64,000 nucleotides of DNA from Clavibacter zhangzhiyongii (lineage in GTDB: Bacteria; Actinomycetota; Actinomycetes; Actinomycetales; Microbacteriaceae): positions 2,914,001-2,978,000 of the forward strand of contig NZ_CP061274.1 of the NCBI RefSeq assembly GCF_014775655.1, given 5' to 3'. Below the pieces are notes generated by a model, which saw only the letters and a program-made list of their open reading frames with translations, made no database searches and was not told the DNA's origin. The translations under genes were made by a program, and so were the position numbers. Positions 1 through 64,000 of this stretch are shown here, one piece after another (the first letter of the stretch is position 1; each line of letters opens with the position of its first letter).

Positions 1-306
1 GACGAGCGCGTCCCACGGCTCGCCGGCCTGCACGCGCACGAGCACGGTGCCGTCGGCGCGCTCGTCGCCGACCTCCACGCCGCGCGTCGCGATGCGGACG
101 ACGGTGCCCTCGACGCCGTCGTCGGAGATGAGGGAGTTGGATCCGCCGCCCAGCACGAGCCAGTCCTCCCCCACGGCCCAGAGGCCGAGCAGGGTGTCGA
201 CGAGCTCGTCACGCTCGCTCACGGTCACGAGCTCCTCGGCCGGGCCGCCGACGCGCAGCGTGGTGAGGTCGGCGAGCGGGGCGTCGCGGTGGGTCTCGAT
301 CGTCAT
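1..306 (-). CDS. murB: UDP-N-acetylmuramate dehydrogenase, N-terminal part
   Basis: MurB reduces UDP-GlcNAc-enolpyruvate to UDP-MurNAc with NADPH in the cytoplasmic stage of peptidoglycan synthesis. The 102 residues in the window begin MTIETHRDAPL and show TTLRVGGPA and GGGSNSLISDDG, the FAD-binding signatures of the MurB N-terminal domain. The rest of the protein lies beyond the left edge. The ATG is 7 bases after the hadB stop, so it is probably the third gene of a hadA-hadB-murB operon. The family call is firm; only completeness is unknown. Confidence 0.93.
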   Translation of the reverse strand, partial: MTIETHRDAPLADLTTLRVGGPAEELVTVSERDELVDTLLGLWAVGEDWLVLGGGSNSLISDDGVEGTVVRIATRGVEVGDERADGTVLVRVQAGEPWDALV

Positions 307-313
307 GGGTGCC

Positions 314-760
314 CTACGCCAGCCGGACCTGCGCCTGCGCGCGGCCGAGGACGGTCTTCCCGTCGACGGAGACGGCGAGGTCGATGCGGACCGTGCCGGC
401 CTCGGCGTCGATCGCGCCGACCTTGGCGACGATCGTCAGCTCCTGGCCGTCGGCGGGATCCACGACCACGGGCCGCGTGAACCGCACGCCGTAGGAGACG
501 ATGCGCGAGGGATCCCCCGCCCAGTCGGCCACGGGCTGCACGGCCTGACCCATGGTGAGCATGCCGTGCGCGAGGACGCCCGGCAGGCCGACCGACGCGG
601 CCACGTCGTCGCGGTAGTGGATGGGGTTGAAGTCGCCCGAGGCGCCCGCGTAGCGGACGAGGGATTCGCGCGTGAGGTGGATCGAGCGCTCGGCGACGAC
701 CTCGCCCACGGCGAGGTCCGCGAGCACGGGCACGCTGCCGGCCGCGGCTGCGGCGCTCAC
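314..760 (-). CDS. hadB: MaoC-like 3-hydroxyacyl-ACP dehydratase, catalytic subunit (HadB-like)
   Basis: A 148-residue hot-dog-fold protein of the MaoC family. It should dehydrate 3-hydroxyacyl-ACP/CoA intermediates as a heterodimer with the upstream HadA-like protein. The active-site stretch GDFNPIHYRDD (Asp and His about residues 38-44) followed by LPGVLAHGM is intact. The start is GTG at 758-760, overlapping the hadA TGA (GTGA), which implies translational coupling. In mycobacteria HadAB belong to long-chain fatty acid elongation; the substrate in this organism is inferred, not shown. Confidence 0.87.
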   Translation of the reverse strand: MSAAAAAGSVPVLADLAVGEVVAERSIHLTRESLVRYAGASGDFNPIHYRDDVAASVGLPGVLAHGMLTMGQAVQPVADWAGDPSRIVSYGVRFTRPVVVDPADGQELTIVAKVGAIDAEAGTVRIDLAVSVDGKTVLGRAQAQVRLA

Positions 761-1206
761 GCGTCGTCCCCGCGGACCACGAGGGTGGACACCGCCGTGA
801 CGACGTGCGCCCCGGATCCGTCGACCATGGCGGACTCGGCGGTCACCATCGCGTTGCCGCCGAGGGTCTGGACCTTGGTGACGGTGAGCGTCGCGGTCAG
901 CTCGTCGCCCGCGACCACCGGCCGGGAGTACGTGAAGGCCTGCTCGCCGTGGACCACGCGGCTGTAGTCGATCCCCGTGTCCGGCTCGGCGAGCAGCTGC
1001 GTCACGGTCATCGCCTGCAGCACGACGGGGAACGTGCTCGGCGCGACCACGTCGGCGTGGCCCGCGGCGCGCGCGGCCTCGGGGTCGAGGTGGACGGGGT
1101 GGGTGGCGCCGACGGCACGGGCGAACTCGCGCACCTTCTCGCGTCCCACCAGGTACGGGGCGGCGGCGGGGAGCACGCGGCCCTGGAGCTCTGGATTCAC
1201 TGGCAC
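757..1206 (-). CDS. hadA: MaoC N-terminal-like dehydratase partner (HadA-like)
   Basis: A 149-residue hot-dog protein beginning MPVNPELQGRVLP. It resembles the substrate-binding MaoC_dehydrat_N partner and lacks the Asp-x4-His catalytic motif seen in its neighbour HadB. It carries THPVHLDPEAAR and APSTFPVVL, typical of HadA. The GTG at 1204-1206 is preferred because a TAGGAT box ends 6 bases upstream, the leaderless arrangement common in this window. A second GTG two codons later is the alternative. It heads the operon with hadB and murB. Confidence 0.85.
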   Translation of the reverse strand: MPVNPELQGRVLPAAAPYLVGREKVREFARAVGATHPVHLDPEAARAAGHADVVAPSTFPVVLQAMTVTQLLAEPDTGIDYSRVVHGEQAFTYSRPVVAGDELTATLTVTKVQTLGGNAMVTAESAMVDGSGAHVVTAVSTLVVRGDDA

Positions 1207-1268
1207 CGGACGATCCTACGCGGCGGGCCCGCGGGCGCCCGGCGGTCGATGGCCCCGGGCACGCGAGA

Positions 1269-1301
1269 GCCCCGGCCCCCACTTCTCGTGGGGACCGGGG
1301 C
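1269..1301 (-). terminator. Strong hairpin after the 28-codon gene
   Basis: A near-perfect inverted repeat (GCCCCGG-x-CCCCAC / GTGGGG-x-CCGGGGC, 4-5 base loop) lies 37 bases after the stop of the small gene and before the hadA promoter. It makes the small gene an independent transcription unit. Confidence 0.75.
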
Positions 1302-1337
1302 CCGGGTACGCGATGCTGCTTCCGCGGCGTCAGCTGC

Positions 1338-1424
1338 CTACTGGCAGGAGTCGCACTGCAGGAGCTCCATGGGGTCGACGGGGATCGCGTAGCCGCCGAC
1401 GGTGTCGTTGTTGTCGTAGTCCAT
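1338..1424 (-). CDS. 28-residue peptide ending in Cys-Asp-Ser-Cys-Gln
   Basis: A very short gene: starts MDYDNNDTVGGYAIPVD and ends PMELLQCDSCQ. ATG is preceded by GGGAGG at 5-base spacing, a good ribosome binding site. A promoter and tandem operator-like boxes lie upstream and a strong terminator lies downstream, so it looks like a dedicated transcription unit rather than chance. I do not recognise the family. The C-terminal Cys-x-x-Cys tail resembles the flexible redox tail at the C terminus of ribonucleotide reductase large subunits; a Gly-Gly near the middle also leaves a modified-peptide precursor possible. No function is assigned. Confidence 0.6.
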   Translation of the reverse strand: MDYDNNDTVGGYAIPVDPMELLQCDSCQ

Positions 1425-1562
1425 GGGTGCCTCCCGTTGTGTCGTGTGGGGAGCCGCCGGTGCGGCTCCTCAGGTCTCGTGGCTCTCGCCCCGATGGCCT
1501 CCGGATCCGCGTCTCCGCGACGATCCGGTGTGCTCGGCCACCCGGTGGGGCGGTGAGGTTCT

Positions 1563-1611
1563 CCACTATATAACCCGAACTACAGACCTGTCATTCCACT
1601 ACATCTAGTGG
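1563..1611 (-). promoter_or_regulatory. Promoter with two NrdR-like boxes for the 28-codon gene
   Basis: Read on the minus strand, -35 ATGACA (1589-1594) and -10 TATAGT (1565-1570) are 18 bases apart. A perfect palindrome CCACTACATCTAGTGG (1596-1611) sits just upstream of -35. A second copy with a good left half (CCACTATAT) and a degenerate right half begins at 1563 and covers the -10. The two start 33 bases apart. Core and tandem layout resemble NrdR boxes, which normally have 15-16 base linkers; here it is 17. The leader (about 1558-1425) also holds a short GC hairpin at 1449-1470. Nothing else is seen in the 371-base gap 1425-1795 except the terminator at 1737-1769. Confidence 0.5.
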
Positions 1612-1736
1612 TTCGGCGTGTCGCGGCGCCTTCCGCGCCGTCATGCGGATCCGCGGCCGCCGACCGATCCCGGAGCCCGCACGAGCCCGGCGTGTCGCCT
1701 GCTCCGGACCCTCGACGAGGTGCACCCGGCACGCAC

Positions 1737-1769
1737 GAGGGCCGCCGCGATCACGTCGCGGCGGCCCTC
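1737..1769 (-). terminator. Hairpin after the small acidic protein gene
   Basis: Inverted repeat GAGGGCCGCCGCGA / TCGCGGCGGCCCTC with a short loop, 26 bases after the stop codon at 1796. It separates this gene from the Cys-x-x-Cys peptide gene. Confidence 0.7.
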
Positions 1770-1795
1770 CTCCCGCGCCGTGCGCGGGATGCGGA

Positions 1796-1990
1796 TCAGG
1801 ACTCGCGCGCCTCGCGCGCCTCCTTCTCCTCCTCGGACTCGCTGGCGGTGTAGTCGCCGCCCGCGGGGGCCTCACGGCGCTCCTCGTCGTGCGCGTCGGG
1901 GACGGGGTTGCCCTGGGTCTTGTAGAGCACGTCGTCGTGCTCGGCGCCCGTGGCGTGGTCGGGGTGGTCGGGGGATTCGTGGTGGGTCAT
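1796..1990 (-). CDS. Small acidic hydrophilic protein, unknown function
   Basis: 64 residues starting MTHHESPDHPDHATG, rich in Asp, Glu and His, with a Glu/Lys/Ser tail (ASESEEEKEAREARES). There is no membrane segment or recognisable domain and it is probably disordered. It is followed by a clear terminator and preceded by about 200 bases containing only the tRNA terminator, so it is likely monocistronic. Its ATG and composition resemble small conserved actinobacterial proteins, but I cannot name a family. Confidence 0.6.
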   Translation of the reverse strand: MTHHESPDHPDHATGAEHDDVLYKTQGNPVPDAHDEERREAPAGGDYTASESEEEKEAREARES

Positions 1991-2121
1991 GCCCGGAGGC
2001 TACGCCGCGCGCGCGGGCACCGGAAGGACGCGCGCCGCGGGAGGACACGGGCCGGCGCGGACGCGGCAGCCCGGGGACGCCGCCGCTCGGCGACGCAGCC
2101 GCTCGGCGACGGGCAGAGGAA

Positions 2122-2156
2122 AGGCCCCGGAACCTGGCGAGAGGTGTCCGGGGCCT
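2122..2156 (-). terminator. Terminator of the tRNA-Thr/tRNA-Met unit
   Basis: Inverted repeat AGGCCCCGGA / TCCGGGGCCT enclosing 15 bases, about 37 bases past the tRNA-Met 3' end. Confidence 0.65.
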
Positions 2157-2192
2157 ATCGAGGAGGACGGACCCTGAGGATCCGCGCTTCCG

Positions 2193-2266
2193 TAGCGGGA
2201 GCGGGACTTGAACCCGCGACACCACGATTATGAGCCGTGTGCTCTAACCACCTGAGCTACCCCGCC
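2193..2266 (-). tRNA. tRNA-Met (anticodon CAT)
   Basis: The minus strand folds as a cloverleaf: acceptor GGCGGGG/TCCCGCT with wobble pairs at both ends, D-arm TAGCTCAGGTGGTTAGAGC, anticodon loop CTCATAA, and T-arm GCGGG-TTCAAGT-CCCGC. CCA is not encoded. The G-U first pair and ordinary D-arm suggest an elongator; initiator identity is not fully excluded. It is co-transcribed after tRNA-Thr. Confidence 0.93.
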
Positions 2267-2307
2267 ATGACCCTCGCCGCCGACCGTGGCCGGACCCGGA
2301 GGGATCG

Positions 2308-2379
<72 letters not shown>

Positions 2380-2426
2380 GTGCTCAGGCGCGTCGGAGAC
2401 GCGCTGGAACCCTACGACGATAGCAG

Positions 2427-2464
2427 GTCCGGGACCGCCCACGAGACGCGGGACGGCCCCGGAC
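2427..2464 (-). terminator. Hairpin after the aldo/keto reductase gene
   Basis: Imperfect inverted repeat GTCCGGGACCGCCC / GGGACGGCCCCGGAC between the reductase stop (2490) and the tRNA-Thr promoter region. Confidence 0.5.
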
Positions 2465-2489
2465 CGGGGCACGCGGGGCGCGGCGCGGA

Positions 2490-3428
2490 TCAGACCGCGG
2501 AGAGGTCCTGGATCTCGTCGGCCGTCAGCTCGAGCTCCATCGACGCGAGGAGGTCCGGCAGCTGCGTGAGGTCGCGGGCGCTCGCGATGGGCGCGGTGAC
2601 CGACGGCTGCGCGCGCAGCCAGGCCAGCGAGACCGTCGTGACCGAGACCCCGTGCGCCTCGGCGACGCGGTCGAGCACCTCGAGGAGGGCGCGGCCGTGG
2701 TCGTCGTAGTAGGCGGACGCGGTGCCGGCGCGCGGGCTGTCGACGTCGCCGCCGCGGTACTTGCCGGTGAGGAAGCCGCTGGCGAGGCTCGAGTACGGCG
2801 CGGAGGCGATGCCCTCGCGGATCAGGAGGTCGGCCAGCTCGCCCTCGTAGGCGTCGCGCGCGACGAGGTTGTAGCGGTTCTGCAGCACCTCGAAGCGGGC
2901 GATGCCCTCGCGGGCGGAGACGTCGAGCGCGGCCTGCAGGCGCTCCGCGGTGAAGTTGGAGGCGCCGATCGCGCGGACCTTCCCCTCGGCCACGAGCTCG
3001 GCGAGAGCCGTGACGGTCTCCTCGATCGGGGTCCCCTGGTCGTCGATGTGCGCGTAGTAGAGGTCGATCGCGTCGACGCCCAGGCGGCGGAGGCTGGCCT
3101 CGACGCCGCGGCGCACGCTGTCGCGGGACGTGCCCTTCGCCGACTCGAGCGACCCCACCTTGGTGGCGATCACGAGGTCGTCCGGGCGGCCGCGCGAGGC
3201 GAGCCAGCGGCCGATGATCTCCTCGGACTCGCCGCCGGAGTTGCCGGGCTTCCACGCGGAGTAGACGTCGGCGGTGTCGACGAAGTTCCCGCCGGCCTCG
3301 ACGTAGGCGTCGAGCAGCTGGAAGGAGGTGGCCTCGTCGGCGGTCCAGCCGAAGACGTTGCCGCCGAAGGACAGGGGGCTCACCTCCAGGCCGCTCGATC
3401 CGAGGGGCGCGCGTGCGGGCTGCGTCAT
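2490..3428 (-). CDS. Aldo/keto reductase
   Basis: A 312-residue NADPH-dependent aldo/keto reductase, a cytoplasmic TIM-barrel enzyme reducing carbonyl compounds. The N terminus LGSSGLEVSPLSFGGNVFGW, catalytic-Asp/Tyr region VDTADVYS, Lys in ATKVG, His in YYAHIDDQ, and the cofactor loop IASARDLTQL are all in place. ATG follows AAGGAGAT at good spacing. It has its own 3' hairpin. It is clearly paralogous to the reductase at 8681-9667 (shared GWTADEA and GNSGGESEEIIGRWLASRG-type segments). The physiological substrate is unknown. Confidence 0.92.
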   Translation of the reverse strand: MTQPARAPLGSSGLEVSPLSFGGNVFGWTADEATSFQLLDAYVEAGGNFVDTADVYSAWKPGNSGGESEEIIGRWLASRGRPDDLVIATKVGSLESAKGTSRDSVRRGVEASLRRLGVDAIDLYYAHIDDQGTPIEETVTALAELVAEGKVRAIGASNFTAERLQAALDVSAREGIARFEVLQNRYNLVARDAYEGELADLLIREGIASAPYSSLASGFLTGKYRGGDVDSPRAGTASAYYDDHGRALLEVLDRVAEAHGVSVTTVSLAWLRAQPSVTAPIASARDLTQLPDLLASMELELTADEIQDLSAV

Positions 3429-3555
3429 GGCTGATCTCCTTCGTCCGGTGGTGGCCGCGTTGGCCGTCCCCCTCCCCAGCGCACGCGGCCCGTCGACTAT
3501 TCCTGTCCGTCCCCCGCGTCGGGACCGCTCCCTGCCCGTCGCCTAGGCTCGATCC

Positions 3556-5295
3556 ATGACCCCACCCTCCCCCACAGCCCCCTCCCCGGCTGCCCGGGAC
3601 GACCTCCTGGCCCGCCCCGACCACGGCGACGCGCACGGCACCGGCTCCGAGTGGTGGCGCACCGCCGTGATCTACCAGATCTACCCCCGCTCGTTCGCCG
3701 ACTCCGACGGCGACGGCATCGGCGACCTCCCCGGCATCACCGAGCGGCTCCCCGCCCTCCGCGAGCTCGGGGTCGACGCCATCTGGCTCTCCCCCTTCTT
3801 CCTCTCCCCGCAGAACGACGCCGGCTACGACGTGGCCGACTACTGCGCGGTGGATCCGCTGTTCGGCACCCTCGACGACTTCGAGCGGATGCAGCGCCGC
3901 GCGCACGAGCTCGACCTCCGCGTCATCGTCGACATCGTCCCGAACCACACGTCCTGCGAGCACCGCTGGTTCCAGGAGGCCGTCGCCTCCCCGGCCGGCA
4001 GCGAGGAGCGCGCCCGGTACATGTTCCGCGACGGGAAGGGCGCCGACGGCGAGCTGCCCCCGAACAACTGGGAGTCGATCTTCGGCGGGTCCGCCTGGTC
4101 GCGGCTCACCGAGCCCGACGGCACGCCCGGCCAGTGGTACCTGCACCTCTTCGACTCCTCCCAGCCCGACCTCGACTGGACGAACCCGTGGGTGCGCGAG
4201 CGCTTCCGCGAGATCCTCCGCTTCTGGCTCGACCGCGGCGTCGACGGCTTCCGCGTGGACGTCGCGCACGGCATGGTCAAGGCACCTGGCCTCCCCGACT
4301 ACACGCCGCCCGAGGGCCAGGGCAGCATGGGCGGCGCCGGCGGCGTCGACGACCAGCCCGCTCCCCCGCCGCCCTACTTCGCGCAGGAGGGCGTGCACGA
4401 GATCTACCGCGAGTGGCGCGAGATCTTCGACTCCTACGAGGGCGACCGCGCGATGGTCGCCGAGGCGTGGGTCGAGCCGCTCGCGAAGCTCGCCGACTGG
4501 GTGCGTCCCGACGAGATGCACCAGGCCTTCAACTTCAGCTACCTCGAGACGCCGTGGGACGCGACGGCGCTGCGGCGCACGATCGACGCGTCGCTCGCGA
4601 CGTTCTCGTCCGTGGGCGCGCCCAGCACGTGGGTCCTCTCGAACCACGACGTGGTGCGGCACGCCAGCCGCCTGGCGCTCTCGGGCGAGAACCCGCAGGG
4701 CGTGGGCATCGGGCCGCGCTCGACCGTGACGGTCGACGAGGAGCTCGGCCTGCGCCGGGCCCGCGCCGCGAGCGCGCTCATGCTGGCCCTGCCCGGCAGC
4801 GCGTACATCTACCAGGGCGAGGAGCTCGGCCTGCCCGAGGACACGCGCCTGCCGGACGAGGCACGTCAGGATCCGACCTTCCACCGCACCGCGGGCGAGC
4901 GCTACGGCCGCGACGGCTGCCGCGTGCCCATCCCGTGGGAGGCCGGCACGCCGTCCTACGGGTTCAGCACGGGTGACGCCAGCTGGCTGCCGCAGCCCCG
5001 CGACTGGGACCGGTTCGCGCGCGACACCGAGCAGGCGGATCCCGCGTCCACCCTCGCGCTGTACACGGAGGCGCTGCTGCTGCGTCGCGAGCACGGGCTC
5101 GCGCTCGGCTCGCTCGAGTGGGTCACCGCCGAGGGCGACGACGTCATCGCGTTCGAGAGCGCCGGCGTCACCGTCATCGCGAACCTCGGCGCCGCGTCCG
5201 TGCCGCTGCCGGAGGGCCGCGTGCTGCTCGCGAGCCACGCGCTCGACGGCGACGCCGTGCCCTCGGACACGACCGTGTGGCTCCTCCGCGACTGA
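3556..5295 (+). CDS. Alpha-glucosidase, GH13 family (oligo-1,6-glucosidase type)
   Basis: A 579-residue glycoside hydrolase family 13 enzyme acting on small alpha-glucosides in the cytoplasm; no signal peptide. The start of the barrel (WWRTAVIYQIYPRSFADSDG) has the calcium-type DSDGDGIGDL loop. The catalytic triad is visible: Asp235 in DGFRVDVAHG, Glu303 in MVAEAWVE, and Asp365 in LSNHDVVRHA. ATG lies 6 bases after a TAGGCT box (3544-3549), so the mRNA is probably leaderless. The first 30 residues are a Pro/Ala-rich extension. Exact specificity (maltose, isomaltose, sucrose, trehalulose) cannot be read from the motifs. Confidence 0.94.
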   Translation: MTPPSPTAPSPAARDDLLARPDHGDAHGTGSEWWRTAVIYQIYPRSFADSDGDGIGDLPGITERLPALRELGVDAIWLSPFFLSPQNDAGYDVADYCAVDPLFGTLDDFERMQRRAHELDLRVIVDIVPNHTSCEHRWFQEAVASPAGSEERARYMFRDGKGADGELPPNNWESIFGGSAWSRLTEPDGTPGQWYLHLFDSSQPDLDWTNPWVRERFREILRFWLDRGVDGFRVDVAHGMVKAPGLPDYTPPEGQGSMGGAGGVDDQPAPPPPYFAQEGVHEIYREWREIFDSYEGDRAMVAEAWVEPLAKLADWVRPDEMHQAFNFSYLETPWDATALRRTIDASLATFSSVGAPSTWVLSNHDVVRHASRLALSGENPQGVGIGPRSTVTVDEELGLRRARAASALMLALPGSAYIYQGEELGLPEDTRLPDEARQDPTFHRTAGERYGRDGCRVPIPWEAGTPSYGFSTGDASWLPQPRDWDRFARDTEQADPASTLALYTEALLLRREHGLALGSLEWVTAEGDDVIAFESAGVTVIANLGAASVPLPEGRVLLASHALDGDAVPSDTTVWLLRD

Positions 5296-5323
5296 CGACG
5301 GCGGGCCGCCCCGCCCGGACGTG

Positions 5324-5363
5324 ACGACGCCCCCTCCGCCTTCGGGCGGCGGGGGCGTCGTCG
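5324..5363. terminator. Bidirectional hairpin between convergent genes
   Basis: Long inverted repeat ACGACGCCCCCTCCGCC / GGCGGCGGGGGCGTCGT around a TTCG loop, between the stops of the alpha-glucosidase (+) and the M23 peptidase (-). It can serve both. Confidence 0.8.
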
Positions 5364-5391
5364 TGCGGGGCCGTCCGGCCTCGCGGGGGTG

Positions 5392-6654
5392 CTAGTTGGC
5401 GTGCTCCTGGAGCCAGGCGAAGGGATCCACCGCGGTGCCGTCGGCCATGCGGACCTCGAAGTGGAGGTGCGGGCCGGTGGAGGCGCCGGTGTTGCCGACC
5501 TGGCCGATCTGCTGGCCGACCTTCACGGGATCGCCCGCCTGCACGCGCATGGAGCCCGGCAGCATGTGGCCGTAGACGGTGGTGATGAGCTGGCCGTCGA
5601 TCACGTGGTCGATGACGAGGTGCACGCCGAGGCCGGTGTCGCTGTTGACGGACTCGCGCACGACGCCGTCGGCGATGGCCTGGATCGGCGCGCCCATGCC
5701 CGGCGCGAAGTCGACGCCCTGGTGGTTGCTCGAGCAGCCGTTGGAGCAGGGCGCGATGCGCTTGCCGAAGACGCCGCTGATCGGGACGCCGGCCGCGAAG
5801 GGCCACTGGATCGACCCGTTGATGTCGTTCGTGAACGCCCCGGCGCCCTTCGACGTCTGCGCGAGCATGATCTGCTGTGGCGTCGTCGCGGTGAACGCGT
5901 CGTCCGTGCCGCCGACCACCTGGGCCTCGGGGGCGGCGGAGAGCGCGATGCTCTGGCTGGGGACGGAGCCGGCGGGGGCGTCCGTGATCACGTTCGCCTG
6001 CGCCATGTCCTGGCCGGTGAGGAACGCGGCGGACGGCAGCGAGGTCGCGATGGTGACCGTCGCGACGAAGGCCATCGTCAGGAGCGTGAGGCCGCGCGAG
6101 GCGTTCGAGCGGCGGCGGCCGGCGGAGGCCTCGGGGTGCGGCGCCGCGAGAGCGGGACGCGCGGAGACGGGGGTGCGGCGACCGCGGGTGCGGGAGTGCG
6201 GGGCGGCGGCGGGGACGCTCGCGCGCTTGGCGTGCACGAAGGACGAGCGGCGAGCCTCGGGCGCGGCGGCGGTGCGGAGGCGGCGGGCGCGCATCGCGAG
6301 CGGCACGGCGTCGGCAGCGGCCACGACGGCCGGCTCGGCGTCGGCGGGGAGGTGCGTGGTGGGGACGGCGGGGGCCGCGACCGCGACGTGGAAGATCCGC
6401 GGGGCGGGGACGGGCTGCTCGGCGGCGGTCTGCGCGGTGGCCGTGGCGTCGTCCGCGGGGTGCGCGGTGGCCGTGGCGTCGTCCGCGGGCTGCTCGGCGG
6501 CGGCGGGGGCCTGCTCCTCGGCGGCGGCGGGCGCCTGCGTCGTGGCCGCCTCGTCCGCGGATCCCGTCATCGCCTCCGCCGCACGGCGCTCGGCCTCACG
6601 GCGCTCGCGTCGCGTCGGGTAGACGACTCCCGCGGTCTCGTCGGGGGTCACCAC
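5392..6654 (-). CDS. M23-family peptidoglycan peptidase with a membrane anchor
   Basis: A 420-residue cell-wall hydrolase. Residues 1-185 are a cytoplasmic, Ala/Pro-rich, low-complexity region. It includes a duplicated segment PADDATATAx that reflects a 30-base direct repeat. Residues about 190-212 (LTLLTMAFVATVTIATSLPSA) form one membrane segment, and the C-terminal 130 residues are a LytM/M23 domain. The zinc ligands HQGVDFAPG (His, Asp) and GPHLHFEV (HxH) are intact, so it should be active outside the membrane. The start is one of two adjacent GTG codons; 6654 gives the longest form. A possible MtrA-type repeat lies about 155 bases upstream. Confidence 0.87.
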   Translation of the reverse strand: MVTPDETAGVVYPTRRERREAERRAAEAMTGSADEAATTQAPAAAEEQAPAAAEQPADDATATAHPADDATATAQTAAEQPVPAPRIFHVAVAAPAVPTTHLPADAEPAVVAAADAVPLAMRARRLRTAAAPEARRSSFVHAKRASVPAAAPHSRTRGRRTPVSARPALAAPHPEASAGRRRSNASRGLTLLTMAFVATVTIATSLPSAAFLTGQDMAQANVITDAPAGSVPSQSIALSAAPEAQVVGGTDDAFTATTPQQIMLAQTSKGAGAFTNDINGSIQWPFAAGVPISGVFGKRIAPCSNGCSSNHQGVDFAPGMGAPIQAIADGVVRESVNSDTGLGVHLVIDHVIDGQLITTVYGHMLPGSMRVQAGDPVKVGQQIGQVGNTGASTGPHLHFEVRMADGTAVDPFAWLQEHAN

Positions 6655-6806
6655 GAGGACCGCCGGACGGAGGACTGGGGGGCACGCGAGGCGTGGAGGA
6701 CGGACAGGATCGTGGAGCTCCTAGCGCGAGGGGACAGGGGTGTGCGCGGAGCCGGCCGACGGGGGTCGGGGCACGCGCGTGCGTCCGGGCCCAGCCCGGT
6801 CGCGAT

Positions 6807-6822
6807 GTAACGGATCGGTAAA
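6807..6822. promoter_or_regulatory. GTAAC-N6-GTAAA direct repeat, possible MtrA site
   Basis: On the plus strand GTAAC, 6 bases, GTAAA: a direct repeat with 11-base period in the 227-base gap upstream of the M23 peptidase. MtrA response regulators of actinobacteria bind such repeats in front of peptidoglycan hydrolase genes. The assignment is by resemblance only; a GGTTA/TAACC element is adjacent. Confidence 0.35.
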
Positions 6823-6881
6823 GGCTAACCGGAGGAAGGGATTCGCGCCACCCGGGGGATGCGCGACGAGGCGCTCAGGGG

Positions 6882-7691
<810 letters not shown>

Positions 7692-7759
7692 GCGTCCACC
7701 CTGCCAGAGCCGCCGGGAGGCCGCGGCGGAGCGCCTCGGGCGCCGGCGGGCGGCGCGGC

Positions 7760-8506
7760 TCAGGCGGTCGCGGTGCCCGTGCGCTCGTCCACCGCCGCGC
7801 CCGACGCCCCGCCCTCGCGCAGGCGCGTCCGCTCCACGCGCCGCGCGTTCCCGAGCAGCCCGACGCCCACCGCCATCAGGACGCCGGCCGCGAGCAGCGC
7901 CCACGCGCCGCCGACGTGCGTCGTGATGAGCGCGGCCACGAGCGCGCCGAGGCCCATGCAGACGATGGCGCCGATGCGACGGGCCCACGCGGCGCCCGTG
8001 CCGCCGGCCACGCGGCTGTCGGAGGAGAGGTTGACCATCGTCATGGTCACGACGACGGTGGAGAGGTCGCGCAGGCCGATGCTCTTGACGGCCGCCGCCT
8101 GCGCGCCGAGGAGCAGCGCGAGGATGCCGGTGATGGCGATCATCACGCCCGTGTCGAGCACGCCGACCGCGAGCCAGACCCCGGAGAGCGCGAGGGTGAG
8201 CAGGGTGCCGGCGACGAGGATCCAGACGGACGAGCGCGGCAGGTGCACGTCGGTGGGCGCCCGGCGCGTGATGCGGGACGCGATCACCGCGCCGAGCATG
8301 AAGGCCACGAGGGCCACGAGGTTGTTGAGCACGGGGATGTCGGCGACGCCCACCAGGCCGAAGCCGATGAAGAGGACGTTGCCGGTCATGTTGCCGGTGA
8401 ACACGCGGTCGAGCGCGAGGTAGCTGACCCCGTCGACGGCGCCGGTCGCGGTGGTCATCACGAGCAGGGCGGCGATGTAGGAGCCCTCGGGCCAGGGACG
8501 GGACAC
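7760..8506 (-). CDS. DUF1275 (YoaK-like) integral membrane protein
   Basis: 248 residues with six hydrophobic segments. The family hallmark near the N terminus is clear: TGAVDGVSYLALDRVFTGNMTGN. Function of the family is unknown; it is a cytoplasmic-membrane protein. The GTG start has GAGGAGAT at proper spacing and a TAGGGT box further upstream (about 8552). It is transcribed away from the aldo/keto reductase unit. Confidence 0.85.
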   Translation of the reverse strand: MSRPWPEGSYIAALLVMTTATGAVDGVSYLALDRVFTGNMTGNVLFIGFGLVGVADIPVLNNLVALVAFMLGAVIASRITRRAPTDVHLPRSSVWILVAGTLLTLALSGVWLAVGVLDTGVMIAITGILALLLGAQAAAVKSIGLRDLSTVVVTMTMVNLSSDSRVAGGTGAAWARRIGAIVCMGLGALVAALITTHVGGAWALLAAGVLMAVGVGLLGNARRVERTRLREGGASGAAVDERTGTATA

Positions 8507-8630
8507 GGCGGATCTCCTCGGCGGTCGGGCGGGACCCTCACACCCTACGACCGCCGCATCGCGTCGCGGGGAGGTCGCACGGCAGCGACGACCGCCGGTC
8601 GCGGCGGGTCAGGACGAGCAGGGCGGTCCC

Positions 8631-8675
8631 GGGACGGGGCCGCCCGGGACGAGGCCGCCCGGGACGGGGCCGCCC
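8631..8675. repeat. Three tandem copies of a 15-base unit
   Basis: The unit GGGACGGGGCCGCCC occurs three times head-to-tail (middle copy with one A) just past the stop of the aldo/keto reductase gene. Non-coding; it may extend a 3' hairpin. Confidence 0.8.
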
Positions 8676-8680
8676 GGGGA

Positions 8681-9667
8681 TCAGGCGCTCTCGCCCCGCA
8701 CCGCTCGCGCGGCCGCCGACGCGAGCCGCGACACCTCGTCGTCGTCGAGCGTCAGACGGGCCGCGGGCATCAGCTGCCGGATCTGCCGGACGGTCCGCGC
8801 GCCCACGAGCGCGCTCGCCACCCCGCGCCGATCCAAGACCCAGGCGATGGCGACCTCCGCGACGGTGACGCCGCGCATCCGCGCGACCTCCTCGGCGGCG
8901 CGCACCGTGGCGTGGCCGCCGGCGGTCATGTACTGCTCGGCGTCGAGCGCCCGGGCCGACGGCACCGCGGGCGCGCCCGGCAGGTACTTGCCCGTGAGGA
9001 AGCCCTTCGCGAGGACGCTGTGCGCGACGAGGCCGACGCCCTCCTGCCGCACGACCGCCTGCAGCCGGCCCTCGGCGCGGTCGCGCGCGAGCAGGCTGTA
9101 CTCCTCCTGTACCACGCCGACGGGCACCGCGCCGGATCCGTGCGCCAGCGCGAGCGCCTGCTCCAGCCGCTCCGGGGTGAAGCCCGAGACGCCGACGAGC
9201 CGGGCCTTGCCCTGCTTGACGAGGTCGGACAGCGCGCCGACCGTCTCCTCGAGCGGGGTGCGGGTGTCGTCGAGGTGCGCGTGCACGACGTCGACGCGGT
9301 CGGTCCCGAGGCGGCGGAGCGACGCGTCGACGCCGCGGCGGATCGACTCCGCCGACGTGCCCGGCGCGTCCCTGCTCTTGCCGACCTTGGTGCCGACGAC
9401 CACGTCGTCGCGGCAGCCGCGCGCGGCCAGCCAGCCGCCGATGATCGCCTCGGACTCGCCGCCCGCGTGACCGGGCACCCACTGGGAGTAGGAGGACGCG
9501 GTGTCGACGAAGGTGCCCCCCTCCTCGCGGTAGGCGTCGAGGATCGCCCACGCCTCCGCACGGTCGGCCGTCCAGCCGAAGCCGCTCGTGCCGAGGCCGA
9601 CGGTGGAGACGACGACGCCGGACGTGCCGAGGGCGCGCGTCGAGGGGCCGGGAGCGGCGGGGAACAT
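8681..9667 (-). CDS. Aldo/keto reductase
   Basis: A 328-residue NADPH-dependent aldo/keto reductase, paralogous to the gene at 2490-3428. It shows VDTASSYSQW (catalytic Asp/Tyr), GTKVGKSRD (Lys), VVHAHLDDTRTPLEE (His), and the cofactor loop LVGARTVRQIRQ. The ATG at 9665-9667 begins MFPAAPGPSTRALGTSG. Upstream is the tRNA-Tyr terminator. There is no operon partner in the same direction. Substrate unknown. Confidence 0.9.
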   Translation of the reverse strand: MFPAAPGPSTRALGTSGVVVSTVGLGTSGFGWTADRAEAWAILDAYREEGGTFVDTASSYSQWVPGHAGGESEAIIGGWLAARGCRDDVVVGTKVGKSRDAPGTSAESIRRGVDASLRRLGTDRVDVVHAHLDDTRTPLEETVGALSDLVKQGKARLVGVSGFTPERLEQALALAHGSGAVPVGVVQEEYSLLARDRAEGRLQAVVRQEGVGLVAHSVLAKGFLTGKYLPGAPAVPSARALDAEQYMTAGGHATVRAAEEVARMRGVTVAEVAIAWVLDRRGVASALVGARTVRQIRQLMPAARLTLDDDEVSRLASAAARAVRGESA

Positions 9668-9747
9668 GGGAGAGGGATCCAGGTGGTCGGGCGCGCGCGC
9701 GACGGTGCGGGCACGGACGGGCCCCGTCGGATGCGGCGGGGCAGAGG

Positions 9748-9773
9748 AACGGCCCCGCGTGGGCGGGGCCGTT
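9748..9773 (-). terminator. Terminator of tRNA-Tyr
   Basis: Perfect 11-base inverted repeat AACGGCCCCGC / GCGGGGCCGTT with a 4-base loop, 9 bases past the tRNA-Tyr 3' end on the minus strand. Confidence 0.85.
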
Positions 9774-9781
9774 CCGTTCGG

Positions 9782-9863
9782 TGGCGAGTGAGGGATTCGA
9801 ACCCCCGAAGGCTGAGCCGTCTGATTTACAGTCAGATCCCTTTGGCCGCTAGGGTAACTCGCC
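9782..9863 (-). tRNA. tRNA-Tyr (anticodon GTA)
   Basis: 82-nt class II tRNA with a long variable arm: acceptor GGCGAGT/ACTCGCC, anticodon stem ATCTGA/TCAGAC region with loop CTGTAAA, and T-arm GGGGG-TTCGAAT-CCCTC. CCA is not encoded. A TATCAT -10 (complement of 9908-9913) lies about 40 bases upstream. Confidence 0.95.
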
Positions 9864-10003
9864 ATGCGCACCCGACCTGTGTGATCACGGACCGGAGACG
9901 CTCGTCGATGATAGCGGTCGCCGGCCCGCGAACCGAAATCGCCCGGATCCGGCCCCGTCGCCCGCCGGCCGCTCCCCCGCCGGCGTCCCTTAACATGGTC
10001 GGC

Positions 10004-10492
10004 ATGGCAGATTCCTCGTTCGACGTCGTCAGCAAGGTCGACCGCATGGAGGCGGACAACGCCGTCCACCAGACCCAGAAGGAGGTGGAGCAGCGCTACG
10101 ACTTCAAGAACGTGGGCGCCTCCATCGAGTGGAGCGGCGACACCATCCTCATGAAGGCCTCCAGCGAGGAGCGCGTGAAGGCGATCCTCGACGTGCTGCA
10201 GTCGAAGATGATCAAGCGCGGCATCGGCCTCAAGAGCCTCGAGGAGGGCGAGCCCTTCCCCTCGGGCAAGGAGTTCCGCATCGAGGTCACCCTCAAGCAG
10301 GGCATCGACCAGGCCAACGCGAAGAAGCTCGGCAAGATCATCCGCGACGAGGGCCCGAAGGGCATCAAGAGCCGCGTCGAGGGCGACGAGCTCCGCGTCT
10401 CGAGCAAGAGCCGCGACGACCTGCAGCAGACCATCGCGCTGCTCAAGGGCGCCGACGTCGACCTCGACCTGCAGTTCGTCAACTTCCGCTGA
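10004..10492 (+). CDS. YajQ family nucleotide/c-di-GMP binding protein
   Basis: A 162-residue YajQ protein with the family N terminus MADSSFDVVSKVDRMEADNA and QRYDFKNV, and the C terminus DVDLDLQFVNFR. Some YajQ proteins bind cyclic di-GMP and alter transcription; the role here is unproven. The ATG at 10004 is preferred over one 9 bases upstream because a TAACAT box (9991-9996) ends 7 bases before it, giving a leaderless mRNA. Confidence 0.93.
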   Translation: MADSSFDVVSKVDRMEADNAVHQTQKEVEQRYDFKNVGASIEWSGDTILMKASSEERVKAILDVLQSKMIKRGIGLKSLEEGEPFPSGKEFRIEVTLKQGIDQANAKKLGKIIRDEGPKGIKSRVEGDELRVSSKSRDDLQQTIALLKGADVDLDLQFVNFR

Positions 10493-10570
10493 TCCGGCGC
10501 CTCGCCTCGGCGCTGTCCGACCGGCGCCCGGCCCGTCGACGGCGGGGTCCCGGCGGATAGACTCCGGCTG

Positions 10571-12040
10571 ATGGACCCCTCGATGACCACCCTCGTCCTC
10601 GCGGGGCTCGCGGTCGTCGTCGACTTCATCGTCCGCGTCACGGCGCTGCTGGTCATCCCCCGGAACCGCCGGCCGTCGACCGCGATGGCCTGGCTCATGG
10701 CCATCTTCTTCCTGCCGTACCTCGGCATCCTCCTGTTCCTGCTCATCGGGTCGACGCGGCTGCCCAAGCGGCGCCGGGAGAAGCAGCAGGAGATCAACCG
10801 GTTCATCATCGAGTCGACCGAGGGCATCGAGCGGGTCACGCGCGAGCACTCCTGGCCGGGCTGGCTCGACTCGGTCGTGGAGCTCAACCGCACGCTCGGG
10901 GCCATGCCGCTCGTCGGGGGCAACCGGGCGAAGCTCTACAGCCACTACGACGAGTCGATCCAGGCCATGACCGACGAGGTCGACCGGGCCACCCGCTACG
11001 TGCACGTGGAGTTCTACATCCTCGCGTGGGACGTCACGAGCGCCCCGTTCTTCGACGCCCTCGAGCGCGCCGTGCAGCGCGGCGTCACCGTGCGCGTGCT
11101 GCTCGACCACATCGCCTCGCTGCGCGCGCCGGGCTACAGACGCACCACCCGGAAGCTCACGGCGATCGGCGCGGACTGGAACCTCATGCTCCCCGTGCAG
11201 CCGCTGCGCGGGCGGTACCAGCGACCCGACCTCCGCAACCACCGCAAGGTGCTCGTGGTCGACGGCCGCGTGGGCTTCATGGGCTCGCAGAACATGGTGC
11301 ACCGCAGCTACAACAAGGTCGTCAACCGCAAGCGCGGCCTCAAGTGGCAGGACCTCATGACGCGGCTCGAGGGCCCCATCGTCAGCGGCCTCAACGCGAT
11401 CTTCATCACCGACTGGTACGCCGAGACCGACCAGCTGCTCGTGCGCGAGACGGAGCCGATCGAGATCGCGGCGTCCGACGACGACGAGGAGCTCGACTGC
11501 CAGGTCGTGCCGTCCGGCCCCGGGTTCCCGGGCGAGAACAACCTCCGGCTCTTCAACGCGCTCCTCTACTACGCGCAGGAGCGCATCGTGATCACGTCGC
11601 CGTACTTCGTGCCCGACGACTCGATGCGGTACGCGATCACCACCGCCGTGCAGCGCGGGCTCTCGGTCGAGCTGTTCGTGAGCGAGATCGGCGACCAGCC
11701 CGTGGTGTACCACGCGCAGCGCTCCTACTACGAGGAGCTGCTGAAGGCGGGCGTGCGGATCTGGATGTACCGGGCGCCGTACATCCTGCACAGCAAGCAC
11801 TTCACGATCGACGACGACGTGGCCGTCATCGGGTCGAGCAACATGGACATGCGCTCGTTCAGCCTCAACATGGAGGTGTCGCTCATGGTGCGCGGGCCCC
11901 GCTTCGTGCGGGAGATGCGCCGCGTCGAGGACGGCTACCGGGCGCGCAGCCGCGAGCTCACGCTCGAGGAGTGGAGCCGGCGCACGCGGCTCAGCACCGT
12001 GCTCGACAACCTCGCGCGCCTGACCTCGGGCGTGCAGTAG
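10571..12040 (+). CDS. cls: Cardiolipin synthase
   Basis: A 489-residue membrane phospholipase-D-superfamily enzyme that joins phosphatidylglycerol units into cardiolipin. Residues 1-60 hold two membrane helices (the PLDc_N domain). Two HKD motifs are intact, HRKVLVVDG from His224 and HSKHFTIDD from His407, each followed by G-S-x-N-M. ATG lies 7 bases after TAGACT (10558-10563), so it is probably leaderless. A second, isolated PLDc_N protein is encoded at 23672-24112. Confidence 0.94.
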   Translation: MDPSMTTLVLAGLAVVVDFIVRVTALLVIPRNRRPSTAMAWLMAIFFLPYLGILLFLLIGSTRLPKRRREKQQEINRFIIESTEGIERVTREHSWPGWLDSVVELNRTLGAMPLVGGNRAKLYSHYDESIQAMTDEVDRATRYVHVEFYILAWDVTSAPFFDALERAVQRGVTVRVLLDHIASLRAPGYRRTTRKLTAIGADWNLMLPVQPLRGRYQRPDLRNHRKVLVVDGRVGFMGSQNMVHRSYNKVVNRKRGLKWQDLMTRLEGPIVSGLNAIFITDWYAETDQLLVRETEPIEIAASDDDEELDCQVVPSGPGFPGENNLRLFNALLYYAQERIVITSPYFVPDDSMRYAITTAVQRGLSVELFVSEIGDQPVVYHAQRSYYEELLKAGVRIWMYRAPYILHSKHFTIDDDVAVIGSSNMDMRSFSLNMEVSLMVRGPRFVREMRRVEDGYRARSRELTLEEWSRRTRLSTVLDNLARLTSGVQ

Positions 12041-12061
12041 CGACCCGAGGCTCCCCGCGGA

Positions 12062-12547
12062 TCAGATCGCGTCGGGGTCCGCGGCGCCGTCGGCGCGCGG
12101 GTCGTCCTGCTCGTGCAGGCTGGCGCGCTCCAGGACGGCCTGGAGCAGGAGCCGCAGCTGCGGATCCCCGAGCCCCTCGCCGGCGATGTCCTGACGGACC
12201 TGGTCGCCGACGCGCCAGATGACGGGCAGCATGTCGCGCCCGGCGTCGGTGAGGCCGACCGAGAGACGGCGCTCGTCGGTGGTGTCGCGGAAGCGCGTGA
12301 CGTAGCCGAACACCTCGAGGCGCTTCAGGAGCGGCGACAGGGTGCCGGGGGTGAGGTGCAGCTTCTCGGCGAGGTCGACCACGGCCTGCGGCTCCTCCTC
12401 GTCGAGGGCCAGCAGCACGAGGTACTGGGGATGCGTGAGGTTCAGCGGCTGAAGCAGCGGCCGGTAGAGCGACACCACCGCTCGGGAAGCGGCGGCCAGC
12501 AGGACGCCGGTCTCGTCCTCCAGCAGTGCGAGCGATCTCTGTGCCAT
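12062..12547 (-). CDS. MarR/OhrR-like transcriptional regulator
   Basis: 161 residues of winged-helix MarR fold. LTHPQYLVLLALDEEEP and LHLTPGTLSPLLKRLEVFGYVTRFRDTTDERR align with OhrR-type peroxide sensors. However, the N-terminal region where OhrR has its reactive Cys reads TGVLLAAASRAV, and no cysteine is seen in the protein. It is therefore not an obvious thiol sensor. ATG has AGAGGA upstream. The 125 bases before it hold no clear inverted repeat. No ohr gene is adjacent. Confidence 0.85.
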   Translation of the reverse strand: MAQRSLALLEDETGVLLAAASRAVVSLYRPLLQPLNLTHPQYLVLLALDEEEPQAVVDLAEKLHLTPGTLSPLLKRLEVFGYVTRFRDTTDERRLSVGLTDAGRDMLPVIWRVGDQVRQDIAGEGLGDPQLRLLLQAVLERASLHEQDDPRADGAADPDAI

Positions 12548-12672
12548 GTCTCTTTTCCTCTGGCTCGTCAGTACGTCGATGCCGGGGTCTTGGACACTTC
12601 CTCCACCGTACGCCTGTCGGGGCGGGAGGATGCCCACGTACAGGCAACGGTCGGCCGAGGTCGTGCGCGCGT

Positions 12673-13395
12673 TCACGCGAGCGTAGCGGGAGAGGAGGCG
12701 ACGGCGAGCGCGCCCAGCACGAGCCACGGGCCGAACGGGAGCGCCGACCCGGCCCGCGCCCGGCCGCCGACCAGCAGCGCCGTGGCCGCGACGCCGCCGA
12801 GGAGCGTGCCGACGGCGAGGCCGAGCGCGACCTGCGCGGCGCCGAGCTGCCCGAGCGCGAGCCCGAGGACGCCCGCGAGCTTCACGTCGCCGGTGCCGAG
12901 GCCGCCGCGGGTGGCCGCCTGCAGGAGGGCGAGGACGACGAGCGCGCCGGCGGCGCAGGCGAGCGCGCGGAGGAGCAGGCTGGATCCGCCGGTCGCCAGC
13001 GCGAGGGCGGCGGCCGCGACCGCCGCGGGGGCGGTGGCGCGGTCGGGCAGGCGGTGCGCCGCGAGGTCGGCGAGGACGAGCACGGGACCGACGGCGACGA
13101 GCAGCAGGGCGACCGGGAGGTGCGCGGGCGGCGCCTCCGCGGCGGACGCGGCCGCGAGGATCCCCGTGGCGAGCGCCGCGATGACGGCCGCCGCGGGGCC
13201 CAGGCCCGGGAGCGCATCGAGCGGACGCGCGTCGAGCCCGTCCGCCCTCCGGCCGCCGGCGAGGGCGAGGCGGGCGAGGCGCGGGGAGGCGGCGCCCACG
13301 ACGGTGCCGAGGAGGCCCGCGATCGCGACGCCGGCCGGTGCGGTGCCGGGTGCCCCCGCCGCGCGCGCGACGGCGACGGCGAGGGCGGGGATCAC
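12673..13395 (-). CDS. A24 family prepilin peptidase
   Basis: A 240-residue polytopic aspartyl peptidase that cleaves leader peptides of type IV-like pilins (tad/flp or com systems). The two catalytic aspartates sit in VLADLAAHRLPD and in GTGDVKLAGVLG. The N-terminal Cys-rich methyltransferase domain of full-length TadV/PilD enzymes is missing, so it is a peptidase-only form. No pilin genes are in the window. Very Ala-rich. Confidence 0.85.
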   Translation of the reverse strand: MIPALAVAVARAAGAPGTAPAGVAIAGLLGTVVGAASPRLARLALAGGRRADGLDARPLDALPGLGPAAAVIAALATGILAAASAAEAPPAHLPVALLLVAVGPVLVLADLAAHRLPDRATAPAAVAAAALALATGGSSLLLRALACAAGALVVLALLQAATRGGLGTGDVKLAGVLGLALGQLGAAQVALGLAVGTLLGGVAATALLVGGRARAGSALPFGPWLVLGALAVASSPATLA

Positions 13396-13462
13396 GCGGC
13401 GACCCTAGGGCCTGCGGCGCGGCGACCGCGCGGCCCGGGCCCCGCCTGGGGACGGACGACGG

Positions 13463-13495
13463 ACGGGCGCCCGCGGGAGGACCGCGGACGCCCGT
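13463..13495 (-). terminator. Hairpin after fprA
   Basis: Inverted repeat ACGGGCGCCCGCGG / CCGCGGACGCCCGT with a 5-base loop, 24 bases past the fprA stop. Confidence 0.65.
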
Positions 13496-13518
13496 CGGCG
13501 TCGATCAGGGGGTGCGGA

Positions 13519-14889
13519 TCAGACGGACCGCCGCGGGCGCGACGCCTCGAGCATCTCGTCGCGCTCGACCACCTTCACGCGGGCGCGGCCGTGCGGCTGG
13601 CCGAGGGCGATCTCGTGCTCGTCGAGCGCGTGCCAGCCGGCGAGGTCGGTGTACTCGATGCCGCGCTCGGCGAGCAGGTCGACGATCGCCTGCTCCTCGG
13701 GCGCCTCCGGGGTCCACCAGTCGCCCTGGTCGTTGAGCACGTGCGAGACGGTCTCCATGGCGTCGGACTTGGTGTGCCCGATGAGGCCGATGGGGCCGCG
13801 CTTGATCCAGCCCGTGGCGTAGACGCCGGGGATGCGCGTGTTGTCGAGGTCGAGGACCTGGCCCTCGTGGTTCGGGATCACGCCGCGGACCTCGTCGAAC
13901 GGGATGCCGTCGACGGGCGAGCCGAAGTAGCCGACCGCGCGGTAGATCGCCTGGACGGGTACGTCGCGGAACTCGCCCGTGCCCTCGACGCCGCCGTGGC
14001 CGTCGGGGCGCGTGCGCTCGATGCGGAGACCGGCGACGCGGGGCTCGGCGTCGTCGGACGCGAGCACCTCGGCGGGGCGCGAGTAGAAGTGCAGGTGCAG
14101 GCGGCGGGACGCGGTGCCGGCCTCGCGCGTGCGCCACTTCTCCAGCACGCGGCTGATGACCATGACCTGCTTGTTGGTCTTCGCGGCCTCCTCGGCGGCG
14201 GGATCCACGCCGAAGTCCTCGTCGTAGACGACCACGTCGACGTCGGGCACCTCGCCGAGCTCTCGGAGCTCGAGCGGCGTGAACTTCACCTGCGCGGGAC
14301 CGCGGCGGCCGAAGACGTGCACGTCCGTGACGGGCGAGTGCTTGAGGCCCGTGTAGACGTTGTCCGGGATCTCGGTGGGCAGCAGGTCGTCCGCGTGCTT
14401 GGACAACATGCGCGCGACGTCGAGCGCCACGTTGCCGTTGCCGATGACGGCGACCTCGCGGGCCTCCAGCGGCCAGTCGCGCGGGAAGTCGGGGTGGCCG
14501 TCGAACCAGTTGACGAAGTCGGCCGCGCCGTAGGAGCCGGGCAGGTCGATGCCGGGGATGTCGAGCTCGGCGTCGCGGATCGCGCCCGTGGAGAAGATGA
14601 CCGCGTTGTAGTGCTTCTGCAGGTCGGCCAGCGTGATGTCGCGGCCGTAGTCGACGTTGCCGAAGATCCGGATGTCGCCGCGGTCGAGCACGTCGCGGAG
14701 CGCGCCGATGATGCCCTTGATGCGGGGGTGGTCGGGCGCGACGCCGTAGCGCACGAGGCCGTACGGCGCGGGGAGGCGCTCGAAGAGGTCGATGGAGACG
14801 TCGAACTGCTTCTCGGCCTTCAGGATGATGTCGGCCGCGTAGATGCCCGCGGGCCCTGCGCCCACGATGGCCAGCCTGAGCTTGGTCAC
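13519..14889 (-). CDS. fprA: NADPH-ferredoxin reductase, adrenodoxin-reductase type (FprA)
   Basis: A 456-residue FAD- and NADPH-binding protein that passes electrons to ferredoxin. The N-terminal FAD motif is LAIVGAGPAGIYAAD, followed by APYGLVRYGVAPDHPRIK, a signature of the adrenodoxin-reductase family. The NADP site is AVIGNGNVALDVARML, and the C-terminal ATGWIKRGPIGLIGHTK is also typical. ATG starts MTKLRLAIVG. The polyprenyl synthase gene lies 91 bases upstream in the same direction. The electron acceptor is not encoded here. Confidence 0.95.
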   Translation of the reverse strand: MTKLRLAIVGAGPAGIYAADIILKAEKQFDVSIDLFERLPAPYGLVRYGVAPDHPRIKGIIGALRDVLDRGDIRIFGNVDYGRDITLADLQKHYNAVIFSTGAIRDAELDIPGIDLPGSYGAADFVNWFDGHPDFPRDWPLEAREVAVIGNGNVALDVARMLSKHADDLLPTEIPDNVYTGLKHSPVTDVHVFGRRGPAQVKFTPLELRELGEVPDVDVVVYDEDFGVDPAAEEAAKTNKQVMVISRVLEKWRTREAGTASRRLHLHFYSRPAEVLASDDAEPRVAGLRIERTRPDGHGGVEGTGEFRDVPVQAIYRAVGYFGSPVDGIPFDEVRGVIPNHEGQVLDLDNTRIPGVYATGWIKRGPIGLIGHTKSDAMETVSHVLNDQGDWWTPEAPEEQAIVDLLAERGIEYTDLAGWHALDEHEIALGQPHGRARVKVVERDEMLEASRPRRSV

Positions 14890-14980
14890 TGGTGTCCTCT
14901 TGATCGTCGTCGTCCCCGGTCCGGCCGTCGGGGGCGTGGTGGTGCGGATCCCCGCGAGAGCCGGCGGGGACGAGCGGGAG

Positions 14981-16054
14981 CTAGCGCGTGCGCTCGACGA
15001 TGGTGTCGGCGAAGCGCGTGAGCGCCTTCTTGACCGGGCCCTCCGGGAGGGGGGCCAGGGCGTCGACCGCCTCGGCGGCCCAGCGGTGGGCCTCGGCGAT
15101 CGTGCGGGCCGTGACCTCGTGGTCGCGGAGCTCCGCGATGGCGGCGGTGAGGTCGGCCTCGGACTCGGGCGTCTCCTCGTGCTCCACGTCGCGCTGGATG
15201 CGGGCGAGCAGCGCTGCGGCGCCCTCGTCGGTGGCCGCGAGCCGCGTGAGGTAGAGCAGCGGCAGCGTCGAGACGCCGGCGCGGAGGTCGGTGCCGGCGA
15301 GCTTGCCGGTCTCCTCGGGCTGGTCGGCGAGGTCGAGCACGTCGTCCACGAGCTGGAACGCGACGCCCGTGCGCTCCCCGAAGGCGAGCACGGCGGACTC
15401 GAGCTCGGGATCCGCGCCGGAGTAGATGACGCCCATCTGGGCGGCGCAGGCGATGAGGGATCCGGTCTTGTCGGCGAGGACGTCGAGGTAGTGCTCGATG
15501 GGGTCCTGGTCCTCGCGCGGGCCGATGGTCTCGTGCAGCTGGCCGAGGACCAGGCGCTCGAAGGTGGCGGCCTGCAGCCGGATGGCGCGGGGGCCGAGGT
15601 CGGCGACGATCTTGCTGGCCCGGGCGAAGAGGAGGTCGCCCGCGAGGATGGCGACCGAGTTGCCCCAGACGGCCTGCGCGCTCGGCACGCCGCGGCGCAT
15701 GTCGGCCTCGTCCATGACGTCGTCGTGGTACAGCGAGGCGAGGTGCGTGATCTCGATGGCGACCGCCGCGTCGACGACCTGCTGCGTGTTGCCCTCGCCG
15801 AGCTGGGCGATGAGGAGGGCGAGCATCGGGCGCACGCGCTTGCCGCCCGCGTCGAGCAGGTAGCGCGTGGTGACGTCGGCCACGTCGTCGGCGAAGCGGA
15901 CCTCGCGGAGCAGCTGCTCCTCGACGAGCGCGAGCCCGTCGTCGATGCTGCGCGCCATGCGGCGGTCGTCCGAGGACGAGAAGAGGCGCTCGGTGAGGCT
16001 GGCGTGCGAGGCGACGGAGGTGCCGCGCCGGGCGAGCGGGATGCTCGGACTCAT
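14981..16054 (-). CDS. Polyprenyl diphosphate synthase
   Basis: A 357-residue trans-prenyltransferase. The two Asp-rich motifs that bind Mg and diphosphate are intact: LYHDDVMDEADMRR and LVDDVLDLAD. GGKRVRPML near the N terminus is also typical. It most likely makes the side chain used by MenA, since menG lies 36 bases upstream in the same direction and other men genes follow. The ATG at 16052-16054 is favoured, with AAGG 10 bases before it; an in-frame TTG three codons earlier is possible. Chain length cannot be read by eye. Confidence 0.92.
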   Translation of the reverse strand: MSPSIPLARRGTSVASHASLTERLFSSSDDRRMARSIDDGLALVEEQLLREVRFADDVADVTTRYLLDAGGKRVRPMLALLIAQLGEGNTQQVVDAAVAIEITHLASLYHDDVMDEADMRRGVPSAQAVWGNSVAILAGDLLFARASKIVADLGPRAIRLQAATFERLVLGQLHETIGPREDQDPIEHYLDVLADKTGSLIACAAQMGVIYSGADPELESAVLAFGERTGVAFQLVDDVLDLADQPEETGKLAGTDLRAGVSTLPLLYLTRLAATDEGAAALLARIQRDVEHEETPESEADLTAAIAELRDHEVTARTIAEAHRWAAEAVDALAPLPEGPVKKALTRFADTIVERTR

Positions 16055-16090
16055 GATCGGCAACCTTGTCTGTGGAGGTTCACGCGCCGG

Positions 16091-16828
16091 TCAGGACGCG
16101 GCGGGACGGGGTGCGGCGTGGCGGCCGGCCGGCTTGACGCCGCGGTGCAGCGCCACGATCCCCGCAGTGAGGTTACGGTGCTCGACCGACGCGAAGCCAG
16201 CCTCGCGCAGCCACGATGCCAGCGTCTCCTGGTCGGGCCAGGCCTGGATGGACTCGTTGAGGTACTCGTACGCGCTGGCGTTGGAGCTCACGAGCTTCAC
16301 GAGCGAGGGCGCGACGGCCTTCATGTAGAGGTCGTAACCGCGGCGCACGAGCGGCACGGGCGGGGTGCTGAACTCGCAGATGACGATGCGGCCGCCGGGC
16401 TTGAGCACGCGGAGCAGCTCGTCGAGGCCCTTCCTCGGCTCGACCACGTTGCGGAGGCCGAAGGAGATGGTGACGGCGTCGAAGGAGTCGTCCTCGAACG
16501 GCAGGTCGGTGGCGTCGGCGTGCACGAACTCGATGCGCGGGTTGCCGGCGTGACGACGGCGGCCGACCTCGAGCATCCCCTCGGAGAAGTCGGCGGCGAC
16601 CACGTGGGCGCCGGACGCGGCGAGCGCGGCGCTCGAGGTTCCCGTGCCCGCGGCGAGGTCGAGGATGCGCTCCCCCGCGACGGGCGCCACGGCGCGCGTG
16701 GTGGCGACGCGCCAGAGCTGGTCGTTGCCGACCGAGAGGAGGGCGTTCGTGCGGTCGTACGCGCTCGACACCTCGTCGAACATGGCCGACACCTGGCCGG
16801 GCTTCTTGCTGAGGTCTGCGCGCATCAC
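16091..16828 (-). CDS. menG: Demethylmenaquinone methyltransferase
   Basis: A 245-residue SAM-dependent methyltransferase that converts demethylmenaquinone to menaquinone (UbiE/MenG/COQ5 family). Visible are VSAMFDEVSSAYDRTNALLS, motif I LDLAAGTGTSS, and SFGLRNVVEP and LKPGGRIVICEFS, all family signatures. The GTG at 16826-16828 is chosen because TAGACT ends 6 bases upstream (leaderless); the next codon is ATG and could also serve. It is divergent from menF across 155 bases. Confidence 0.95.
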   Translation of the reverse strand: MMRADLSKKPGQVSAMFDEVSSAYDRTNALLSVGNDQLWRVATTRAVAPVAGERILDLAAGTGTSSAALAASGAHVVAADFSEGMLEVGRRRHAGNPRIEFVHADATDLPFEDDSFDAVTISFGLRNVVEPRKGLDELLRVLKPGGRIVICEFSTPPVPLVRRGYDLYMKAVAPSLVKLVSSNASAYEYLNESIQAWPDQETLASWLREAGFASVEHRNLTAGIVALHRGVKPAGRHAAPRPAAS

Positions 16829-16983
16829 CCGTTCAGTCTATTCGGGCGCGCTGGGCGCTCGGTGGGCGGCGGCCGGATGCCCAGCGGCCCATCAGAGGAC
16901 GGGGGCGGCGGGGGCCGAGCCGGGCGCCGGGGGCCGTCGCGCGCCCCCGGGAGGCCCGGATCCCCGGCGGTAGGCTGGCATCC

Positions 16984-18258
16984 GTGACCGCCACCCGCGT
17001 CCGAGCGCTCCTCGTCGACACCACCCCCGTCGACTCGATCGCACGACTCGTCCCCCTCCTCGACGCCCGGCACCCGCTCCTGTGGCTGCGGCACGGATCC
17101 GGGATGGGCGGCATCGGCGAGGCGCTCCGCCTGGAGTTCACGGGCCCCGACCGCGTGCGCGACGCCGCCGCCGCATGGCGCGAGGTGGCCGCGGCCGCGC
17201 GCGTGACGGATCCGCTCGGGATCCCCGGCACCGGCCTCATCGCGTTCGGCGCCTTCGCGTTCGCGGACGACTCGGCGGCCGCGAGCGTGCTCGTCGTGCC
17301 GCGCGTCGTCGTCGGGCGGCGCGACGGGGTGTCGTGGGTCACCAGGATCCGGCTGGCCGAGCCGGAGGCCGACGACGTCGCCTCCCCCCTCGACGACCTG
17401 GCCGCGGGATCCGTCCCCGTGCCCGAGCGCTCCGGCGCCGAGTACCGCCTGCACCTGCGCCCCGGATCCCAGGGCCCCGAGGGCTACGAGGAGTCCGTCG
17501 CGCGCGCCGTCGCGGCCATCGAGGCCGGCGACGTGCAGAAGGTCGTGCTCGCGCGCGACCTCGTCGGGCGCCTGCCGCTCGGCGGCGACCTCCGGCTCGC
17601 GCTCAGCCGCTTCGCGCTCGGCTACCCGGACTGCTGGACGTACGCGGTCGACGGGCTCATCGGCGCGAGCCCCGAGACGCTCGTGCGCGTGGGCGGCGGA
17701 ACGGTCGGCGCGCGCGTGCTCGCCGGCACGGTCTCCCGCGGCGCGGACGCCCGGGCCGACGCCGCAGCGGCCGCCGGGCTCGCCGCGAGCCCCAAGGACA
17801 ACGAGGAGCACGCCTTCGCGCGCGACAGCGTGCTCGACGCGCTGCGCCCGCACAGCCGCGACCTCTCCACCACCGACGCGCCCTTCACGTTGAAGCTGCC
17901 GAACCTGTGGCACCTGGCGAGCGACGTCACGGGCACGCTGGGCGACGGATCCTCGTCGCTCGACCTCGTCGCCGCGCTGCACCCGACGGCCGCGGTCGCC
18001 GGGCACCCCACCGCCGCCGCGCTGGAGCTCATCGCCCAGCTCGAGCCCTTCGACCGCGGCCGCTACGCCGGGCCGGTCGGCTGGGTCTCCGCGGACGGCG
18101 ACGGCGAGTGGGCCATCGCGCTGCGGGGCGCCCAGGTGGATCCGTCGGGCGCGATCGTCGCGCACGCGGGCGCGGGCATCGTCGCGGGATCCGACCCCGA
18201 GCGCGAGCGCGCCGAGACGGCCATGAAGTTCCGACCGGTCGTGGAGGCGCTGGGCTAG
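16984..18258 (+). CDS. menF: Isochorismate synthase
   Basis: A 424-residue chorismate-binding enzyme making isochorismate, the first committed step to menaquinone. The chorismate-binding domain includes KVVLARDLVGRL, FALGYPDCWTYAVDG, SPETLVRV, VLAGTVSRG, HLASDVTG, LHPTAAVAGHP and YAGPVGWVSADGDGEW. A siderophore isochorismate synthase is the alternative, but neighbours menG, menD and menA favour menaquinone. GTG lies 7 bases after TAGGCT (16971-16976). It overlaps the convergent MFS gene by 4 bases. Confidence 0.92.
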   Translation: MTATRVRALLVDTTPVDSIARLVPLLDARHPLLWLRHGSGMGGIGEALRLEFTGPDRVRDAAAAWREVAAAARVTDPLGIPGTGLIAFGAFAFADDSAAASVLVVPRVVVGRRDGVSWVTRIRLAEPEADDVASPLDDLAAGSVPVPERSGAEYRLHLRPGSQGPEGYEESVARAVAAIEAGDVQKVVLARDLVGRLPLGGDLRLALSRFALGYPDCWTYAVDGLIGASPETLVRVGGGTVGARVLAGTVSRGADARADAAAAAGLAASPKDNEEHAFARDSVLDALRPHSRDLSTTDAPFTLKLPNLWHLASDVTGTLGDGSSSLDLVAALHPTAAVAGHPTAAALELIAQLEPFDRGRYAGPVGWVSADGDGEWAIALRGAQVDPSGAIVAHAGAGIVAGSDPERERAETAMKFRPVVEALG

Positions 18259-19586
18259 GAGGCGGTCCCATCGGCTGGCGCCTCCGCCTCCGCCTCCGCC
18301 TCCGCTCGCTCCGCCGTCGCGCGTCGCCGCAGCAGCGCCGGCGCCGCGATCCCGGTCACGACGAGCGCCGCGACCACGCCGACCCCGATGCCGGCCAGCG
18401 GGCCCGCCGCGTCCACCACCGCGCCGACCGCGGCCGCCGCGAGCGCGACCCCGGTGTTGACGGCCGTGTTGACCCACGCTGATGCCTCGGTCCGCACCGA
18501 CGGCTCCGTCTGCGCGTCGGCCAGGAGGTAGCCCGTCACCATCGCGGGCGCGAGGAACAGGCCGACGGGGACGAGCGCGGCGGCGAGCAGGATGAGCGCG
18601 CGGGCGTCAGGGGCGGCGGGGACGCGGGACGCGACCGCGGCGAGCACGGCCGTCGCGGCGAGCATCGCCGCGACGAGGACGACCAGGCGGATCCGCGCCG
18701 GCGCCCGCCACGCGCGCGTCCCGTACGCGAGACCGCCGACCGCGCTGCCCGCGGCGAACGCGGCGAGCAGCGGCCCCGCGAGCGCCGTGCTGCCCGCGCG
18801 CTCGGCCAGCGCCGCGACGGCGACCTCGACGGATCCGAGCACCGCGCCGACCCCGAGCAGCGTCACGAGCAGGGGGATCACGAGCGGCTGGCGGAGCGGA
18901 TCCGCGGACCGGCGACGCGCACGCCCGTCTCGCGTCGACTGGCCCTCCGGCGGGGCCTGCCGCGCGCCCTGCGCCCGGGACAGGCGCGACGACGTCATGC
19001 CCAGGGTGCCGAGCACGCTCGCGGCGGCTGACGCGAGGACAGCGACCTCGGGATCCGCGACGGCCACGAGGGCCGCCACGACGAGCGGCCCGACGGTGAA
19101 GACGACCTCCTCCCCCACGGCGTCGAGGCTGTAGGCGCGCGTCCGCATCCGCGCGTCGGGCACGAGCGCCGCCCAGACGACGCGCATGGCGGCGCCGAGC
19201 GGCGGCATCGCGAGGCCGGCGAGCGCGGCCGTCACGACGACGACCCCGACGGGCGCGCCCATGCGGACCACCGCGAGCACCCCGACGAGCCCAGCCGCGT
19301 GGGCGACCGCGAGCGCCACGAGCACGGGACGCTGTCCGTGGGCGTCCACGAGCCGGGCGCGGACGGGCGACGCCAGCACGTTCGCGAGACCGAACGCGCC
19401 GGTCGCGAGGCCGGCGGCGGCGAAGGACCCGGTGCGCGCCTGGACCAGGAGCAGCAGCGCGAGCGCGACCATCGCGAAGGAGAGCCGGCCGAGCATCGCC
19501 GGGAGGAACACGCGGAGCGCGCCGGGCAGCGCCAGGACGGCGAGGTAGCCGGTGCGGGCGGGCGGCGGCGTGCGGGCGGCGGTCAC
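18255..19586 (-). CDS. MFS transporter
   Basis: A 443-residue protein with about 12 membrane segments, Ala/Val-rich, of the major facilitator superfamily. It starts MTAARTPPPARTGYL at a GTG overlapping the TGA of the upstream ArsR gene (GTGA), so the two are translationally coupled. The C-terminal tail is (AE)n, encoded by a CTCCGC repeat at 18283-18306. Its substrate is unknown; pairing with an ArsR repressor suggests induced export of some compound. Confidence 0.82.
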   Translation of the reverse strand: MTAARTPPPARTGYLAVLALPGALRVFLPAMLGRLSFAMVALALLLLVQARTGSFAAAGLATGAFGLANVLASPVRARLVDAHGQRPVLVALAVAHAAGLVGVLAVVRMGAPVGVVVVTAALAGLAMPPLGAAMRVVWAALVPDARMRTRAYSLDAVGEEVVFTVGPLVVAALVAVADPEVAVLASAAASVLGTLGMTSSRLSRAQGARQAPPEGQSTRDGRARRRSADPLRQPLVIPLLVTLLGVGAVLGSVEVAVAALAERAGSTALAGPLLAAFAAGSAVGGLAYGTRAWRAPARIRLVVLVAAMLAATAVLAAVASRVPAAPDARALILLAAALVPVGLFLAPAMVTGYLLADAQTEPSVRTEASAWVNTAVNTGVALAAAAVGAVVDAAGPLAGIGVGVVAALVVTGIAAPALLRRRATAERAEAEAEAEAPADGTAS

Positions 19587-20167
19587 GCCGGGGCCTGACC
19601 CGCGGTCGCGCCCCGGGCCATCGCGAACAGCGCGAGCGTCGCGCTGACCGCCACGTCGTCGTCGCCCGGGCGACGCGCGGAGTCGTCGTGGAGCACGGTG
19701 CCGAGCTCGCGGGCGAGCTCCTGCACGCGAATCCACGTGCTGGTCGAGACCGTGAGCTCGGCATCCGTGATCACCGGCCGCGTGCCCTCCGCGTGCAACG
19801 CGGCGCGGCGGGTCAGCTCCGCGGCGAGCGCGGCGGCCACGGTCGGCATGCTGCCCCCGGTCAGGGCGTCGAGCCGCTCCCCGCTCGCGGGAACGTGACG
19901 GTAGCGCCTGGCCGCTCCCCCACGGATCCGCTCGACGCCCGCGTCCTCGAGCAGCCCGGCCTCGCGCAGCCGCCGCAGGTGGTAGCTCACGTTCGCCTGC
20001 GTCTCGCCGAGCTCGCGCGCGGCCTCGGACGCGCTCACGGGCGACCGCGTGCAGAGCGAGAGGAGGCGGAGGCGCAGCGGGTGGGCGATGACGCGGAGGT
20101 CGCGGAGGTCGGTCTCGTCGGCGGGCACGCGCCATCCGACCACGGCCGCGCCTCGACTGTCAAACAT
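19583..20167 (-). CDS. ArsR-family transcriptional regulator
   Basis: A 194-residue winged-helix protein: LRVIAHPLRLRLLSLCTRSPVSASEAAREL and TQANVSYHLRRLREAGLLEDAG are the ArsR recognition region. No metal-binding Cys pair is seen. The ATG at 20165-20167 sits in the middle of a perfect palindrome (20159-20176). If that is the operator, a downstream GTG (20143, with GAGG before it) may be the true start. It is coupled to the MFS gene and divergent from the tyrosine phosphatase remnant. Confidence 0.85.
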   Translation of the reverse strand: MFDSRGAAVVGWRVPADETDLRDLRVIAHPLRLRLLSLCTRSPVSASEAARELGETQANVSYHLRRLREAGLLEDAGVERIRGGAARRYRHVPASGERLDALTGGSMPTVAAALAAELTRRAALHAEGTRPVITDAELTVSTSTWIRVQELARELGTVLHDDSARRPGDDDVAVSATLALFAMARGATAGQAPA

Positions 20168-20176
20168 GTCTTTGAC
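20159..20176. promoter_or_regulatory. Inverted repeat GTCAAA-N6-TTTGAC, likely ArsR operator
   Basis: Perfect 6-base arms around CATGTC between the divergent ArsR and phosphatase genes, covering the annotated ArsR ATG. Its position suggests autoregulation of the ArsR-MFS unit. Confidence 0.5.
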
Positions 20177-20225
20177 GGTCGCTGGGATGACGCGGGGCGC
20201 TCGGTCGCCGTGGTCGACTCGGGCG

Positions 20226-20960
20226 ATGACCGCATCCGACCGCGCCCTCCCTATCGACGGCCTCGTCAACGCCCGCGACCTCGGCGGCATCCGCCTCCGC
20301 TCCGGCGGCACCACGCCCACGGGCGTCCTGGCCCGCTGCGAGGACGCCGACCTCATCACCGACGCGGGATGGGAGCGGCTGCGCGAGCTCGGCTACCGCA
20401 CGGTGCTCGACCTGCGCCAGCCAGGCGAGCGCGCCCGGGACACCCGGCCGCGTCCCGATCGGATCCACCGGGCGCACGTCGACCTCGACGGCCTCGACGA
20501 CCACCCCGGCTTCTGGGAGCCGTACTGGTCGGCCGGCCTCCACGGCACGCCGCTCTAATACCTGCCGCACCTCGCCGAGCTGCCGGAGCGCGCCGGATCC
20601 GCGCTGCGGACCATCGCCCACGCGCCCGCGGGCGGCGTGCTCTTCCACTGCGGCGCCGGACGGGACCGCACGGGCCTGGTCGCGCTGCTGCTCCTCCTCG
20701 CGGTGGGCGCCGAGCCGGACGACATCGTCGACGACTACCTGGCGACCATCCGCCTCGGCCCGGAGCGATCCGCGAACTCCGGCGAGCGGGACATGGAGCC
20801 GAGGATCGCCGAGCTCCTCGCCGAGCGCGGCACCACGAGCGAGGCGGCGTTCCGCGACGCGATGGCGGGGATCGACCTCGACGCGTTCCTCGCCGCGGCC
20901 GAGCTCACCGACCACGAGCGGGACCTGCTGCGCACGTGGCGGGGCGCGATCCCGGCCTGA
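20226..20960 (+). pseudogene. Tyrosine phosphatase gene interrupted by an in-frame TAA
   Basis: Both halves of a protein-tyrosine/serine phosphatase (Y_phosphatase3 type) lie in one frame, split by TAA at 20556-20558. Codons 1-110 (MTASDRALPIDGLVNARDLG, through HGTPL) give the N-terminal part. Codons 112-244 (YLPHLAELPERAG onwards) contain the catalytic loop HCGAGRDRTGLVAL. The next codon is TAC, and relatives would be expected to have Tyr at the stop, so TAC to TAA is the simplest event. Without readthrough the product has no active site. The second half has no strong start of its own except GTG near 20637. Sequencing error is possible. Confidence 0.8.
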
Positions 20961-20990
20961 GCCGGACGGCACGCGGCGGGACGGGCCACC

Positions 20991-21845
20991 TCAGGTCGCC
21001 GACACCGCGATCAGCAGGACGGCCCCGGTCGCGAGCACGGTCGACGCGACGCGGCGGGCGCTCACCCGCTCCCCCAGCGCGACCCACGCGACGACCCCCG
21101 ACATGACGATGCTCGTGCTCCGCAGCGCCGCGACCTCGCCGACGGGCGCGTGCTGGAGCGCGAGCAGGCTGAGGACGTACGACAGCGGGATCAGCGCCCC
21201 GACGGCCGCCGCCCGGCCGAGCCGGCGTCGGTCGCGGAGCACGCCGACGCCGAGGTGCCGACGGGCCACGACGGTGACCATGGCGAGCTGCAGCAGCGCG
21301 ACGACCGCGTAGTACGGCACCGGGGGGATCCCCCAGGCGACGACCACGGCCGCGTCCCAGAGCGTGTACCCGGCGATGACCACGCCGGTGAGCGCGCCCC
21401 AGGCGACATCCGACCCGGCGCCCGCACGGGAACCGTCGCCGAGGAGCAGCAGCACCGACACGGCGATGAGGAGGACCCCGACGCCCGAGGGGATCCCGAG
21501 GCGCTGACCGAACAGGAGCACGCCGAGCACCGCGACGAGAACGGGCGCGATCCCGCGCGACACCGGGTAGACGACGCTCACGTCGCCGCGCTCGTAGCCC
21601 GCCTGGAGCACGAGGCTGTAGCCGCCGTGCAGTGCCGCGCCCACCGCCCCGGCCGCGAGCCATGACCACGCGGGGACGAGCCCCTGCGCGAGCACGATCG
21701 CGACGGCCACCGGGACGACGAGCAGCGCGCCGAGCACGGTGCACAGCCACACGAACGCCGTTCCGCCTCCCGCGCCGGCCTTGCTGAGCGCGTTCCAGCC
21801 GGTGTGCGCGACGGCCGATCCGAGCGCGAGCGCCATCCCCAGCAT
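20991..21845 (-). CDS. EamA/DMT-type permease
   Basis: 284 residues with ten hydrophobic segments and two EamA repeats. The first begins MLGMALALGSAVAHTGWNAL; the second holds WGALTGVVIAGYTLWDAAVV. Drug/metabolite transporter superfamily, cytoplasmic membrane, substrate unknown. The ATG at 21843-21845 is chosen as the first before the first helix. It is convergent with the broken phosphatase gene, and menD lies 64 bases upstream in the same direction. Confidence 0.85.
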   Translation of the reverse strand: MLGMALALGSAVAHTGWNALSKAGAGGGTAFVWLCTVLGALLVVPVAVAIVLAQGLVPAWSWLAAGAVGAALHGGYSLVLQAGYERGDVSVVYPVSRGIAPVLVAVLGVLLFGQRLGIPSGVGVLLIAVSVLLLLGDGSRAGAGSDVAWGALTGVVIAGYTLWDAAVVVAWGIPPVPYYAVVALLQLAMVTVVARRHLGVGVLRDRRRLGRAAAVGALIPLSYVLSLLALQHAPVGEVAALRSTSIVMSGVVAWVALGERVSARRVASTVLATGAVLLIAVSAT

Positions 21846-21909
21846 GCGGCCCCCGATCGCGCGGGGATCGGGTCCCGCCTCGACGACCGTAGCGAAGGCG
21901 GCGGCGGCC

Positions 21910-23667
21910 CTACCGGACCAGCGGCACCTCGATGAGCATCGGCGCCGTGGACGCCGTCGTGAGCGCGGCCTCCAGCTCGCCGTGGGTCGACGCGCGCAGG
22001 TGCGTCCAGCCGTAGGCGGCGGCGAGCGCCGCGAGGTCCACGCGCTGCGGCGTGAACATGACGCGGTCGATGGCCGCGGGGGCGGCGGTGCGGGACACCT
22101 CGAGGCCGTCGAAGATGGTGCCGCCGCCGTCGTTGCCCACGATGACCTGGATCCGCGGGACGCGCTCGCCCGTACCGAGCAGCAGCGAGCCGACGTCGTG
22201 CAGGAGCGTGAGGTCGCCGACGAGGACGCGCGTGACGCCCGCGGCGGAGGTGCCGGATCCCGCCTGCGACGCGAGCGCGATGCCGAGGCCCGTGGAGACG
22301 GTGCCGTCGATGCCGGCGAGGCCGCGGTTCGCGTGCACGCGCACGTGCTTGCCGGGGAGCGCGCGGTCGGCCTCGCGGATGAGGCGCGACGCCCCGAGCA
22401 CGAGCCGGTCGTGCGGCCAGGTGGCCTGCCACACCGCCCGGACGAGGCTGCGGCGCGTGACGTCGGCCCGCACGGCGGCGAGCTCGGCGCGCGCGAACTC
22501 GCGGCGCTCGGCGGGCGTGGTGCCGGCGGGGACGAGCGGCGCGGACTCCGCGGCGGCGGCCTCGTCGAGGATCGCGCGGCTCTCCTGCACCCAGGTGCCG
22601 AGCCAGCGGCGGGCCTCGGTCGGATCCGCGGGCTCGCCGACCACGCGCACGGTGGCCGGGTGCGCGGTGACGCGGTGGCGCGGGTCGTAGTCCTCGCCGC
22701 CGGTGGACCCGACGACGATCGCCTCGACGTCGTCGCGCCCCACGAGCAGCGGGACCTCGCGGGTGAGGGTCGGGTGGCCGAACACGACGACGCGCTCCAC
22801 GCGGTCGCCGAAGCCCGGGCGGGCGAGCAGCTCACGGAAGGACACGACGAGGTTCGGGCCGAAGTGGGATCCGCTGGAGATCTCGGCGGCGAGCGGCCAG
22901 CCCCCGGTGCGCGCGAGCTCCTCGGCGGCCTCGCCCGCGGCATGGCCGGCCACGACGAGCGTGCGGGGTCCGTGCGGGAGGTCGAGGACGTCGGCGGCGG
23001 GCGCGGGATCGGCGGCACCCTCCGCGTGGCCCGCGGCGCGCGCCTCCGCGACGGCGACGGCGGCGGCGAGGTCCGGCACCGCGACCGAGAGCGGATCCCG
23101 GAACGCGGCGTTCACGTGCACGGGCGTCCGCTCGTCGCGGGCGCGGCGGTACGCGTCGCGCGCGATGCGGGCGTCCTCGGCGAGGTCGTCGTCCGTCCCC
23201 TCGGGCGCGGGCACGTCGATGCAAGCGACGCGCTCCCCGAACATCCCCGGCTGGTGCGTGGTCTGGTTGCTCGCGATGCCGCGGAGCTCGGCGGGCCGGT
23301 CGGCGGTGACGAGCAGCATCGGGACGCCGGAGTGCCACGCCTCGAGCACCGCCGGGTGCAGGTTCGCGACGGCGGTGCCGGAGGTGGTGATCACGGGCGC
23401 GGGCCGGCCGGACTCGACGCCGAGGCCGAGCGCGAGGAACGCGGCGGCGCGCTCGTCGATGCGCACGTGCAGGCGCACGCCGTCGACGCGCTCCAGCTCC
23501 GCGGCGACGAGCGCGAGGGCCTGCGACCGGGATCCGGGGCAGAGCACCACGTCGGTGACGCCCTCGCGGACGAGCGCGAGCAGCATCGCGAGCGCGCGGT
23601 CGGTGGACGGGTTGCCGGTGCGCGGACCGGCGGCGGACGGGATGCGGAGGGCGTCGGTGGCGGTCAC
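21910..23667 (-). CDS. menD: SEPHCHC synthase (2-succinyl-5-enolpyruvyl-6-hydroxy-3-cyclohexene-1-carboxylate synthase)
   Basis: A 585-residue ThDP-dependent enzyme that joins isochorismate and 2-oxoglutarate in menaquinone synthesis. Visible MenD hallmarks: [65 protein letters not shown], the ThDP site [16 protein letters not shown], and [18 protein letters not shown] start. The PLDc_N gene ends 4 bases upstream, indicating one transcript. Confidence 0.96.
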
Positions 23668-23671
23668 CGGG

Positions 23672-24112
23672 TCAGGCGTCCCGGCGACCGGGGGCGCCGC
23701 GGTCGTCGTCGGCGTCGGGGCTCGGCCGCGGGGCGGTGCCCGTGCCGCCGGGGGTCGTCGGACCGTCGGGGCCGGAGCCGTCGCCGTCGCCCGAGCTGTC
23801 GAGGTCGGCGAGCTCCTGCTCGAGGCGGCGGATCCGCTCCTCCTCCGAGCGCGCGCGCCCGAGGCCGGAGAGGAAGTCGGGGTCGTCGTCGGGGCCGAGG
23901 CGGCGGCCGGATGCGCGGGCCAGGTCGGTGCGGTCCTTGCCGATCGTGAGCCACAGGATGCCGCCGATGAGGGGCACGAGCACGACCACCGCGATCCACG
24001 CGGGCTTCGGGAGACCGCGCATGCGGTTCCGCGGCGTCAGGGAGGTGTCCACGATGACGAAGACCGTGAAGAACACGATCACGACGGCGAGACCGATCAA
24101 CAGGCGGGGCAT
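23672..24112 (-). CDS. PLDc_N-domain membrane protein
   Basis: 146 residues: two membrane helices (about 1-25 and 43-62) around [18 protein letters not shown], matching the PLDc_N domain found at the N terminus of cardiolipin synthases. A charged cytoplasmic tail follows ([16 protein letters not shown], then Asp/Gly/Pro-rich). No catalytic HKD domain. The ATG at 24110-24112 lies 6 bases after TACCAT. Its conserved place just upstream of menD suggests co-expression; function unknown. Confidence 0.82.
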
Positions 24113-24249
24113 CTCCCGATGGTAGCTCCGCAACCGGGGAGGACGCCGGGCGTCCAGCGAGCGGGAAGGGGGCGCGGGCCGGACCCGGGCTGGGCGGCGA
24201 GGCGTGGACGGTCGGGGCCTCGCCCAGCCGCCCGACCTATGCTGACCCG

Positions 24250-24624
24250 GTGAGTTCCCGTCGCTACTGGCTCGTCTACACCGTCGTCCGCATCCTCCTG
24301 TTCGCCGTGCCGTTCGGCCTGGTGGTCGCGGTGAGCCCCGACTTCTGGCCGCTCGCCGCGGTCATCGGCGCGGTGGTGTCGTTCTGCGGCTCCTACATCT
24401 TCCTGCGCCCCCAGCGCGAGGCCATGGCGGCGGATCTCGCGGCCGTCGCGGCCGGCCGCCGCAAGCCCGTGGAGGACGACGACTCCGAGGACGCCGCGGT
24501 CGACGCGGCCGAGCGACGGGCCCGCGCGGACGGATCCGCCGACGCCGTGGGCACCCCGGGCGCCGGCACGCCCGACACCGCGGCGGCGGCCCCGCGCGCG
24601 GACGGCGAGGCCGAGCGGAGCTGA
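24250..24624 (+). CDS. DUF4229 family membrane protein
   Basis: 124 residues. SSRRYWLVYTVVRILLFAVP begins the DUF4229 domain, with two membrane helices in the first 60 residues and a disordered acidic, Ala-rich tail. GTG lies 6 bases after TATGCT (24238-24243), so it is leaderless. It is divergent from the PLDc_N-menD unit. Function of the family is unknown; it is often found close to men genes in actinobacteria. Confidence 0.8.
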   Translation: MSSRRYWLVYTVVRILLFAVPFGLVVAVSPDFWPLAAVIGAVVSFCGSYIFLRPQREAMAADLAAVAAGRRKPVEDDDSEDAAVDAAERRARADGSADAVGTPGAGTPDTAAAAPRADGEAERS

Positions 24625-24729
24625 CCCCTCGGGCGCCGGGCGAGCCGTCCCCGTCAGGGGGTGGAGCCGTCCGGACCTCCCCGGTACGCTCGTGCCGGAT
24701 CAGCACGACGTCGGGGAGGGGATGCACGC

Positions 24730-25011
24730 GTGACCGCCGGACCCCTCGACCTCTCCTTCACGGCGCCCATCGGCGTCACCGTCAAGGGCGACCTGTGGGC
24801 GTGCGTCGAGATCCCCGGCTCGGTCGAGCTGCTCGGCACGGGGAAGGCCGTGAAGGTGGTCGCCACCGTCGACGGCGAGCCGATCACGGCGGGCCTGCTG
24901 CCCACCGGCGCAGGCGGGCACATGCTGTCGATCAGCGCGAAGCTGCGGCGGAAGCTCGGCAAGGACCTGGGCGACGCGGTCGCCGTCCACCTGACCGAGC
25001 GCCTGTCCTGA
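24730..25011 (+). CDS. DUF1905 family protein
   Basis: 93 residues starting MTAGPLDLSFTAPIG, a compact beta-barrel domain of the DUF1905 type (KGDLWACVEIPGSVELLGTGKAVKV and a C-terminal LGDAVAVHLTERL). The GTG at 24730-24732 has GGGGAGGGG at 24713-24721. It is short compared with two-domain members that add a YdeI-like tail. Unknown function. Confidence 0.75.
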   Translation: MTAGPLDLSFTAPIGVTVKGDLWACVEIPGSVELLGTGKAVKVVATVDGEPITAGLLPTGAGGHMLSISAKLRRKLGKDLGDAVAVHLTERLS

Positions 25012-25046
25012 CGGACGGGCCGTGCGCGGCCGCGCGCCGGTCCCGC

Positions 25047-25415
25047 TCAGCCCGCGTCGCGCGGCACGTACGGGACCCAACGGCCGCCCGACGACGGCGG
25101 CGAGGCGTCTCGCAGAGCCGGACGCACTGCACGGGTCGACGGCGTGAAGCCATCCCCGTCGAGGAGCCGGTAGCGCTCCGTCGGCCGTGCCTCCACCGCC
25201 ACGGCGGCGAGTGCCGACCCGAGTCGGGCGGCCGCATCGCGCGGATCGGCGCCCACGAGCGCATCCCACCACGCGACGAGCGCGTCATCCACCACCAGCA
25301 CCGCGCGCCCGCCGGCCGTCGACCGCGGGCGGAGCATCAGCCCCACGCCCTCGACGGCCGCCACCTCGTGCGCGGCCGCGAGCGCGTGCACCAGCCCGGC
25401 CGGCGCCTCCGGCAT
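25047..25415 (-). CDS. Hypothetical protein coupled to menA
   Basis: 122 residues beginning MPEAPAGLVHALAAAHEVA. The ATG overlaps the menA stop (ATGA), so it should be translated with menA. The sequence is Ala/Arg-rich with VLVVDDALVAWWDALVG and no membrane helix. I do not recognise a family. Position suggests a supporting role in menaquinone synthesis or nothing more than operon membership. Confidence 0.6.
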   Translation of the reverse strand: MPEAPAGLVHALAAAHEVAAVEGVGLMLRPRSTAGGRAVLVVDDALVAWWDALVGADPRDAAARLGSALAAVAVEARPTERYRLLDGDGFTPSTRAVRPALRDASPPSSGGRWVPYVPRDAG

Positions 25416-26398
25416 CAGAACGCGAACGCCGCCCCGAGGCCGAGGCCGAACGTGAGCGCGGCCATGCTCGTGAGCTGCAGGGAGAGGATCAGCTCCTTGG
25501 GGGTGCGGCCGGTGCACGCGATGATCGCGGCCGGCAGCGCCAGCACGAGCGTGAACAGCACCAGCAGCGCCTTCGGGTAGAAGAGGAAGAAGAACACCAC
25601 GATCCCGTAGGCGATCGCGATCTCGACGCAGTAGACGATGCGCGAGCCGCGCGGGCCGAGGCGCACGGCGAGGGTGCGCTTGCCGACCTTGCCGTCCTGC
25701 TCGATGTCGCGGATGTTGTTCACCATCAGCACCGCGCACGCGAAGCCGCCGGCCGCGACGCCGCCCAGCCAGCCCTCGCCCGTGATCGTGCCGATGAGGA
25801 TGAACTGCGTGCCCGCGGTCGCGACCAGGCCGAAGAAGACGAAGACGACCACGTCGCCGAGCCCGGCGTATCCGTAGGGCTTCTTCCCGCCGGTGTAGAA
25901 GTAGGCCGCGACGATCGCGACGGCGCCGACGGCGAGGAGCCACCAGTGGCCGGTGATGAGCACGATCACGAGGCCCGCGACGGCGGCGAGGCCGAAGAAC
26001 GTGAGCGCGACGGTGAGCACGGTGCGGGGCTTCGCGGCGCCGGATCCGGTGAGGCGGGCGGGGCCGACGCGGACGGCGTCCGTGCCCCGGATCCCGTCGG
26101 AGTAGTCGTTGGCGTAGTTCACGCCGATCTGCAGCAGCACCGCGACGGCGAGGCAGAGGAGCGCGAGGCCGACGGAGACGCCCTCGTCGGGGCCGAGCGC
26201 ACGGGCGGCTCCCGCGCCGATCGCGACGGGGGCGACGGCGAGCGGGAGGGTGCGGATGCGGGCGCCGGAGACCCAGTCGCGTGCCGTCGCCTTGCGGCTC
26301 GTCGCCGGGTTCCCCGAACGCGCCTTGGCGGGCGTTCCCGGACGGGTGCGTGCTGCGGACGAGGGGGCCGTGCGGGTGCGCTTCTTCTTCTGTGCCAC
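25415..26398 (-). CDS. menA: 1,4-dihydroxy-2-naphthoate polyprenyltransferase
   Basis: A 327-residue UbiA-family membrane enzyme attaching the isoprenoid chain to dihydroxynaphthoate. The prenyl-diphosphate Asp motifs are visible as NYANDYSDGIRGTD and VLMVNNIRDIEQDGKVGKRTLAVRLG, with eight or nine membrane segments. A basic N-terminal extension of about 40 residues (AQKKKRTRTAP) precedes the domain. GTG lies 8 bases after TAGGAT. The start is 52 bases downstream of a hexanucleotide repeat that separates it from the phosphatase gene. Confidence 0.95.
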   Translation of the reverse strand: MAQKKKRTRTAPSSAARTRPGTPAKARSGNPATSRKATARDWVSGARIRTLPLAVAPVAIGAGAARALGPDEGVSVGLALLCLAVAVLLQIGVNYANDYSDGIRGTDAVRVGPARLTGSGAAKPRTVLTVALTFFGLAAVAGLVIVLITGHWWLLAVGAVAIVAAYFYTGGKKPYGYAGLGDVVVFVFFGLVATAGTQFILIGTITGEGWLGGVAAGGFACAVLMVNNIRDIEQDGKVGKRTLAVRLGPRGSRIVYCVEIAIAYGIVVFFFLFYPKALLVLFTLVLALPAAIIACTGRTPKELILSLQLTSMAALTFGLGLGAAFAF

Positions 26399-26450
26399 GA
26401 GGGGCGATCCTACGCGGCGGGCCGATGCACGGCCGCGCCGAGGGGGCGCG

Positions 26451-26528
26451 GTGCCGGTGCCGGTGCCGGTGCCGGTGCCGGTGCCGGTGCCGGTGCCGGT
26501 GCCGGTGCCGGTGCCGGTGCCGGTGCCG
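26451..26528. repeat. 13 perfect copies of the hexamer GTGCCG
   Basis: A 78-base uninterrupted microsatellite between the stop of the histidine phosphatase gene (26533) and the menA promoter, both on the minus strand. It is not in a coding frame I believe. It could vary between strains and alter spacing upstream of menA. Confidence 0.95.
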
Positions 26529-26532
26529 AGCG

Positions 26533-27285
26533 CTACCGGCTGCCGCCCACCGGCGACGGCGCCCAGCCGTCCGCCGGGCAGTTCCAGCGCATGATCGCGT
26601 GGCGGCCGTGCTCGAAGCCGAGCTCGCTGAGCGTGGAGGTGGAGAGGGTGAGGATGCCGCCGGCCTCCGCGGGCAGGCCGACCCACGCGACGGCGAGCGC
26701 GCGGATCACGTGCGCGTGCGCCACCAGCAGCACGTCCTGGCCGGACTCCAGCACGGGCAGCACGCGCTCGAGCACCTGGAGGACGCGGTCGCGGACCTGC
26801 TGGGACGTCTCGCCGGGGGTGTCGCCCGCGGGCACGCCGTCGGTCCAGAGGTCCCAGTGGCCGCGCTCGGACTGGATGTCGGCGGTGGTGCGGCCCTCGT
26901 ACGCGCCGTAGTCGAACTCGACGAGGCGGTCGTCGACCTCGGCCTGGTCGCGGTAGCCGATGAGCTCGGCGGTGCGGAGCGCGCGCGACCGCGGGCTCGC
27001 GAGCACCAGGCCGAACTCGGTACCGGCGAGCACGGCGCCGACCGCGCGCGCCTGCCCCTCGCCCGTCTCGGTGAGGGGGATGTCGGTCGTGCCGGTGTGG
27101 CGCCCGTTGACGCTCCACTCGGTCTGCCCGTGGCGGACCATGACGATGCGGCCGCGGACCTTCTCCTGCCACTCCGGGGTGCCGGGGATCTCCGCGCGCG
27201 CGATGGCGGCGTCCACCTCCGCGTACATCGGCGCGACGTCGTCGCGGGCGAGGCGCTTGGCGGTGGCGGGGTTCATGCCGGTCAT
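26533..27285 (-). CDS. Histidine phosphatase family protein (phosphoglycerate-mutase-like)
   Basis: 250 residues. After a 45-residue N-terminal extension comes the catalytic IVMVRHGQTEWSVNGRHTGTTDIPLTETG, then SPRSRALRTAELIG, the acid in FDYGAYEGRTTADI, and the second His in VLLVAHAHVIRALA. Substrate not defined; acid phosphatase or small-molecule phosphatase more likely than glycolytic mutase. ATG has GGAGGAGA upstream; a second ATG three codons later is possible. Confidence 0.87.
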   Translation of the reverse strand: MTGMNPATAKRLARDDVAPMYAEVDAAIARAEIPGTPEWQEKVRGRIVMVRHGQTEWSVNGRHTGTTDIPLTETGEGQARAVGAVLAGTEFGLVLASPRSRALRTAELIGYRDQAEVDDRLVEFDYGAYEGRTTADIQSERGHWDLWTDGVPAGDTPGETSQQVRDRVLQVLERVLPVLESGQDVLLVAHAHVIRALAVAWVGLPAEAGGILTLSTSTLSELGFEHGRHAIMRWNCPADGWAPSPVGGSR

Positions 27286-27356
27286 GCGGGGGTCTCCTCC
27301 GTCGTCCGGGCGGGTGGCGGACGACCTCCGACTCTACGCCCGGCGGATCCGCGGGC

Positions 27357-28268
27357 TCAGTGCACGTGCTCCAGCAGGTCGAGCCCCACCACGCCCAGGG
27401 CGTCGCGGACGGCGAGGCGGGCGCGGAGGTCGGCGTCGTCGAAGTGCACCATCACGGCGTACGCGACCGCGCCGCGCGGCCCCCGGAGCACGCCCGCCTC
27501 GGCGCGCACGCCCGCGTCGACGCCCGTGCAGTCCACGAGCGCCATGCCGTGCTCGCCGCCGCCGCGGCTGACGAGCGCATCCAGCCCGAAGGACGCCGCG
27601 ACCAGCGACCGGTCGGTGTTGAGCGCGAGCCATCCGACGACGCGCGTGCTCGTCTCCTCGTCGACCACCTCGCCGTGCACGAGGGAGGCGAAGAGCGACG
27701 CGAGCTCGCGGGCGGATCCGACGGAGAGCTGCGGGGCGTCGTCCGGCCCGCGGCTGCCGCGCGCCACGTCGAGGAGGGCCGTGCGGCGGAGGCCGAGCGA
27801 CTCGGCGCGCGTACGCACCGCATCCAGGCCGACGAGGCCGAGGAGCGCGTTGGTCGCGGCGGCGTCGCCGGTCGCGCCGACGAGCGACGCGAGGTCGGTG
27901 ACGGGCAGCGACGGCACCACGAGGTGGCGCCAGAGGCCCGCCGTGCCGCCCTCGTCGTCCGGCTTCCGGTCGACGAGGTGCAGCGGCGACAGGTCGCCCG
28001 CGGTCATGCGCGCCGACAGCTCGACGAGGAGCAGCACGCGGCCGAGGCCGGCGGCGGGCAGCGCCACGTGGTCGTCGACCGAGAGCACGACGTCGCCGGA
28101 GTCGAGGTCGACGGCGCGGGCCGCGACGCGCATCCCGTCGAGGGCGAGGCCGCCGAGCGCGCGGAAGGCGGGGCGGAAGCACGGGGTCGGCTCCTGGCCC
28201 GCGTGGCGCGCGGCACCACCCCCGGCGCGTCGGGGGCGGTGGAGCGGATCCTCGCGGGCGGCGACCAT
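27357..28268 (-). CDS. Serine-hydrolase (class A beta-lactamase-like) fold protein lacking catalytic residues
   Basis: 303 residues with overall beta-lactamase-like layout. After VDLDSGDVVLSVDDHVAL, the place of the Ser-x-x-Lys motif reads PAAGLGRVLLLVEL (Gly74, Arg77). The Ser-Asp-Asn position reads GDAAATNALL, and the Lys-Thr-Gly position is not found (RAEAGVLRG). It is therefore probably a non-enzymatic binding or regulatory relative. The start is uncertain: ATG at 28266-28268 has no good ribosome site, and it follows the M13 peptidase gene by 11 bases in the same direction. Confidence 0.7.
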   Translation of the reverse strand: MVAAREDPLHRPRRAGGGAARHAGQEPTPCFRPAFRALGGLALDGMRVAARAVDLDSGDVVLSVDDHVALPAAGLGRVLLLVELSARMTAGDLSPLHLVDRKPDDEGGTAGLWRHLVVPSLPVTDLASLVGATGDAAATNALLGLVGLDAVRTRAESLGLRRTALLDVARGSRGPDDAPQLSVGSARELASLFASLVHGEVVDEETSTRVVGWLALNTDRSLVAASFGLDALVSRGGGEHGMALVDCTGVDAGVRAEAGVLRGPRGAVAYAVMVHFDDADLRARLAVRDALGVVGLDLLEHVH

Positions 28269-28279
28269 CGCGCGGCGCG

Positions 28280-30262
28280 TCACCAGATGGTGACGCGGGC
28301 CTCCTCGTCGAGCCACAGGCCGTCGCCCGGCCGCACGTCGAACGTCTCGTAGAACGCGTCGATGTTGCGGACGATCTGGTTGCAGCGGAACTCGTTCGGC
28401 GCGTGCGGGTCGATGGCGAGCAGGCGCATCACCTCGGCGTCGCGGCCCTTCTGCTGCCAGGCCTGCGCCCAGGAGAGGAAGAAGCGCGCAGCTCCCGTCA
28501 GGCCGTCGATCACCGGCGGCTCCGCGCCCTCGAGCGAGAGGAGGTACGCCTTCCACGCGATGGAGAGGCCGCCGAGGTCGCCGATGTTCTCGCCGATGGT
28601 GAGGGCGCCGTTGACGTGCGGCGCGCCGTCGCCCGTGAGCTGCGCCGGCACCAGGGCGTCGTACTGCTGGATGAGCGACGCCGTGCGCTCCTCGAACGCC
28701 GCGCGGTCGGCCGGGGTCCACCAGTCGGTGAGGCGGCCGTCGCCGTCGTAGCGCGAGCCCTGGTCGTCGAAGCCGTGGCCGATCTCGTGGCCGATGACCG
28801 CGCCGATCGCGCCGTAGTTCGCGGCCGGGTCGCGCGCCTCGTCGAAGAACGGGAACTGCAGGATCGCGGCCGGGAACACGATCTCGTTGAAGCCCGGGTT
28901 GTAGTACGCGTTGATGGTCTGCGGCGTCATGAACCACTCGTCGCGGTCGAGCGGGGCGCCGATCTTCGCGAGCTCGCGGCGCGTCTCGAAGCGGGCGGTC
29001 GCGCGCACGTTGCCGACGAGATCCGTCGGGTCGATCTCGAGCGCCGAGTAGTCGCGCCACCTGTCCGGGAAGCCGATCTTCGGGGTGAACCTGTCGAGCT
29101 TCTCCAGCGCCCGCCCGCGGGTCTCCGCGGTCATCCAGTCGAGGCCGGAGATGGAGTCGCGGTACGCCTCGACGAGGTGGCCGACGAGCACGTCCATCTC
29201 GGCCTTCGCGGTGCGGGAGAAGTGGCGGTCGACGTAGATCCGGCCGATGGCCTCGCCCATGGATCCCTCGACCAGCGAGACGCCGCGCTTCCAGCGCACG
29301 CGCTGCTCGGGCGCGCCCGTGAGCGTGCGGCCGTAGAAGTCGAAGGACGCCTCCGAGAACGCCTTCGGGAGCAGGGCCGCGTTGGAGCGGACGACCTGCC
29401 AGGTGAGCCAGTCGCGGAGCGCGGGCACCTCGGCGTCGGCGAGCAGCGCGCCCGTGCCCTCGGCGAAGCTCGGCTGGCGGAGGACGACCTCGTCGAGCGC
29501 GGCCGCGGGCGCCTCGAGGGCGTCGCGCCAGACGTCGAGGTCGGCGCCGGCGGCCTTCGCGACGACGTCGCGGAGCTCGGCCCAGGAGACGAGGTTGTAG
29601 GTGGCCTGGCTGTCGCGGGTGCGGACGTTGTCCCAGTGGGCCGCGGCGAGGCGGGTCTCGAGGTCGAGGATCCGGTCGGTGCGCCCCGCGGGGTCGTCGA
29701 GCTGCGCGAGGCCGAGCATGCGCTCGACGAAGGCGCGGTACGCGTCGCGGACGGCCGCGTGGCCCTCCTCGCGGTAGTAGCTCTCATCGGGGAGGCCGAG
29801 GCCGCCCTGCTCGACCTGCACGACGTAGCGCTCGGGATCGCCCGGGTCGTTGTCGACGAAGAGGCCGAGGAGGCCGCTCACGTTGCTCTGCTCGAGGCGG
29901 CCGAGGGTCGCGAGGAAGGTCGGCACGTCGGTGACGGCGGCGGCCTCGTCCAGCTGGTCGCGGATCGGCTCGACGCCGAGCGACTCGACCCGCTCCTCGT
30001 CCATGAAGCTCGTGAAGAGGTCGCCGAACTTGCGCTCCTCGGTGCCGGGCGCGGCGTCGACGGCCTCCTCGATGATCACGCGCACGGCCTCCTCGGCGGC
30101 CTCGGCGAGCTGGTGGAACGAGCCCCAGCGGGCCTTGTCGTCGGGGATCGCGGTGCGCTCGAGCCAGCGGCCGTTGACGTGGAGGTAGAGGTCGTCCTGG
30201 GGCCTGACCCCCTCGTCCAGCTCGTCGGTGCGGATCCCGGTCGGAGGTGTCTCGGCGCTCAT
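28280..30262 (-). CDS. M13 family metallopeptidase (neprilysin/PepO-like)
   Basis: A 660-residue zinc peptidase, full length for the family. The N-terminal part has VRPQDDLYLHVNGRWLERT; the zinc site is GHEIGH from His492 with a following FDDQGS, and the third ligand is in ENIGDLGGL. The C terminus ends with RCNQIVRNIDAFYETFDVRPGD, also typical. No signal peptide, so cytoplasmic or exported by an unseen route. ATG at 30260-30262 lies 7 bases after TAGGCT (leaderless). It is divergent from the XRE gene over 92 bases. Confidence 0.95.
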   Translation of the reverse strand: MSAETPPTGIRTDELDEGVRPQDDLYLHVNGRWLERTAIPDDKARWGSFHQLAEAAEEAVRVIIEEAVDAAPGTEERKFGDLFTSFMDEERVESLGVEPIRDQLDEAAAVTDVPTFLATLGRLEQSNVSGLLGLFVDNDPGDPERYVVQVEQGGLGLPDESYYREEGHAAVRDAYRAFVERMLGLAQLDDPAGRTDRILDLETRLAAAHWDNVRTRDSQATYNLVSWAELRDVVAKAAGADLDVWRDALEAPAAALDEVVLRQPSFAEGTGALLADAEVPALRDWLTWQVVRSNAALLPKAFSEASFDFYGRTLTGAPEQRVRWKRGVSLVEGSMGEAIGRIYVDRHFSRTAKAEMDVLVGHLVEAYRDSISGLDWMTAETRGRALEKLDRFTPKIGFPDRWRDYSALEIDPTDLVGNVRATARFETRRELAKIGAPLDRDEWFMTPQTINAYYNPGFNEIVFPAAILQFPFFDEARDPAANYGAIGAVIGHEIGHGFDDQGSRYDGDGRLTDWWTPADRAAFEERTASLIQQYDALVPAQLTGDGAPHVNGALTIGENIGDLGGLSIAWKAYLLSLEGAEPPVIDGLTGAARFFLSWAQAWQQKGRDAEVMRLLAIDPHAPNEFRCNQIVRNIDAFYETFDVRPGDGLWLDEEARVTIW

Positions 30263-30307
30263 GCGCACGAGCCTATGCGCCTTCGCCCGGCCCGCGCCGG
30301 GAGCGGT

Positions 30308-30354
30308 GTAAAGCACCCTTGACACCCCCGCGACGTAAAGCTAGCTTGTCACCC
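30308..30354 (+). promoter_or_regulatory. Consensus promoter inside two direct repeats, operator of the XRE gene
   Basis: -35 TTGACA (30319-30324) and -10 TAGCTT (30342-30347) are exactly 17 bases apart, and ATG follows 7 bases after the -10. Two 20-base direct repeats GTAAAGCnnnCTTGnCACCC (30308-30327 and 30335-30354, 27 bases apart) cover both boxes and abut the start codon. Confidence 0.7.
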
Positions 30355-30552
30355 ATGCGCAGCGAGGTGAGGGAACTCCGGACGGCGGCCGGCCTCTCCC
30401 AGCAGGCCCTCGCCGACGCGCTCGGTGTCTCCCGCCAGACGATCAACGCCATCGAGACGGGACGCTACGACCCGTCGCTCGGGCTCGCCGTGCGGACGGC
30501 GCGCTTCTTCCACCAGACCGTCGAGGAGGTCTTCCATGTCGAGGACGACTGA
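30355..30552 (+). CDS. XRE-family regulator (YozG/PBSX-repressor-like)
   Basis: 65 residues, essentially one helix-turn-helix domain: VRELRTAAGLSQQALADALG and VSRQTINAIETGRYDPSLGLA. This short class is usually paired with a small membrane protein and regulates its own operon. It has a consensus promoter with direct repeats and is leaderless. The end overlaps the next gene by 17 bases. Confidence 0.9.
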   Translation: MRSEVRELRTAAGLSQQALADALGVSRQTINAIETGRYDPSLGLAVRTARFFHQTVEEVFHVEDD

Positions 30553-30937
30553 ACGCCGCGGGATCTCCCGCGTGAACGTGCTCATCGGGACCGTGTTCGC
30601 GCTGTCCGCCCTCGTCCTGCTCGTCGCCGGGCACGCGGACCGCGCTATCTCCATGGCCGTCATCACCGTCATCTTCCTGATCCAGGCCGTCGTCGCGGCG
30701 CAGCCGGGGGTGAGCGACGAGACCCGGGTGAACGGGCTCGAGTACCGCGACGAACGCGACCGGCAGCTCGCCCAGCGCGGGTTCGCCGCGGTCGGCGTCG
30801 CGGCGCTCCTCCTCTCCTGCGGCACGTTCCTCGTCCGCACGCTGATGGGCGACGTCGACTGGTGGATCGCCGGGCAGATGCTCGTGCTCGTCGCCGTGTG
30901 GGGCATCGCGAACCGGGTGGCCGTCCGCCGGAGCTGA
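30536..30937 (+). CDS. Small integral membrane protein coupled to the XRE regulator
   Basis: 133 residues starting MSRTTERRGISRVNVLIG with four hydrophobic segments. A central conserved-looking motif is EYRDERDRQLAQRGFAAVGVAA, as in DUF2178-like partners of short XRE regulators. GAGGAGGT lies upstream, inside the XRE gene. Its role is unknown; a sensor or target of the regulator is inferred from overlap. Confidence 0.78.
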   Translation: MSRTTERRGISRVNVLIGTVFALSALVLLVAGHADRAISMAVITVIFLIQAVVAAQPGVSDETRVNGLEYRDERDRQLAQRGFAAVGVAALLLSCGTFLVRTLMGDVDWWIAGQMLVLVAVWGIANRVAVRRS

Positions 30938-31042
30938 AGCCGATCGCGTCGGATCCGCAGCGCGAAACGCCGCCGCAACACGGCGTCGGTACGCTCGCGG
31001 ATCGGGGCGTCTCCCCACACACCCGCGCGGAAGCAGGCGAGC

Positions 31043-32326
31043 ATGGCCCGACAGATCTGGACCCTCCACGGCGACGGCAAGGCGGTGGACGCCTCCGCGG
31101 TCGTCGGCCCCGGCGAGCGCCTCACCTGGCCGCGCACCATCGGGCTCGGGATGCAGCACGTCGTCGCGATGTTCGGCGCGACCTTCCTCGTGCCCGTCCT
31201 CACGGGCTTCCCGCCCACGACCACGCTGTTCTTCTCCGGGATCGGGACGCTCCTCTTCCTCCTCATCACCAAGAACCGGCTGCCCAGCTACCTCGGGTCG
31301 TCGTTCGCGTTCATCGCGCCGATCCTCGCGGCCAACGCGGCGACGGCGGCGGGCGGCGGCGGCATCGGCGCGGCGCTCGCGGGCATCGTGGCGGTCGGGA
31401 TCCTGCTGGCCGTCATCGGCGGCATCGTGCAGGTCACCGGCACCGGCTGGATCGACGCGCTGCTGCCGCCCGTCGTCGCCGGCGCCATCGTCGCGCTCAT
31501 CGGCTTCAACCTGGCCTCGGCGGCGCGCGACAACTTCGTCGTGGCGCCCGTGACGGCGACCATCACGCTCGCGACCGTGATCCTCTCCACAGTGCTGTTC
31601 CGCGGGATCCTCGGCCGGCTCTCCATCGTGCTCGGCGTGGTCGTCGGCTACGTCGTGGCCGCGATCCGCAGCGAGATCGACTTCTCGAAGATCGAGTCGG
31701 CCGCGTGGATCGGGCTGCCCGAGTTCCACGCACCCGAGATCACGCCGCAGTTCTGGGCGCTGCTGCCCGCGTTCCTGCCCGTCGTGCTGGTGCTCGTCGC
31801 CGAGAACGTGGGCCACATCCGCGGGGTCGCGCAGATGACCGACGGCTCGGTCAACAAGCTGACCGGGCGCGCGCTCCTGGCCGACGGCCTGGCGACCGTG
31901 CTCGCGGGCCTCGGCGGCGGATCCGGCACCACGACCTACGGCGAGAACATCGGCGTGATGGCGGCCACCCGCGTCTACTCGACCGCCGCGTACTGGGTCG
32001 CCGGCGCGTTCGCCGTGCTGCTCGGCCTCTCCCCCAAGGTCGGCGCGGTCATCAACACGATCCCCGCCGGGGTGCTCGGCGGCGTGACCACCGCGCTCTA
32101 CGGCCTCATCGGGATCATCGGCGTGAAGATCTGGATGGACAACCGGGTCGACTTCTCGAAGCCGGTCAACCAGCTGACGGCGGCGACCGCGCTCATCGTC
32201 GCGATCGCGCCCTTCACCTTCACGCTCGGCACCGTCTCGTTCAACGGCATCGCGCTCGGCACCGTCGCGGCCATCGTGATCTACCACGTGATGCACACGG
32301 TCGCGCGGCTGCGCGGGACCGACTAG
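31043..32326 (+). CDS. Uracil/xanthine permease (NCS2 family)
   Basis: A 427-residue nucleobase:proton symporter with about 14 membrane segments. NCS2 signatures: GLGMQHVVAMFGATFLVPVL, PSYLGSSFAFIAPI, LVAENVGHIRGVAQMTDG (carrying the conserved Glu and His) and GLGGGSGTTTYGENIGVMAATRVYS. The last segment favours uracil permease UraA over xanthine. A TACGCT box near 31001 would give a leader of about 35 bases. No pyrimidine genes are adjacent. Confidence 0.92.
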   Translation: MARQIWTLHGDGKAVDASAVVGPGERLTWPRTIGLGMQHVVAMFGATFLVPVLTGFPPTTTLFFSGIGTLLFLLITKNRLPSYLGSSFAFIAPILAANAATAAGGGGIGAALAGIVAVGILLAVIGGIVQVTGTGWIDALLPPVVAGAIVALIGFNLASAARDNFVVAPVTATITLATVILSTVLFRGILGRLSIVLGVVVGYVVAAIRSEIDFSKIESAAWIGLPEFHAPEITPQFWALLPAFLPVVLVLVAENVGHIRGVAQMTDGSVNKLTGRALLADGLATVLAGLGGGSGTTTYGENIGVMAATRVYSTAAYWVAGAFAVLLGLSPKVGAVINTIPAGVLGGVTTALYGLIGIIGVKIWMDNRVDFSKPVNQLTAATALIVAIAPFTFTLGTVSFNGIALGTVAAIVIYHVMHTVARLRGTD

Positions 32327-32360
32327 CGCGCGGGGCGGCGGCAGCGGCGGCCGCCGTCGG

Positions 32361-33059
32361 TCAGAGCCCGAGCAGCCGCTCCAGCGCGGGATCCTCGAGG
32401 GAGTCGAGCACGAGGTCGGCCCCCGCGTCGCGGAGCTCGGCGGCCGAGTAGTGGCCGCTCGCGACGCCGACCGCGGTGGCGCCCGCGTCGTGCGCGGACG
32501 TGACGTCGTTCGGGGTGTCGCCGACGACGAGCACCTCCTCGCGCCGCGGCTCGGCGCCGCGCAGGATGCCGGCGGTGGCGATCGCGCGGCGCACGACGTC
32601 CACCCGGTCGGGCGAGTCGGATCCGTACGCGCCGAACACGAAGAACCGGCCGAGCCGCGCGGGCTCCATCTTCGTGCGGGCCGCGCCCTCCATCGCGCCG
32701 GAGACGACGCCGAGCACGACGCCCGCGTCGGCGAGCCGGTCGAGCAGCGCCTCGGCGCCGTCGAGCACGCGGTATCCCTCCGAGACGCGGATGTCGTCGG
32801 CGAGGTGGCGCAGGTAGGAGGCGTAGAGGCGCGCGAGCTCGGCGGGCTGCGGATCCCGGCCCATCACGCCGCGGAAGGTCGCGGCGCCGACCTGCGGATC
32901 CGTCTCCCCCGCCGACGAGTGCTCGCCGATGTCGGCCTCCACGTCGTGCAGGTCGCGGAAGGCCATCGCCCAGCTGCGGGCGCCGGAGCCGCCCGTGTGG
33001 ATGAGGGTCTCATCGATGTCGAAGAGGACGGCGGGCGGGATGCGATCGGTGTCGGCCAT
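32361..33059 (-). CDS. HAD-superfamily hydrolase
   Basis: 232 residues. Motif I LFDIDETLIHTGGSG has the nucleophile Asp and second Asp; VLGVVSGAMEGAARTK is the motif II region; VLVVGDTPNDVTSAHDAGATAVGVASG is motif IV. Phosphatase of the phosphoglycolate-phosphatase type, with a helical cap; substrate unknown. ATG start. Convergent with the permease gene, and it follows the MarR gene in direction but has 64 bases between. Confidence 0.88.
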   Translation of the reverse strand: MADTDRIPPAVLFDIDETLIHTGGSGARSWAMAFRDLHDVEADIGEHSSAGETDPQVGAATFRGVMGRDPQPAELARLYASYLRHLADDIRVSEGYRVLDGAEALLDRLADAGVVLGVVSGAMEGAARTKMEPARLGRFFVFGAYGSDSPDRVDVVRRAIATAGILRGAEPRREEVLVVGDTPNDVTSAHDAGATAVGVASGHYSAAELRDAGADLVLDSLEDPALERLLGL

Positions 33060-33123
33060 GGATCCATCGTGCTCCGGCCGACCTCCGTGCGACCCGGACG
33101 GCCACGGCGCAGCGGCGGGCGCG

Positions 33124-33633
33124 TCAGCTGCGGCGCGCGCGGACCCGCTCGGTGGTGCGGGCGATGACCCGCAGGCTGTCGATGAGCGTCGCGATCTGCT
33201 CGCGGCTGAGGTCGGCGAGCACCTCGTCCTCGTCGGCGACGAGGCGGCGCATCGCGCGGTCGACGCGCTCGATGCCGAACGGCGTGAGGACGACGAGCCG
33301 GCTGCGGCCGCCCGCCGGATCCTCCTCGCGCGTGATGAAGGAGCGCGCGGTCAGCCGGTTCACCCGGTGCACGAGGCTGCCCGTGTCGGTGCCGAGCCGC
33401 TCGGCGAGCGCGGCGCGCGTGAGGCCGGCGTCGCCCTGCTGGCGGAGCACGGAGAGGAACTCGAACTCGCTCGTGGTGAGGCCCTCGGCGGCGAACGCGC
33501 CCTCGCGGATCCGCTGCATCTGCGGCAGCAGGCGCCGGAGCCGCGACACCACGTCGAGCGGCGCGAAGTCGACGTCGGGCATGGCCGCACCCCACGCGTC
33601 GATCACCAGGTCGACGTCGTCGTCATCCTTCAT
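33124..33633 (-). CDS. MarR-family transcriptional regulator
   Basis: 169 residues. The winged helix is clear: LTTSEFEFLSVLRQQGDAGLTRAALAERLG, TGSLVHRVNRLTARSFITREEDPAGGRSRLVVLTPFG. The N terminus is acidic (MKDDDDVDLVIDAWG). ATG follows GGGAG at 6 bases. It is divergent from mmuM across 133 bases, which it may control; no clear palindrome is seen there. Confidence 0.87.
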   Translation of the reverse strand: MKDDDDVDLVIDAWGAAMPDVDFAPLDVVSRLRRLLPQMQRIREGAFAAEGLTTSEFEFLSVLRQQGDAGLTRAALAERLGTDTGSLVHRVNRLTARSFITREEDPAGGRSRLVVLTPFGIERVDRAMRRLVADEDEVLADLSREQIATLIDSLRVIARTTERVRARRS

Positions 33634-33766
33634 CGGGACTCCCACCGTCGCGTCCACGGTACCCGGGACGCGACGCGACGCGGACCCGCCGGCGCACGAC
33701 GGGCGGGTGACGTCGCGGGGCGTCGCGGTCGGCGGATGCGACGCCCGGCTCCGGCAGGATGTGCGC

Positions 33767-34669
33767 ATGACCCGGCCGCTCCCCCTCCCCGACCGCCCGC
33801 TGGTGCTCGACGGCGGGCTCGGCACGCTGCTGGAGGCGCGCGGGCACGACCTCTCGGATCCGCTCTGGAGCGCCCGCGTGCTCGCCGACGAGCCCGACGC
33901 GATCCGCGCGGCGCACGCGGAGTTCTTCCGCGCGGGCGCGGACGTCGCGATCACGGCGTCGTACCAGGTGGGCTTCGCGGCCTTCGCGGCGCGCGGCCGG
34001 GGCGCGGCCGAGACGGAGGCGCTGCTGCGCGCGAGCGTGCGGCTCGCGGCCGAGGCGCGGGACGAGGTCGCGCGCGACGACGCCGGGGCGCCGCGCGACC
34101 GGTGGATCGCCGCGTCCGTCGGCCCGTACGGCGCGACGCTCGGCGACGGCTCCGAGTACGCGGGATCCAGCGGCCTCACCCGCGCGGAGCTGCGCCGCTG
34201 GCACGCGCCCCGGTTCGCCGTGCTGGCCGACGCGGGCGCCGACCTCCTCGCCTGCGAGACCATCCCGAGCCTCGACGAGGGCCGCGCGCTCGTGGACCTC
34301 GCGCGCGGCTCGGGCGCGTCCGCCTGGCTCGCGTTCACGGTCGCCGACGGGCGCCTGCGCTCCGGCGAGCCGATGGCGGAGGGGTTCCGCCTCGCGGAGG
34401 AGGCCGACGAGGTCGTGGCCGTGGGGATCAACTGCGCGCACCCGGAGGAGGTGCCCGCCGCGATCGCCGCCGCCCGCGGCGTCACCGACCGGCCGGTGGT
34501 GGTCTACCCGAACTCGGGTGAGCGCTGGGACGCGGTCGCCCGCGGCTGGCGCGGCGACCCGGCGCTGCCGTCCGTCGACGCGTGGATCCGGGCGGGCGCG
34601 TCGCTCGTCGGCGGCTGCTGCCGGGTCGGCCCCGACGGGATCCGGCGGATGCGGGACGCGCTCGGCTGA
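33767..34669 (+). CDS. mmuM: Homocysteine S-methyltransferase
   Basis: A 300-residue zinc methyltransferase using S-methylmethionine or SAM to make methionine from homocysteine. The N-terminal LVLDGGLGTLLEARGHDLSDPLWSA, the zinc Cys in VGINCAHPEEV, and the Cys pair in LVGGCCRVGPDGIRRM are intact. ATG at 33767 lies 6 bases after CAGGAT, so probably leaderless. A strong hairpin follows. Confidence 0.93.
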   Translation: MTRPLPLPDRPLVLDGGLGTLLEARGHDLSDPLWSARVLADEPDAIRAAHAEFFRAGADVAITASYQVGFAAFAARGRGAAETEALLRASVRLAAEARDEVARDDAGAPRDRWIAASVGPYGATLGDGSEYAGSSGLTRAELRRWHAPRFAVLADAGADLLACETIPSLDEGRALVDLARGSGASAWLAFTVADGRLRSGEPMAEGFRLAEEADEVVAVGINCAHPEEVPAAIAAARGVTDRPVVVYPNSGERWDAVARGWRGDPALPSVDAWIRAGASLVGGCCRVGPDGIRRMRDALG

Positions 34670-34679
34670 TCCCGCCGGC

Positions 34680-34718
34680 ACGACGGCGGCCCGCCCCGCG
34701 AGGGGACGGGCCGTCGTC
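34680..34718. terminator. Bidirectional hairpin between convergent mmuM and NmrA genes
   Basis: Inverted repeat ACGACGGCGGCCCGCCCC / GGGGACGGGCCGTCGT with minor mismatches around GCGA. Confidence 0.7.
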
Positions 34719-34739
34719 GCGTGCGGGCGGCGCGGCGGA

Positions 34740-35603
34740 TCAGGCGCCGGCGACCGCCTGGCGGAGGCCCTCGGCGAGCGGGGTGGTGGGACGGCCGAGG
34801 AGGCGCGCGAGGTCGCCCGTCTCGTCGTCGAGCTGGCCGGCGGCCGTCGCGGCGTCGAGGCCCACGACGAAGCCGACGGTGCCCTCGTCGAGGCCGGCCT
34901 CGCCGAGGATGCGCGCGTGCTCCTCGCCGGGGACCTGCGAGACGGGGACGGGCTGGCCCGTGATGCCGGAGATCGCCTCGGCGAGGTCGCCCTGGGTCCA
35001 GCGCTCGTCGCCCGCGAGCTCGAGGGTCTGCCCGGCGAGCGAGTCGTCCATGGCCGCGACGGCGGTGGCCTCCGCGAAGTCGGCGATGGTGGCGCTCGCG
35101 ACGCGGCCGTCGCCCGCGCTCGTGAGGAGCGCGCCGGACTGCTTCACCGAGTCGACCGTGCCGGCGTAGTTCTCCGTGTACCAGCCGTTGCGGAGGAGGG
35201 TGACGGGCACGCCCGAAGCGGCCAGCACCTCCTCGGTGGCCTTGTGCTCGCCCGCGATGAACAGCTCGGTCGTGCTGGCGCGGAGGACGCTCGTGTAGAG
35301 GATCCGGCCGACGCCCGCGGCCGTCGCGGCCTCGATGACGGTGGTGTGCTGCGGCACGCGCTGGCCGACCTCGCTGCCGGAGACGAGCACGAGGGTGTCG
35401 CCGGGCTGGATCGCGGCGGCGACGCTCTCGGCGTCGGAGTAGTCGAGGCGCGCGGTGCGGACGCCCTGCGCGGCGAGGTCGGCGAGGGCCTCGGGGCGGC
35501 GCGCGGTGGCGAGGACGTCGGAGGCGGCGTAGCCGCGGGCGAGGAGGGACGCGACGATGCGCGATCCGAGGCGGCCGGTGGCGGCGGTGACGACGATGGT
35601 CAT
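34740..35603 (-). CDS. NmrA/QorB-like NAD(P)H-dependent oxidoreductase
   Basis: A 287-residue atypical short-chain dehydrogenase. The N-terminal Rossmann motif is TIVVTAATGRLGSRIVASLL; ARLDYSDAESVAAAI and LLRNGWYTENYAG are typical of QorB-like quinone reductases. It is divergent from an HxlR regulator, the usual QorR/QorB-type pairing, and shares a promoter region with TACC/GGTA repeats. ATG at 35601-35603. Confidence 0.88.
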   Translation of the reverse strand: MTIVVTAATGRLGSRIVASLLARGYAASDVLATARRPEALADLAAQGVRTARLDYSDAESVAAAIQPGDTLVLVSGSEVGQRVPQHTTVIEAATAAGVGRILYTSVLRASTTELFIAGEHKATEEVLAASGVPVTLLRNGWYTENYAGTVDSVKQSGALLTSAGDGRVASATIADFAEATAVAAMDDSLAGQTLELAGDERWTQGDLAEAISGITGQPVPVSQVPGEEHARILGEAGLDEGTVGFVVGLDAATAAGQLDDETGDLARLLGRPTTPLAEGLRQAVAGA

Positions 35604-35663
35604 GGGATGCCTTTCGAGTCGGGAGGAGGAGCGGTACGCCGGGGTCAACGACTCCGTCGCCGA

Positions 35664-35702
35664 GTACCTTCCCACAGGGAGGTACCCACCTTCTGGTAAG
35701 TT
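35664..35702. promoter_or_regulatory. Overlapping TACC/GGTA inverted repeats and -10 for the HxlR gene
   Basis: GTACCTTCCC-ACA-GGGAGGTAC (35664-35685) and TACC-N8-GGTA (35683-35698) overlap in the 106 bases between divergent genes. A TAAGTT box (35697-35702) ends 7 bases before the HxlR GTG. HxlR/QorR proteins bind repeats of this kind, so both genes are likely under its control. Confidence 0.55.
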
Positions 35703-35709
35703 GTGCGAT

Positions 35710-36099
35710 GTGACGCAGATGAGCTTCCGGGTGACCCGCGACCGGCCCGGCGTGACCGACGGCCGCTACCCCGCGAACTGCCCGTCGCGCACCCTGCTCG
35801 ACCACATCACCAGCAAGTGGGGCGTGCTCGTGCTGCTCGCGCTCGGCGAGCGGTCCCGGCGCTGGGGCGAGCTGCGGCGCGAGGTCGAGGGGATCAGCGA
35901 GAAGATGCTCGCCTCGACGCTCCGCACGCTGGCCGACGACGGACTCGTCCTCCGCGAGGCGCAGCCCACCATCCCGCCGCGGGTGGACTACCGGCTCACC
36001 GAGCTCGGGCACGAGGTGAGCGCCCGGCTCGTGCCCCTCATGGACCTCGTGATGGACGTCACCGAGGACACGTCCCCGCTGGCATCCCGCCGACCCTAG
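35710..36099 (+). CDS. HxlR-family transcriptional regulator
   Basis: 129 residues. The single Cys lies in ANCPSRTLLDHITSKWGVLVLLALG, the position of the reactive Cys in quinone/aldehyde-sensing HxlR/QorR proteins. Then RWGELRREVEGISEKMLASTLRTLADDGLVLR gives the winged helix. GTG at 35710 fits a leaderless mRNA; an ATG three codons later is possible. It is divergent from the NmrA-like gene, its likely target. Confidence 0.9.
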   Translation: MTQMSFRVTRDRPGVTDGRYPANCPSRTLLDHITSKWGVLVLLALGERSRRWGELRREVEGISEKMLASTLRTLADDGLVLREAQPTIPPRVDYRLTELGHEVSARLVPLMDLVMDVTEDTSPLASRRP

Positions 36100-36175
36100 G
36101 CTTGTCCCGGCAGCCGAGGGATCGGCGCCGACCCGCCTCGCGCCACGGCGCCACCCGGCCAGAGAGAGACCGACG

Positions 36176-37462
36176 ATGCCCTCCCCGTCCGCGCCGACGC
36201 TGTCGCCCACGCCCGCCCCGACCCGCGACGTCCGCCGCGCCCGCGTCGCCGTCGGCATCCTCTTCTTCACCAACGGCGCGATCTTCGCGAACCTGCTGCC
36301 GCGCTACCCGTCGATCAAGGCGGAGCTCGGGCTCGCCAACGTCGAGTTCGGGGCCGCGGTCGCCGCGTCGCCGCTCGGCGCGCTCATCGCGGGGCTCGCG
36401 GCGGGAGTGCTCATCCGCCGGTACCGCTCCGCGCGCGTGGCGGTCGCCGCGACCGTGGTGGCCTCCGTCGGGATCCTCCTGGCCGGCCTCGCGCCCGGCT
36501 GGCTCGTGCTCGCGGGCGCGCTGTTCCTCGCGGGCGCCATGGACTCCATCACCGACGTCGCGCAGAACTCGCACGCGCTGCGGGTGCAGCGGCTGTACGG
36601 GCGGTCGATCATCAACTCGTTCCACGCGGTCTGGTCGATCGGCGCGGTCGCCGGCGGGATCATGGGCGCGGCCGCCGCGCAGATCCGCCTGCCGCTCGCC
36701 GTGCACCTCTCCATCTCGGCCGTGCTGTTCAGCGCGCTCGCGGTGCTGTCGCTGATGTGGCTGCTGAAGGGCCCGGAGCCGGAGCCCGGCGAGGGCGGCG
36801 CCGCCCACGCGCACGCGCCGGATCCCGAGGGCGACGTGGCGCGCGCCGCCTCCCCGCGCGCGCTCGGCCTCGTCGCGAAGTACGGCGTGCTGCTCGCGCT
36901 CGTGATCATCGCCTCCGGCGGCGCCATCGTCGAGGACGCCGGCAGCACCTGGTCGGCCATCTACCTCTCGCGCGACCTCGGCTCGTCGGCCTTCGTCGCG
37001 GGCCTCGGCTTCATCTCGCTGCAGGGCATGCAGTTCATCGGCCGGATGCTCGGCGACCGCATGGTCGACCGCTTCGGCCAGCGCGCCATCGCCCGCCTCG
37101 GCGGCGTGCTCGTGCTCCTCGGCATGGGCGGGGCGCTCGCGTTCCCGAGCATCGTCGGCACGATCGTCGGCTTCGGCGTCGCGGGCTTCGGCGTCGCGAC
37201 CCTCATCCCCGCGGCCATGCAGGCGGCGGACGAGCTGCCCGGCTTCAAGCCCGGCACCGGCCTCACGATCGTCGGCTGGCTGCTGCGCGTCGGCTTCCTC
37301 GTCTCGCCGCCCGTCGTCGGCGCCATCGCGGACGCGTCGTCGCTCCGGTACGGCCTGATCTTCATCCCTGCCGCCGGCCTGCTCGTGCTCGTGTTCTCGC
37401 GCGTGCTCGCCACGCGGCGGGCGCACCCGGCGGCGCAGACGGCGCCGGGCGCGGCCTCCTAG
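36176..37462 (+). CDS. MFS transporter (YbjJ-like)
   Basis: A 428-residue protein with 12 membrane segments: VAVGILFFTNGAIFANLLPRYPSIKAELGL begins the first. The second half includes VIIASGGAIVEDAGSTWSAIYLSRDLG, a feature of YbjJ-like carriers. AGAGAG precedes ATG. A TAGGCT box at 36096-36101 predicts a leader of about 70 bases. It may also be read through from the HxlR gene. Substrate unknown. Confidence 0.87.
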   Translation: MPSPSAPTLSPTPAPTRDVRRARVAVGILFFTNGAIFANLLPRYPSIKAELGLANVEFGAAVAASPLGALIAGLAAGVLIRRYRSARVAVAATVVASVGILLAGLAPGWLVLAGALFLAGAMDSITDVAQNSHALRVQRLYGRSIINSFHAVWSIGAVAGGIMGAAAAQIRLPLAVHLSISAVLFSALAVLSLMWLLKGPEPEPGEGGAAHAHAPDPEGDVARAASPRALGLVAKYGVLLALVIIASGGAIVEDAGSTWSAIYLSRDLGSSAFVAGLGFISLQGMQFIGRMLGDRMVDRFGQRAIARLGGVLVLLGMGGALAFPSIVGTIVGFGVAGFGVATLIPAAMQAADELPGFKPGTGLTIVGWLLRVGFLVSPPVVGAIADASSLRYGLIFIPAAGLLVLVFSRVLATRRAHPAAQTAPGAAS

Positions 37463-37484
37463 GGGCGCCGCGGATCCGCCGCCC

Positions 37485-38315
37485 TCAGCGGGAGGCGGCG
37501 CGCGTGGCCGCGAGCGACCCGAGCAGGGCGAGCGCCTCGGCGCTCGCCGACCCCGCCTCCGCGCGGTAGACGACGAGCTCCTGCCCCGGCGCGGCCCGCA
37601 CGTCGAAGGCGTGGGCGCGGAGGTCGAGCGGGCCGACCTCGGGGTGCAGGAACCCCTTCCGCACGGGCCGCTTGCTCCGCGCGTCCCCCGTCGCCCGGAG
37701 GGCCGCGAACTCGGGGCTCGCCGCCGTCAGCTCCCGCACGACGGCCCGGAGGCGCGCGTCGTCCGGCGCCTGCCCCTCCGCGAGGCGCAGCCCCGCGACG
37801 GTCGCCGCGGCCGCCGCGGGCCAGTCCGCCCAGAGCGTGCGGGCGTCCGGATCGAGGAACAGCATCCGGGCGAGGTTGCCGCGGTGCGCGGCGCTCGCGA
37901 ACAGGGCACGACCGAGCGTGTTGGCGGCCAGCACGTCGTAGGCGCGGCCGAGCACGAGCGCCGGATGCTCCGGCCAGGAGTCGAGGAGCGCCAGCAGCTC
38001 CGGATCCGCGCGCTCGGACGAGGCGCTCGAGGAGGCCGGCGCGGGGGCGAGCCCGGCCAGCCGGAAGAGGTGGAGGCGCCCGTCGTCGTCGAGCCCGAGG
38101 ACGCGCCCGAGCGCGTCGAGCACCTGCGGCGACGGGTTCGTCTCGCGCCCCTGCTCGAGGCGCATGTAGTAGTCCGCGCTCATGCCCGCGGCGACGGCGA
38201 CCTCCTCGCGGCGGAGGCCCGCGACGCGGCGGCGGCCGCCCGAGGGGAAGCCCGCGTCCTCGGGCCGGGTCGCCGCGCGGCGGGCGCGCAGGTAGTCGCC
38301 GAGGTCGTGGTTCAT
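37485..38315 (-). CDS. XRE regulator with MmyB-like C-terminal domain
   Basis: 276 residues. The N-terminal helix-turn-helix reads GGRRRVAGLRREEVAVAAGMSADYYMRLEQGRETNPS; the C-terminal two-thirds is the MmyB-like ligand-binding domain, with DVLAANTLGRALF and PEVGPLDLRAHAFDV. In actinobacteria these regulators bind fatty-acid-like ligands and usually control an adjacent divergent SDR gene, as found here (38417). ATG lies 6 bases after TAGGGT (leaderless). Confidence 0.9.
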   Translation of the reverse strand: MNHDLGDYLRARRAATRPEDAGFPSGGRRRVAGLRREEVAVAAGMSADYYMRLEQGRETNPSPQVLDALGRVLGLDDDGRLHLFRLAGLAPAPASSSASSERADPELLALLDSWPEHPALVLGRAYDVLAANTLGRALFASAAHRGNLARMLFLDPDARTLWADWPAAAAATVAGLRLAEGQAPDDARLRAVVRELTAASPEFAALRATGDARSKRPVRKGFLHPEVGPLDLRAHAFDVRAAPGQELVVYRAEAGSASAEALALLGSLAATRAASR

Positions 38316-38416
38316 GCCCCGACCCTAGGTCGGCGGGCGCGCGGATGGGTGGGTGCACCGCACCCGGGCACGCCGCGGCCCTCGGCGGGCGGATCCGGAG
38401 GCCGAGGCTGGAGGAC

Positions 38417-39154
38417 ATGACCGCACACGACACCCCCACCATCACCCTCATCACCGGAGCGAGCAGCGGGATCGGCGCTGCCACCGCCGAGCGCCTCGCC
38501 GCCGACGGCCACCACGTCGTCCTCGCCGCCCGCCGCCGGGACCGCCTCGACGCGCTCGTCGCCCGGCTGACCGCGGCCGGCGGATCCGCCCAGGCCGTCG
38601 AGCTCGACGTGGTCGACGCCGAGGCCCACCGCGCCGTGGTCGACGCGATCGTCGCCGAGCACGGGCGCCTCGACGTCCTCGTCGCCAACGCGGGCGTCAT
38701 GCCGCTCTCCCGCCTCGACGCGGGCCTCCTCCCCGAGTGGCGCCGCATGGTCGACGTCAACGTGATGGGGCTGCTCCACGGCATCGCGGCGACCCTCCCG
38801 CACTTCACGCGGCAGGGGTCCGGCCACCTCGTGACGATCGCGTCCATCGCCGCCCGGGAGGTCCCGGCGACGAGCGCCGTGTACTCGGGCACGAAGCACG
38901 CGGCCCGCGCGATCACGGAGGGGTTGCGCATCGAGTCGCCCGCGGGGATCCGCGTCACGACCGTCAGCCCGGGCGTGACCGAGAGCGAGCTCGCCGACTC
39001 GATCACCGACCCGCACGCCCGCGAGGCGATGGTCGCGTACCGGGCCGGCGCGATCCCCGCGTCGAGCATCGCCGCGGCCGTCGCCTTCGCGGTCGGGCAG
39101 CCCGCGGAGGTCGACGTGAACGAGATCACCGTGCGCCCGGCGGCGCAGCGATGA
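38417..39154 (+). CDS. Short-chain dehydrogenase/reductase
   Basis: 245 residues, classical SDR: TLITGASSGIGAATAERLAADG (NADP binding), ARRRD, LDVLVANAGVMPLS, and catalytic Ser (TIASIAARE) with YSGTKHA (Tyr-x3-Lys). GGAGG lies 4 bases before ATG. Divergent from the MmyB-type regulator, its likely controller. Its stop overlaps the start of the Atu4866 gene. Confidence 0.93.
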   Translation: MTAHDTPTITLITGASSGIGAATAERLAADGHHVVLAARRRDRLDALVARLTAAGGSAQAVELDVVDAEAHRAVVDAIVAEHGRLDVLVANAGVMPLSRLDAGLLPEWRRMVDVNVMGLLHGIAATLPHFTRQGSGHLVTIASIAAREVPATSAVYSGTKHAARAITEGLRIESPAGIRVTTVSPGVTESELADSITDPHAREAMVAYRAGAIPASSIAAAVAFAVGQPAEVDVNEITVRPAAQR

Positions 39155-39381
39155 CCGCGCACCTGGGCCTCTGGTGCACGGCGGACGGCCGCGTCCGCCA
39201 GGAGCTGCGCGCCGACGGCCGCTACGTGGAGGCGCGCGGCACCCGCGAGGCCGCGTACACCGGCGCCTACGAGGTCGACGGGGATCGCATCGCGTACCGC
39301 GACGACACCGGGTTCAGCGCCGACGGCGTCTTCGTCGACGGGGTGCTGCACCACGCGGGCATGGTGATGCGGCGGCGGTGA
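39151..39381 (+). CDS. Atu4866-domain protein
   Basis: 76 residues: LGLWCTADGRVRQELRADGRYVEARG, YTGAYEVDGDRIAYRDDTGF, and DGVLHHAGMVM, matching the small beta-rich Atu4866 domain. The ATG overlaps the SDR stop (ATGA). Members of this family are often fused to or placed beside SDR enzymes; function unknown. Confidence 0.82.
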   Translation: MTAHLGLWCTADGRVRQELRADGRYVEARGTREAAYTGAYEVDGDRIAYRDDTGFSADGVFVDGVLHHAGMVMRRR

Positions 39382-39494
39382 GGCGACGGGCGGATCCGCC
39401 GACGCGCGGATCCGCTCACGGGCTCCTGCGAGTGCGGCCGCCGGCGCGCCCGGCCGCGGGAGAGTGGGCGGACCGCCCACCCGAGAGGATCGCC

Positions 39495-40361
39495 ATGTCC
39501 ACCGACCTGCCCGGAGGGCTCTTCCCCCTCGCCGACGACCTCACCGTCACGCGCTTCGGCTACGGCGCCATGCAGCTCGCCGGGCCGCGCGTGTTCGGCC
39601 CGCCCGCGGATCCCGACGCCGCCCGCGCCGTGCTCCGCGAGGCGGTCGCGCTCGGGATCACGCACATCGACACGGCCGACTTCTACGGGCCCGGCCACAC
39701 GAACGCGCTCATCGAGGAGGCGCTGTTCCCGTACCCGGAGCACCTTCACATCGTCACCAAGGTCGGGAGCCTCCGCGACGCGAAGGGCCGCTGGCCGCAG
39801 GCGCTCACCCCCGCCGAGCTCCGCCAGGCCGTCTACGACAACCTCACGCACCTCACGCTCGACGTGCTCGACGTCGTGAACCTCCGCGTCGGCGCCTTCG
39901 ACAGCCCCACCGACGGATCCGTCGAGGAGCCGTTCACCGCCCTGGCCGAGCTGCAGCAGGAGGGGCTGATCCGCCACCTCGGCGTGAGCAACGTGACGCC
40001 CGCGCAGGTCGCCGAGGCCCGCCGCATCGCGCCCATCGTGTCCGTGCAGAACCACTACAACCTGGCCCGCCGCGACGACGACGCGCTCGTCGACGAGCTG
40101 GCCGCCGACGGCATCGCCTACGTGCCGTACTTCCCCCTCGGCGGGTTCTCGCCGCTGCAGTCGGAGACGTTGGCGCGCGTGGCCGCCGACCTCGGCTCGG
40201 CGCCGCTGCCGGTCGCGCTCGCCTGGCTGCTGCAGCGGTCGCCGAACGTGCTCGTCATCGCGGGCACGTCGTCGGTGGAGCACCTGCGCGAGAACGTCGC
40301 GGGCGCACGGATCCGGCTGCCGGAGGACGCGCTCGCGGAGCTGGAGGGGATCGGCGGCTGA
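39495..40361 (+). CDS. Aldo/keto reductase
   Basis: 288 residues. LTVTRFGYGAMQLAGPRVFG, HIDTADFYGPGHTNALI (Asp, Tyr), VTKVGSLRD (Lys), DVVNLRVG in place of the usual His, then LVIAGTSSVEHLRENVAGA (cofactor loop). The fourth catalytic residue, normally His, appears as Asn/Leu, as in several AKR subfamilies. GAGAGGA precedes ATG. 113 bases after the Atu4866 gene and possibly on the same transcript. Confidence 0.9.
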   Translation: MSTDLPGGLFPLADDLTVTRFGYGAMQLAGPRVFGPPADPDAARAVLREAVALGITHIDTADFYGPGHTNALIEEALFPYPEHLHIVTKVGSLRDAKGRWPQALTPAELRQAVYDNLTHLTLDVLDVVNLRVGAFDSPTDGSVEEPFTALAELQQEGLIRHLGVSNVTPAQVAEARRIAPIVSVQNHYNLARRDDDALVDELAADGIAYVPYFPLGGFSPLQSETLARVAADLGSAPLPVALAWLLQRSPNVLVIAGTSSVEHLRENVAGARIRLPEDALAELEGIGG

Positions 40362-40393
40362 CGCGGCACGCCCGTCCGGCACCGCACGCCGCG

Positions 40394-41329
40394 TCAGGCG
40401 CCGTCGGTCCGCCCGGCGGCATCGGCCGCGGCGTCCGCCACCCGCCGCAGCGCCGCCAGCACCGCGCGGACGGGCGCCTGCGCGAGCGCGTCCGGGCGGG
40501 CGAGCACGTCGACGTGACGCACGAGGGTGGCGCCGACCACCGGCCGCAGCACCATCCCGTCGACCGCGAGCGGGGCCGCGGTCGTGCGGGGCATCACGGC
40601 GATGGCGTCGCCGGTCCGCACGATCTGCGCCGCCACCGAGAACTCGTTGACGCGGTGCACGATCCGCGGGGCGCTACCGCTCAGCGCGCCGAGGTGCTCG
40701 AGGACGCCGGCGAGCGGGAAGCCCGTGTGCGTGGAGATCCACCGCTCGTCGCGCAGCTCCTCCGGCGTGATCCCCGCGGACGCGGCGAGCGGATGCCCGG
40801 CGTGCAGCGCGACGTCGAGCGGCTCCACCAGGAGCGGCACGACCACGAGCCGCGCGGTCGGCCACGGCGGGTCGTGCGGGAGGCGGTGCGCGACGACGAG
40901 GTCGTGATCCGCGGTGAGGCCCGCGAAGTCGCCCTGCGCAACGTCGGCGTCCGCGAGCGCGACGCGCGTGCAGGGCCCCTCCGCACCGGCCAGCTCGGCG
41001 AGCAGCGGCCCGAAGAGCGCGAGCCCGGCGCTGTGGAACGCGGACACCCGGACGGCCCGGTCGTCGTGCGCGAGGAAGGAGCCGACCGCCTCCCGCGCCG
41101 CGGCGAGCGCCTCGTCGACGCGCACCGACGCGGCGGCGAGCGCCTCCCCGGCCTCCGTGAGCGCCAGCCGCCGGCCGCGCCGCACGGTCAGCGGCACGGG
41201 GACGCCGGCCTGCAGCGCCGCGAGCTGCTGCGAGACGGCGGATGCGCTCACGTGCATCGCCACCGCGACGGCCGCGACGCTGCCCCGGTCGCCGAGCTCG
41301 CGGAGGAGGCGGAGGCGGGCGGGATCCAT
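40394..41329 (-). CDS. LysR-family transcriptional regulator
   Basis: 311 residues. The N-terminal winged helix is LRLLRELGDRGSVAAVAVAMHVSASAVSQQLAALQA with VRRGRRLALTEAGEAL; the C-terminal domain is a LysR substrate-binding fold. The ATG at 41327-41329 lies 6 bases after TAGACA (leaderless). It is divergent from a DMT permease gene starting 20-71 bases away, which it probably controls. Confidence 0.9.
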   Translation of the reverse strand: MDPARLRLLRELGDRGSVAAVAVAMHVSASAVSQQLAALQAGVPVPLTVRRGRRLALTEAGEALAAASVRVDEALAAAREAVGSFLAHDDRAVRVSAFHSAGLALFGPLLAELAGAEGPCTRVALADADVAQGDFAGLTADHDLVVAHRLPHDPPWPTARLVVVPLLVEPLDVALHAGHPLAASAGITPEELRDERWISTHTGFPLAGVLEHLGALSGSAPRIVHRVNEFSVAAQIVRTGDAIAVMPRTTAAPLAVDGMVLRPVVGATLVRHVDVLARPDALAQAPVRAVLAALRRVADAAADAAGRTDGA

Positions 41330-41400
41330 GAGCACTGTCTAACGCATCGATGAAGACGATGCCCGTCGATCTTCCGCGTCGACTGCCGGACAGTGGGGAC

Positions 41401-42378
41401 ATGGCCTCCCCCACCCGCCGCGAGCCCGTCGTCGACCTGCTGCTCCTGGCCGTCGCGGCGGTCTGGGGCGCGAGCTTCCTCGCAGCCAAGGACCTCGCGG
41501 CGGAGACGGGCGTGCCCGCGGCCGTCGCGCTGCGCTTCCTCGTCGCGATGGTCGCGACCGGCCTCGTCTGCCTGGCCCGGCGCGAGCGGCTGCCGCGCGG
41601 CCGCGGCCTCCTCATCGCGGCGGCGCTCGGCTGCTCGCAGGCCGCGGTCATCGGGCTGGAGACGTGGGGCGTGCACCTCACGAGCGCCACCAACGCGGGC
41701 CTCCTCATCAGCCTGGCGCTCGTGATGACGCCCGTGCTCGAGGGCGCCGCGTCGCGCGCCTGGCTGCCCCGGTCGTACTTCGTCGCGGCGGTCGCGGCCG
41801 TGGTCGGCGTCGCGCTGCTGGTCTCCGAGGGCGGGCTGCGCGCGCCCACCCCGGGCGACGGGCTGGTGATCGCGGCGGCGGTCGTGCGGGCCGTGCACGT
41901 CACGGCGAGCGGGCACCTCACGCGCGGGCGGAGCGAGGGATCCCTCGGCGTCGTCCTCGTGCAGATGGGCGTCTGCGCGGCCATCTTCTCCGCGATGGCG
42001 GGGCCCGACCTGCCCGCGGCGGCCGCGTCGCTCGACGCCCGGGGCTGGGCGGGGGTCCTCTTCCTCGGCGTGCTGTGCTCGCTGTTCGCGTTCGCGGTGC
42101 AGCTCTGGGCCGTGCGGCGGACGTCGGCGTCGCGCGCGAGCATCCTCATGGGCACCGAGCCGGTGTGGGCGCTGCTCGTCGGCGTGGTGGTGGCCGGGGA
42201 GGCGATCGGGCCGGTCGGCGCGGTCGGCGCGGCGCTCATCGTCGCGGCGTCGTACGCGGGGCAGGCGATCGAGCGGCGGCACCGGGCATCCGTCGACGCC
42301 GCTCGCGCCGGATCCCGCGAGAATGGGCGCATGCCCCAGCCCGCCGCGGTGCCGCGCCTGCGCCGTCCCGCCGCATGA
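41401..42378 (+). CDS. EamA/DMT-type permease
   Basis: 325 residues with ten membrane segments and two EamA repeats (LLLAVAAVWGASFLAAKDLA; APTPGDGLVIAAAVVRAVHV). ATG at 41401 has GACAGT 6 bases upstream; an earlier in-frame ATG at 41350 would add 17 residues and cannot be excluded. The stop overlaps the next start (ATGA), so it forms a three-gene unit with two DUF202 proteins. Substrate unknown; likely controlled by the divergent LysR protein. Confidence 0.85.
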   Translation: MASPTRREPVVDLLLLAVAAVWGASFLAAKDLAAETGVPAAVALRFLVAMVATGLVCLARRERLPRGRGLLIAAALGCSQAAVIGLETWGVHLTSATNAGLLISLALVMTPVLEGAASRAWLPRSYFVAAVAAVVGVALLVSEGGLRAPTPGDGLVIAAAVVRAVHVTASGHLTRGRSEGSLGVVLVQMGVCAAIFSAMAGPDLPAAAASLDARGWAGVLFLGVLCSLFAFAVQLWAVRRTSASRASILMGTEPVWALLVGVVVAGEAIGPVGAVGAALIVAASYAGQAIERRHRASVDAARAGSRENGRMPQPAAVPRLRRPAA

Positions 42379-42743
42379 CCGCCCCCGACCGCCGCTTCCC
42401 GCGCCGCGTCTACCGCGAGGGCGCCGAGCCCGACGTGCGGTTCACGCTCGCGAACGAGCGCACGTTCCTCGCGTGGATCCGCACCTCGCTCGCCCTGCTC
42501 GCCGGCGGCGTCGCGCTCGAGGCGCTCGCCCTCGGGCTGCAGCCGGGGTTCCGGCTCGCGGCCTCGATCGTGCTCATCGTCACCGGCATCGCGGCGCCCG
42601 CCCAGGCGTGGATCGGCTGGATGCGCGTCGAGCGCGCCCTCCGGCTGGATCGCCCGCTGCCCGCCGCCGGCCTGTCGCTGCCGCTCGGCATCGCGGTGGT
42701 CGTCGCCGGGGTGCTCGTGCTGCTGGGGGTTCTCACCGCGTGA
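42375..42743 (+). CDS. DUF202 (YidH-like) membrane protein
   Basis: 122 residues. VRFTLANERTFLAWIRTSLALLAGGVALEAL is the DUF202 signature; three membrane helices. ATG overlaps the EamA stop (ATGA). YidH-like proteins form pairs, as here. Function unknown. Confidence 0.87.
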   Translation: MTAPDRRFPRRVYREGAEPDVRFTLANERTFLAWIRTSLALLAGGVALEALALGLQPGFRLAASIVLIVTGIAAPAQAWIGWMRVERALRLDRPLPAAGLSLPLGIAVVVAGVLVLLGVLTA

Positions 42744-43099
42744 GCGCGTCCGGTGCCGCCGAGCATCCCTTCGACCCCGGCCTCCAGCCCGAGCGCACGG
42801 CCCTGGCGTGGCGGCGGACGGCGCTCGCGCTCGTCGTCGGATCCCTGCTCGGGCTGCGCGCGCTGCCGGCGCTCCTCGGCCCGGCCGGCCTCGTCGTCGC
42901 GGCGGCCGGCGTGCTCGCCGCCCTGGCCGTGCTCACGACCGCCCACCTCCGCTACCGTCGGGTGCACCGGATCCTCACCGCGGCCGCCGATGGCCCGCAT
43001 CGCCCCGTCGCCCTCCCCGGCGGCGCGCTCCCCGCGCTCGTGGCGGCGCTCACCGCGTGCGCCGGCCTGGCCGCGCTGGCCCTCGCGCTCGCCCGCTGA
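42740..43099 (+). CDS. DUF202 (YidG-like) membrane protein
   Basis: 119 residues. PGLQPERTALAWRRTALALVVGSLLGLRAL is the DUF202 signature of the shorter, YidG-like partner; three membrane helices. The GTG overlaps the previous stop (GTGA). With its neighbour it makes the usual YidH/YidG pair. Confidence 0.85.
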   Translation: MSASGAAEHPFDPGLQPERTALAWRRTALALVVGSLLGLRALPALLGPAGLVVAAAGVLAALAVLTTAHLRYRRVHRILTAAADGPHRPVALPGGALPALVAALTACAGLAALALALAR

Positions 43100-43139
43100 C
43101 CCCGCGCTCGACGCACCGTGTCGGCGCGCCCCGCCCGCC

Positions 43140-44030
43140 TCAGGCCGTCGGCATCCGCAGCAGCGCGCCGTGCTCGCGGCAGGTGGCCGCGGCGATCGCC
43201 ATGCAGGTGCGGAGCATCGCCTCGCCCTCCTCGGGCGTGCGCGGCGCCCCGCGACGGGCGATGGCGTCGGCCGCGGCAGCGAGCGAGGCGTCGCCGGCGC
43301 CCATGGTGTCGACGACGGGCCGCGGATCCGCCGTGATGCCCGCCTCCACCACCTCGCCGCCCTCGAGCTGCACGGACGCGCCGTGCTCGCCCGCGGTCGC
43401 GAGCACCAGGCGGCTGCCGGCGCGGTGCAGCTCGGCGCGCGCGTCGGCGAGCTCTCCGAGGCCCAGCAGCTCGGCGTCGTCGTCGCCGATCTTCACCAGC
43501 AGCGCCTCGGCCGCCGCCCGCGCGAAGCCGGCGCGGAACCTGGCCGCGTCGTGCAGCATGCCGGCGCGCGGGTTCGGGTCCACCAGGAGGCGGTCGCGCG
43601 GATCCCGCACGGCGGCCAGCAGCTCGTCGGCCTGCTCCGCGTCGTCGTAGGGGAAGCAGCTCACGACCACGAGCGAGGCCGCGTCGAGCGCCCGGCGCTC
43701 CGCCTCGCCGATGCGCACGCGCCGGTTCCACGCGGCCTCGTTGAACGCGTACCGCGGCTCGCCGTCCTCGCGCTCGCTCACGGCGACGGAGGATCCCGAG
43801 GGCCCGACGGTCGCGAGCAGCTCGACCCCGTGCGCGTCGAGCTCCGCGCGGATGCGGCTCCCGTGCTCGTCGTCGCCGACCATCGCGATGAGCTGCACGC
43901 GGTGGCCGAGGATCGCGAGCCCGACCGCGACGTTGAGGGCGGCGCCGCCGACGAAGGCCTGCTCCTCGCCGTCCTCGCGCAGCAGGTCGATGAGGGCGTC
44001 GCCGACGACGACGATGGGCTGGTCATGCAT
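43140..44030 (-). CDS. PfkB-family sugar kinase (fructokinase-like)
   Basis: 296 residues of the ribokinase fold. IVVVGDALIDLLREDG starts the domain; VGGAALNVAVGLAILGH is the sugar-binding PfkB signature; PRPVVDTMGAGDASLAAA holds the catalytic Asp and anion hole. It overlaps the end of the lacI gene by 8 bases and is co-transcribed with it. Next to a FrcBCA-like importer, it probably phosphorylates the imported sugar, as FrcK does. Confidence 0.9.
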   Translation of the reverse strand: MHDQPIVVVGDALIDLLREDGEEQAFVGGAALNVAVGLAILGHRVQLIAMVGDDEHGSRIRAELDAHGVELLATVGPSGSSVAVSEREDGEPRYAFNEAAWNRRVRIGEAERRALDAASLVVVSCFPYDDAEQADELLAAVRDPRDRLLVDPNPRAGMLHDAARFRAGFARAAAEALLVKIGDDDAELLGLGELADARAELHRAGSRLVLATAGEHGASVQLEGGEVVEAGITADPRPVVDTMGAGDASLAAAADAIARRGAPRTPEEGEAMLRTCMAIAAATCREHGALLRMPTA

Positions 44031-45111
44031 GGCGGGGGACCTCTCCGGAGCCTCGGACGATGAGCGTGGTGGGGACGACGACGGTTTCCGCGGGGCCCCG
44101 GTCGCCGTCGAGCCGGGCGAAGACGCGCTCCGCGGCGGCGTGGCCGATGCGGGACGGGTCCTGCGCGATGACGGTGACGGCGGGATCCAGCAGCGCGGCC
44201 ATCGGGAGGTCGTCGAAGCCGACGAGCGCGATGCGCCGCTGGGCGCCGTGCCGGCGGAGGGCCGCGATGACGCCGATGGTGATGAGGTTCTGCCCGCTGA
44301 CGATCGCGGTCGGCGGCTCGGGCAGCGCGAGCAGCCGCTCGGCGAGCCCCTCGGCCACGTGCTCGTCGTGCGCGCCGTCGAGGACCAGGCCAGGCACCAC
44401 GGGCAGCCCGCGCCGCGTCATCTCCTCGACGAAGCCGCGCTCGCGCTCGCGGGCCGTGAAGATCTCCGGCCGGTCGCCGAGGAACGCGATGCGGCGGTGC
44501 CCCTGGTCCGCGAGGTGCGCGACCGCCCGGGTGACGCCGTCGGCGTTGTCGGTGATGACCGCGTCCGCCGAGATGCCCGCGGGCACGCGGTCGACGAAGA
44601 CGACGGGCGTGCCGCGGTCGAGCGCGATCCCGAGGTAGGCCTGGCTCGGCGCGATGGCCGTGAGGATGAGGCCGTCGACGCGGCGGGCGAGGAACGCGTC
44701 CACGGCCGAGCGCTCGCGGGCGGGATCGTCGTCGAGGCTCGAGGCGAAGACGGCGACGCGACGCTCCTGGGCCACGTCCTCCACGGCCCGGTGCAGCGCC
44801 CCCGAGAACGGGTTGGCGACGCTGCCGACGAGGAGGCCGAGCGTGCCGGTGCGGCGGTCCGCGCGGCGCAGGTTCCCCGCGTGCATGTCCGGCTGGTACT
44901 GCAGCTGCTCGACGGCGGCGCGCACCCGCTCGGTCATCTCGGGCGAGACGTTCGGCTCGCCGTTGACCACGCGCGACACCGTCTTGATGCCGACGCCCGC
45001 GAGCCGGGCCACGTGCTTCATCGTGGGGCGCCGCGGTGCGGGGACGGCCCCGGTTGGGGATGACAACGGTGTCACGGATCGGTCTCGCTCTCTGCGGTAT
45101 GGGTTGACCAT
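44023..45111 (-). CDS. LacI-family transcriptional regulator of the sugar ABC locus
   Basis: Up to 362 residues. The helix-turn-helix is TMKHVARLAGVGIKTVSRVVNGEPNVSPEMTERV, followed by a periplasmic-binding-like sensor domain with LGLLVGSVANPFSG and TAIVSGQNLITIGVIAAL. The first ATG (45109-45111) gives a 30-residue N-terminal extension. An operator-like site lies at 45061-45074 inside that extension, so GTG near 45078 or the ATG of MKHVARL may be the true start. It is divergent from the transporter genes and precedes the kinase. Confidence 0.9.
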   Translation of the reverse strand: MVNPYRRERDRSVTPLSSPTGAVPAPRRPTMKHVARLAGVGIKTVSRVVNGEPNVSPEMTERVRAAVEQLQYQPDMHAGNLRRADRRTGTLGLLVGSVANPFSGALHRAVEDVAQERRVAVFASSLDDDPARERSAVDAFLARRVDGLILTAIAPSQAYLGIALDRGTPVVFVDRVPAGISADAVITDNADGVTRAVAHLADQGHRRIAFLGDRPEIFTARERERGFVEEMTRRGLPVVPGLVLDGAHDEHVAEGLAERLLALPEPPTAIVSGQNLITIGVIAALRRHGAQRRIALVGFDDLPMAALLDPAVTVIAQDPSRIGHAAAERVFARLDGDRGPAETVVVPTTLIVRGSGEVPRHA

Positions 45112-45153
45112 AGCGGGTCCGACCCGCTAGACCTGCCTCTGACAACGTTGTCG
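45061..45153. promoter_or_regulatory. Transporter promoter with two LacI-type operators
   Basis: O1: palindrome GACAACGTTGTC (45141-45152). O2: TGACAACGGTGTCA (45061-45074), one mismatch from the same sequence, 79 bases away inside the 5' part of the repressor gene. The plus-strand promoter has -35 TTGACC (45104-45109), 18 bases, -10 TAGACC (45128-45133), so O1 sits at the transcription start. AAGGACAGG precedes the ATG at 45190. Confidence 0.75.
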
Positions 45154-45189
45154 GGAGGCCAACTCCCACCTCAAGGACAGGATCCCTCA

Positions 45190-46281
45190 ATGACGAACCG
45201 ATCCCCGCGCCTCACGCGCACCATCGCCCTCGGCTCGGCGGCCCTCATCGCCGCGGTCGGCCTCACCGGCTGCCAGAGCTCGAGCTCCTCCGGCGGATCC
45301 GGAGGCTCCGGCGACGTGGGCGTCTCGCTCATCGTGAAGACGACCACCAACCCGTTCTTCGTCGCCATGCAGGACGGCGCGAAGGACGCCGCCGCCTCCT
45401 CCGGCATCGCGCTCACCCTCGCGGCGGGCAAGGAGGACGGCGACGAGGACACGCAGATCCAGGCCATCGAGAACGCCATCTCCAAGGGCGACAAGGGCAT
45501 CCTCATCACGCCGAACGGCCCGTCGGTGGTCGACGCGATCCAGAAGGCCCGCGACGCCGGCCTCTACGTCATCGCGCTCGACACGGCGCCCGACCCGGCC
45601 GACTCCGTCGACATCACCTTCGCGACCGACAACTTCGCCGCGGGCGAGTCCATCGGCGAGTGGGCGGCCGCGCAGCTCGGCGGGAAGAAGGCGACCATCG
45701 CGCTGCTGGACCTCTACGACGACAAGGCCGTCTCGGTCGACTACGACCGCGACCAGGGCTTCCTCACGGGCATGGGCATCGACGTCGCCGACGACGCGAA
45801 GAACGGCGACGAGGCGAAGACCGGCGAGTACAGCGGCGGCGACTACGAGATCGTCGGCAACGAGGCCACGCAGGGCGCCGAGGACGGCGGCCGCACGGCC
45901 ATGGAGACGCTGCTGTCGAAGGACCCCGACGTCAACGTCGTCTACACGATCAACGAGCCCGCCGCGTTCGGCGCGTACCAGGCGCTCCAGGCGGCCGGCA
46001 AGGAGGACGACGTGATCCTCGTCTCGGTCGACGGCGGCTGCGCGGGCGTGACGAACGTGAAGGACGGCGTCATCGGCGCCACCGCCCAGCAGTACCCCGT
46101 GAAGATGGCCGAGCTCGGCGTCGAGGCCATCGCGCAGCTCGCGGAGGACGGCACCAAGCCCGCCACGAGCGCCGGCCTCGACTTCTTCGACACAGGATCC
46201 GCGCTCGTCACCGACACCCCCGTCGACGGCCTCGAGAGCATCACCGCCGACGACGCCGCGACGAAGTGCTGGGGCGAGTGA
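45190..46281 (+). CDS. Sugar ABC transporter substrate-binding lipoprotein (FrcB-like)
   Basis: 363 residues. A lipoprotein signal peptide with lipobox LTGC puts the lipidated Cys at residue 28, followed by a Ser/Gly linker. The mature part is a family-1 periplasmic binding domain: VSLIVKTTTNPFFVAMQDGAK, ALDTAPDPADSVDITFATDN, and VSVDGGCAGVTNVKDGVIGA. These match fructose-binding FrcB rather than ribose RbsB. First gene of a four-gene operon under a LacI operator. Confidence 0.93.
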   Translation: MTNRSPRLTRTIALGSAALIAAVGLTGCQSSSSSGGSGGSGDVGVSLIVKTTTNPFFVAMQDGAKDAAASSGIALTLAAGKEDGDEDTQIQAIENAISKGDKGILITPNGPSVVDAIQKARDAGLYVIALDTAPDPADSVDITFATDNFAAGESIGEWAAAQLGGKKATIALLDLYDDKAVSVDYDRDQGFLTGMGIDVADDAKNGDEAKTGEYSGGDYEIVGNEATQGAEDGGRTAMETLLSKDPDVNVVYTINEPAAFGAYQALQAAGKEDDVILVSVDGGCAGVTNVKDGVIGATAQQYPVKMAELGVEAIAQLAEDGTKPATSAGLDFFDTGSALVTDTPVDGLESITADDAATKCWGE

Positions 46282-47330
46282 CCGTGAGCCAGCGGACCAC
46301 GGACCCGAACCCGCCGACCTCGGCGCTCGACCTCGCCAACGAGTTCCTCGACCGGCGCACGCCCCTCGACCGGATCCGCGGGGTGCTGCACCGCTACCCC
46401 GCCGTCAGCCCCGCGGTCGTCCTCGTCCTCGCGGTCATCGTCTTCGGTCTGCTCAACGACCGCTTCCTCGATCCCGCCAACCTGTCGCTCGTCACGCAGC
46501 AGGTCGCGGTGGTCGGCACGCTCGCGGTGGCGCAGACGCTCATCATCCTGACCGCGGGCATCGACCTCTCGGTCGGCGCGGTCATGGTGCTCACGTCGAT
46601 GGTCATCGCGCAGACGGCCAGCCAGAACGGCCTGCCGGCGCCCGTCGCGCTGGCCGCCGGGCTCCTGGTGGGGCTCGCGGCCGGCGCCTTCAACGGCCTG
46701 CTCGTCACGCGGCTGCGGCTCCCCCCGTTCATCGTGACCCTCGGGACGCTCAACATCTTCGTGGCGCTCACGCTCCTGTACTCCAACGGCGCGACCGTCC
46801 GCGGCGTGGACATGCCGAAGGCGCTCTCCTGGACGGGGCGCACGTTCGACCTCGCCGGGGTGAAGATCAGCTTCGGCGTGGTGCTGATGCTCGTGCTCTA
46901 CGTGATCGTGGCGTTCATCCTCGGCAAGACGGCGTGGGGCCGGCACGTGTACGCGGTCGGCGACGACAAGGAGGCCGCGCGCCTCGCGGGCATCAGCGTG
47001 AACCGGGTGCTCATGAGCGTGTACCTCGCGGCCGGGGCGATCCTCGCGGTCGGCGCGTGGATCCAGATCGGCCGCAGCAACGCGGCCAGCCCCAACGCCG
47101 GCGCCGACCTCAACCTCGACTCCATCACCGCGGTGGTCATCGGCGGCACCAGCCTCTTCGGCGGCCGCGGCACCGTGTGGGGCACCCTCCTCGGCGCGCT
47201 CATCGTCGGCGTCTTCCGCAACGGGCTCTCGCTCGCGGGGCTCGACGTGCTCTACCAGACCCTCGCGGTGGGCGTCCTCATCATCGTCGCCGTCTCCGTC
47301 GACCAGTGGATCCGAAAGGTGCGCAAGTGA
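46278..47330 (+). CDS. Sugar ABC transporter permease (FrcC-like)
   Basis: 350 residues with about ten membrane segments, BPD_transp_2 family. Signatures: LIILTAGIDLSVGAVMVLTS, FNGLLVTRLRLPPFIVTLGTLNI, YAVGDDKEAARLAGISVNRV, and AVVIGGTSLFGGRGTVWGTLLGA. The GTG overlaps the previous TGA (GTGA). One permease only, presumably a homodimer in the membrane. Confidence 0.94.
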   Translation: MTVSQRTTDPNPPTSALDLANEFLDRRTPLDRIRGVLHRYPAVSPAVVLVLAVIVFGLLNDRFLDPANLSLVTQQVAVVGTLAVAQTLIILTAGIDLSVGAVMVLTSMVIAQTASQNGLPAPVALAAGLLVGLAAGAFNGLLVTRLRLPPFIVTLGTLNIFVALTLLYSNGATVRGVDMPKALSWTGRTFDLAGVKISFGVVLMLVLYVIVAFILGKTAWGRHVYAVGDDKEAARLAGISVNRVLMSVYLAAGAILAVGAWIQIGRSNAASPNAGADLNLDSITAVVIGGTSLFGGRGTVWGTLLGALIVGVFRNGLSLAGLDVLYQTLAVGVLIIVAVSVDQWIRKVRK

Positions 47331-48124
47331 CCCTCACCGACCCCGCGGGGAGCACCCCCGCCGCGACCCGCGCCCCCGTCCTCGAGGCGAAGCGGCTCGT
47401 GAAGACCTTCGGCCGCGTGGTCGGCCTCGACGGGGTGAGCCTCGAGCTGTTCCCCGGCGAGGTGCTCGCGATCATCGGCGACAACGGCGCCGGCAAGTCG
47501 ACGCTCATCAAGTGCCTCACGGGAGCGGAGACGCCGGACGAGGGCGAGCTGTTCCTCGACGGGAAGCCGGTGTCGTTCAAGCGGCCGCAGGACGCGCGGG
47601 CCGCGGGCATCGAGACGGTGTACCAGAACCTCGCCGTCTCCCCCGCGCTCGACGTGGCCTCGAACCTCTACCTCGGGCGGGAGCGGCGGAAGAAGGGGAT
47701 CCTCGGATCCGTCTTCCGCATGCTCGACACGGCCGGCATGCGCCGCGAGGCCAAGGCGGAGCTGACCGAGCTCGGCATCTCGACGCTGCAGGACGTGACC
47801 GTGCCGGTCGAGAACCTCTCGGGCGGGCAGCGCCAGGCCGTGGCGGTGGCGCGCGCGGCCGCGTTCGGGTCGAAGGTCGTGGTGCTCGACGAGCCCACCG
47901 CGGCGCTCGGCGTGCGCGAGTCGAACCAGGTGCTGGAGCTGGTGCGGAACCTGCGCGACCGGGGCATCCCGGTGATCCTCATCAGCCACAACATGCCGCA
48001 GGTGTTCGAGGTCGCCGACCGCATCCACATCCAGCGCCTCGGCAAGAAGGCCGCCACCATCACGCCGCAGTCGCACTCCATGACCGACGCGGTCGCGATC
48101 ATGACGGGCGCGGCCACCGCATGA
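47327..48124 (+). CDS. Sugar ABC transporter ATP-binding protein (FrcA-like, single domain)
   Basis: 265 residues with one nucleotide-binding domain, like FrcA and unlike two-domain RbsA. Walker A is IIGDNGAGKSTLIK, the Q-loop VYQNLAVSP, signature ENLSGGQRQAVAVARA, Walker B VVVLDEPTAALG, and switch His in LISHNMPQVFEVADR. GTG overlaps the permease TGA. Cytoplasmic, drives uptake of the sugar bound by the lipoprotein. Confidence 0.95.
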   Translation: MTLTDPAGSTPAATRAPVLEAKRLVKTFGRVVGLDGVSLELFPGEVLAIIGDNGAGKSTLIKCLTGAETPDEGELFLDGKPVSFKRPQDARAAGIETVYQNLAVSPALDVASNLYLGRERRKKGILGSVFRMLDTAGMRREAKAELTELGISTLQDVTVPVENLSGGQRQAVAVARAAAFGSKVVVLDEPTAALGVRESNQVLELVRNLRDRGIPVILISHNMPQVFEVADRIHIQRLGKKAATITPQSHSMTDAVAIMTGAATA

Positions 48125-48414
48125 CCGCCACGGTCCTGTACGCGGAGTTCACGGCGCTGCCCGGCCACGAGGAGCAGGTCGCGCGGATGATCGCCGAGCT
48201 CGCGGAGCTCGTGCGGGCCGAGCCGGGGAACGTGGTGTTCGAGCCGTACCGGCGGGTGGAGGATCCGGCGCGCTTCGTCGTGCACGAGGTCTACCGGGAC
48301 GATGCCGCGTTCCAGGCGCACATCGGCGCCTCGTACGGGGCCGAGTTCAACGCGGCGCTCGGGCCGCTCATCGTGGAGGACGGGTCGCAGCTCACGTTCC
48401 TCGCACCCGTCTGA
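48121..48414 (+). CDS. Antibiotic biosynthesis monooxygenase (ABM) domain protein
   Basis: 97 residues: TVLYAEFTALPGHEEQVARMIAEL, EPGNVVFEPYRRVEDPARFVVHEVYRDDAAFQAHI, a dimeric ferredoxin-like ABM/YgiN fold. ATG overlaps the ATPase stop (ATGA), making it the last gene of the fructose operon; a strong terminator follows. Its link to sugar use is unclear. Confidence 0.87.
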   Translation: MTATVLYAEFTALPGHEEQVARMIAELAELVRAEPGNVVFEPYRRVEDPARFVVHEVYRDDAAFQAHIGASYGAEFNAALGPLIVEDGSQLTFLAPV

Positions 48415-48429
48415 CGCACCTCGTTCCGC

Positions 48430-48461
48430 GGCCGCCCGGCGTCTCGACGCGCCGGGCGGCC
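48430..48461. terminator. Terminator of the sugar ABC operon
   Basis: 12-base arms GGCCGCCCGGCG / CGCCGGGCGGCC with an 8-base loop, 16 bases past the ABM stop and shared with the convergent SDR gene. Confidence 0.8.
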
Positions 48462-48502
48462 GTGCGCGCGCCGCGGGCGCGGGCCCGCGAGGCGCCCGCG
48501 GA

Positions 48503-49255
48503 TCAGCGCGCCGAGTACCCGCCGTCCACCAGGTGATAGCTGCCGGAGATGAAGGACGCCTCGTCGCTGAGGAGGAACAGCACGAGGGCGGAGACCTCCT
48601 TGTCGGTGCCGAGGCGGCCGGTCGCGTGCTGGCTCTCGAGGAACGCGAGCGCCTCCGGGGTGAGGTTCGCGCGCACGAGCGGGGTGTCGATGAAGCCGGG
48701 GCCTACCGCGTTGGTGCGCACGCCGCGCGCCGTGTACTCGAGCGCCGCGACCTTGGTGAGGCCGACGAGGGCGTGCTTGCTCGCGACGTAGGCGGCGTTC
48801 TGGGCGAAGCCGACGGATCCGAGCACGGAGCTCATGTTGACGACCGCGCCGCCGCCCGCCTCGACCATCGCGGGGAGCTCGTACCGGAGGCCGTAGAAGA
48901 CGCCGTCGAGGTCGACCGCGCGGGTGCGGTCCCACGCGGCGACGTCGTACTCGCCGATGTCGGCCGCGGGGGCGCTGATGCCGGCGTTGTTGACGGCGAG
49001 GTGCAGGGCGCCGTACGTGGCGACGGCGTGCGCGACGGCGGCCTCCGAGTCCTCCGCCTTCGACGTGTCCTGGCGGAACGCGGTGGCGGTGCCGCCCGCG
49101 GCCTCGATCTCGGCGACGACGCGCTCGGCCGCCTCCAGCTGGATGTCGGTCACGACCACCGACGCGCCCTCCGCGGCGAGCGCGCGCGAGATCGCGGCGC
49201 CGATGCCGCTGCCTCCGCCGGTCACGAGAGCGGTCTTCGTGTCGAACCTGGCCAT
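48503..49255 (-). CDS. Short-chain dehydrogenase/reductase
   Basis: 250 residues, classical SDR with NAD preference suggested by VVVTDIQ after the second strand. TALVTGGGSGIGAAISRALA, LAVNNAGISAPAADIG, VVNMSSVLGSVGFAQNAAYVASKHALVGL (Ser, Tyr-x3-Lys), and ISGSYHLVDGGYSAR at the C terminus. GGAGGATCCCC precedes ATG. Likely a 2,3-butanediol/polyol-type oxidoreductase; substrate not known. Confidence 0.93.
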   Translation of the reverse strand: MARFDTKTALVTGGGSGIGAAISRALAAEGASVVVTDIQLEAAERVVAEIEAAGGTATAFRQDTSKAEDSEAAVAHAVATYGALHLAVNNAGISAPAADIGEYDVAAWDRTRAVDLDGVFYGLRYELPAMVEAGGGAVVNMSSVLGSVGFAQNAAYVASKHALVGLTKVAALEYTARGVRTNAVGPGFIDTPLVRANLTPEALAFLESQHATGRLGTDKEVSALVLFLLSDEASFISGSYHLVDGGYSAR

Positions 49256-49332
49256 GGGGATCCTCCTCGGGTCGCGTGACGCGGATCCGCGCCGCAGCTC
49301 GACGGTACGCCCGCACGATCCGGCCATCCCGG

Positions 49333-49350
49333 GTTAACCCGGCGTCCACC
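49333..49350. promoter_or_regulatory. PHO-box-like direct repeat upstream of phoX
   Basis: GTTAACC-CGGC-GTCCACC: two 7-base units 11 bases apart, close to the GTTCACC repeats bound by actinobacterial PhoP. It lies about 100 bases before the PhoX ATG. A CACCA-N9-TGGTG inverted repeat follows at 49376-49394. Confidence 0.5.
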
Positions 49351-49447
49351 CGGGCGTCGGGGGCGCGCACGGGGGCACCAATACCTTTCTGGTGTGATGC
49401 GTCCGCCGGTACCCGGAGCAGACGCCCGAGATCGATGGAGACCCCAC

Positions 49448-51523
49448 ATGACCCTCACCCGTGAGACCCACCACCGGCTCCTGCCGGTCCTGTCGCGCGA
49501 CCCCCACGCCCGCGGCAAGCGCAGCACCGTCACCTGCCACCTCAAGTGCGACGACGCCTGCACGAAGCCCGTCCCCAACCTCACCGACAACTCCTACTTC
49601 CGCGACATCGCGGGCCGCGCCCTCTCGCGTCGCACGCTGCTCGGCGGCGCCGGTGCCGGCGCGCTCGCGATCCTCGTGGCGCAGAACGCCGCCGCCCCGG
49701 GCGCCGAGGCCGCCGCCGCGCAGGCCGCGTCGAACCTCCCCTTCACGGCGATCACGCCCGTCGACGCCTCCGTCGACCAGTTCAACGTGCCCACCGGGTA
49801 CCGCTGGGCGCCGATCATCCGCTGGGGCGACCCGATCTTCAGCTACGCCGACGACTTCGACGCCGACAACCAGACGGCCAAGCTCGCGGCGCGCCAGTTC
49901 GGCTACAACAACGACTACCTCGACATCATCCCGATCAACTCGCGGAACAAGGAGGCGCTCCTCGTCGCCAACCACGAGTACACGAACGAGAACATCATGT
50001 TCCCGCCCGCGGCCGACGACGCCGAGCGCGACGAGCAGCGCCGCATCGGCAAGGCCTCGCACGGCATGTCCGTCGTCGCCCTCCGCCGCAAGACGGTCGG
50101 CCAGCCGTGGACCTACACGATCGGCCACCACCGCAACCGCCGCATCACCGCGGACACGCCCTTCACCGTGACCGGCCCCGTCGCCGGATCCGCCGCGCTC
50201 CGCACCAAGGACGACCCCAAGGGCACGACGATCCTCGGCACCCTCGGCAACTGCGCCGGCGGCACCACCCCGTGGGGCACCGTGCTCTCCGGCGAGGAGA
50301 ACTTCAACGGCTACTTCCGCACCGCCGGCACCTCCGCCGCCGACAAGCGCTACGGCCTCGGCGACAAGGCCACGAGCCGCGGCTGGGAGTCCATCGACCC
50401 CCGCTTCGACGCCCGCACCCCCGGCTACGAGAACGAGCCGAACCGCTTCGGCTACATCGTCGAGGTCGACCCGTTCGAGCCCGGCGAGGCGCCCGTCAAG
50501 CACACCGCGCTCGGCCGCTTCAAGCACGAGGGCGCGAACGTCATCGCCGGCACGAGCGGCCACGTCGCCGCGTACATGGGCGACGACGAGCGCTTCGACT
50601 ACCTCTACAAGTTCGTCTCGCACGACACGATGGTCATCGGCACCTCCCGCCAGGACCGCCGCAAGAACAAGCAGCTCCTCACGCGCGGCTCGCTCTACGT
50701 GGCGCGCTTCACGGGCGACTCGCCCGTCGCGGAGATCACCGGCACCGGCCAGCTCCCCTCGGACGGCCAGTTCGACGGCATCGGCCAGTGGATCCCGATC
50801 GCGGTCGACGGCGTCTGCCCCGTCCCCGGCTTCACCATCGAGGACGCGCTCATCCGCACCCGCCTCGTGGCCGACGCCGTGGGCGCGACCAAGATGGACC
50901 GCTGCGAGGATGTGCAGCCCAGCCCCATCACCGGCAAGATCTACGTCGCGTGCACCAACAACACCGACCGCGGCAAGGTCGGCAAGGAGGGCGCCACGGA
51001 GATGAACCCGCGGACGACCAACCGCGACGGCCACATCGTCGAGATCACCGAGGACGGCGGCGACCTCCGCTCGACGACCTTCTCGTGGAACCTCCTCCTC
51101 GTCGCGGGCGACCCGGCGAAGAACGAGTCCACCTACTTCGCGGGCTTCCCGAAGGACAAGGTCTCGCCCATCAGCTGCCCGGACAACGTGGCGTTCGACT
51201 CCGAGGGCAACCTCTGGATCTCCACCGACGGCGCCCCGAGCACCATCGGCCTGAACGACGCCCTGTTCAAGGTCCCGCTGGAGGGCGCCGAGCGCGGCCA
51301 CGTGCAGCAGTTCCTCTCCGTGCCCACCGAGGCGGAGACCTGCGGTCCGGTCATCCACGACACCGAGGGCATGGTCTTCGTCGCGGTGCAGCACCCGGGC
51401 GAGGACGGCTCGTTCGCCGAGCAGCACTCGTTCTTCCCGGACTACGTGCCGGCCGGCGTCACCCCGCCGAAGGGCGCCTGGCGCGGACCGCGTCCGTCGG
51501 TCATCCAGGTCTGGCGGGGCTGA
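49448..51523 (+). CDS. PhoX-family alkaline phosphatase (Tat-exported)
   Basis: 691 residues of the DUF839/PhoX family, a calcium/iron-dependent phosphatase exported to release phosphate. A twin-arginine signal is visible at ALSRRTLLGGAGAGALAIL (Arg61-Arg62), after an unusual 58-residue N-region containing Cys residues. Catalytic-fold segments: LLVANHEYTNE, TPWGTVLSGEENFNGYF, YIVEVDPFEP, HEGANVIAG, PDNVAFDSEGNLWISTDG. GGAG lies 6 bases before ATG. A PHO-box-like repeat suggests phosphate-starvation control. Confidence 0.93.
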   Translation: MTLTRETHHRLLPVLSRDPHARGKRSTVTCHLKCDDACTKPVPNLTDNSYFRDIAGRALSRRTLLGGAGAGALAILVAQNAAAPGAEAAAAQAASNLPFTAITPVDASVDQFNVPTGYRWAPIIRWGDPIFSYADDFDADNQTAKLAARQFGYNNDYLDIIPINSRNKEALLVANHEYTNENIMFPPAADDAERDEQRRIGKASHGMSVVALRRKTVGQPWTYTIGHHRNRRITADTPFTVTGPVAGSAALRTKDDPKGTTILGTLGNCAGGTTPWGTVLSGEENFNGYFRTAGTSAADKRYGLGDKATSRGWESIDPRFDARTPGYENEPNRFGYIVEVDPFEPGEAPVKHTALGRFKHEGANVIAGTSGHVAAYMGDDERFDYLYKFVSHDTMVIGTSRQDRRKNKQLLTRGSLYVARFTGDSPVAEITGTGQLPSDGQFDGIGQWIPIAVDGVCPVPGFTIEDALIRTRLVADAVGATKMDRCEDVQPSPITGKIYVACTNNTDRGKVGKEGATEMNPRTTNRDGHIVEITEDGGDLRSTTFSWNLLLVAGDPAKNESTYFAGFPKDKVSPISCPDNVAFDSEGNLWISTDGAPSTIGLNDALFKVPLEGAERGHVQQFLSVPTEAETCGPVIHDTEGMVFVAVQHPGEDGSFAEQHSFFPDYVPAGVTPPKGAWRGPRPSVIQVWRG

Positions 51524-51670
51524 CCCGCACGAGCTGCTCGCGGGGTGACCCGCTGAGCTGATCGGGGGGCCGATCGGAGGGCCGGGGCGTGCGTGCGCCC
51601 CGGCCCTCGCACGTGCGGGGTGCGGATCCGCCGGGCTCCGGTGCCGCTCCGCGGGGGCTAGCGTCGGGGG

Positions 51671-52027
51671 ATGAGCGAGCGCGCGGATCCCGGGGACGCG
51701 GGCGACGGATCCGGCGACGGCTCGACCGAGGACGAGCGCTGGCTGGTCGTGGGCGGCCGGCGGTGGCCGCGCACGGATCCGTCGCTGCCGGTCGACGTCG
51801 TCGAGGCGCTGAAGTCGCACCTCGGCCGCGGCCGGTCGGGGGTGGGCGCCGCGAAGCGCCGGGGCGACGAGGACGCGGTCGCCGCCGCCCGCACCCGGGT
51901 CGGCCTCGCGAAGCACGGCCTCGGCGAGCGCGGCCCGCGCTGGTGGGACGAGCCCGAGGACGCGCGCCTCGAGCGGGCCCAGCAGGCCCTGCGGGATCTC
52001 GACGCGCTGGACGACCCGGCGACCTGA
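51671..52027 (+). CDS. Small conserved actinobacterial protein (annotated in relatives as Tol-like)
   Basis: 118 residues. DERWLVVGGRRWPRTDPSLP and ARTRVGLAKHGLGERGPRWWDEP match a small actinobacterial family that databases often call 'biopolymer transporter Tol', a name without experimental basis that I know of. No signal or membrane segment. ATG lies 6 bases after TAGCGT (51659-51664), leaderless. Confidence 0.75.
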   Translation: MSERADPGDAGDGSGDGSTEDERWLVVGGRRWPRTDPSLPVDVVEALKSHLGRGRSGVGAAKRRGDEDAVAAARTRVGLAKHGLGERGPRWWDEPEDARLERAQQALRDLDALDDPAT

Positions 52028-52063
52028 CGCGCGGCCCGTCCGCCCGCAGGCCAGGCTGGACGC

Positions 52064-52669
52064 ATGCAGCTCTACTCCGCGCTCCCCCTCGTCCGCGCCC
52101 GGCAGATCGCGGCCGACACCGCGGCCCTCGCGGGCATCGTCGTGTCGGTGCTGGTGGGGATCGCGGTGGCCGCGCTCATCCGCCCGCTCGGCGACCTCGG
52201 CCGCAGCATGGAGCGGTCGGGCACGCAGCTGAGCGGATCCATGACCGACGCCGCCGACGCCCTCGGCCGCCTGCCGCTCGTGGGCGACGCCGCGCGCGGG
52301 CCGTTCGAGGACGCGAGCGGGATCGGATCCGGCCTCGTGCAGGCGGGGCGCGACCAGCAGGCGCTCGTCGGCACCGTCGCGCTCGTCGTCGGGCTGCTCG
52401 TGGCGCTCGTGCCGATCGCGTTCATCGTGCGGCACTGGCTGCTCCGGCGCGTGTCGTTCGTGCGGCGGGCGGCCGCGGCCCGCTCCCTCGCCGCGACGCC
52501 CGGCGGCACCGAGCTGCTCGCGCTGCGGGCCCTCTCGTCGCGGAAGCCGGCGTCCCTGCTGAAGGCGCACCCGGATCCCGTCGCCGCCTGGCGCGCAGGC
52601 GACCCGCGCGTGGTGCGCCAGCTCGCCGACCTGGCGCTGCGCGACGCGGGGGTGTCGTCGGGGCGGTGA
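52064..52669 (+). CDS. Membrane protein with two helices, unknown function
   Basis: 201 residues. One membrane helix at about 20-42 (ALAGIVVSVLVGIAVAALI), an extracytoplasmic segment with IRPLGDLGRSMERSG and GRLPLVGDAARGPFEDAS, a second helix at about 106-127, and a basic cytoplasmic tail with LRALSSRKPASLLKAHPDPV. ATG 6 bases after CAGGCT. I do not recognise a family name. Confidence 0.7.
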   Translation: MQLYSALPLVRARQIAADTAALAGIVVSVLVGIAVAALIRPLGDLGRSMERSGTQLSGSMTDAADALGRLPLVGDAARGPFEDASGIGSGLVQAGRDQQALVGTVALVVGLLVALVPIAFIVRHWLLRRVSFVRRAAAARSLAATPGGTELLALRALSSRKPASLLKAHPDPVAAWRAGDPRVVRQLADLALRDAGVSSGR

Positions 52670-52722
52670 TCCCGGCCGCAGCCGGGTGACGCACGCGGTG
52701 CAGGAGGAGCATCCTCGAAGGC

Positions 52723-53460
52723 ATGTCGCCTCTCCTCCTGGCCGGGCTCGCCGGCCTGCTCTCCGGGCTGTCGCTCGTGGTCGGATCCCTCGTCGCCTGG
52801 TTCGTGAAGGTGCCGCGCGAGGTCGTCGCGCTCGTCATGGCGTTCGGCGCCGGCGTGCTCATCTCGGCGCTCGCGTTCGACCTCGTCGACGAGGCGGCGG
52901 CGAGCGGCGGCGTGATCCCCACGCTCGGCGGCTTCGTCGCGGGCGCGGTCGTGTACGTGGTGCTCGACCAGATCCTCGAGCACGGCGGGTTCCGGCGGAA
53001 GCACCACGGGAAGTCGGGCGGCGGGGGCGGCACCGGGGTCGGGATCGCGCTCGGCGCCCTCCTCGACGGCGTGCCCGAGACGGCCGTGCAGGGCCTCAGC
53101 CTCACGGGCGGCGGCGCGCTGAGCATCGGCGTGCTCGTGGCGGTCGTCATCTCGAACTTCCCCGAGGGCATGTCGAGCACGGCCGACCTCAAGGAGAACG
53201 GCCGCGGCGCGCGCTACGTCTTCGGGCTCTGGACCTCCATCGCCGTGATCTGCGCCCTCTCCTCCCTCGGCGGCTACGCGCTGCTGGGCGGCCTGCCGGA
53301 GAGCGGGCAGTCGGTCGTGATGGCGTTCGCGGCGGGCGCGATCCTCGCCATGATCTGCGACACGATGATCCCCGAGGCCTTCCGCAAGGCGCAGGCCCTC
53401 ACCGGGCTCGTGACCGTGCTCGGCTTCGTCGCGAGCTACGCGGTGCACCAGGCGGGGTGA
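52723..53460 (+). CDS. ZIP-family metal transporter
   Basis: 245 residues, eight membrane segments. ALVMAFGAGVLISALAFDLVDEA and LGALLDGVPETAVQGLSL plus VVISNFPEGMSSTADL carry the metal-path residues seen in ZIP proteins (here Asp/Pro-Glu and Asn-Pro-Glu-Gly). A loop with HGGFRRKHHGK could bind metal. Likely a zinc or other divalent cation transporter. Confidence 0.85.
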   Translation: MSPLLLAGLAGLLSGLSLVVGSLVAWFVKVPREVVALVMAFGAGVLISALAFDLVDEAAASGGVIPTLGGFVAGAVVYVVLDQILEHGGFRRKHHGKSGGGGGTGVGIALGALLDGVPETAVQGLSLTGGGALSIGVLVAVVISNFPEGMSSTADLKENGRGARYVFGLWTSIAVICALSSLGGYALLGGLPESGQSVVMAFAAGAILAMICDTMIPEAFRKAQALTGLVTVLGFVASYAVHQAG

Positions 53461-53503
53461 TCCGCGCGTCAGCGGCCCGGAGCCGACGGCACGGCCGCGG
53501 CCG

Positions 53504-53992
53504 TCAGGCCCGGGGCGCCGGGTCGCGCGGCGAGACGTTGAAGCGGTGCAGCATCGCGGCGAGCTGCTCCACCTCCGCCACGTCCCAGGCGTCGAGCCGG
53601 TTCTGCAGGCGCACGCGCGTGCTCGCCCGCACCTCGGCGAGGCGGTCCTCCGCGAGCGGCGTGAGGCTGAGGATCGTGGAGCGGCGGTCCTCGGGATCCG
53701 GCTCGTCGCGCACGTAGCCCTCCTCGCGGAGCACCCGGAGGTGCCGGCTGACGGAGCTCTTGTCCATGAGGAGGCCGGTGGCGACCGCGCCGGCCGACGA
53801 CGGCCCGGCCTGGCCGAGCCACCGCGCGACGGCGAAGGCGCCGGGCTGGAGTCCCGGGTGGAAGATGGCGGCCTGCTCGAGGCGGAGGGAGCGGATCGAC
53901 ACGAGGACCTCGCCCAGCTCGGAGGCGACGGCGGAGACCGCGGCCGCGCGGTCGTCGGCGGCGTCGGGCTCGTCGGCGGTTCCGTGGATCAC
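53504..53992 (-). CDS. MarR-family transcriptional regulator
   Basis: 162 residues: LQPGAFAVARWLGQAGPSSAGAVATGLLMDKSSVSRHLRVLREEGYVRDEPDPEDRRSTILSLT is split here only by length; MDKSSVSRHLRVLREEGYV is the recognition helix region. The GTG at 53992 lies 6 bases after TAGGGT, so leaderless. Convergent with the ZIP gene and divergent from the ParA-like gene across 168 bases. Confidence 0.87.
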   Translation of the reverse strand: MIHGTADEPDAADDRAAAVSAVASELGEVLVSIRSLRLEQAAIFHPGLQPGAFAVARWLGQAGPSSAGAVATGLLMDKSSVSRHLRVLREEGYVRDEPDPEDRRSTILSLTPLAEDRLAEVRASTRVRLQNRLDAWDVAEVEQLAAMLHRFNVSPRDPAPRA

Positions 53993-54160
53993 GGGGAGAC
54001 CCTAACCGACGCGGATCGGCGTCCCGTGCGCCGGCCGCCCCCGCGACGCCGGGTGACGGGCGGGCCGGACGAGGACGGCGGCCCGGCCACCCGGTTCCGG
54101 CCCCTGGGAGCACCCCTGGTAGCCTCGTCCGCGCAGGCGGGGACGACGAAGGCGAGCCAC

Positions 54161-56050
54161 ATGACCGACGACACGCACGAGACCGGCCCCCAGGGCGGGG
54201 GCACGTCCGAGCCCCCCATCCTCAGCCGTCGCGAGCTGCGCCGCCGCCAGCAGGAGATGGAGCAGAACCGCCCCTCCGGCGAGGCGGGCGACGCGCACCG
54301 CTGGGTGGATCCCTTCCCCGCCGTCCCCCGCACCTCCGAGGGCGGCCTGTTCGGACCGGATCGCGTGCGGCCCGGCGCCGAGGCGCCCGCGGATGCCGCT
54401 GCCGAGGACGCTGCCGCTCAGGCGGGCGATGACGACGAGATGGACGGCATCGACGACGCGGTCGGCTCCGCGCCGACGGCCGCGATCCGCGCCGACGCCG
54501 ACGCCGCCTCCTCCGAGGACGACGCCGAGGACGAGATCGAGGTCGAGGGCACGCACGCGTTCGACGAGCTCTTCGAGGACGACGAGACCGCGGACGACGC
54601 GGGCGAGGTCGACGCCGCGGAGGACGTGGACGCCGACGCCGAGACCGACGCCGACGACGCCAGCCCCGCATCCGCCGGCGCCACCCCCTTCGACGCGGTC
54701 GTCTCCCCCGAGGCCGGATCCGCGTGGTCGGTCCCCGCGCCGCACGTCGTGAACGCGCACCCCTTCCGCATGCCGCTGCGCCCGAGCACGGAGGACCGCA
54801 CACCGGCCCCCGCCGTCACCGCGCCCGCGGACGCCGCCGACGACACCCGCACCGCTGACGACGCCGGCACCGGCACCGGCACCTCCGGCACCGCGCCGGA
54901 CGACACCGCCGCCGAGGCCGCGCCCATCGCCCCCGCCGCCCCCGAGCCGCACCCCGTGGCCTCCCTGCCCGCCGCGCCCGTCGACACGGAGGAGCCCGCC
55001 GACGACCGCCGCCCCGGCACCGACCTCACGGCGTTCCCGGACGCGGATCCGCAGCGCTACGTCATGCGCACCCCGCGCGCCGACGCCGCCACGAGCGCCC
55101 TCACCCTCTTCCCCGAGCAGACCGGCCAGCGCGCGCCGCGCGGCCCGGTCGTCGCCCGCACGGGCTTCCGCGGCTTCATGAACTCCGTCACGGGCGGCGT
55201 CTTCAAGATCGCCCCCGGGCCCGAGGAGGCCGCGGCCAACGCCGAGGTCGCCCGCCGCGAGGGCGACGAGCGCGTGATCCGCCAGGCCACCTGGTCGCGC
55301 GCGGTCAGCGTGCTGGTCGCGAACCGCAAGGGCGGCGTCGGCAAGACGCCCACCTCCCTCATCCTGGGCGGCGTGCTCGGCTCCATCCGCGGCGGATCCG
55401 TCGCGGTGGTCGAGGTCACCGACGATCCCGGCGCGCTCGGCTACCGCGCCGAGGGCCAGCCGCAGCGCGGGCTCGGCGAGCTCGTGCGCGACCGCGACGA
55501 GATCCACAGCGCCGGCCAGCTCGCCGGCTACACGGCGCCGCAGACGAGCTTCGCCTCCGTCGTCGCGTCCGTCGGGCCGCGCCGCGAGCTCACCGGCGAG
55601 GACGTCGTGGGCGTCTCGCGCCTCATCGACGAGTACTACGCGATCCGCGTGATGGACTCCGGCAACCAGCCGTCGTCGTCCGCCTTCCGCGGGGCCGTCG
55701 AGGTCACCGACGTGCTCGTCGTCCCCGTGCTCAACGCGGGCGACGCGGTGCTCGAAGCGGTGGCGCTGCTCGACTTCCTGCGCGAGCTCGGCGGCCACGC
55801 GGCGATGCTCGCGGACAACGCGATCATCATCCGCCTGCACGACGGGCGCCCGGAGGATCCCGCGGTCGTCGCCCGCATCGACCGCATCCTCGACGACGCC
55901 CGCCCGGCGCAGATCTTCACGGTGCCGTACGACGCGCACATCGCCGAGCGCGGGCCGATCTCGCTCGGCTCCCTCGACCCCGAGGTGGCGCGGGCCTTCA
56001 CGGCCGCGACCGCGGGCGTCGTGCAGCGCCTCACGCACGCGGTCCGCTGA
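54161..56050 (+). CDS. ParA/MinD-like P-loop ATPase with a long acidic disordered N-terminal region
   Basis: 629 residues. Residues 1-330 are low-complexity, rich in Asp, Ala, Pro and Glu, with a basic patch ILSRRELRRRQQEMEQNR near the start. Residues 370-629 are a MinD/ParA-type domain: Walker A KGGVGKTPT from Lys390 has Pro where the usual second Thr/Ser stands; YAIRVMDSGNQPSSSAFRGA follows as the switch region. Similar proteins occur in Gram-positive surface or type VII secretion contexts, but no such genes are near. Partner and cargo unknown. The ATG overlaps nothing upstream; the stop overlaps the MATE start. Confidence 0.82.
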   Translation: MTDDTHETGPQGGGTSEPPILSRRELRRRQQEMEQNRPSGEAGDAHRWVDPFPAVPRTSEGGLFGPDRVRPGAEAPADAAAEDAAAQAGDDDEMDGIDDAVGSAPTAAIRADADAASSEDDAEDEIEVEGTHAFDELFEDDETADDAGEVDAAEDVDADAETDADDASPASAGATPFDAVVSPEAGSAWSVPAPHVVNAHPFRMPLRPSTEDRTPAPAVTAPADAADDTRTADDAGTGTGTSGTAPDDTAAEAAPIAPAAPEPHPVASLPAAPVDTEEPADDRRPGTDLTAFPDADPQRYVMRTPRADAATSALTLFPEQTGQRAPRGPVVARTGFRGFMNSVTGGVFKIAPGPEEAAANAEVARREGDERVIRQATWSRAVSVLVANRKGGVGKTPTSLILGGVLGSIRGGSVAVVEVTDDPGALGYRAEGQPQRGLGELVRDRDEIHSAGQLAGYTAPQTSFASVVASVGPRRELTGEDVVGVSRLIDEYYAIRVMDSGNQPSSSAFRGAVEVTDVLVVPVLNAGDAVLEAVALLDFLRELGGHAAMLADNAIIIRLHDGRPEDPAVVARIDRILDDARPAQIFTVPYDAHIAERGPISLGSLDPEVARAFTAATAGVVQRLTHAVR

Positions 56051-57477
56051 CGGGCGCGCCTCCGCCCGGGTCCGGGTCCGGGTCCGGGTCCGCCGGGCGC
56101 GGTCCGCGGATCCGCCGCCCGCTCGACCGCGAGATCCTCGCGCTGGCGGTGCCGGCGCTCGGCGCGCTCGTGGCCGAGCCGCTGTTCCTCCTCACCGACA
56201 CGGCGCTCGTCGGGCACCTCGGCAGCGCGCCGCTCGCGGGCCTCGGCATCGCGAGCGTGATCCTGCAGACGATCGTCGGCCTCCTCGTCTTCCTCGCCTA
56301 CGCGACCACGCCGACGGTCGCGCGGCGGCTCGGCGCCGGTGACCGGCCGGGCGCGATCCGGGCGGGCATCGACGGCCTGTGGCTCGCGCTCGCGCTCGGC
56401 GCGGTGGTGCTGGTCGTGGGGCTCGCCGTCGCGGATCCGCTCGTGCGCGCCCTCGCCGACACCGGCGGCGCCGATGCGGACCCGGCAGCGACCGCCGCCG
56501 TGGTCGACGCCGCCCGCACCTACCTCGGCATCTCGCTCGCCGGGATGCCCGCGATGCTCCTCGTCATCGCCGCGACCGGCCTCCTCCGCGGGCTCCAGGA
56601 CACGCGCACGCCGCTCGTCGTCGCCGTCTCGGGCTTCGCGGCGAACGCGGCCCTCAACGCCTTCCTCATCTACGGGCTCGGGTTCGGCATCGCGGGATCC
56701 GCGTGGGGCACGGTCATCGCGCAGTGGGGCATGGCCGCGGTCTTCGTCGCGATCGCCGTGCGCGCGGCGCGCGAGAACGGCACGACCCTGCGCCCCGGCC
56801 TTCGCGGCGTCGCGCGCTCGGCGGCGTCCGGCGGGTGGCTGCTCGTGCGCACGGCCTCGCTCCGGGCGGCGATCCTCGCGACGGTCGCGGTGGGCGCGGG
56901 GCTCGGGGTCACCGGGCTCGCGACCCTGCAGATCGCCCTCACCCTCTTCTCGACGATCGCGTTCGTGCTCGACGCGCTCGCCATCGCGGGCCAGGCCCTC
57001 GTCGGGCACGGCCTCGGCGCGGACGACGTGCCGCGGGTCCGCGCCGTGTCCCGCCGGCTCGTCCAGTGGGGCGTCGGCCTCGGCGCGATCCTCGGCCTCG
57101 TCCTCGCCGCCCTCTCGCCGCTGCTCGGCCCGGTCTTCACGGGCGACCCGGACATCCACCGCATGCTGACCGCCGTGACGCTCGTGCTCGCGGTGGGCCT
57201 GCCCGTCGCCGGGTACGTGTTCGTGCTCGACGGCGTGCTCATCGGCGCGGGTGACGCCCGCTACCTCGCGCTCGCGGGCCTCGTGAACCTGGCGATCTAC
57301 GCGCCCGCGCTGATCCTCGTGGCGTGGCTCACCGGCACCGGCCGCGTCGCCGGCACCCCCGCCCTCCTCGCGCTGTGGGCGGCCTTCGGCCTCGTCTACA
57401 TCGGCGCCCGCGCGCTCACGCTCGGGCTGCGGGCGCGCGGCGACCGGTGGATCATGACGGGGGTCGCGCGGGCCTGA
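56047..57477 (+). CDS. MATE-family efflux transporter, apparent CTG start
   Basis: A 12-helix multidrug/toxin exporter. RRPLDREILALAVPALGALVAEPLFLLTDTALVGHLG, AGLGIASVILQTIVGLLVFLAY, ATGLLRGLQDTRTPL and GVLIGAGDARYLALAGLVN are MATE signatures. No ATG, GTG or TTG lies in frame between the ParA region and residue 35; the next is GTG at 56149, inside the first helix. CTG at 56047-56049 overlaps the previous TGA (CTGA), like the ATGA/GTGA couplings here, giving 476 residues and a Gly-Ser linker N terminus. If GTG 56149 is used the protein is 442 residues. Confidence 0.85.
   Translation: MTGAPPPGSGSGSGSAGRGPRIRRPLDREILALAVPALGALVAEPLFLLTDTALVGHLGSAPLAGLGIASVILQTIVGLLVFLAYATTPTVARRLGAGDRPGAIRAGIDGLWLALALGAVVLVVGLAVADPLVRALADTGGADADPAATAAVVDAARTYLGISLAGMPAMLLVIAATGLLRGLQDTRTPLVVAVSGFAANAALNAFLIYGLGFGIAGSAWGTVIAQWGMAAVFVAIAVRAARENGTTLRPGLRGVARSAASGGWLLVRTASLRAAILATVAVGAGLGVTGLATLQIALTLFSTIAFVLDALAIAGQALVGHGLGADDVPRVRAVSRRLVQWGVGLGAILGLVLAALSPLLGPVFTGDPDIHRMLTAVTLVLAVGLPVAGYVFVLDGVLIGAGDARYLALAGLVNLAIYAPALILVAWLTGTGRVAGTPALLALWAAFGLVYIGARALTLGLRARGDRWIMTGVARA
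56068..56091. repeat. Four tandem GGGTCC hexamers in the MATE N-terminal coding region
   Basis: Copies at 56068, 56074, 56080 and 56086 encode Gly-Ser four times. Copy change would keep the frame. Confidence 0.85.
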
Positions 57478-57479
57478 CG

Positions 57480-58760
57480 TTCTCTTCAGGACTGACTCCC
57501 TCTGAGTGCCTGCATACGAGGTCGCATCCGCGCCAGCAATGCTGCTACCCCCATCACCTACTTCCATTCGTCTTCGACGTCGACCGGCCGACGGAATTCA
57601 AAGACCAGTAGAGCGACACGCCCACGTGCGATGTTGACAGCGCTCCCGAATAGGGGGTTTGTGAAGAACGCGCGCGTCGCTAGCATGTCGTCAATATCTA
57701 CGCGATTTGCTTGGATGGGCCACACTACCGAAAGCGCAAGGTGCCCCAATGACTGACGGAGTTGTCGACGAAAAGGATCGCAAGCTTGGTAAGATTCCAG
57801 AAAGAGTGGAAAACGGTTACACTATTTACACGGTCAGTAACCCTACTGAACTGACTCAGGTTGCTGGATGGCTTAGATACAATACAAAAGAGGGAGTTGC
57901 GCTCTTCAGGGGCCAGGTTCACTTATACTCCGAGATGCTGGCAACAGGTCTTCGCTCAAGAAGAGACACACCCGGACGGACAGGACTATCTAAAAATCAA
58001 CTTGATCAGCATGGCGTCAAACTTCGTGCCTATATCGATACCTTGTACGGCGCACCCTGTTCTTGTGGCGTAAGCGCAAAATCTTTTTCGCGAATGCATA
58101 ACTGTCTCGAAATCGCTCGACCTGTGCGCCATAGGACACAGGCGGGGTCCGTAGTATCGGGCACTTACAGGGCCGTCATGGAGCCATTACTGCAGCATTA
58201 TGGGCTTAATACGCGTTGGATGGACGTTGTAGACAACATATGGATCGCCCTTTGGTTTGCATGTTACAAGCAAGTAAGCAACGAGGGCTTTGCTCACCAC
58301 GCTCGAAGATCTCCTGCACAAGAGGGGTCAGATGCAAAGGCTTTCATCCTAGTATTTCGCTCCGGACCCTTAAAGGAAACGGCCATACCGGGCTATCGCA
58401 TCGGGACGCTAAGTCGCTTGGTAGACCTGCGCTACTCGGTTCCATCGATATACCACCGCCCGCACGCTCAGCACGGCCTTCTTATAGCCCCAGCAGACCT
58501 AGAACACGGCGATATTTTCGGATCGCTTAAGGAGCATGTGGTCGGTGTTATAGAAGTGGCCTTGGAGGATGCCTTGGATTGGCTTGGCAAAGGAACAATG
58601 ACGTCGCCATCGACCTTATTTCCACCGGCCACCCTAGATGATGGGTATAGAAGACTCCTTGAGTACGCCCCAAAACCCACCAAAGCACTCGGGCATCTCA
58701 CCATTTACGGACCGGGGCAGTAAGCCAGCAAAAACCGCAGTGAGGGCTCGGGCCGAAAGG
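57480..58760. other. Low-G+C island with an FRG-domain gene
   Basis: By eye about half G+C (individual lines 40-50%) against more than 70% on both sides, with codons such as AAA, ATA, TTA that neighbours avoid. The palindrome GGATCC, common in flanking DNA, is absent. It sits between two complete genes (MATE stop 57477, aldo/keto reductase stop 58768). I see no integrase, tRNA or flanking direct repeats. 57480-57748 holds no convincing gene; a TTGACA at 57634-57639 and TAGCAT at 57681-57686 are possible promoter pieces. Confidence 0.8.
57749..58723 (+). CDS. FRG-domain protein
   Basis: 324 residues. The domain signature is VALFRGQVHLYSEMLATGLRS (Phe53-Arg54-Gly55-Gln56), followed by LLQHYGLNTRWMDVVDN around residues 148-162, matching the family's HYGLPTRLLDWT-type element. 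FRG proteins occur in mobile and anti-phage contexts; the biochemical activity is not established. ATG at 57749 has GCAAGG 7 bases before it; an upstream TTG (57707) would add 14 residues. Base composition is unlike all neighbours, indicating recent transfer. Confidence 0.85.
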   Translation: MTDGVVDEKDRKLGKIPERVENGYTIYTVSNPTELTQVAGWLRYNTKEGVALFRGQVHLYSEMLATGLRSRRDTPGRTGLSKNQLDQHGVKLRAYIDTLYGAPCSCGVSAKSFSRMHNCLEIARPVRHRTQAGSVVSGTYRAVMEPLLQHYGLNTRWMDVVDNIWIALWFACYKQVSNEGFAHHARRSPAQEGSDAKAFILVFRSGPLKETAIPGYRIGTLSRLVDLRYSVPSIYHRPHAQHGLLIAPADLEHGDIFGSLKEHVVGVIEVALEDALDWLGKGTMTSPSTLFPPATLDDGYRRLLEYAPKPTKALGHLTIYGPGQ

Positions 58761-58767
58761 TCGCCCC

Positions 58768-59619
58768 TTAGTACATCGCCAGCGGACCCGCGCCCGACGG
58801 GCCCGGGAACGCGCGATCGAGCTCCGCGAGGGTCTTGTCGGGGATCACCAGGTCGAGCGCGGCGCGGTTCTCCGCGACGTGCGCGGCCGTCGCGGCCTTG
58901 GCGGTCGCGAAGACGTGCGGCGCCTGCCGGACGACCCACGCGAGCGCGAGCTGGCCGGCGCTCACGCCGAGGGGCTCGGCGAGGGCGGCGAGCGTCGGAT
59001 CCGTCGCGAGCCGGCCCTGGTCGAGCGGCGAGTAGGCCATGACGGGCATGCGGCGCTCGCGGGCCCGCGGGATCACGTCGTGCTCGGGCCCCCGCTGGGC
59101 GAGGTTGTAGAGCACCTGGTCGGTCTGCGCGGCGTCGCCGCCGGGGAGCGCGGCGAGCTCGTCGAGGTCGTCGCCGTCGAGGTTGCTGACACCCCACGCG
59201 CGGATCAGGCCCTCCTCGACGAGCTCCTGCATCGCGGCGACCGTGTCCGCGAGCGGATGCGATCCGCGCCAGTGCAGCAGGTAGAGGTCGAGCCGGTCGG
59301 TGCCGAGGCGCGCGAGGCTGCGGCGCGCGGCCTCGCCCGTGCCGCGGCGGGACGCGTTCGACGGCAGCACCTTGCTGATGAGGAACACCTGGTCGCGGCG
59401 GCCGGCGATCGCCTCGCCGACGAGCTCCTCGGATCGCCCGCTGCCGTACATCTCGGCGGTGTCGATCGCGGTGAGGCCCGCGTCGACGCCGGCGCGCAGG
59501 GCGTCGAGCTCGGTGGACCGGGCGGCGCGGTCGTCGCCCATGTTCCAGGTGCCCTGCGCGAGGGCGACGGCGGTGCGGCCGTCGGGGAAGGTGGTCGTGG
59601 GGATCTCGGTGTCAGCCAT
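58768..59619 (-). CDS. Aldo/keto reductase (2,5-diketogluconate-reductase-like)
   Basis: 283 residues. AVALAQGTWNMGDDRAAR, AIDTAEMYGSGRSEELVG (Asp, Tyr), ISKVLPSNASRRG (Lys), LDLYLLHWRGSHPL (His), and VFATAKAATAAHVAENRAAL (cofactor loop). All catalytic residues are present. ATG at 59617-59619 has CAGGAT 7 bases upstream. Its 3' end borders the low-G+C island, and the final codons are intact. Confidence 0.92.
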   Translation of the reverse strand: MADTEIPTTTFPDGRTAVALAQGTWNMGDDRAARSTELDALRAGVDAGLTAIDTAEMYGSGRSEELVGEAIAGRRDQVFLISKVLPSNASRRGTGEAARRSLARLGTDRLDLYLLHWRGSHPLADTVAAMQELVEEGLIRAWGVSNLDGDDLDELAALPGGDAAQTDQVLYNLAQRGPEHDVIPRARERRMPVMAYSPLDQGRLATDPTLAALAEPLGVSAGQLALAWVVRQAPHVFATAKAATAAHVAENRAALDLVIPDKTLAELDRAFPGPSGAGPLAMY

Positions 59620-59651
59620 CCCGTCCATCCTGCGCCGGTCGGCACGAGGTG

Positions 59652-60593
59652 TCAGCGCCGCGTCGCCTCGACGCCCGGGAACGTCGGCACCCAGCAGCGG
59701 ACGGCCGCGCGGTAGCGGCGGAACGGATCCCCGAAGCGGGCCTCGAGGTCGGCCTCCTCGCCCGGCCGCACGATGTGGTTCCACAGCGACGAGCCGATGA
59801 CGGCGTAGGCGACGACGAGCCAGGATCCGAGCATCAGCCCGACCGCGGCCGCCTGCGTCACGCCCGCGAGCGCCATCGGGTTGCGGACGAAGCGGTACGG
59901 CCCGGCGATGACGAGGCGCGTCGCCGTCGCGGCCGGGAGCGGGGTGCCGCCGCCGCGCGTCGACATGGCGGCGGCCGACCAGATCCCCAGCGCGCTCGCG
60001 AGCACCGGCACGACGATCCCGACGGGCAGCGCCGCGGCGGGCAGCGGCACGGCGACCCGCCAGCGCATCTTGAGCCAGCGGATCGCGAGCGGCACGACCA
60101 GGAGGAAGAAGCCCCAGAAGACGACGATCTGCCCGGCCGTCGCGAGCACGTGCCGCGAGGTGGCGGCGTCCGCGTCGGCGGGGCGCGCGGCGAACGGGCC
60201 GATGAGCGCCCAGCGGGTCGGCAGCCGGCCGAGGAGCAGGAGGGCGCACGCGACGAGGGATCCGAGGGCGGCGACCGCCATGATCACGACCCCGATCCCG
60301 GCCTCGGTCGTCACGGTCGCGTACCCGGCGAGCGCGACGGCGACGAGGAGCGTCCAGGAGGCGGCGACGACGGCGGCCCACCGGATCCGGGCCGCGGCGA
60401 GCGCCGACCCCACGACGAACAGCGGCACGTCGAGGAGCGCGACGGGGAGCGGATCCAGCGACCCGAGCGTCGCGATCCGCACCGCCGGGATCGTCGGCAC
60501 GGCCACCCACCAGGCGGCCCCGCCGAGCGCCTGCGCCGCGAACCAGAGGCGGGCGGCGGTGCGCGCGGAGGGGAGGCGGACCGGACGCGTCAC
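59652..60593 (-). CDS. Membrane methyltransferase-like protein (isoprenylcysteine methyltransferase/PEMT fold)
   Basis: 313 residues with eight or more membrane segments. The C-terminal part carries LVIAGPYRFVRNPMALAGVTQ and EEADLEARFGDPFRRYRAAVRCWVP, the SAM-binding signature of the ICMT/PEMT family; the N-terminal part is an extra hydrophobic region. GTG overlaps the ASCH stop (GTGA). Substrate unknown. Confidence 0.83.
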   Translation of the reverse strand: MTRPVRLPSARTAARLWFAAQALGGAAWWVAVPTIPAVRIATLGSLDPLPVALLDVPLFVVGSALAAARIRWAAVVAASWTLLVAVALAGYATVTTEAGIGVVIMAVAALGSLVACALLLLGRLPTRWALIGPFAARPADADAATSRHVLATAGQIVVFWGFFLLVVPLAIRWLKMRWRVAVPLPAAALPVGIVVPVLASALGIWSAAAMSTRGGGTPLPAATATRLVIAGPYRFVRNPMALAGVTQAAAVGLMLGSWLVVAYAVIGSSLWNHIVRPGEEADLEARFGDPFRRYRAAVRCWVPTFPGVEATRR

Positions 60594-61105
60594 CGCGGGT
60601 CCGCGTGCTCCGGCGGCCAGACCACGGAGAAGCGCTCGAAGACGATCTCCTCGTCCTCCGACCAGACGGCGCCCCGGGCCGCGCTGACCCGCTCCCAGTA
60701 GACGCGGTGCTGCGTGCGCCAGCTCTCGAGCGAGAGGTCGTCCTCGCCCTCGTCGTGCGCGAAGGCGGCGTCGGCGCTCGTGAAGGGGCCGACGCGGAGC
60801 TCCGTGCTGCGGATCACGATGCGCGGCGCCCCGGCGCTGTCGCAGGCGATCCAGTGCGAGCCGATCCGCGGCACCTCGTCGCCGCGCGCGAGGAAGTCGG
60901 CGACCAGCTCGGCGGTGGCGCGCTTCCGGCCGGACAGCACGATCCCGAGCAGCTCGTCGGCGAGCTGGGCGTGGTCCCCGAAGTGCTCGACCGTGTGCTC
61001 GGGACCGGCGGCGACGGCCTGCGGGTGGGCGGCGGCGTACGCGTCCCACATGCGCGCTGCGGCGTCGAGGTCGGGCGGGGAGACGGGCGCGGTCGGGTCG
61101 CTCAT
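60590..61105 (-). CDS. ASCH-domain protein
   Basis: 171 residues. LADELLGIVLSGRKRATAELVADFLARGDEVPRIGSHWIACDS and RIVIRSTELRVGPF plus DEGEDDLSLESWRTQHRVYWERV make a full ASCH domain (RNA-binding-like or nucleoside amidohydrolase fold). ATG MSDPTAPVS chosen as nearest to the domain. Coupled to the membrane methyltransferase. Confidence 0.88.
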   Translation of the reverse strand: MSDPTAPVSPPDLDAAARMWDAYAAAHPQAVAAGPEHTVEHFGDHAQLADELLGIVLSGRKRATAELVADFLARGDEVPRIGSHWIACDSAGAPRIVIRSTELRVGPFTSADAAFAHDEGEDDLSLESWRTQHRVYWERVSAARGAVWSEDEEIVFERFSVVWPPEHADPR

Positions 61106-61145
61106 GGGTCCGATGCTCCCATGCGGGTCGGCGCGGTCGGCCCCG

Positions 61146-61865
61146 TCAGACGGCCCGGGCAACGAAGACCATCACCCGCGACGACCCGGTGAGCGGGCCC
61201 CGCGCGAAGTCGCCGTGCACCGCGTCCACGGCGAAGCCCGCCCCGTCCAGCTGCGCCTGGATGGTCGCCCGGTCGCGGAACGCGAACTCCTGCACCTGCG
61301 TGACCAGCTCGCCCGTCGCGACGAAGCGGCTGCGGAAGGCGACCGTGATCCGACCGGGCCCCGTCTCCTCCACCTCCGCCCGCTCCTCGAGCGGGCCGTG
61401 CGCGGTGTCGCGCGTGGTGGCGGGACCCGCCCACCTCTCCCATGCGCGGTCGGCGGGGTTCCGGCTCTCGAACGTGAGCGTGCCGCCGTCGCGGAGGGCG
61501 CGGCGGAGATCGGCGAGGGTGCGGATCCACTCGGCGTCGGGGATGTGCTGCACGACGTTGCCGGTCAGGAACGCGAGGTCGAACGGGCCGGGAGGCATGG
61601 CGCGGCTGTCGCCGTGGATCCACTCGACCACGTCCCCGCCGGGTCGGGCCCGCGCGACGTCGAGCATCGCGGCCGACGGGTCCACGCCGACGACCCGGCG
61701 CCCCGGGCGCGCGAGCGAGACCGTGAGCATGCCCGTGCCGCAGCCGAGGTCGAGCACGGACCGCGCACCGACCTCCTCGGCGAGCGCCCGGTCGAAGTCG
61801 TGGTCGGGGCCGTCCGGATTGTCGCCGTCGTAGAGCGCGACGAGGCGGGGATCGAGGTCGGGCAT
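61146..61865 (-). CDS. Class I SAM-dependent methyltransferase
   Basis: 239 residues. Motif I SVLDLGCGTGMLTVSLARPG, acidic VVGVDPSAAMLDVAR, FDLAFLTGNVVQHI, and LRDGGTLTFESRNPADRAWE. The start LDPRLVALYDGDNPDGPDHDF is typical of a group acting on small molecules. ATG lies 6 bases after TAGCGT (leaderless). Substrate unknown. Confidence 0.9.
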   Translation of the reverse strand: MPDLDPRLVALYDGDNPDGPDHDFDRALAEEVGARSVLDLGCGTGMLTVSLARPGRRVVGVDPSAAMLDVARARPGGDVVEWIHGDSRAMPPGPFDLAFLTGNVVQHIPDAEWIRTLADLRRALRDGGTLTFESRNPADRAWERWAGPATTRDTAHGPLEERAEVEETGPGRITVAFRSRFVATGELVTQVQEFAFRDRATIQAQLDGAGFAVDAVHGDFARGPLTGSSRVMVFVARAV

Positions 61866-61953
61866 GCCCCGACGCTACCGAGCCGTGCACCACGGTCTCG
61901 CCGGATCCCGTCGCCACCGCCCCGCGGGCACCCGACGGCCGTAGCGTGAGGGC

Positions 61954-62514
61954 ATGACCGCCTCCCCGCTCCCCGCGCGCCTCGACACCGCGCGCCTCCG
62001 GATGCGGCCCCTCGGCCCCGAGGACGCCGAGGTCGTGCTGCGCCTCTGGGCGGAGCGGGACCCCCGGCACCCGCCGAGCCGCCGCGTCGACGACGAGGGG
62101 CACCCGGCGCTCGAGGAGGTCCGCGCGCGCCTCGAGGTGCAGGAGGCGGAGTCGCGGAGCACGGGGATCGGGCTGCTCGCCGTCGAGCGCCGGGAGGATC
62201 CGGGCGTCGTCGGCTACTGCGGGCTCGTCGTCGGCAGCGCGTCGGTCGAGGAGCCCGAGATGGCCTTCGAGCTGCTGCGCGACGTGCACGGTCAGGGCAT
62301 CGCGACGGAGGCCGCGCTCGCCGTCGTGGAAGCCGCGCGCGCGACGGGCCGCACCCGCCTGTGGTCGACCGTGCGCCGGTGGAACGCCGCGTCCGCCCGC
62401 GTGCTGGAGAAGGCCGGCTTCACGGACAGCGGCCGGATCACGGCGGATCCCGAGCACGGCGACACCGTGTGGATGACGCGCGACCTGCGCGACCCGTCGG
62501 CCGCCGACGCCTAG
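61954..62514 (+). CDS. GNAT acetyltransferase (RimJ/RimL type)
   Basis: 186 residues: LDTARLRMRPLGPEDAEVVLRLWAERDP begins the GNAT_3 domain; FELLRDVHGQGIATEAALAVVEAAR and RRWNAASARVLEKAGFTDSG give the acetyl-CoA loop and C-terminal helix. ATG is 6 bases after TAGCGT. The stop overlaps the convergent next gene by 4 bases. Confidence 0.9.
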   Translation: MTASPLPARLDTARLRMRPLGPEDAEVVLRLWAERDPRHPPSRRVDDEGHPALEEVRARLEVQEAESRSTGIGLLAVERREDPGVVGYCGLVVGSASVEEPEMAFELLRDVHGQGIATEAALAVVEAARATGRTRLWSTVRRWNAASARVLEKAGFTDSGRITADPEHGDTVWMTRDLRDPSAADA

Positions 62515-63044
62515 CCCGCGCGCGACCCGCCCCAGCGCACCTCCCAGCGCACCTCGCCGTCGACGCGCTCGTCGGTCGGCGCGAGCCCGAGGCGCCGCGC
62601 CACGGCCTCGCTCGCCGCGTGATCCGGGTGGATGTGCGCCCGCACGACCCCGACGCCCTCCTCCCGCAGCCACGCGACCACCGCCGCCGCGCACTCGGCC
62701 GCCGCGCCGGATCCCTGCGCCGCGGTCCCCACGAGCCACGCGACCTCCGCCGCGCGCGCGGGCCCCTCGCCGGTCACGGTCGCCTGCACGAACCCCGCCG
62801 CGCGCCCCGACCCGCGGTCGCGCAGCACCCACACGAGCCAGCGCTGGGATCCGTCCGGCGAGCGCCCCGCCGCCTGCCGCGCGAACCGGGCCTCGAGCGC
62901 GGCGGGCGACGGCGGCTCGCCCCCGGTGAAGCGGTACAGCGCCGGATCCGCGAGCACCCCCACCATCTCCGGCGCGTGCGCGACCACCAGCGGCTCGAGC
63001 GCGAACCGCGCCGTGACGAGCACGGGGGCCGGCGACGTCGTCAT
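62511..63044 (-). CDS. GNAT acetyltransferase
   Basis: 177 residues: VLVTARFALEPLVVAHAPEMVGVLADPALYRFTGG, AAEVAWLVGTAAQGSGAAAECAAAVVAWLREEGV, and HIHPDHAASEAVARRLGLAPT. Acetyl-CoA loop reads AQGSGAA in place of the usual R/Q-x-x-G-x-G/A. ATG at 63042-63044. Overlaps the convergent GNAT gene by 4 bases. Substrate unknown. Confidence 0.87.
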   Translation of the reverse strand: MTTSPAPVLVTARFALEPLVVAHAPEMVGVLADPALYRFTGGEPPSPAALEARFARQAAGRSPDGSQRWLVWVLRDRGSGRAAGFVQATVTGEGPARAAEVAWLVGTAAQGSGAAAECAAAVVAWLREEGVGVVRAHIHPDHAASEAVARRLGLAPTDERVDGEVRWEVRWGGSRAG

Positions 63045-63118
63045 CGCCCGAGCCTCCCACGCATCGGGCCGGCCGACCCGACGACGTCCGCCGTCGCACC
63101 CGCCGATACGCTGACGAC

Positions 63119-64000
63119 GTGACCCCCCGCGGCGCCCCGACGCCCTCCGCATCCGCCGCCCCCGCCTCGCCGCTCGCCGTGCCCGGCGGCCGCCGCATCG
63201 CCGTCCAGTTCGCCGCGATGGGCACCGTGTGGGGCGCGAGCTTCCTCTTCATGAAGGTCGCGCTCGAGGGCGTGTCCTTCGGGCAGGTGTCGTGGACCCG
63301 GCTCGTGCTCGGCGCGATCGCGCTCGGCCTCATCGTCGCCGCCCGCCGCCTGCCGCTCCCGAAGGAGCGCGTCGTGTGGCTGCACTTCGCGGTGGTGGGC
63401 GTCGTCGGATCCGCCATCCCCTACTCGCTGTTCGCGTGGGCCGAGCAGCACGTCACGTCGGGCGTCGCGAGCATCTACAACGCGACCACGCCGATCATGA
63501 CCGCCCTCCTCGCTACCCTCGCCTTCCGCGTCGAGAAGCTGGGCCGGCGGCAGCTCGCGGGGATCTCCGTCGGGATCGCGGGCGTCGTCGTGATCATCGG
63601 ACCGTGGCGCCTCGCCCCGAACGCCGACGCCGCCGCGTCCGGCCAGCCGCTCCTCGAGCTCGCGGGCCAGCTCGCGTGCCTCGGCGCGGCCGTCTGCTAC
63701 GGCATCACCTTCAGCTACCTGCGCCGCTTCCTGACCCACCGCGGCATCCCGGGCGTCGTGACGGCCTTCATGCAGATCGGCATGGGCGCCGCCGCGATGA
63801 TCCTCGCCACCCCGTTCCTCGCCACCGGCCCCGTGCAGCTCGACCTCCCCGTCGTGCTCAGCCTCGTGGTGCTCGGCGTGGTCGGCACGGGCCTCGCGTA
63901 CCTCTGGAACATGAACGTGCTGCTCGCGTGGGGGCCCACCGCCACCTCGACCGTCACATACATCACGCCCGTGGTCGGGGTCGCGCTCGGGATCCTCGTG
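63119..64000 (+). CDS. EamA/DMT-type permease, C terminus beyond window
   Basis: 294 residues visible. RIAVQFAAMGTVWGASFLFMKVALEG and LLELAGQLACLGAAVCYGIT start the two EamA repeats; AWAEQHVTSGVASIYNATTPIMTALL and WGPTATSTVTYITPVVGVALG are typical. GTG lies 6 bases after TACGCT (63107-63112), so leaderless. The right edge cuts the last helix. Confidence 0.88.
   Translation, partial: MTPRGAPTPSASAAPASPLAVPGGRRIAVQFAAMGTVWGASFLFMKVALEGVSFGQVSWTRLVLGAIALGLIVAARRLPLPKERVVWLHFAVVGVVGSAIPYSLFAWAEQHVTSGVASIYNATTPIMTALLATLAFRVEKLGRRQLAGISVGIAGVVVIIGPWRLAPNADAAASGQPLLELAGQLACLGAAVCYGITFSYLRRFLTHRGIPGVVTAFMQIGMGAAAMILATPFLATGPVQLDLPVVLSLVVLGVVGTGLAYLWNMNVLLAWGPTATSTVTYITPVVGVALGILV

What the first reader, a model, noticed from the sequence alone, without database searches (positions are those of the whole stretch)
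1269..1611. A 28-codon Cys-x-x-Cys peptide gene with NrdR-like tandem boxes on its promoter
A complete miniature gene: promoter (ATGACA-18-TATAGT on the minus strand), a perfect 16-base palindrome just upstream of -35 and a half-degenerate copy over -10, a leader hairpin, a good ribosome site, a 28-residue open frame ending LQCDSCQ, and a strong terminator. The palindrome core fits NrdR, the repressor of ribonucleotide reductase genes, and the peptide's tail resembles the redox-active C terminus of the reductase's large subunit. A free peptide doing the tail's job, or a redox or metal-binding peptide tuned to nucleotide supply, would be new. A ribosomally made modified peptide is the main alternative.
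Basis: partly seen in the sequence, partly recalled or inferred. Interest (0 to 1): 0.8.

Follow-up and report, generated by a model that had tools for sequence, protein, structure and literature searches.

The report
Ribonucleotide reductase's tail as free peptide
In one branch of a bacterial family, the enzyme that makes DNA building blocks has lost the cysteine tail that recharges it, and that tail appears to be made instead as a free peptide of roughly 25 amino acids from separate small genes, which phages and plasmids also carry.

Summary
The 28-residue peptide (window 1338-1424, minus) is a detached C-terminal redox tail of a class I ribonucleotide reductase (RNR). Its genome has one match to the RNR barrel family. 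That NrdA ends without cysteines; a 25-residue tail gene follows it in the nrd operon, and the window gene is a second, remote copy. Of 100 Microbacteriaceae genomes, the 45 with this NrdA are exactly the 45 with the peptide; 20 of 20 sampled others carry a fused tail. Outgroup NrdAs carry the homologous tail fused, and the 42 full-length tail-less NrdAs form one clade. Two genomes keep only the remote copy. Tandem NrdR boxes precede nrdA (42 of 42) and the stand-alone gene (47 of 47). The frame is under purifying selection. In 80 of 80 viral loci examined the tail is a small ORF without NrdR boxes, and no NrdA was found. Most likely the peptide is a dithiol subunit that re-reduces NrdA's active site in trans. 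Genetics shown; chemistry inferred. Ten paper searches listed no report of it.

The parts
1338..1424 (-). Stand-alone RNR tail peptide gene (28 aa, stop included), MDYDNNDTVGGYAIPVDPMELLQCDSCQ; CxxC redox pair at residues 24 and 27
   Evidence: homologous to the tail gene behind nrdA and to fused NrdA tails; dN/dS about 0.11
1430..1435 (-). Ribosome-binding site GGGAGG, 5 nt before the ATG
   Evidence: sequence; aligned rows
1596..1611 (-). NrdR box 1 (CCACTAGATGTAGTGG), just upstream of -35
   Evidence: 12 of 12 informative positions; only exact consensus site in the 3.1-Mb genome
1563..1578 (-). NrdR box 2 (degenerate left half, TATATAGTGG right half), over the -10, 33 bp from box 1 (17-bp spacer)
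   Evidence: same spacing in 42 of 47 stand-alone genes
1565..1594 (-). Promoter ATGACA-18-TATAGT lying between and under the boxes
1425..1560 (-). 5' leader with stable hairpins, e.g. GGAGCCGC-ACCG-GCGGCTCC at 1469-1450; conservation not tested
   Evidence: z -3.57
1266..1304 (-). Strong GC hairpin after the gene, possible terminator without a T run
   Evidence: z -3.66; not scored by the terminator scan

Best explanation
The gene encodes a detached C-terminal redox tail of the cell's class I RNR. In an ancestor of this Microbacteriaceae branch the last residues of NrdA, carrying the CxxC pair that re-reduces the active-site disulfide after each turnover, were cut off the enzyme and became a free peptide of about 21-35 residues. 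One copy stayed in the nrd operon between nrdA and nrdB; a second, the window gene, sits alone elsewhere behind its own NrdR-controlled promoter. Shown: NrdA has no tail but keeps its three active-site cysteines and the Tyr-Tyr pair; the peptide is homologous to fused tails; both genes carry tandem NrdR boxes; the peptide occurs where, and in the sample only where, the tail-less NrdA occurs; its frame and CxxCQ end are conserved. [quoted passage not shown] NrdR would match tail dose to nucleotide supply. Phages and plasmids carry the tail gene without the boxes, probably to drive host dNTP synthesis free of that control.
For: One PF02867 match in the genome. NrdA ends ...RKGFGFGGVGGAR with no cysteine after residue 456; next ORF MNDDTFGDYVVPMDPMDELQCDSCQ overlaps it TGATG with its own GGGAGGTG. 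Peptide genomes and tail-less-NrdA genomes are the same 45 of 100; 20 of 20 sampled from the 52 other genomes with an RNR hit have NrdE with C-terminal CVSC. Of 42 full-length tail-less NrdAs, 42 keep the three Cys motifs and TYY and 0 have CxxC in the last 60 residues. 40 of 42 have a tail ORF directly behind nrdA (39, one), in all three relative frames (30, 5, 4 of 39), so it is translated on its own. G053 and G015 lack it and their only tail is the remote NrdR-box gene. Outgroup NrdA: complete C-termini end fused CxxCQ in 18 of 18 near and 8 of 8 far loci, G649 apart; the 42 are one clade, SH-aLRT 99. NrdR boxes: 42 of 42 nrdA, 47 of 47 stand-alone, 78 of 80 named-genome loci. NrdR present. 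dN/dS about 0.11 stand-alone and 0.17 operon. All 80 genome and all 80 viral loci kept end C[DE]SCQ-stop, though the genome scan pattern did not include the cysteines.
Against: No expression, peptide-detection or enzyme data exist here; the chemistry is inferred. G649 (another actinobacterial family) has a tail-less NrdA and no tail hit at all, so either tail-less NrdA can do without, or that gene is broken, or its tail is too diverged. L189 and L240 lack a scoring box pair. One nrdA pair (L039) only ties its best shuffle. G012 lacks the stand-alone copy (assembly 82% complete). Why two copies are kept is not explained. One nrdA (L069) runs out of frame at its end. The operon tail in the 5 in-frame cases could in principle be read through into NrdA.
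Confidence: 0.85

Rival explanations
1. The operon tail is joined to NrdA by programmed frameshifting or stop read-through, so NrdA is not really tail-less; the stand-alone peptide is a spare or regulatory copy.
For: In the window genome the tail frame is open far upstream (799 codons) and overlaps the nrdA stop (TGATG); 5 of 39 tails are in frame with nrdA behind a stop codon.
Against: All three relative frames occur (30, 5, 4 of 39) with starts from about -4 to +57 nt, so no single recoding signal fits. The tails have their own starts and often a GGAGG-like site. G053 and G015 have no adjacent tail at all.
Confidence: 0.06
2. The stand-alone peptide is an inhibitor or decoy of RNR, a small brake that competes for the active site or for thioredoxin.
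For: RNR-binding small proteins exist in yeast (Sml1; recalled). A separate promoter allows separate dosing. It has diverged from the operon copy (67% identity in the window genome).
Against: The redox pair and the terminal Gln are kept in 80 of 80 named-genome and 80 of 80 viral loci, which a mere decoy would not need. It is the only tail in two genomes. It is repressed by the same regulator as nrdA, which suits a partner better than a brake. Phages would hardly carry a brake on dNTP supply, unless to arrest the host.
Confidence: 0.05
3. A ribosomally made, modified peptide (RiPP) or a metal-binding peptide unrelated to RNR catalysis.
For: Short peptide with a C-terminal Cys motif and its own promoter.
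Against: Homologous to fused NrdA tails. No Pfam, NCBIfam or PHROGs family above cut-off. Neighbours are murB-, MaoC/had-like and aldo-keto-reductase-like genes (names recalled from sequence), and the had-like neighbour is kept in 33 of 46 loci, with no maturation enzyme seen. Co-occurs with tail-less NrdA only.
Confidence: 0.02
4. The peptide is a tail in trans but only as a stress or backup supply; the operon copy does the daily work.
For: Two copies in most genomes; the operon copy is made with NrdA (43 of 45 genomes have it: 40 of 42 full loci plus 3 of 3 fragments).
Against: The stand-alone copy is under tighter selection (dN 0.075 against 0.148) and is the one kept when one is lost (G053, G015; the reverse case, G012, is an incomplete genome).
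Confidence: 0.3

Closest known systems
Split class II RNR NrdJa/NrdJb of Pseudomonas aeruginosa (PMC4520616, passages seen)
   Same: Catalytic subunit without redox cysteines; the C-terminal cysteines sit on a separate polypeptide whose main role is thiol-disulfide exchange and which is needed in vivo.
   Different: Class II, AdoCbl-dependent; NrdJb is 229 residues; both genes in one operon. Here it is class I, the separate part is only about 25 residues, a second unlinked copy exists, and phages and plasmids carry it alone.
C-terminal redox tail of class I NrdA/NrdE (fused)
   Same: Homologous sequence (xVDPxxxLQCxSCQ) and the same CxxC at the very end; fused outgroup forms.
   Different: Encoded and apparently translated apart from NrdA. 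One paper states that all class I RNRs contain the C-terminal pair in NrdA (PMC6187632, passage seen); another says almost exclusively (PMC9669993, passage seen).
Split or intein/intron-interrupted RNR genes of phages, e.g. Aeromonas phage Aeh1 nrdA-a/nrdA-b (PMC3653736, passages seen)
   Same: RNR large subunit divided between two coding regions.
   Different: Those are breaks by homing elements within the enzyme; here only the redox tail is separate, by vertical descent in a bacterial clade, and phages carry just the tail.
NrdR regulon with paired NrdR boxes (PMC9110341, PMC12051234, passages seen)
   Same: Two boxes about three helix turns apart overlapping the promoter; 16-17 bp spacer here, within the 15-17 bp that bound best and repressed.
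   Different: The regulated gene is a 28-codon peptide gene, not an RNR operon.

Membership tests
Class I RNR C-terminal redox tail | CxxC pair at the extreme C terminus, homologous to NrdA tails | tested here: met
   Profile of the peptides finds the fused NrdA ends of 5 outgroup genomes (E 7e-9 to 7e-4); 80 of 80 kept genome loci end C[DE]SCQ-stop
Class I RNR C-terminal redox tail | Part of the NrdA polypeptide | tested here: not met
   Separate ORFs; 0 of 42 NrdAs have CxxC in the last 60 residues
Class I RNR C-terminal redox tail | Reduces the active-site disulfide and is reduced by thioredoxin/NrdH | not testable with these tools
   Needs enzyme assay
NrdR regulon | Paired palindromic boxes about three helix turns apart over the promoter | tested here: met
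NrdR regulon | NrdR encoded in the genome | tested here: met
   TIGR00244 above cut-off at C1:1957200-1957631
NrdR regulon | NrdR binds and represses | not testable with these tools
   Needs binding or reporter assay
Split class II RNR (NrdJa/NrdJb) | Class II (B12) catalytic subunit | tested here: not met
   NrdA matches the class I model NF005101 above its cut-off, with a Ribonuc_red_sm subunit after it
Split class II RNR (NrdJa/NrdJb) | Redox cysteines on a separately encoded chain | tested here: met
Glutaredoxin / NrdH redoxin | Thioredoxin-fold domain of about 75 residues or more | tested here: not met
   28 residues; no redoxin family hit
RiPP precursor | Maturation enzymes beside the gene | tested here: inconclusive
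   None recognised by eye among the nearest neighbours; no dedicated search was run

The most novel reading that the evidence does not exclude
A whole branch of Microbacteriaceae runs its DNA-precursor enzyme with a diffusible dithiol peptide in place of a built-in redox tail. Tail concentration is thereby a control knob on dNTP synthesis, set by NrdR, and phages and plasmids exploit it by carrying only the roughly 25-residue tail, free of NrdR boxes: one of the smallest auxiliary metabolic genes, able to push host RNR without encoding any RNR subunit.
Probability: 0.55. Interest if true: 0.93.

Novelty: new variant of a known kind. Interest (0 to 1): 0.88.

Why it matters
RNR is essential, and the C-terminal cysteine pair is described as a universal or near-universal part of class I enzymes (PMC6187632, PMC9669993, passages). 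A natural clade with the tail cut off gives a two-component system in which tail binding, tail dose and active-site re-reduction can be measured apart, which the fused enzymes do not allow. It also shows an essential enzyme part encoded by a 25-codon gene that standard annotation misses or misnames, gives NrdR a second kind of target, and offers a minimal phage gene for taking over nucleotide supply.

Tried and rejected
Chance ORF or pseudogene: rejected by homology, dN/dS (shifted frames show no excess of synonymous change) and the promoter conservation. Frameshift fusion to NrdA: see rivals. Other NrdR sites in the genome: with one mismatch to the 14-base consensus only one further site came up, inside a coding frame that looks like succinate dehydrogenase iron-sulfur subunit (name recalled), taken as chance; the nrdA promoter itself is too degenerate for that pattern and was found by pair scoring. 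The NrdR gene region has no scoring pair. Lineage spread: in 396 genomes of the phylum the tail profile hit the own genome, one fused outgroup (G423) and two partial matches (profile 6-19) in long frames, in G925 and G934; I did not follow those two. Structure prediction was not used: complexes cannot be folded with the tool and a lone tail is expected to be disordered. Tail fusions to other ORFs (L118, L120, L122, L126, L121): Pfam gave no family; left as noticed items. Literature: ten searches of an open-licence PMC library only; listings showed no report of a detached class I tail; subscription papers and preprints were not covered. Papers: passages seen in PMC9669993 (plus its section 8 whole), PMC9531940, PMC12051234, PMC9110341, PMC5704485, PMC4520616, PMC3618301, PMC6187632, PMC4390871, PMC3653736, PMC3019208; none read whole.

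Full report
What is there. On the minus strand at 1424-1338 lies a 28-codon ORF, MDYDNNDTVGGYAIPVDPMELLQCDSCQ, with GGGAGG before its ATG. A promoter ATGACA-18-TATAGT at 1594-1565 is the only promoter-like hit in window 1200-1700 (0.0 expected). Two NrdR-like boxes, 1596-1611 and 1563-1578, flank the -35 and cover the -10. The first fits the consensus CACWANATNTWGTG at 12 of 12 informative positions, the second at 8. As a palindrome the first pairs at 14 of 16 positions, not 16. A strong hairpin without a T run follows the gene.

What it is. The peptide has two matches in its own genome: itself (E 3.6e-16) and a place 350 kb away (E 1.8e-7, 67% identity over residues 5-28). That place is the nrd operon. 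There NrdA (833 aa; barrel, all-alpha and ATP-cone domains; NF005101 above cut-off) ends ...RKGFGFGGVGGAR and stops. Overlapping its stop as TGATG, and behind a GGGAGGTG, starts a second small ORF, MNDDTFGDYVVPMDPMDELQCDSCQ, and then nrdB. PF02867 has one match in the genome, so this appears to be the cell's only enzyme of that family; the separate NrdD glycyl-radical family was not searched. NrdA has four cysteines in all, at 227, 305, 441 and 456, and none near its C terminus. By alignment to solved class I enzymes and by recall, 227, 441 and 456 are the active-site cysteines. [quoted passage not shown] It is on the small ORFs.

The family rule. In 100 Microbacteriaceae genomes, 45 have this NrdA (42 full length, 3 contig fragments) and the same 45 have the peptide at E<0.01 (sets compared). 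Four further genomes have weak hits only (E 0.24-0.76). Of the other 55, 52 have a distant RNR hit. I looked at the C terminus in 20 of those 52: all 20 end with a fused CVSC tail. In a larger draw 177 of 398 genomes, in 41 of 85 genera, match the peptide. In the 42 full-length NrdAs, 42 keep the three active-site Cys motifs and TYY, and none has CxxC in its last 60 residues; 38 of 42 have no cysteine at all after the third active-site one.

Where the tail genes lie. A tail ORF stands directly behind nrdA in 40 of 42 (39; in the fortieth, L069, nrdA runs out of frame at its end). Relative to nrdA the tail lies in frame 2, 0 or 1 in 30, 5 and 4 of the 39 cases, with starts from about -4 to +57 nt from the stop. 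One recoding signal could not serve all these, so separate translation is the simplest reading. The stand-alone copy is found in 44 of the 45 genomes; the exception, G012, is 82% complete. It lies beside had/MaoC-like genes in 33 of 46 loci, so it looks like an old, vertically kept locus.

Origin. NrdAs of other actinobacterial families (the 20 nearest, L128-L147) carry the same tail fused...CPVDPQERLQCESCQ. Of 20 near loci, 18 have complete C termini and all 18 end CxxCQ (two run off contigs); 8 of 8 more distant ones do too. A tree of 66 NrdAs (42 split, 20 fused, 1 tail-less, 3 of the 8 distant) puts the 42 split forms in one clade (SH-aLRT 99) whose sister is a fused form from the same order (quick method, 22 of 63 inner branches open). 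So one detachment event is the simplest account. In 41 of 41 split NrdAs (L069 left out) the end lies 7-23 residues after an [KR]GF[GA] motif; in the near fused forms where the motif was found and the C terminus is complete, 30-75 residues follow it.

Regulation. Tandem boxes precede 42 of 42 nrdA genes (spacing 32 in 36, 33 in 6) and 47 of 47 stand-alone tail genes (spacing 33 in 42, 32 in 4; in the remaining one, L102, the script picked another pair, but a 12+7 pair at spacing 33 is there). Scores are 18-22 of 24. They exceed the best of 40 shuffles of the same sequence in 41 of 42 nrdA and all 47 stand-alone rows (for L102 this rests on the wrong pair, which has the same score); L039 only ties. 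A spacing of 32-33 means 16-17 bp between 16-bp boxes; published work found best binding at 15-17 bp spacers and repression in vivo at 15-17 (PMC12051234, passages). NrdR is encoded in the genome. Of 80 loci from named genomes, 78 have the pair (L189 and L240 do not).

Selection. Over the last 17 codons, 43 stand-alone genes (47 minus four from the window's genus) give dS 0.695 and dN 0.075; 38 operon tails (39 minus one from the window's genus) give 0.870 and 0.148. Shifted frames show no such pattern. The stand-alone copy is thus the more constrained one.

Mobile copies. tblastn lists four phage records (three phages): phiPsal1, Pan2 and CMP1, with weak E-values of 0.007, 0.09 and 0.4; each ends C.SCQ-stop. 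In phiPsal1 and CMP1 the tail follows the holin gene or the putative 3-TM holin and is unannotated. Nineteen plasmid records match, all in Microbacteriaceae genera. One is a 33-aa product named 'ribonucleotide-diphosphate reductase subunit beta' (WP_223361114.1). In IMG/VR 300 stretches encode a relative, of which the best 80 were kept. In 80 of 80 the tail ends a reading frame with a start codon some 25-32 codons upstream, 80 of 80 end C[DE]SCQ, 0 of 80 have a scoring NrdR pair, and 0 of 80 have NrdA in the DNA held; 3 have NrdB nearby. Whole records of 50 of the 53 contigs not fully held also gave no NrdA. That tool notes that fragments prove nothing and that no positive control was in the run; the same query rang in 97 of 100 genomes. 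For 6 of the 80 loci I checked neighbours: terminase, portal, head, tail, endolysin and peptidase genes.

How it most likely works (inference). The tail of class I RNR enters the active site, passes electrons from its CxxC to the active-site disulfide, and is then reduced by a redoxin (PMC6187632 and PMC3618301, passages; the latter describes the tail of the adjacent subunit doing this). Here the same step would be done by a peptide that is not covalently attached. The nearest precedent is the split class II enzyme NrdJa/NrdJb, where a separate 229-residue chain supplies the cysteines and is needed in vivo (PMC4520616, passages). A free tail makes re-reduction depend on peptide concentration. 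NrdR control of two tail genes would match that to nucleotide need, and mobile elements with box-free copies would escape it.

What does not fit yet. G649, in another family, has a tail-less NrdA with no tail hit anywhere. The reason for two host copies is open. Nothing here shows that the peptide is made or works. Membership is stated with care: it is homologous to class I RNR tails and works like NrdJb, but it is neither a fused tail nor a class II split.

Noticed in passing
L148 (G649; contig C6:224981-227362): A class I NrdA (64% identity) from another actinobacterial family also ends without redox cysteines, but no tail peptide was found in that genome.
   Followed up: partly
L247, L260, L317 (IMG/VR contigs): Large viral contigs (59-121 kb) carry the tail gene and an NrdB 81-86% identical to the window genome's, but no NrdA was found; in L260 an ORF with a weak intein-domain match (E 0.0012, below cut-off) lies between tail and NrdB.
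   Followed up: partly
L126 (G069:C26:1-5000), minus strand about 541-930: The tail motif sits at the end of a frame that looks by eye like an NrdH-type redoxin with its active-site region out of frame; Pfam gave no family.
   Followed up: partly
L118, L120, L122, L121 (G076, G069, G052, G023): The tail motif ends longer ORFs of about 100 residues with no Pfam family; L121 looks SSB-like by eye but has no evident start codon before the tail. Possibly the tail as a portable C-terminal module.
   Followed up: partly
L160 (NZ_CP065038.1), 4977-5078: A 33-aa tail peptide on a Leifsonia plasmid is named ribonucleotide-diphosphate reductase subunit beta in the record (WP_223361114.1), evidently a misnomer.
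   Followed up: yes
G041, G052, G069 (contigs of 21-112 kb; L110, L113, L120, L122, L124, L125, L126): Genomes with four to six tail copies, several on contigs that may be plasmids (not typed).
   Followed up: partly
window 1450-1469 (minus): The 5' leader contains a perfect 8-bp hairpin (GGAGCCGC-ACCG-GCGGCTCC) and folds more stably than shuffles; its conservation was not tested.
   Followed up: no
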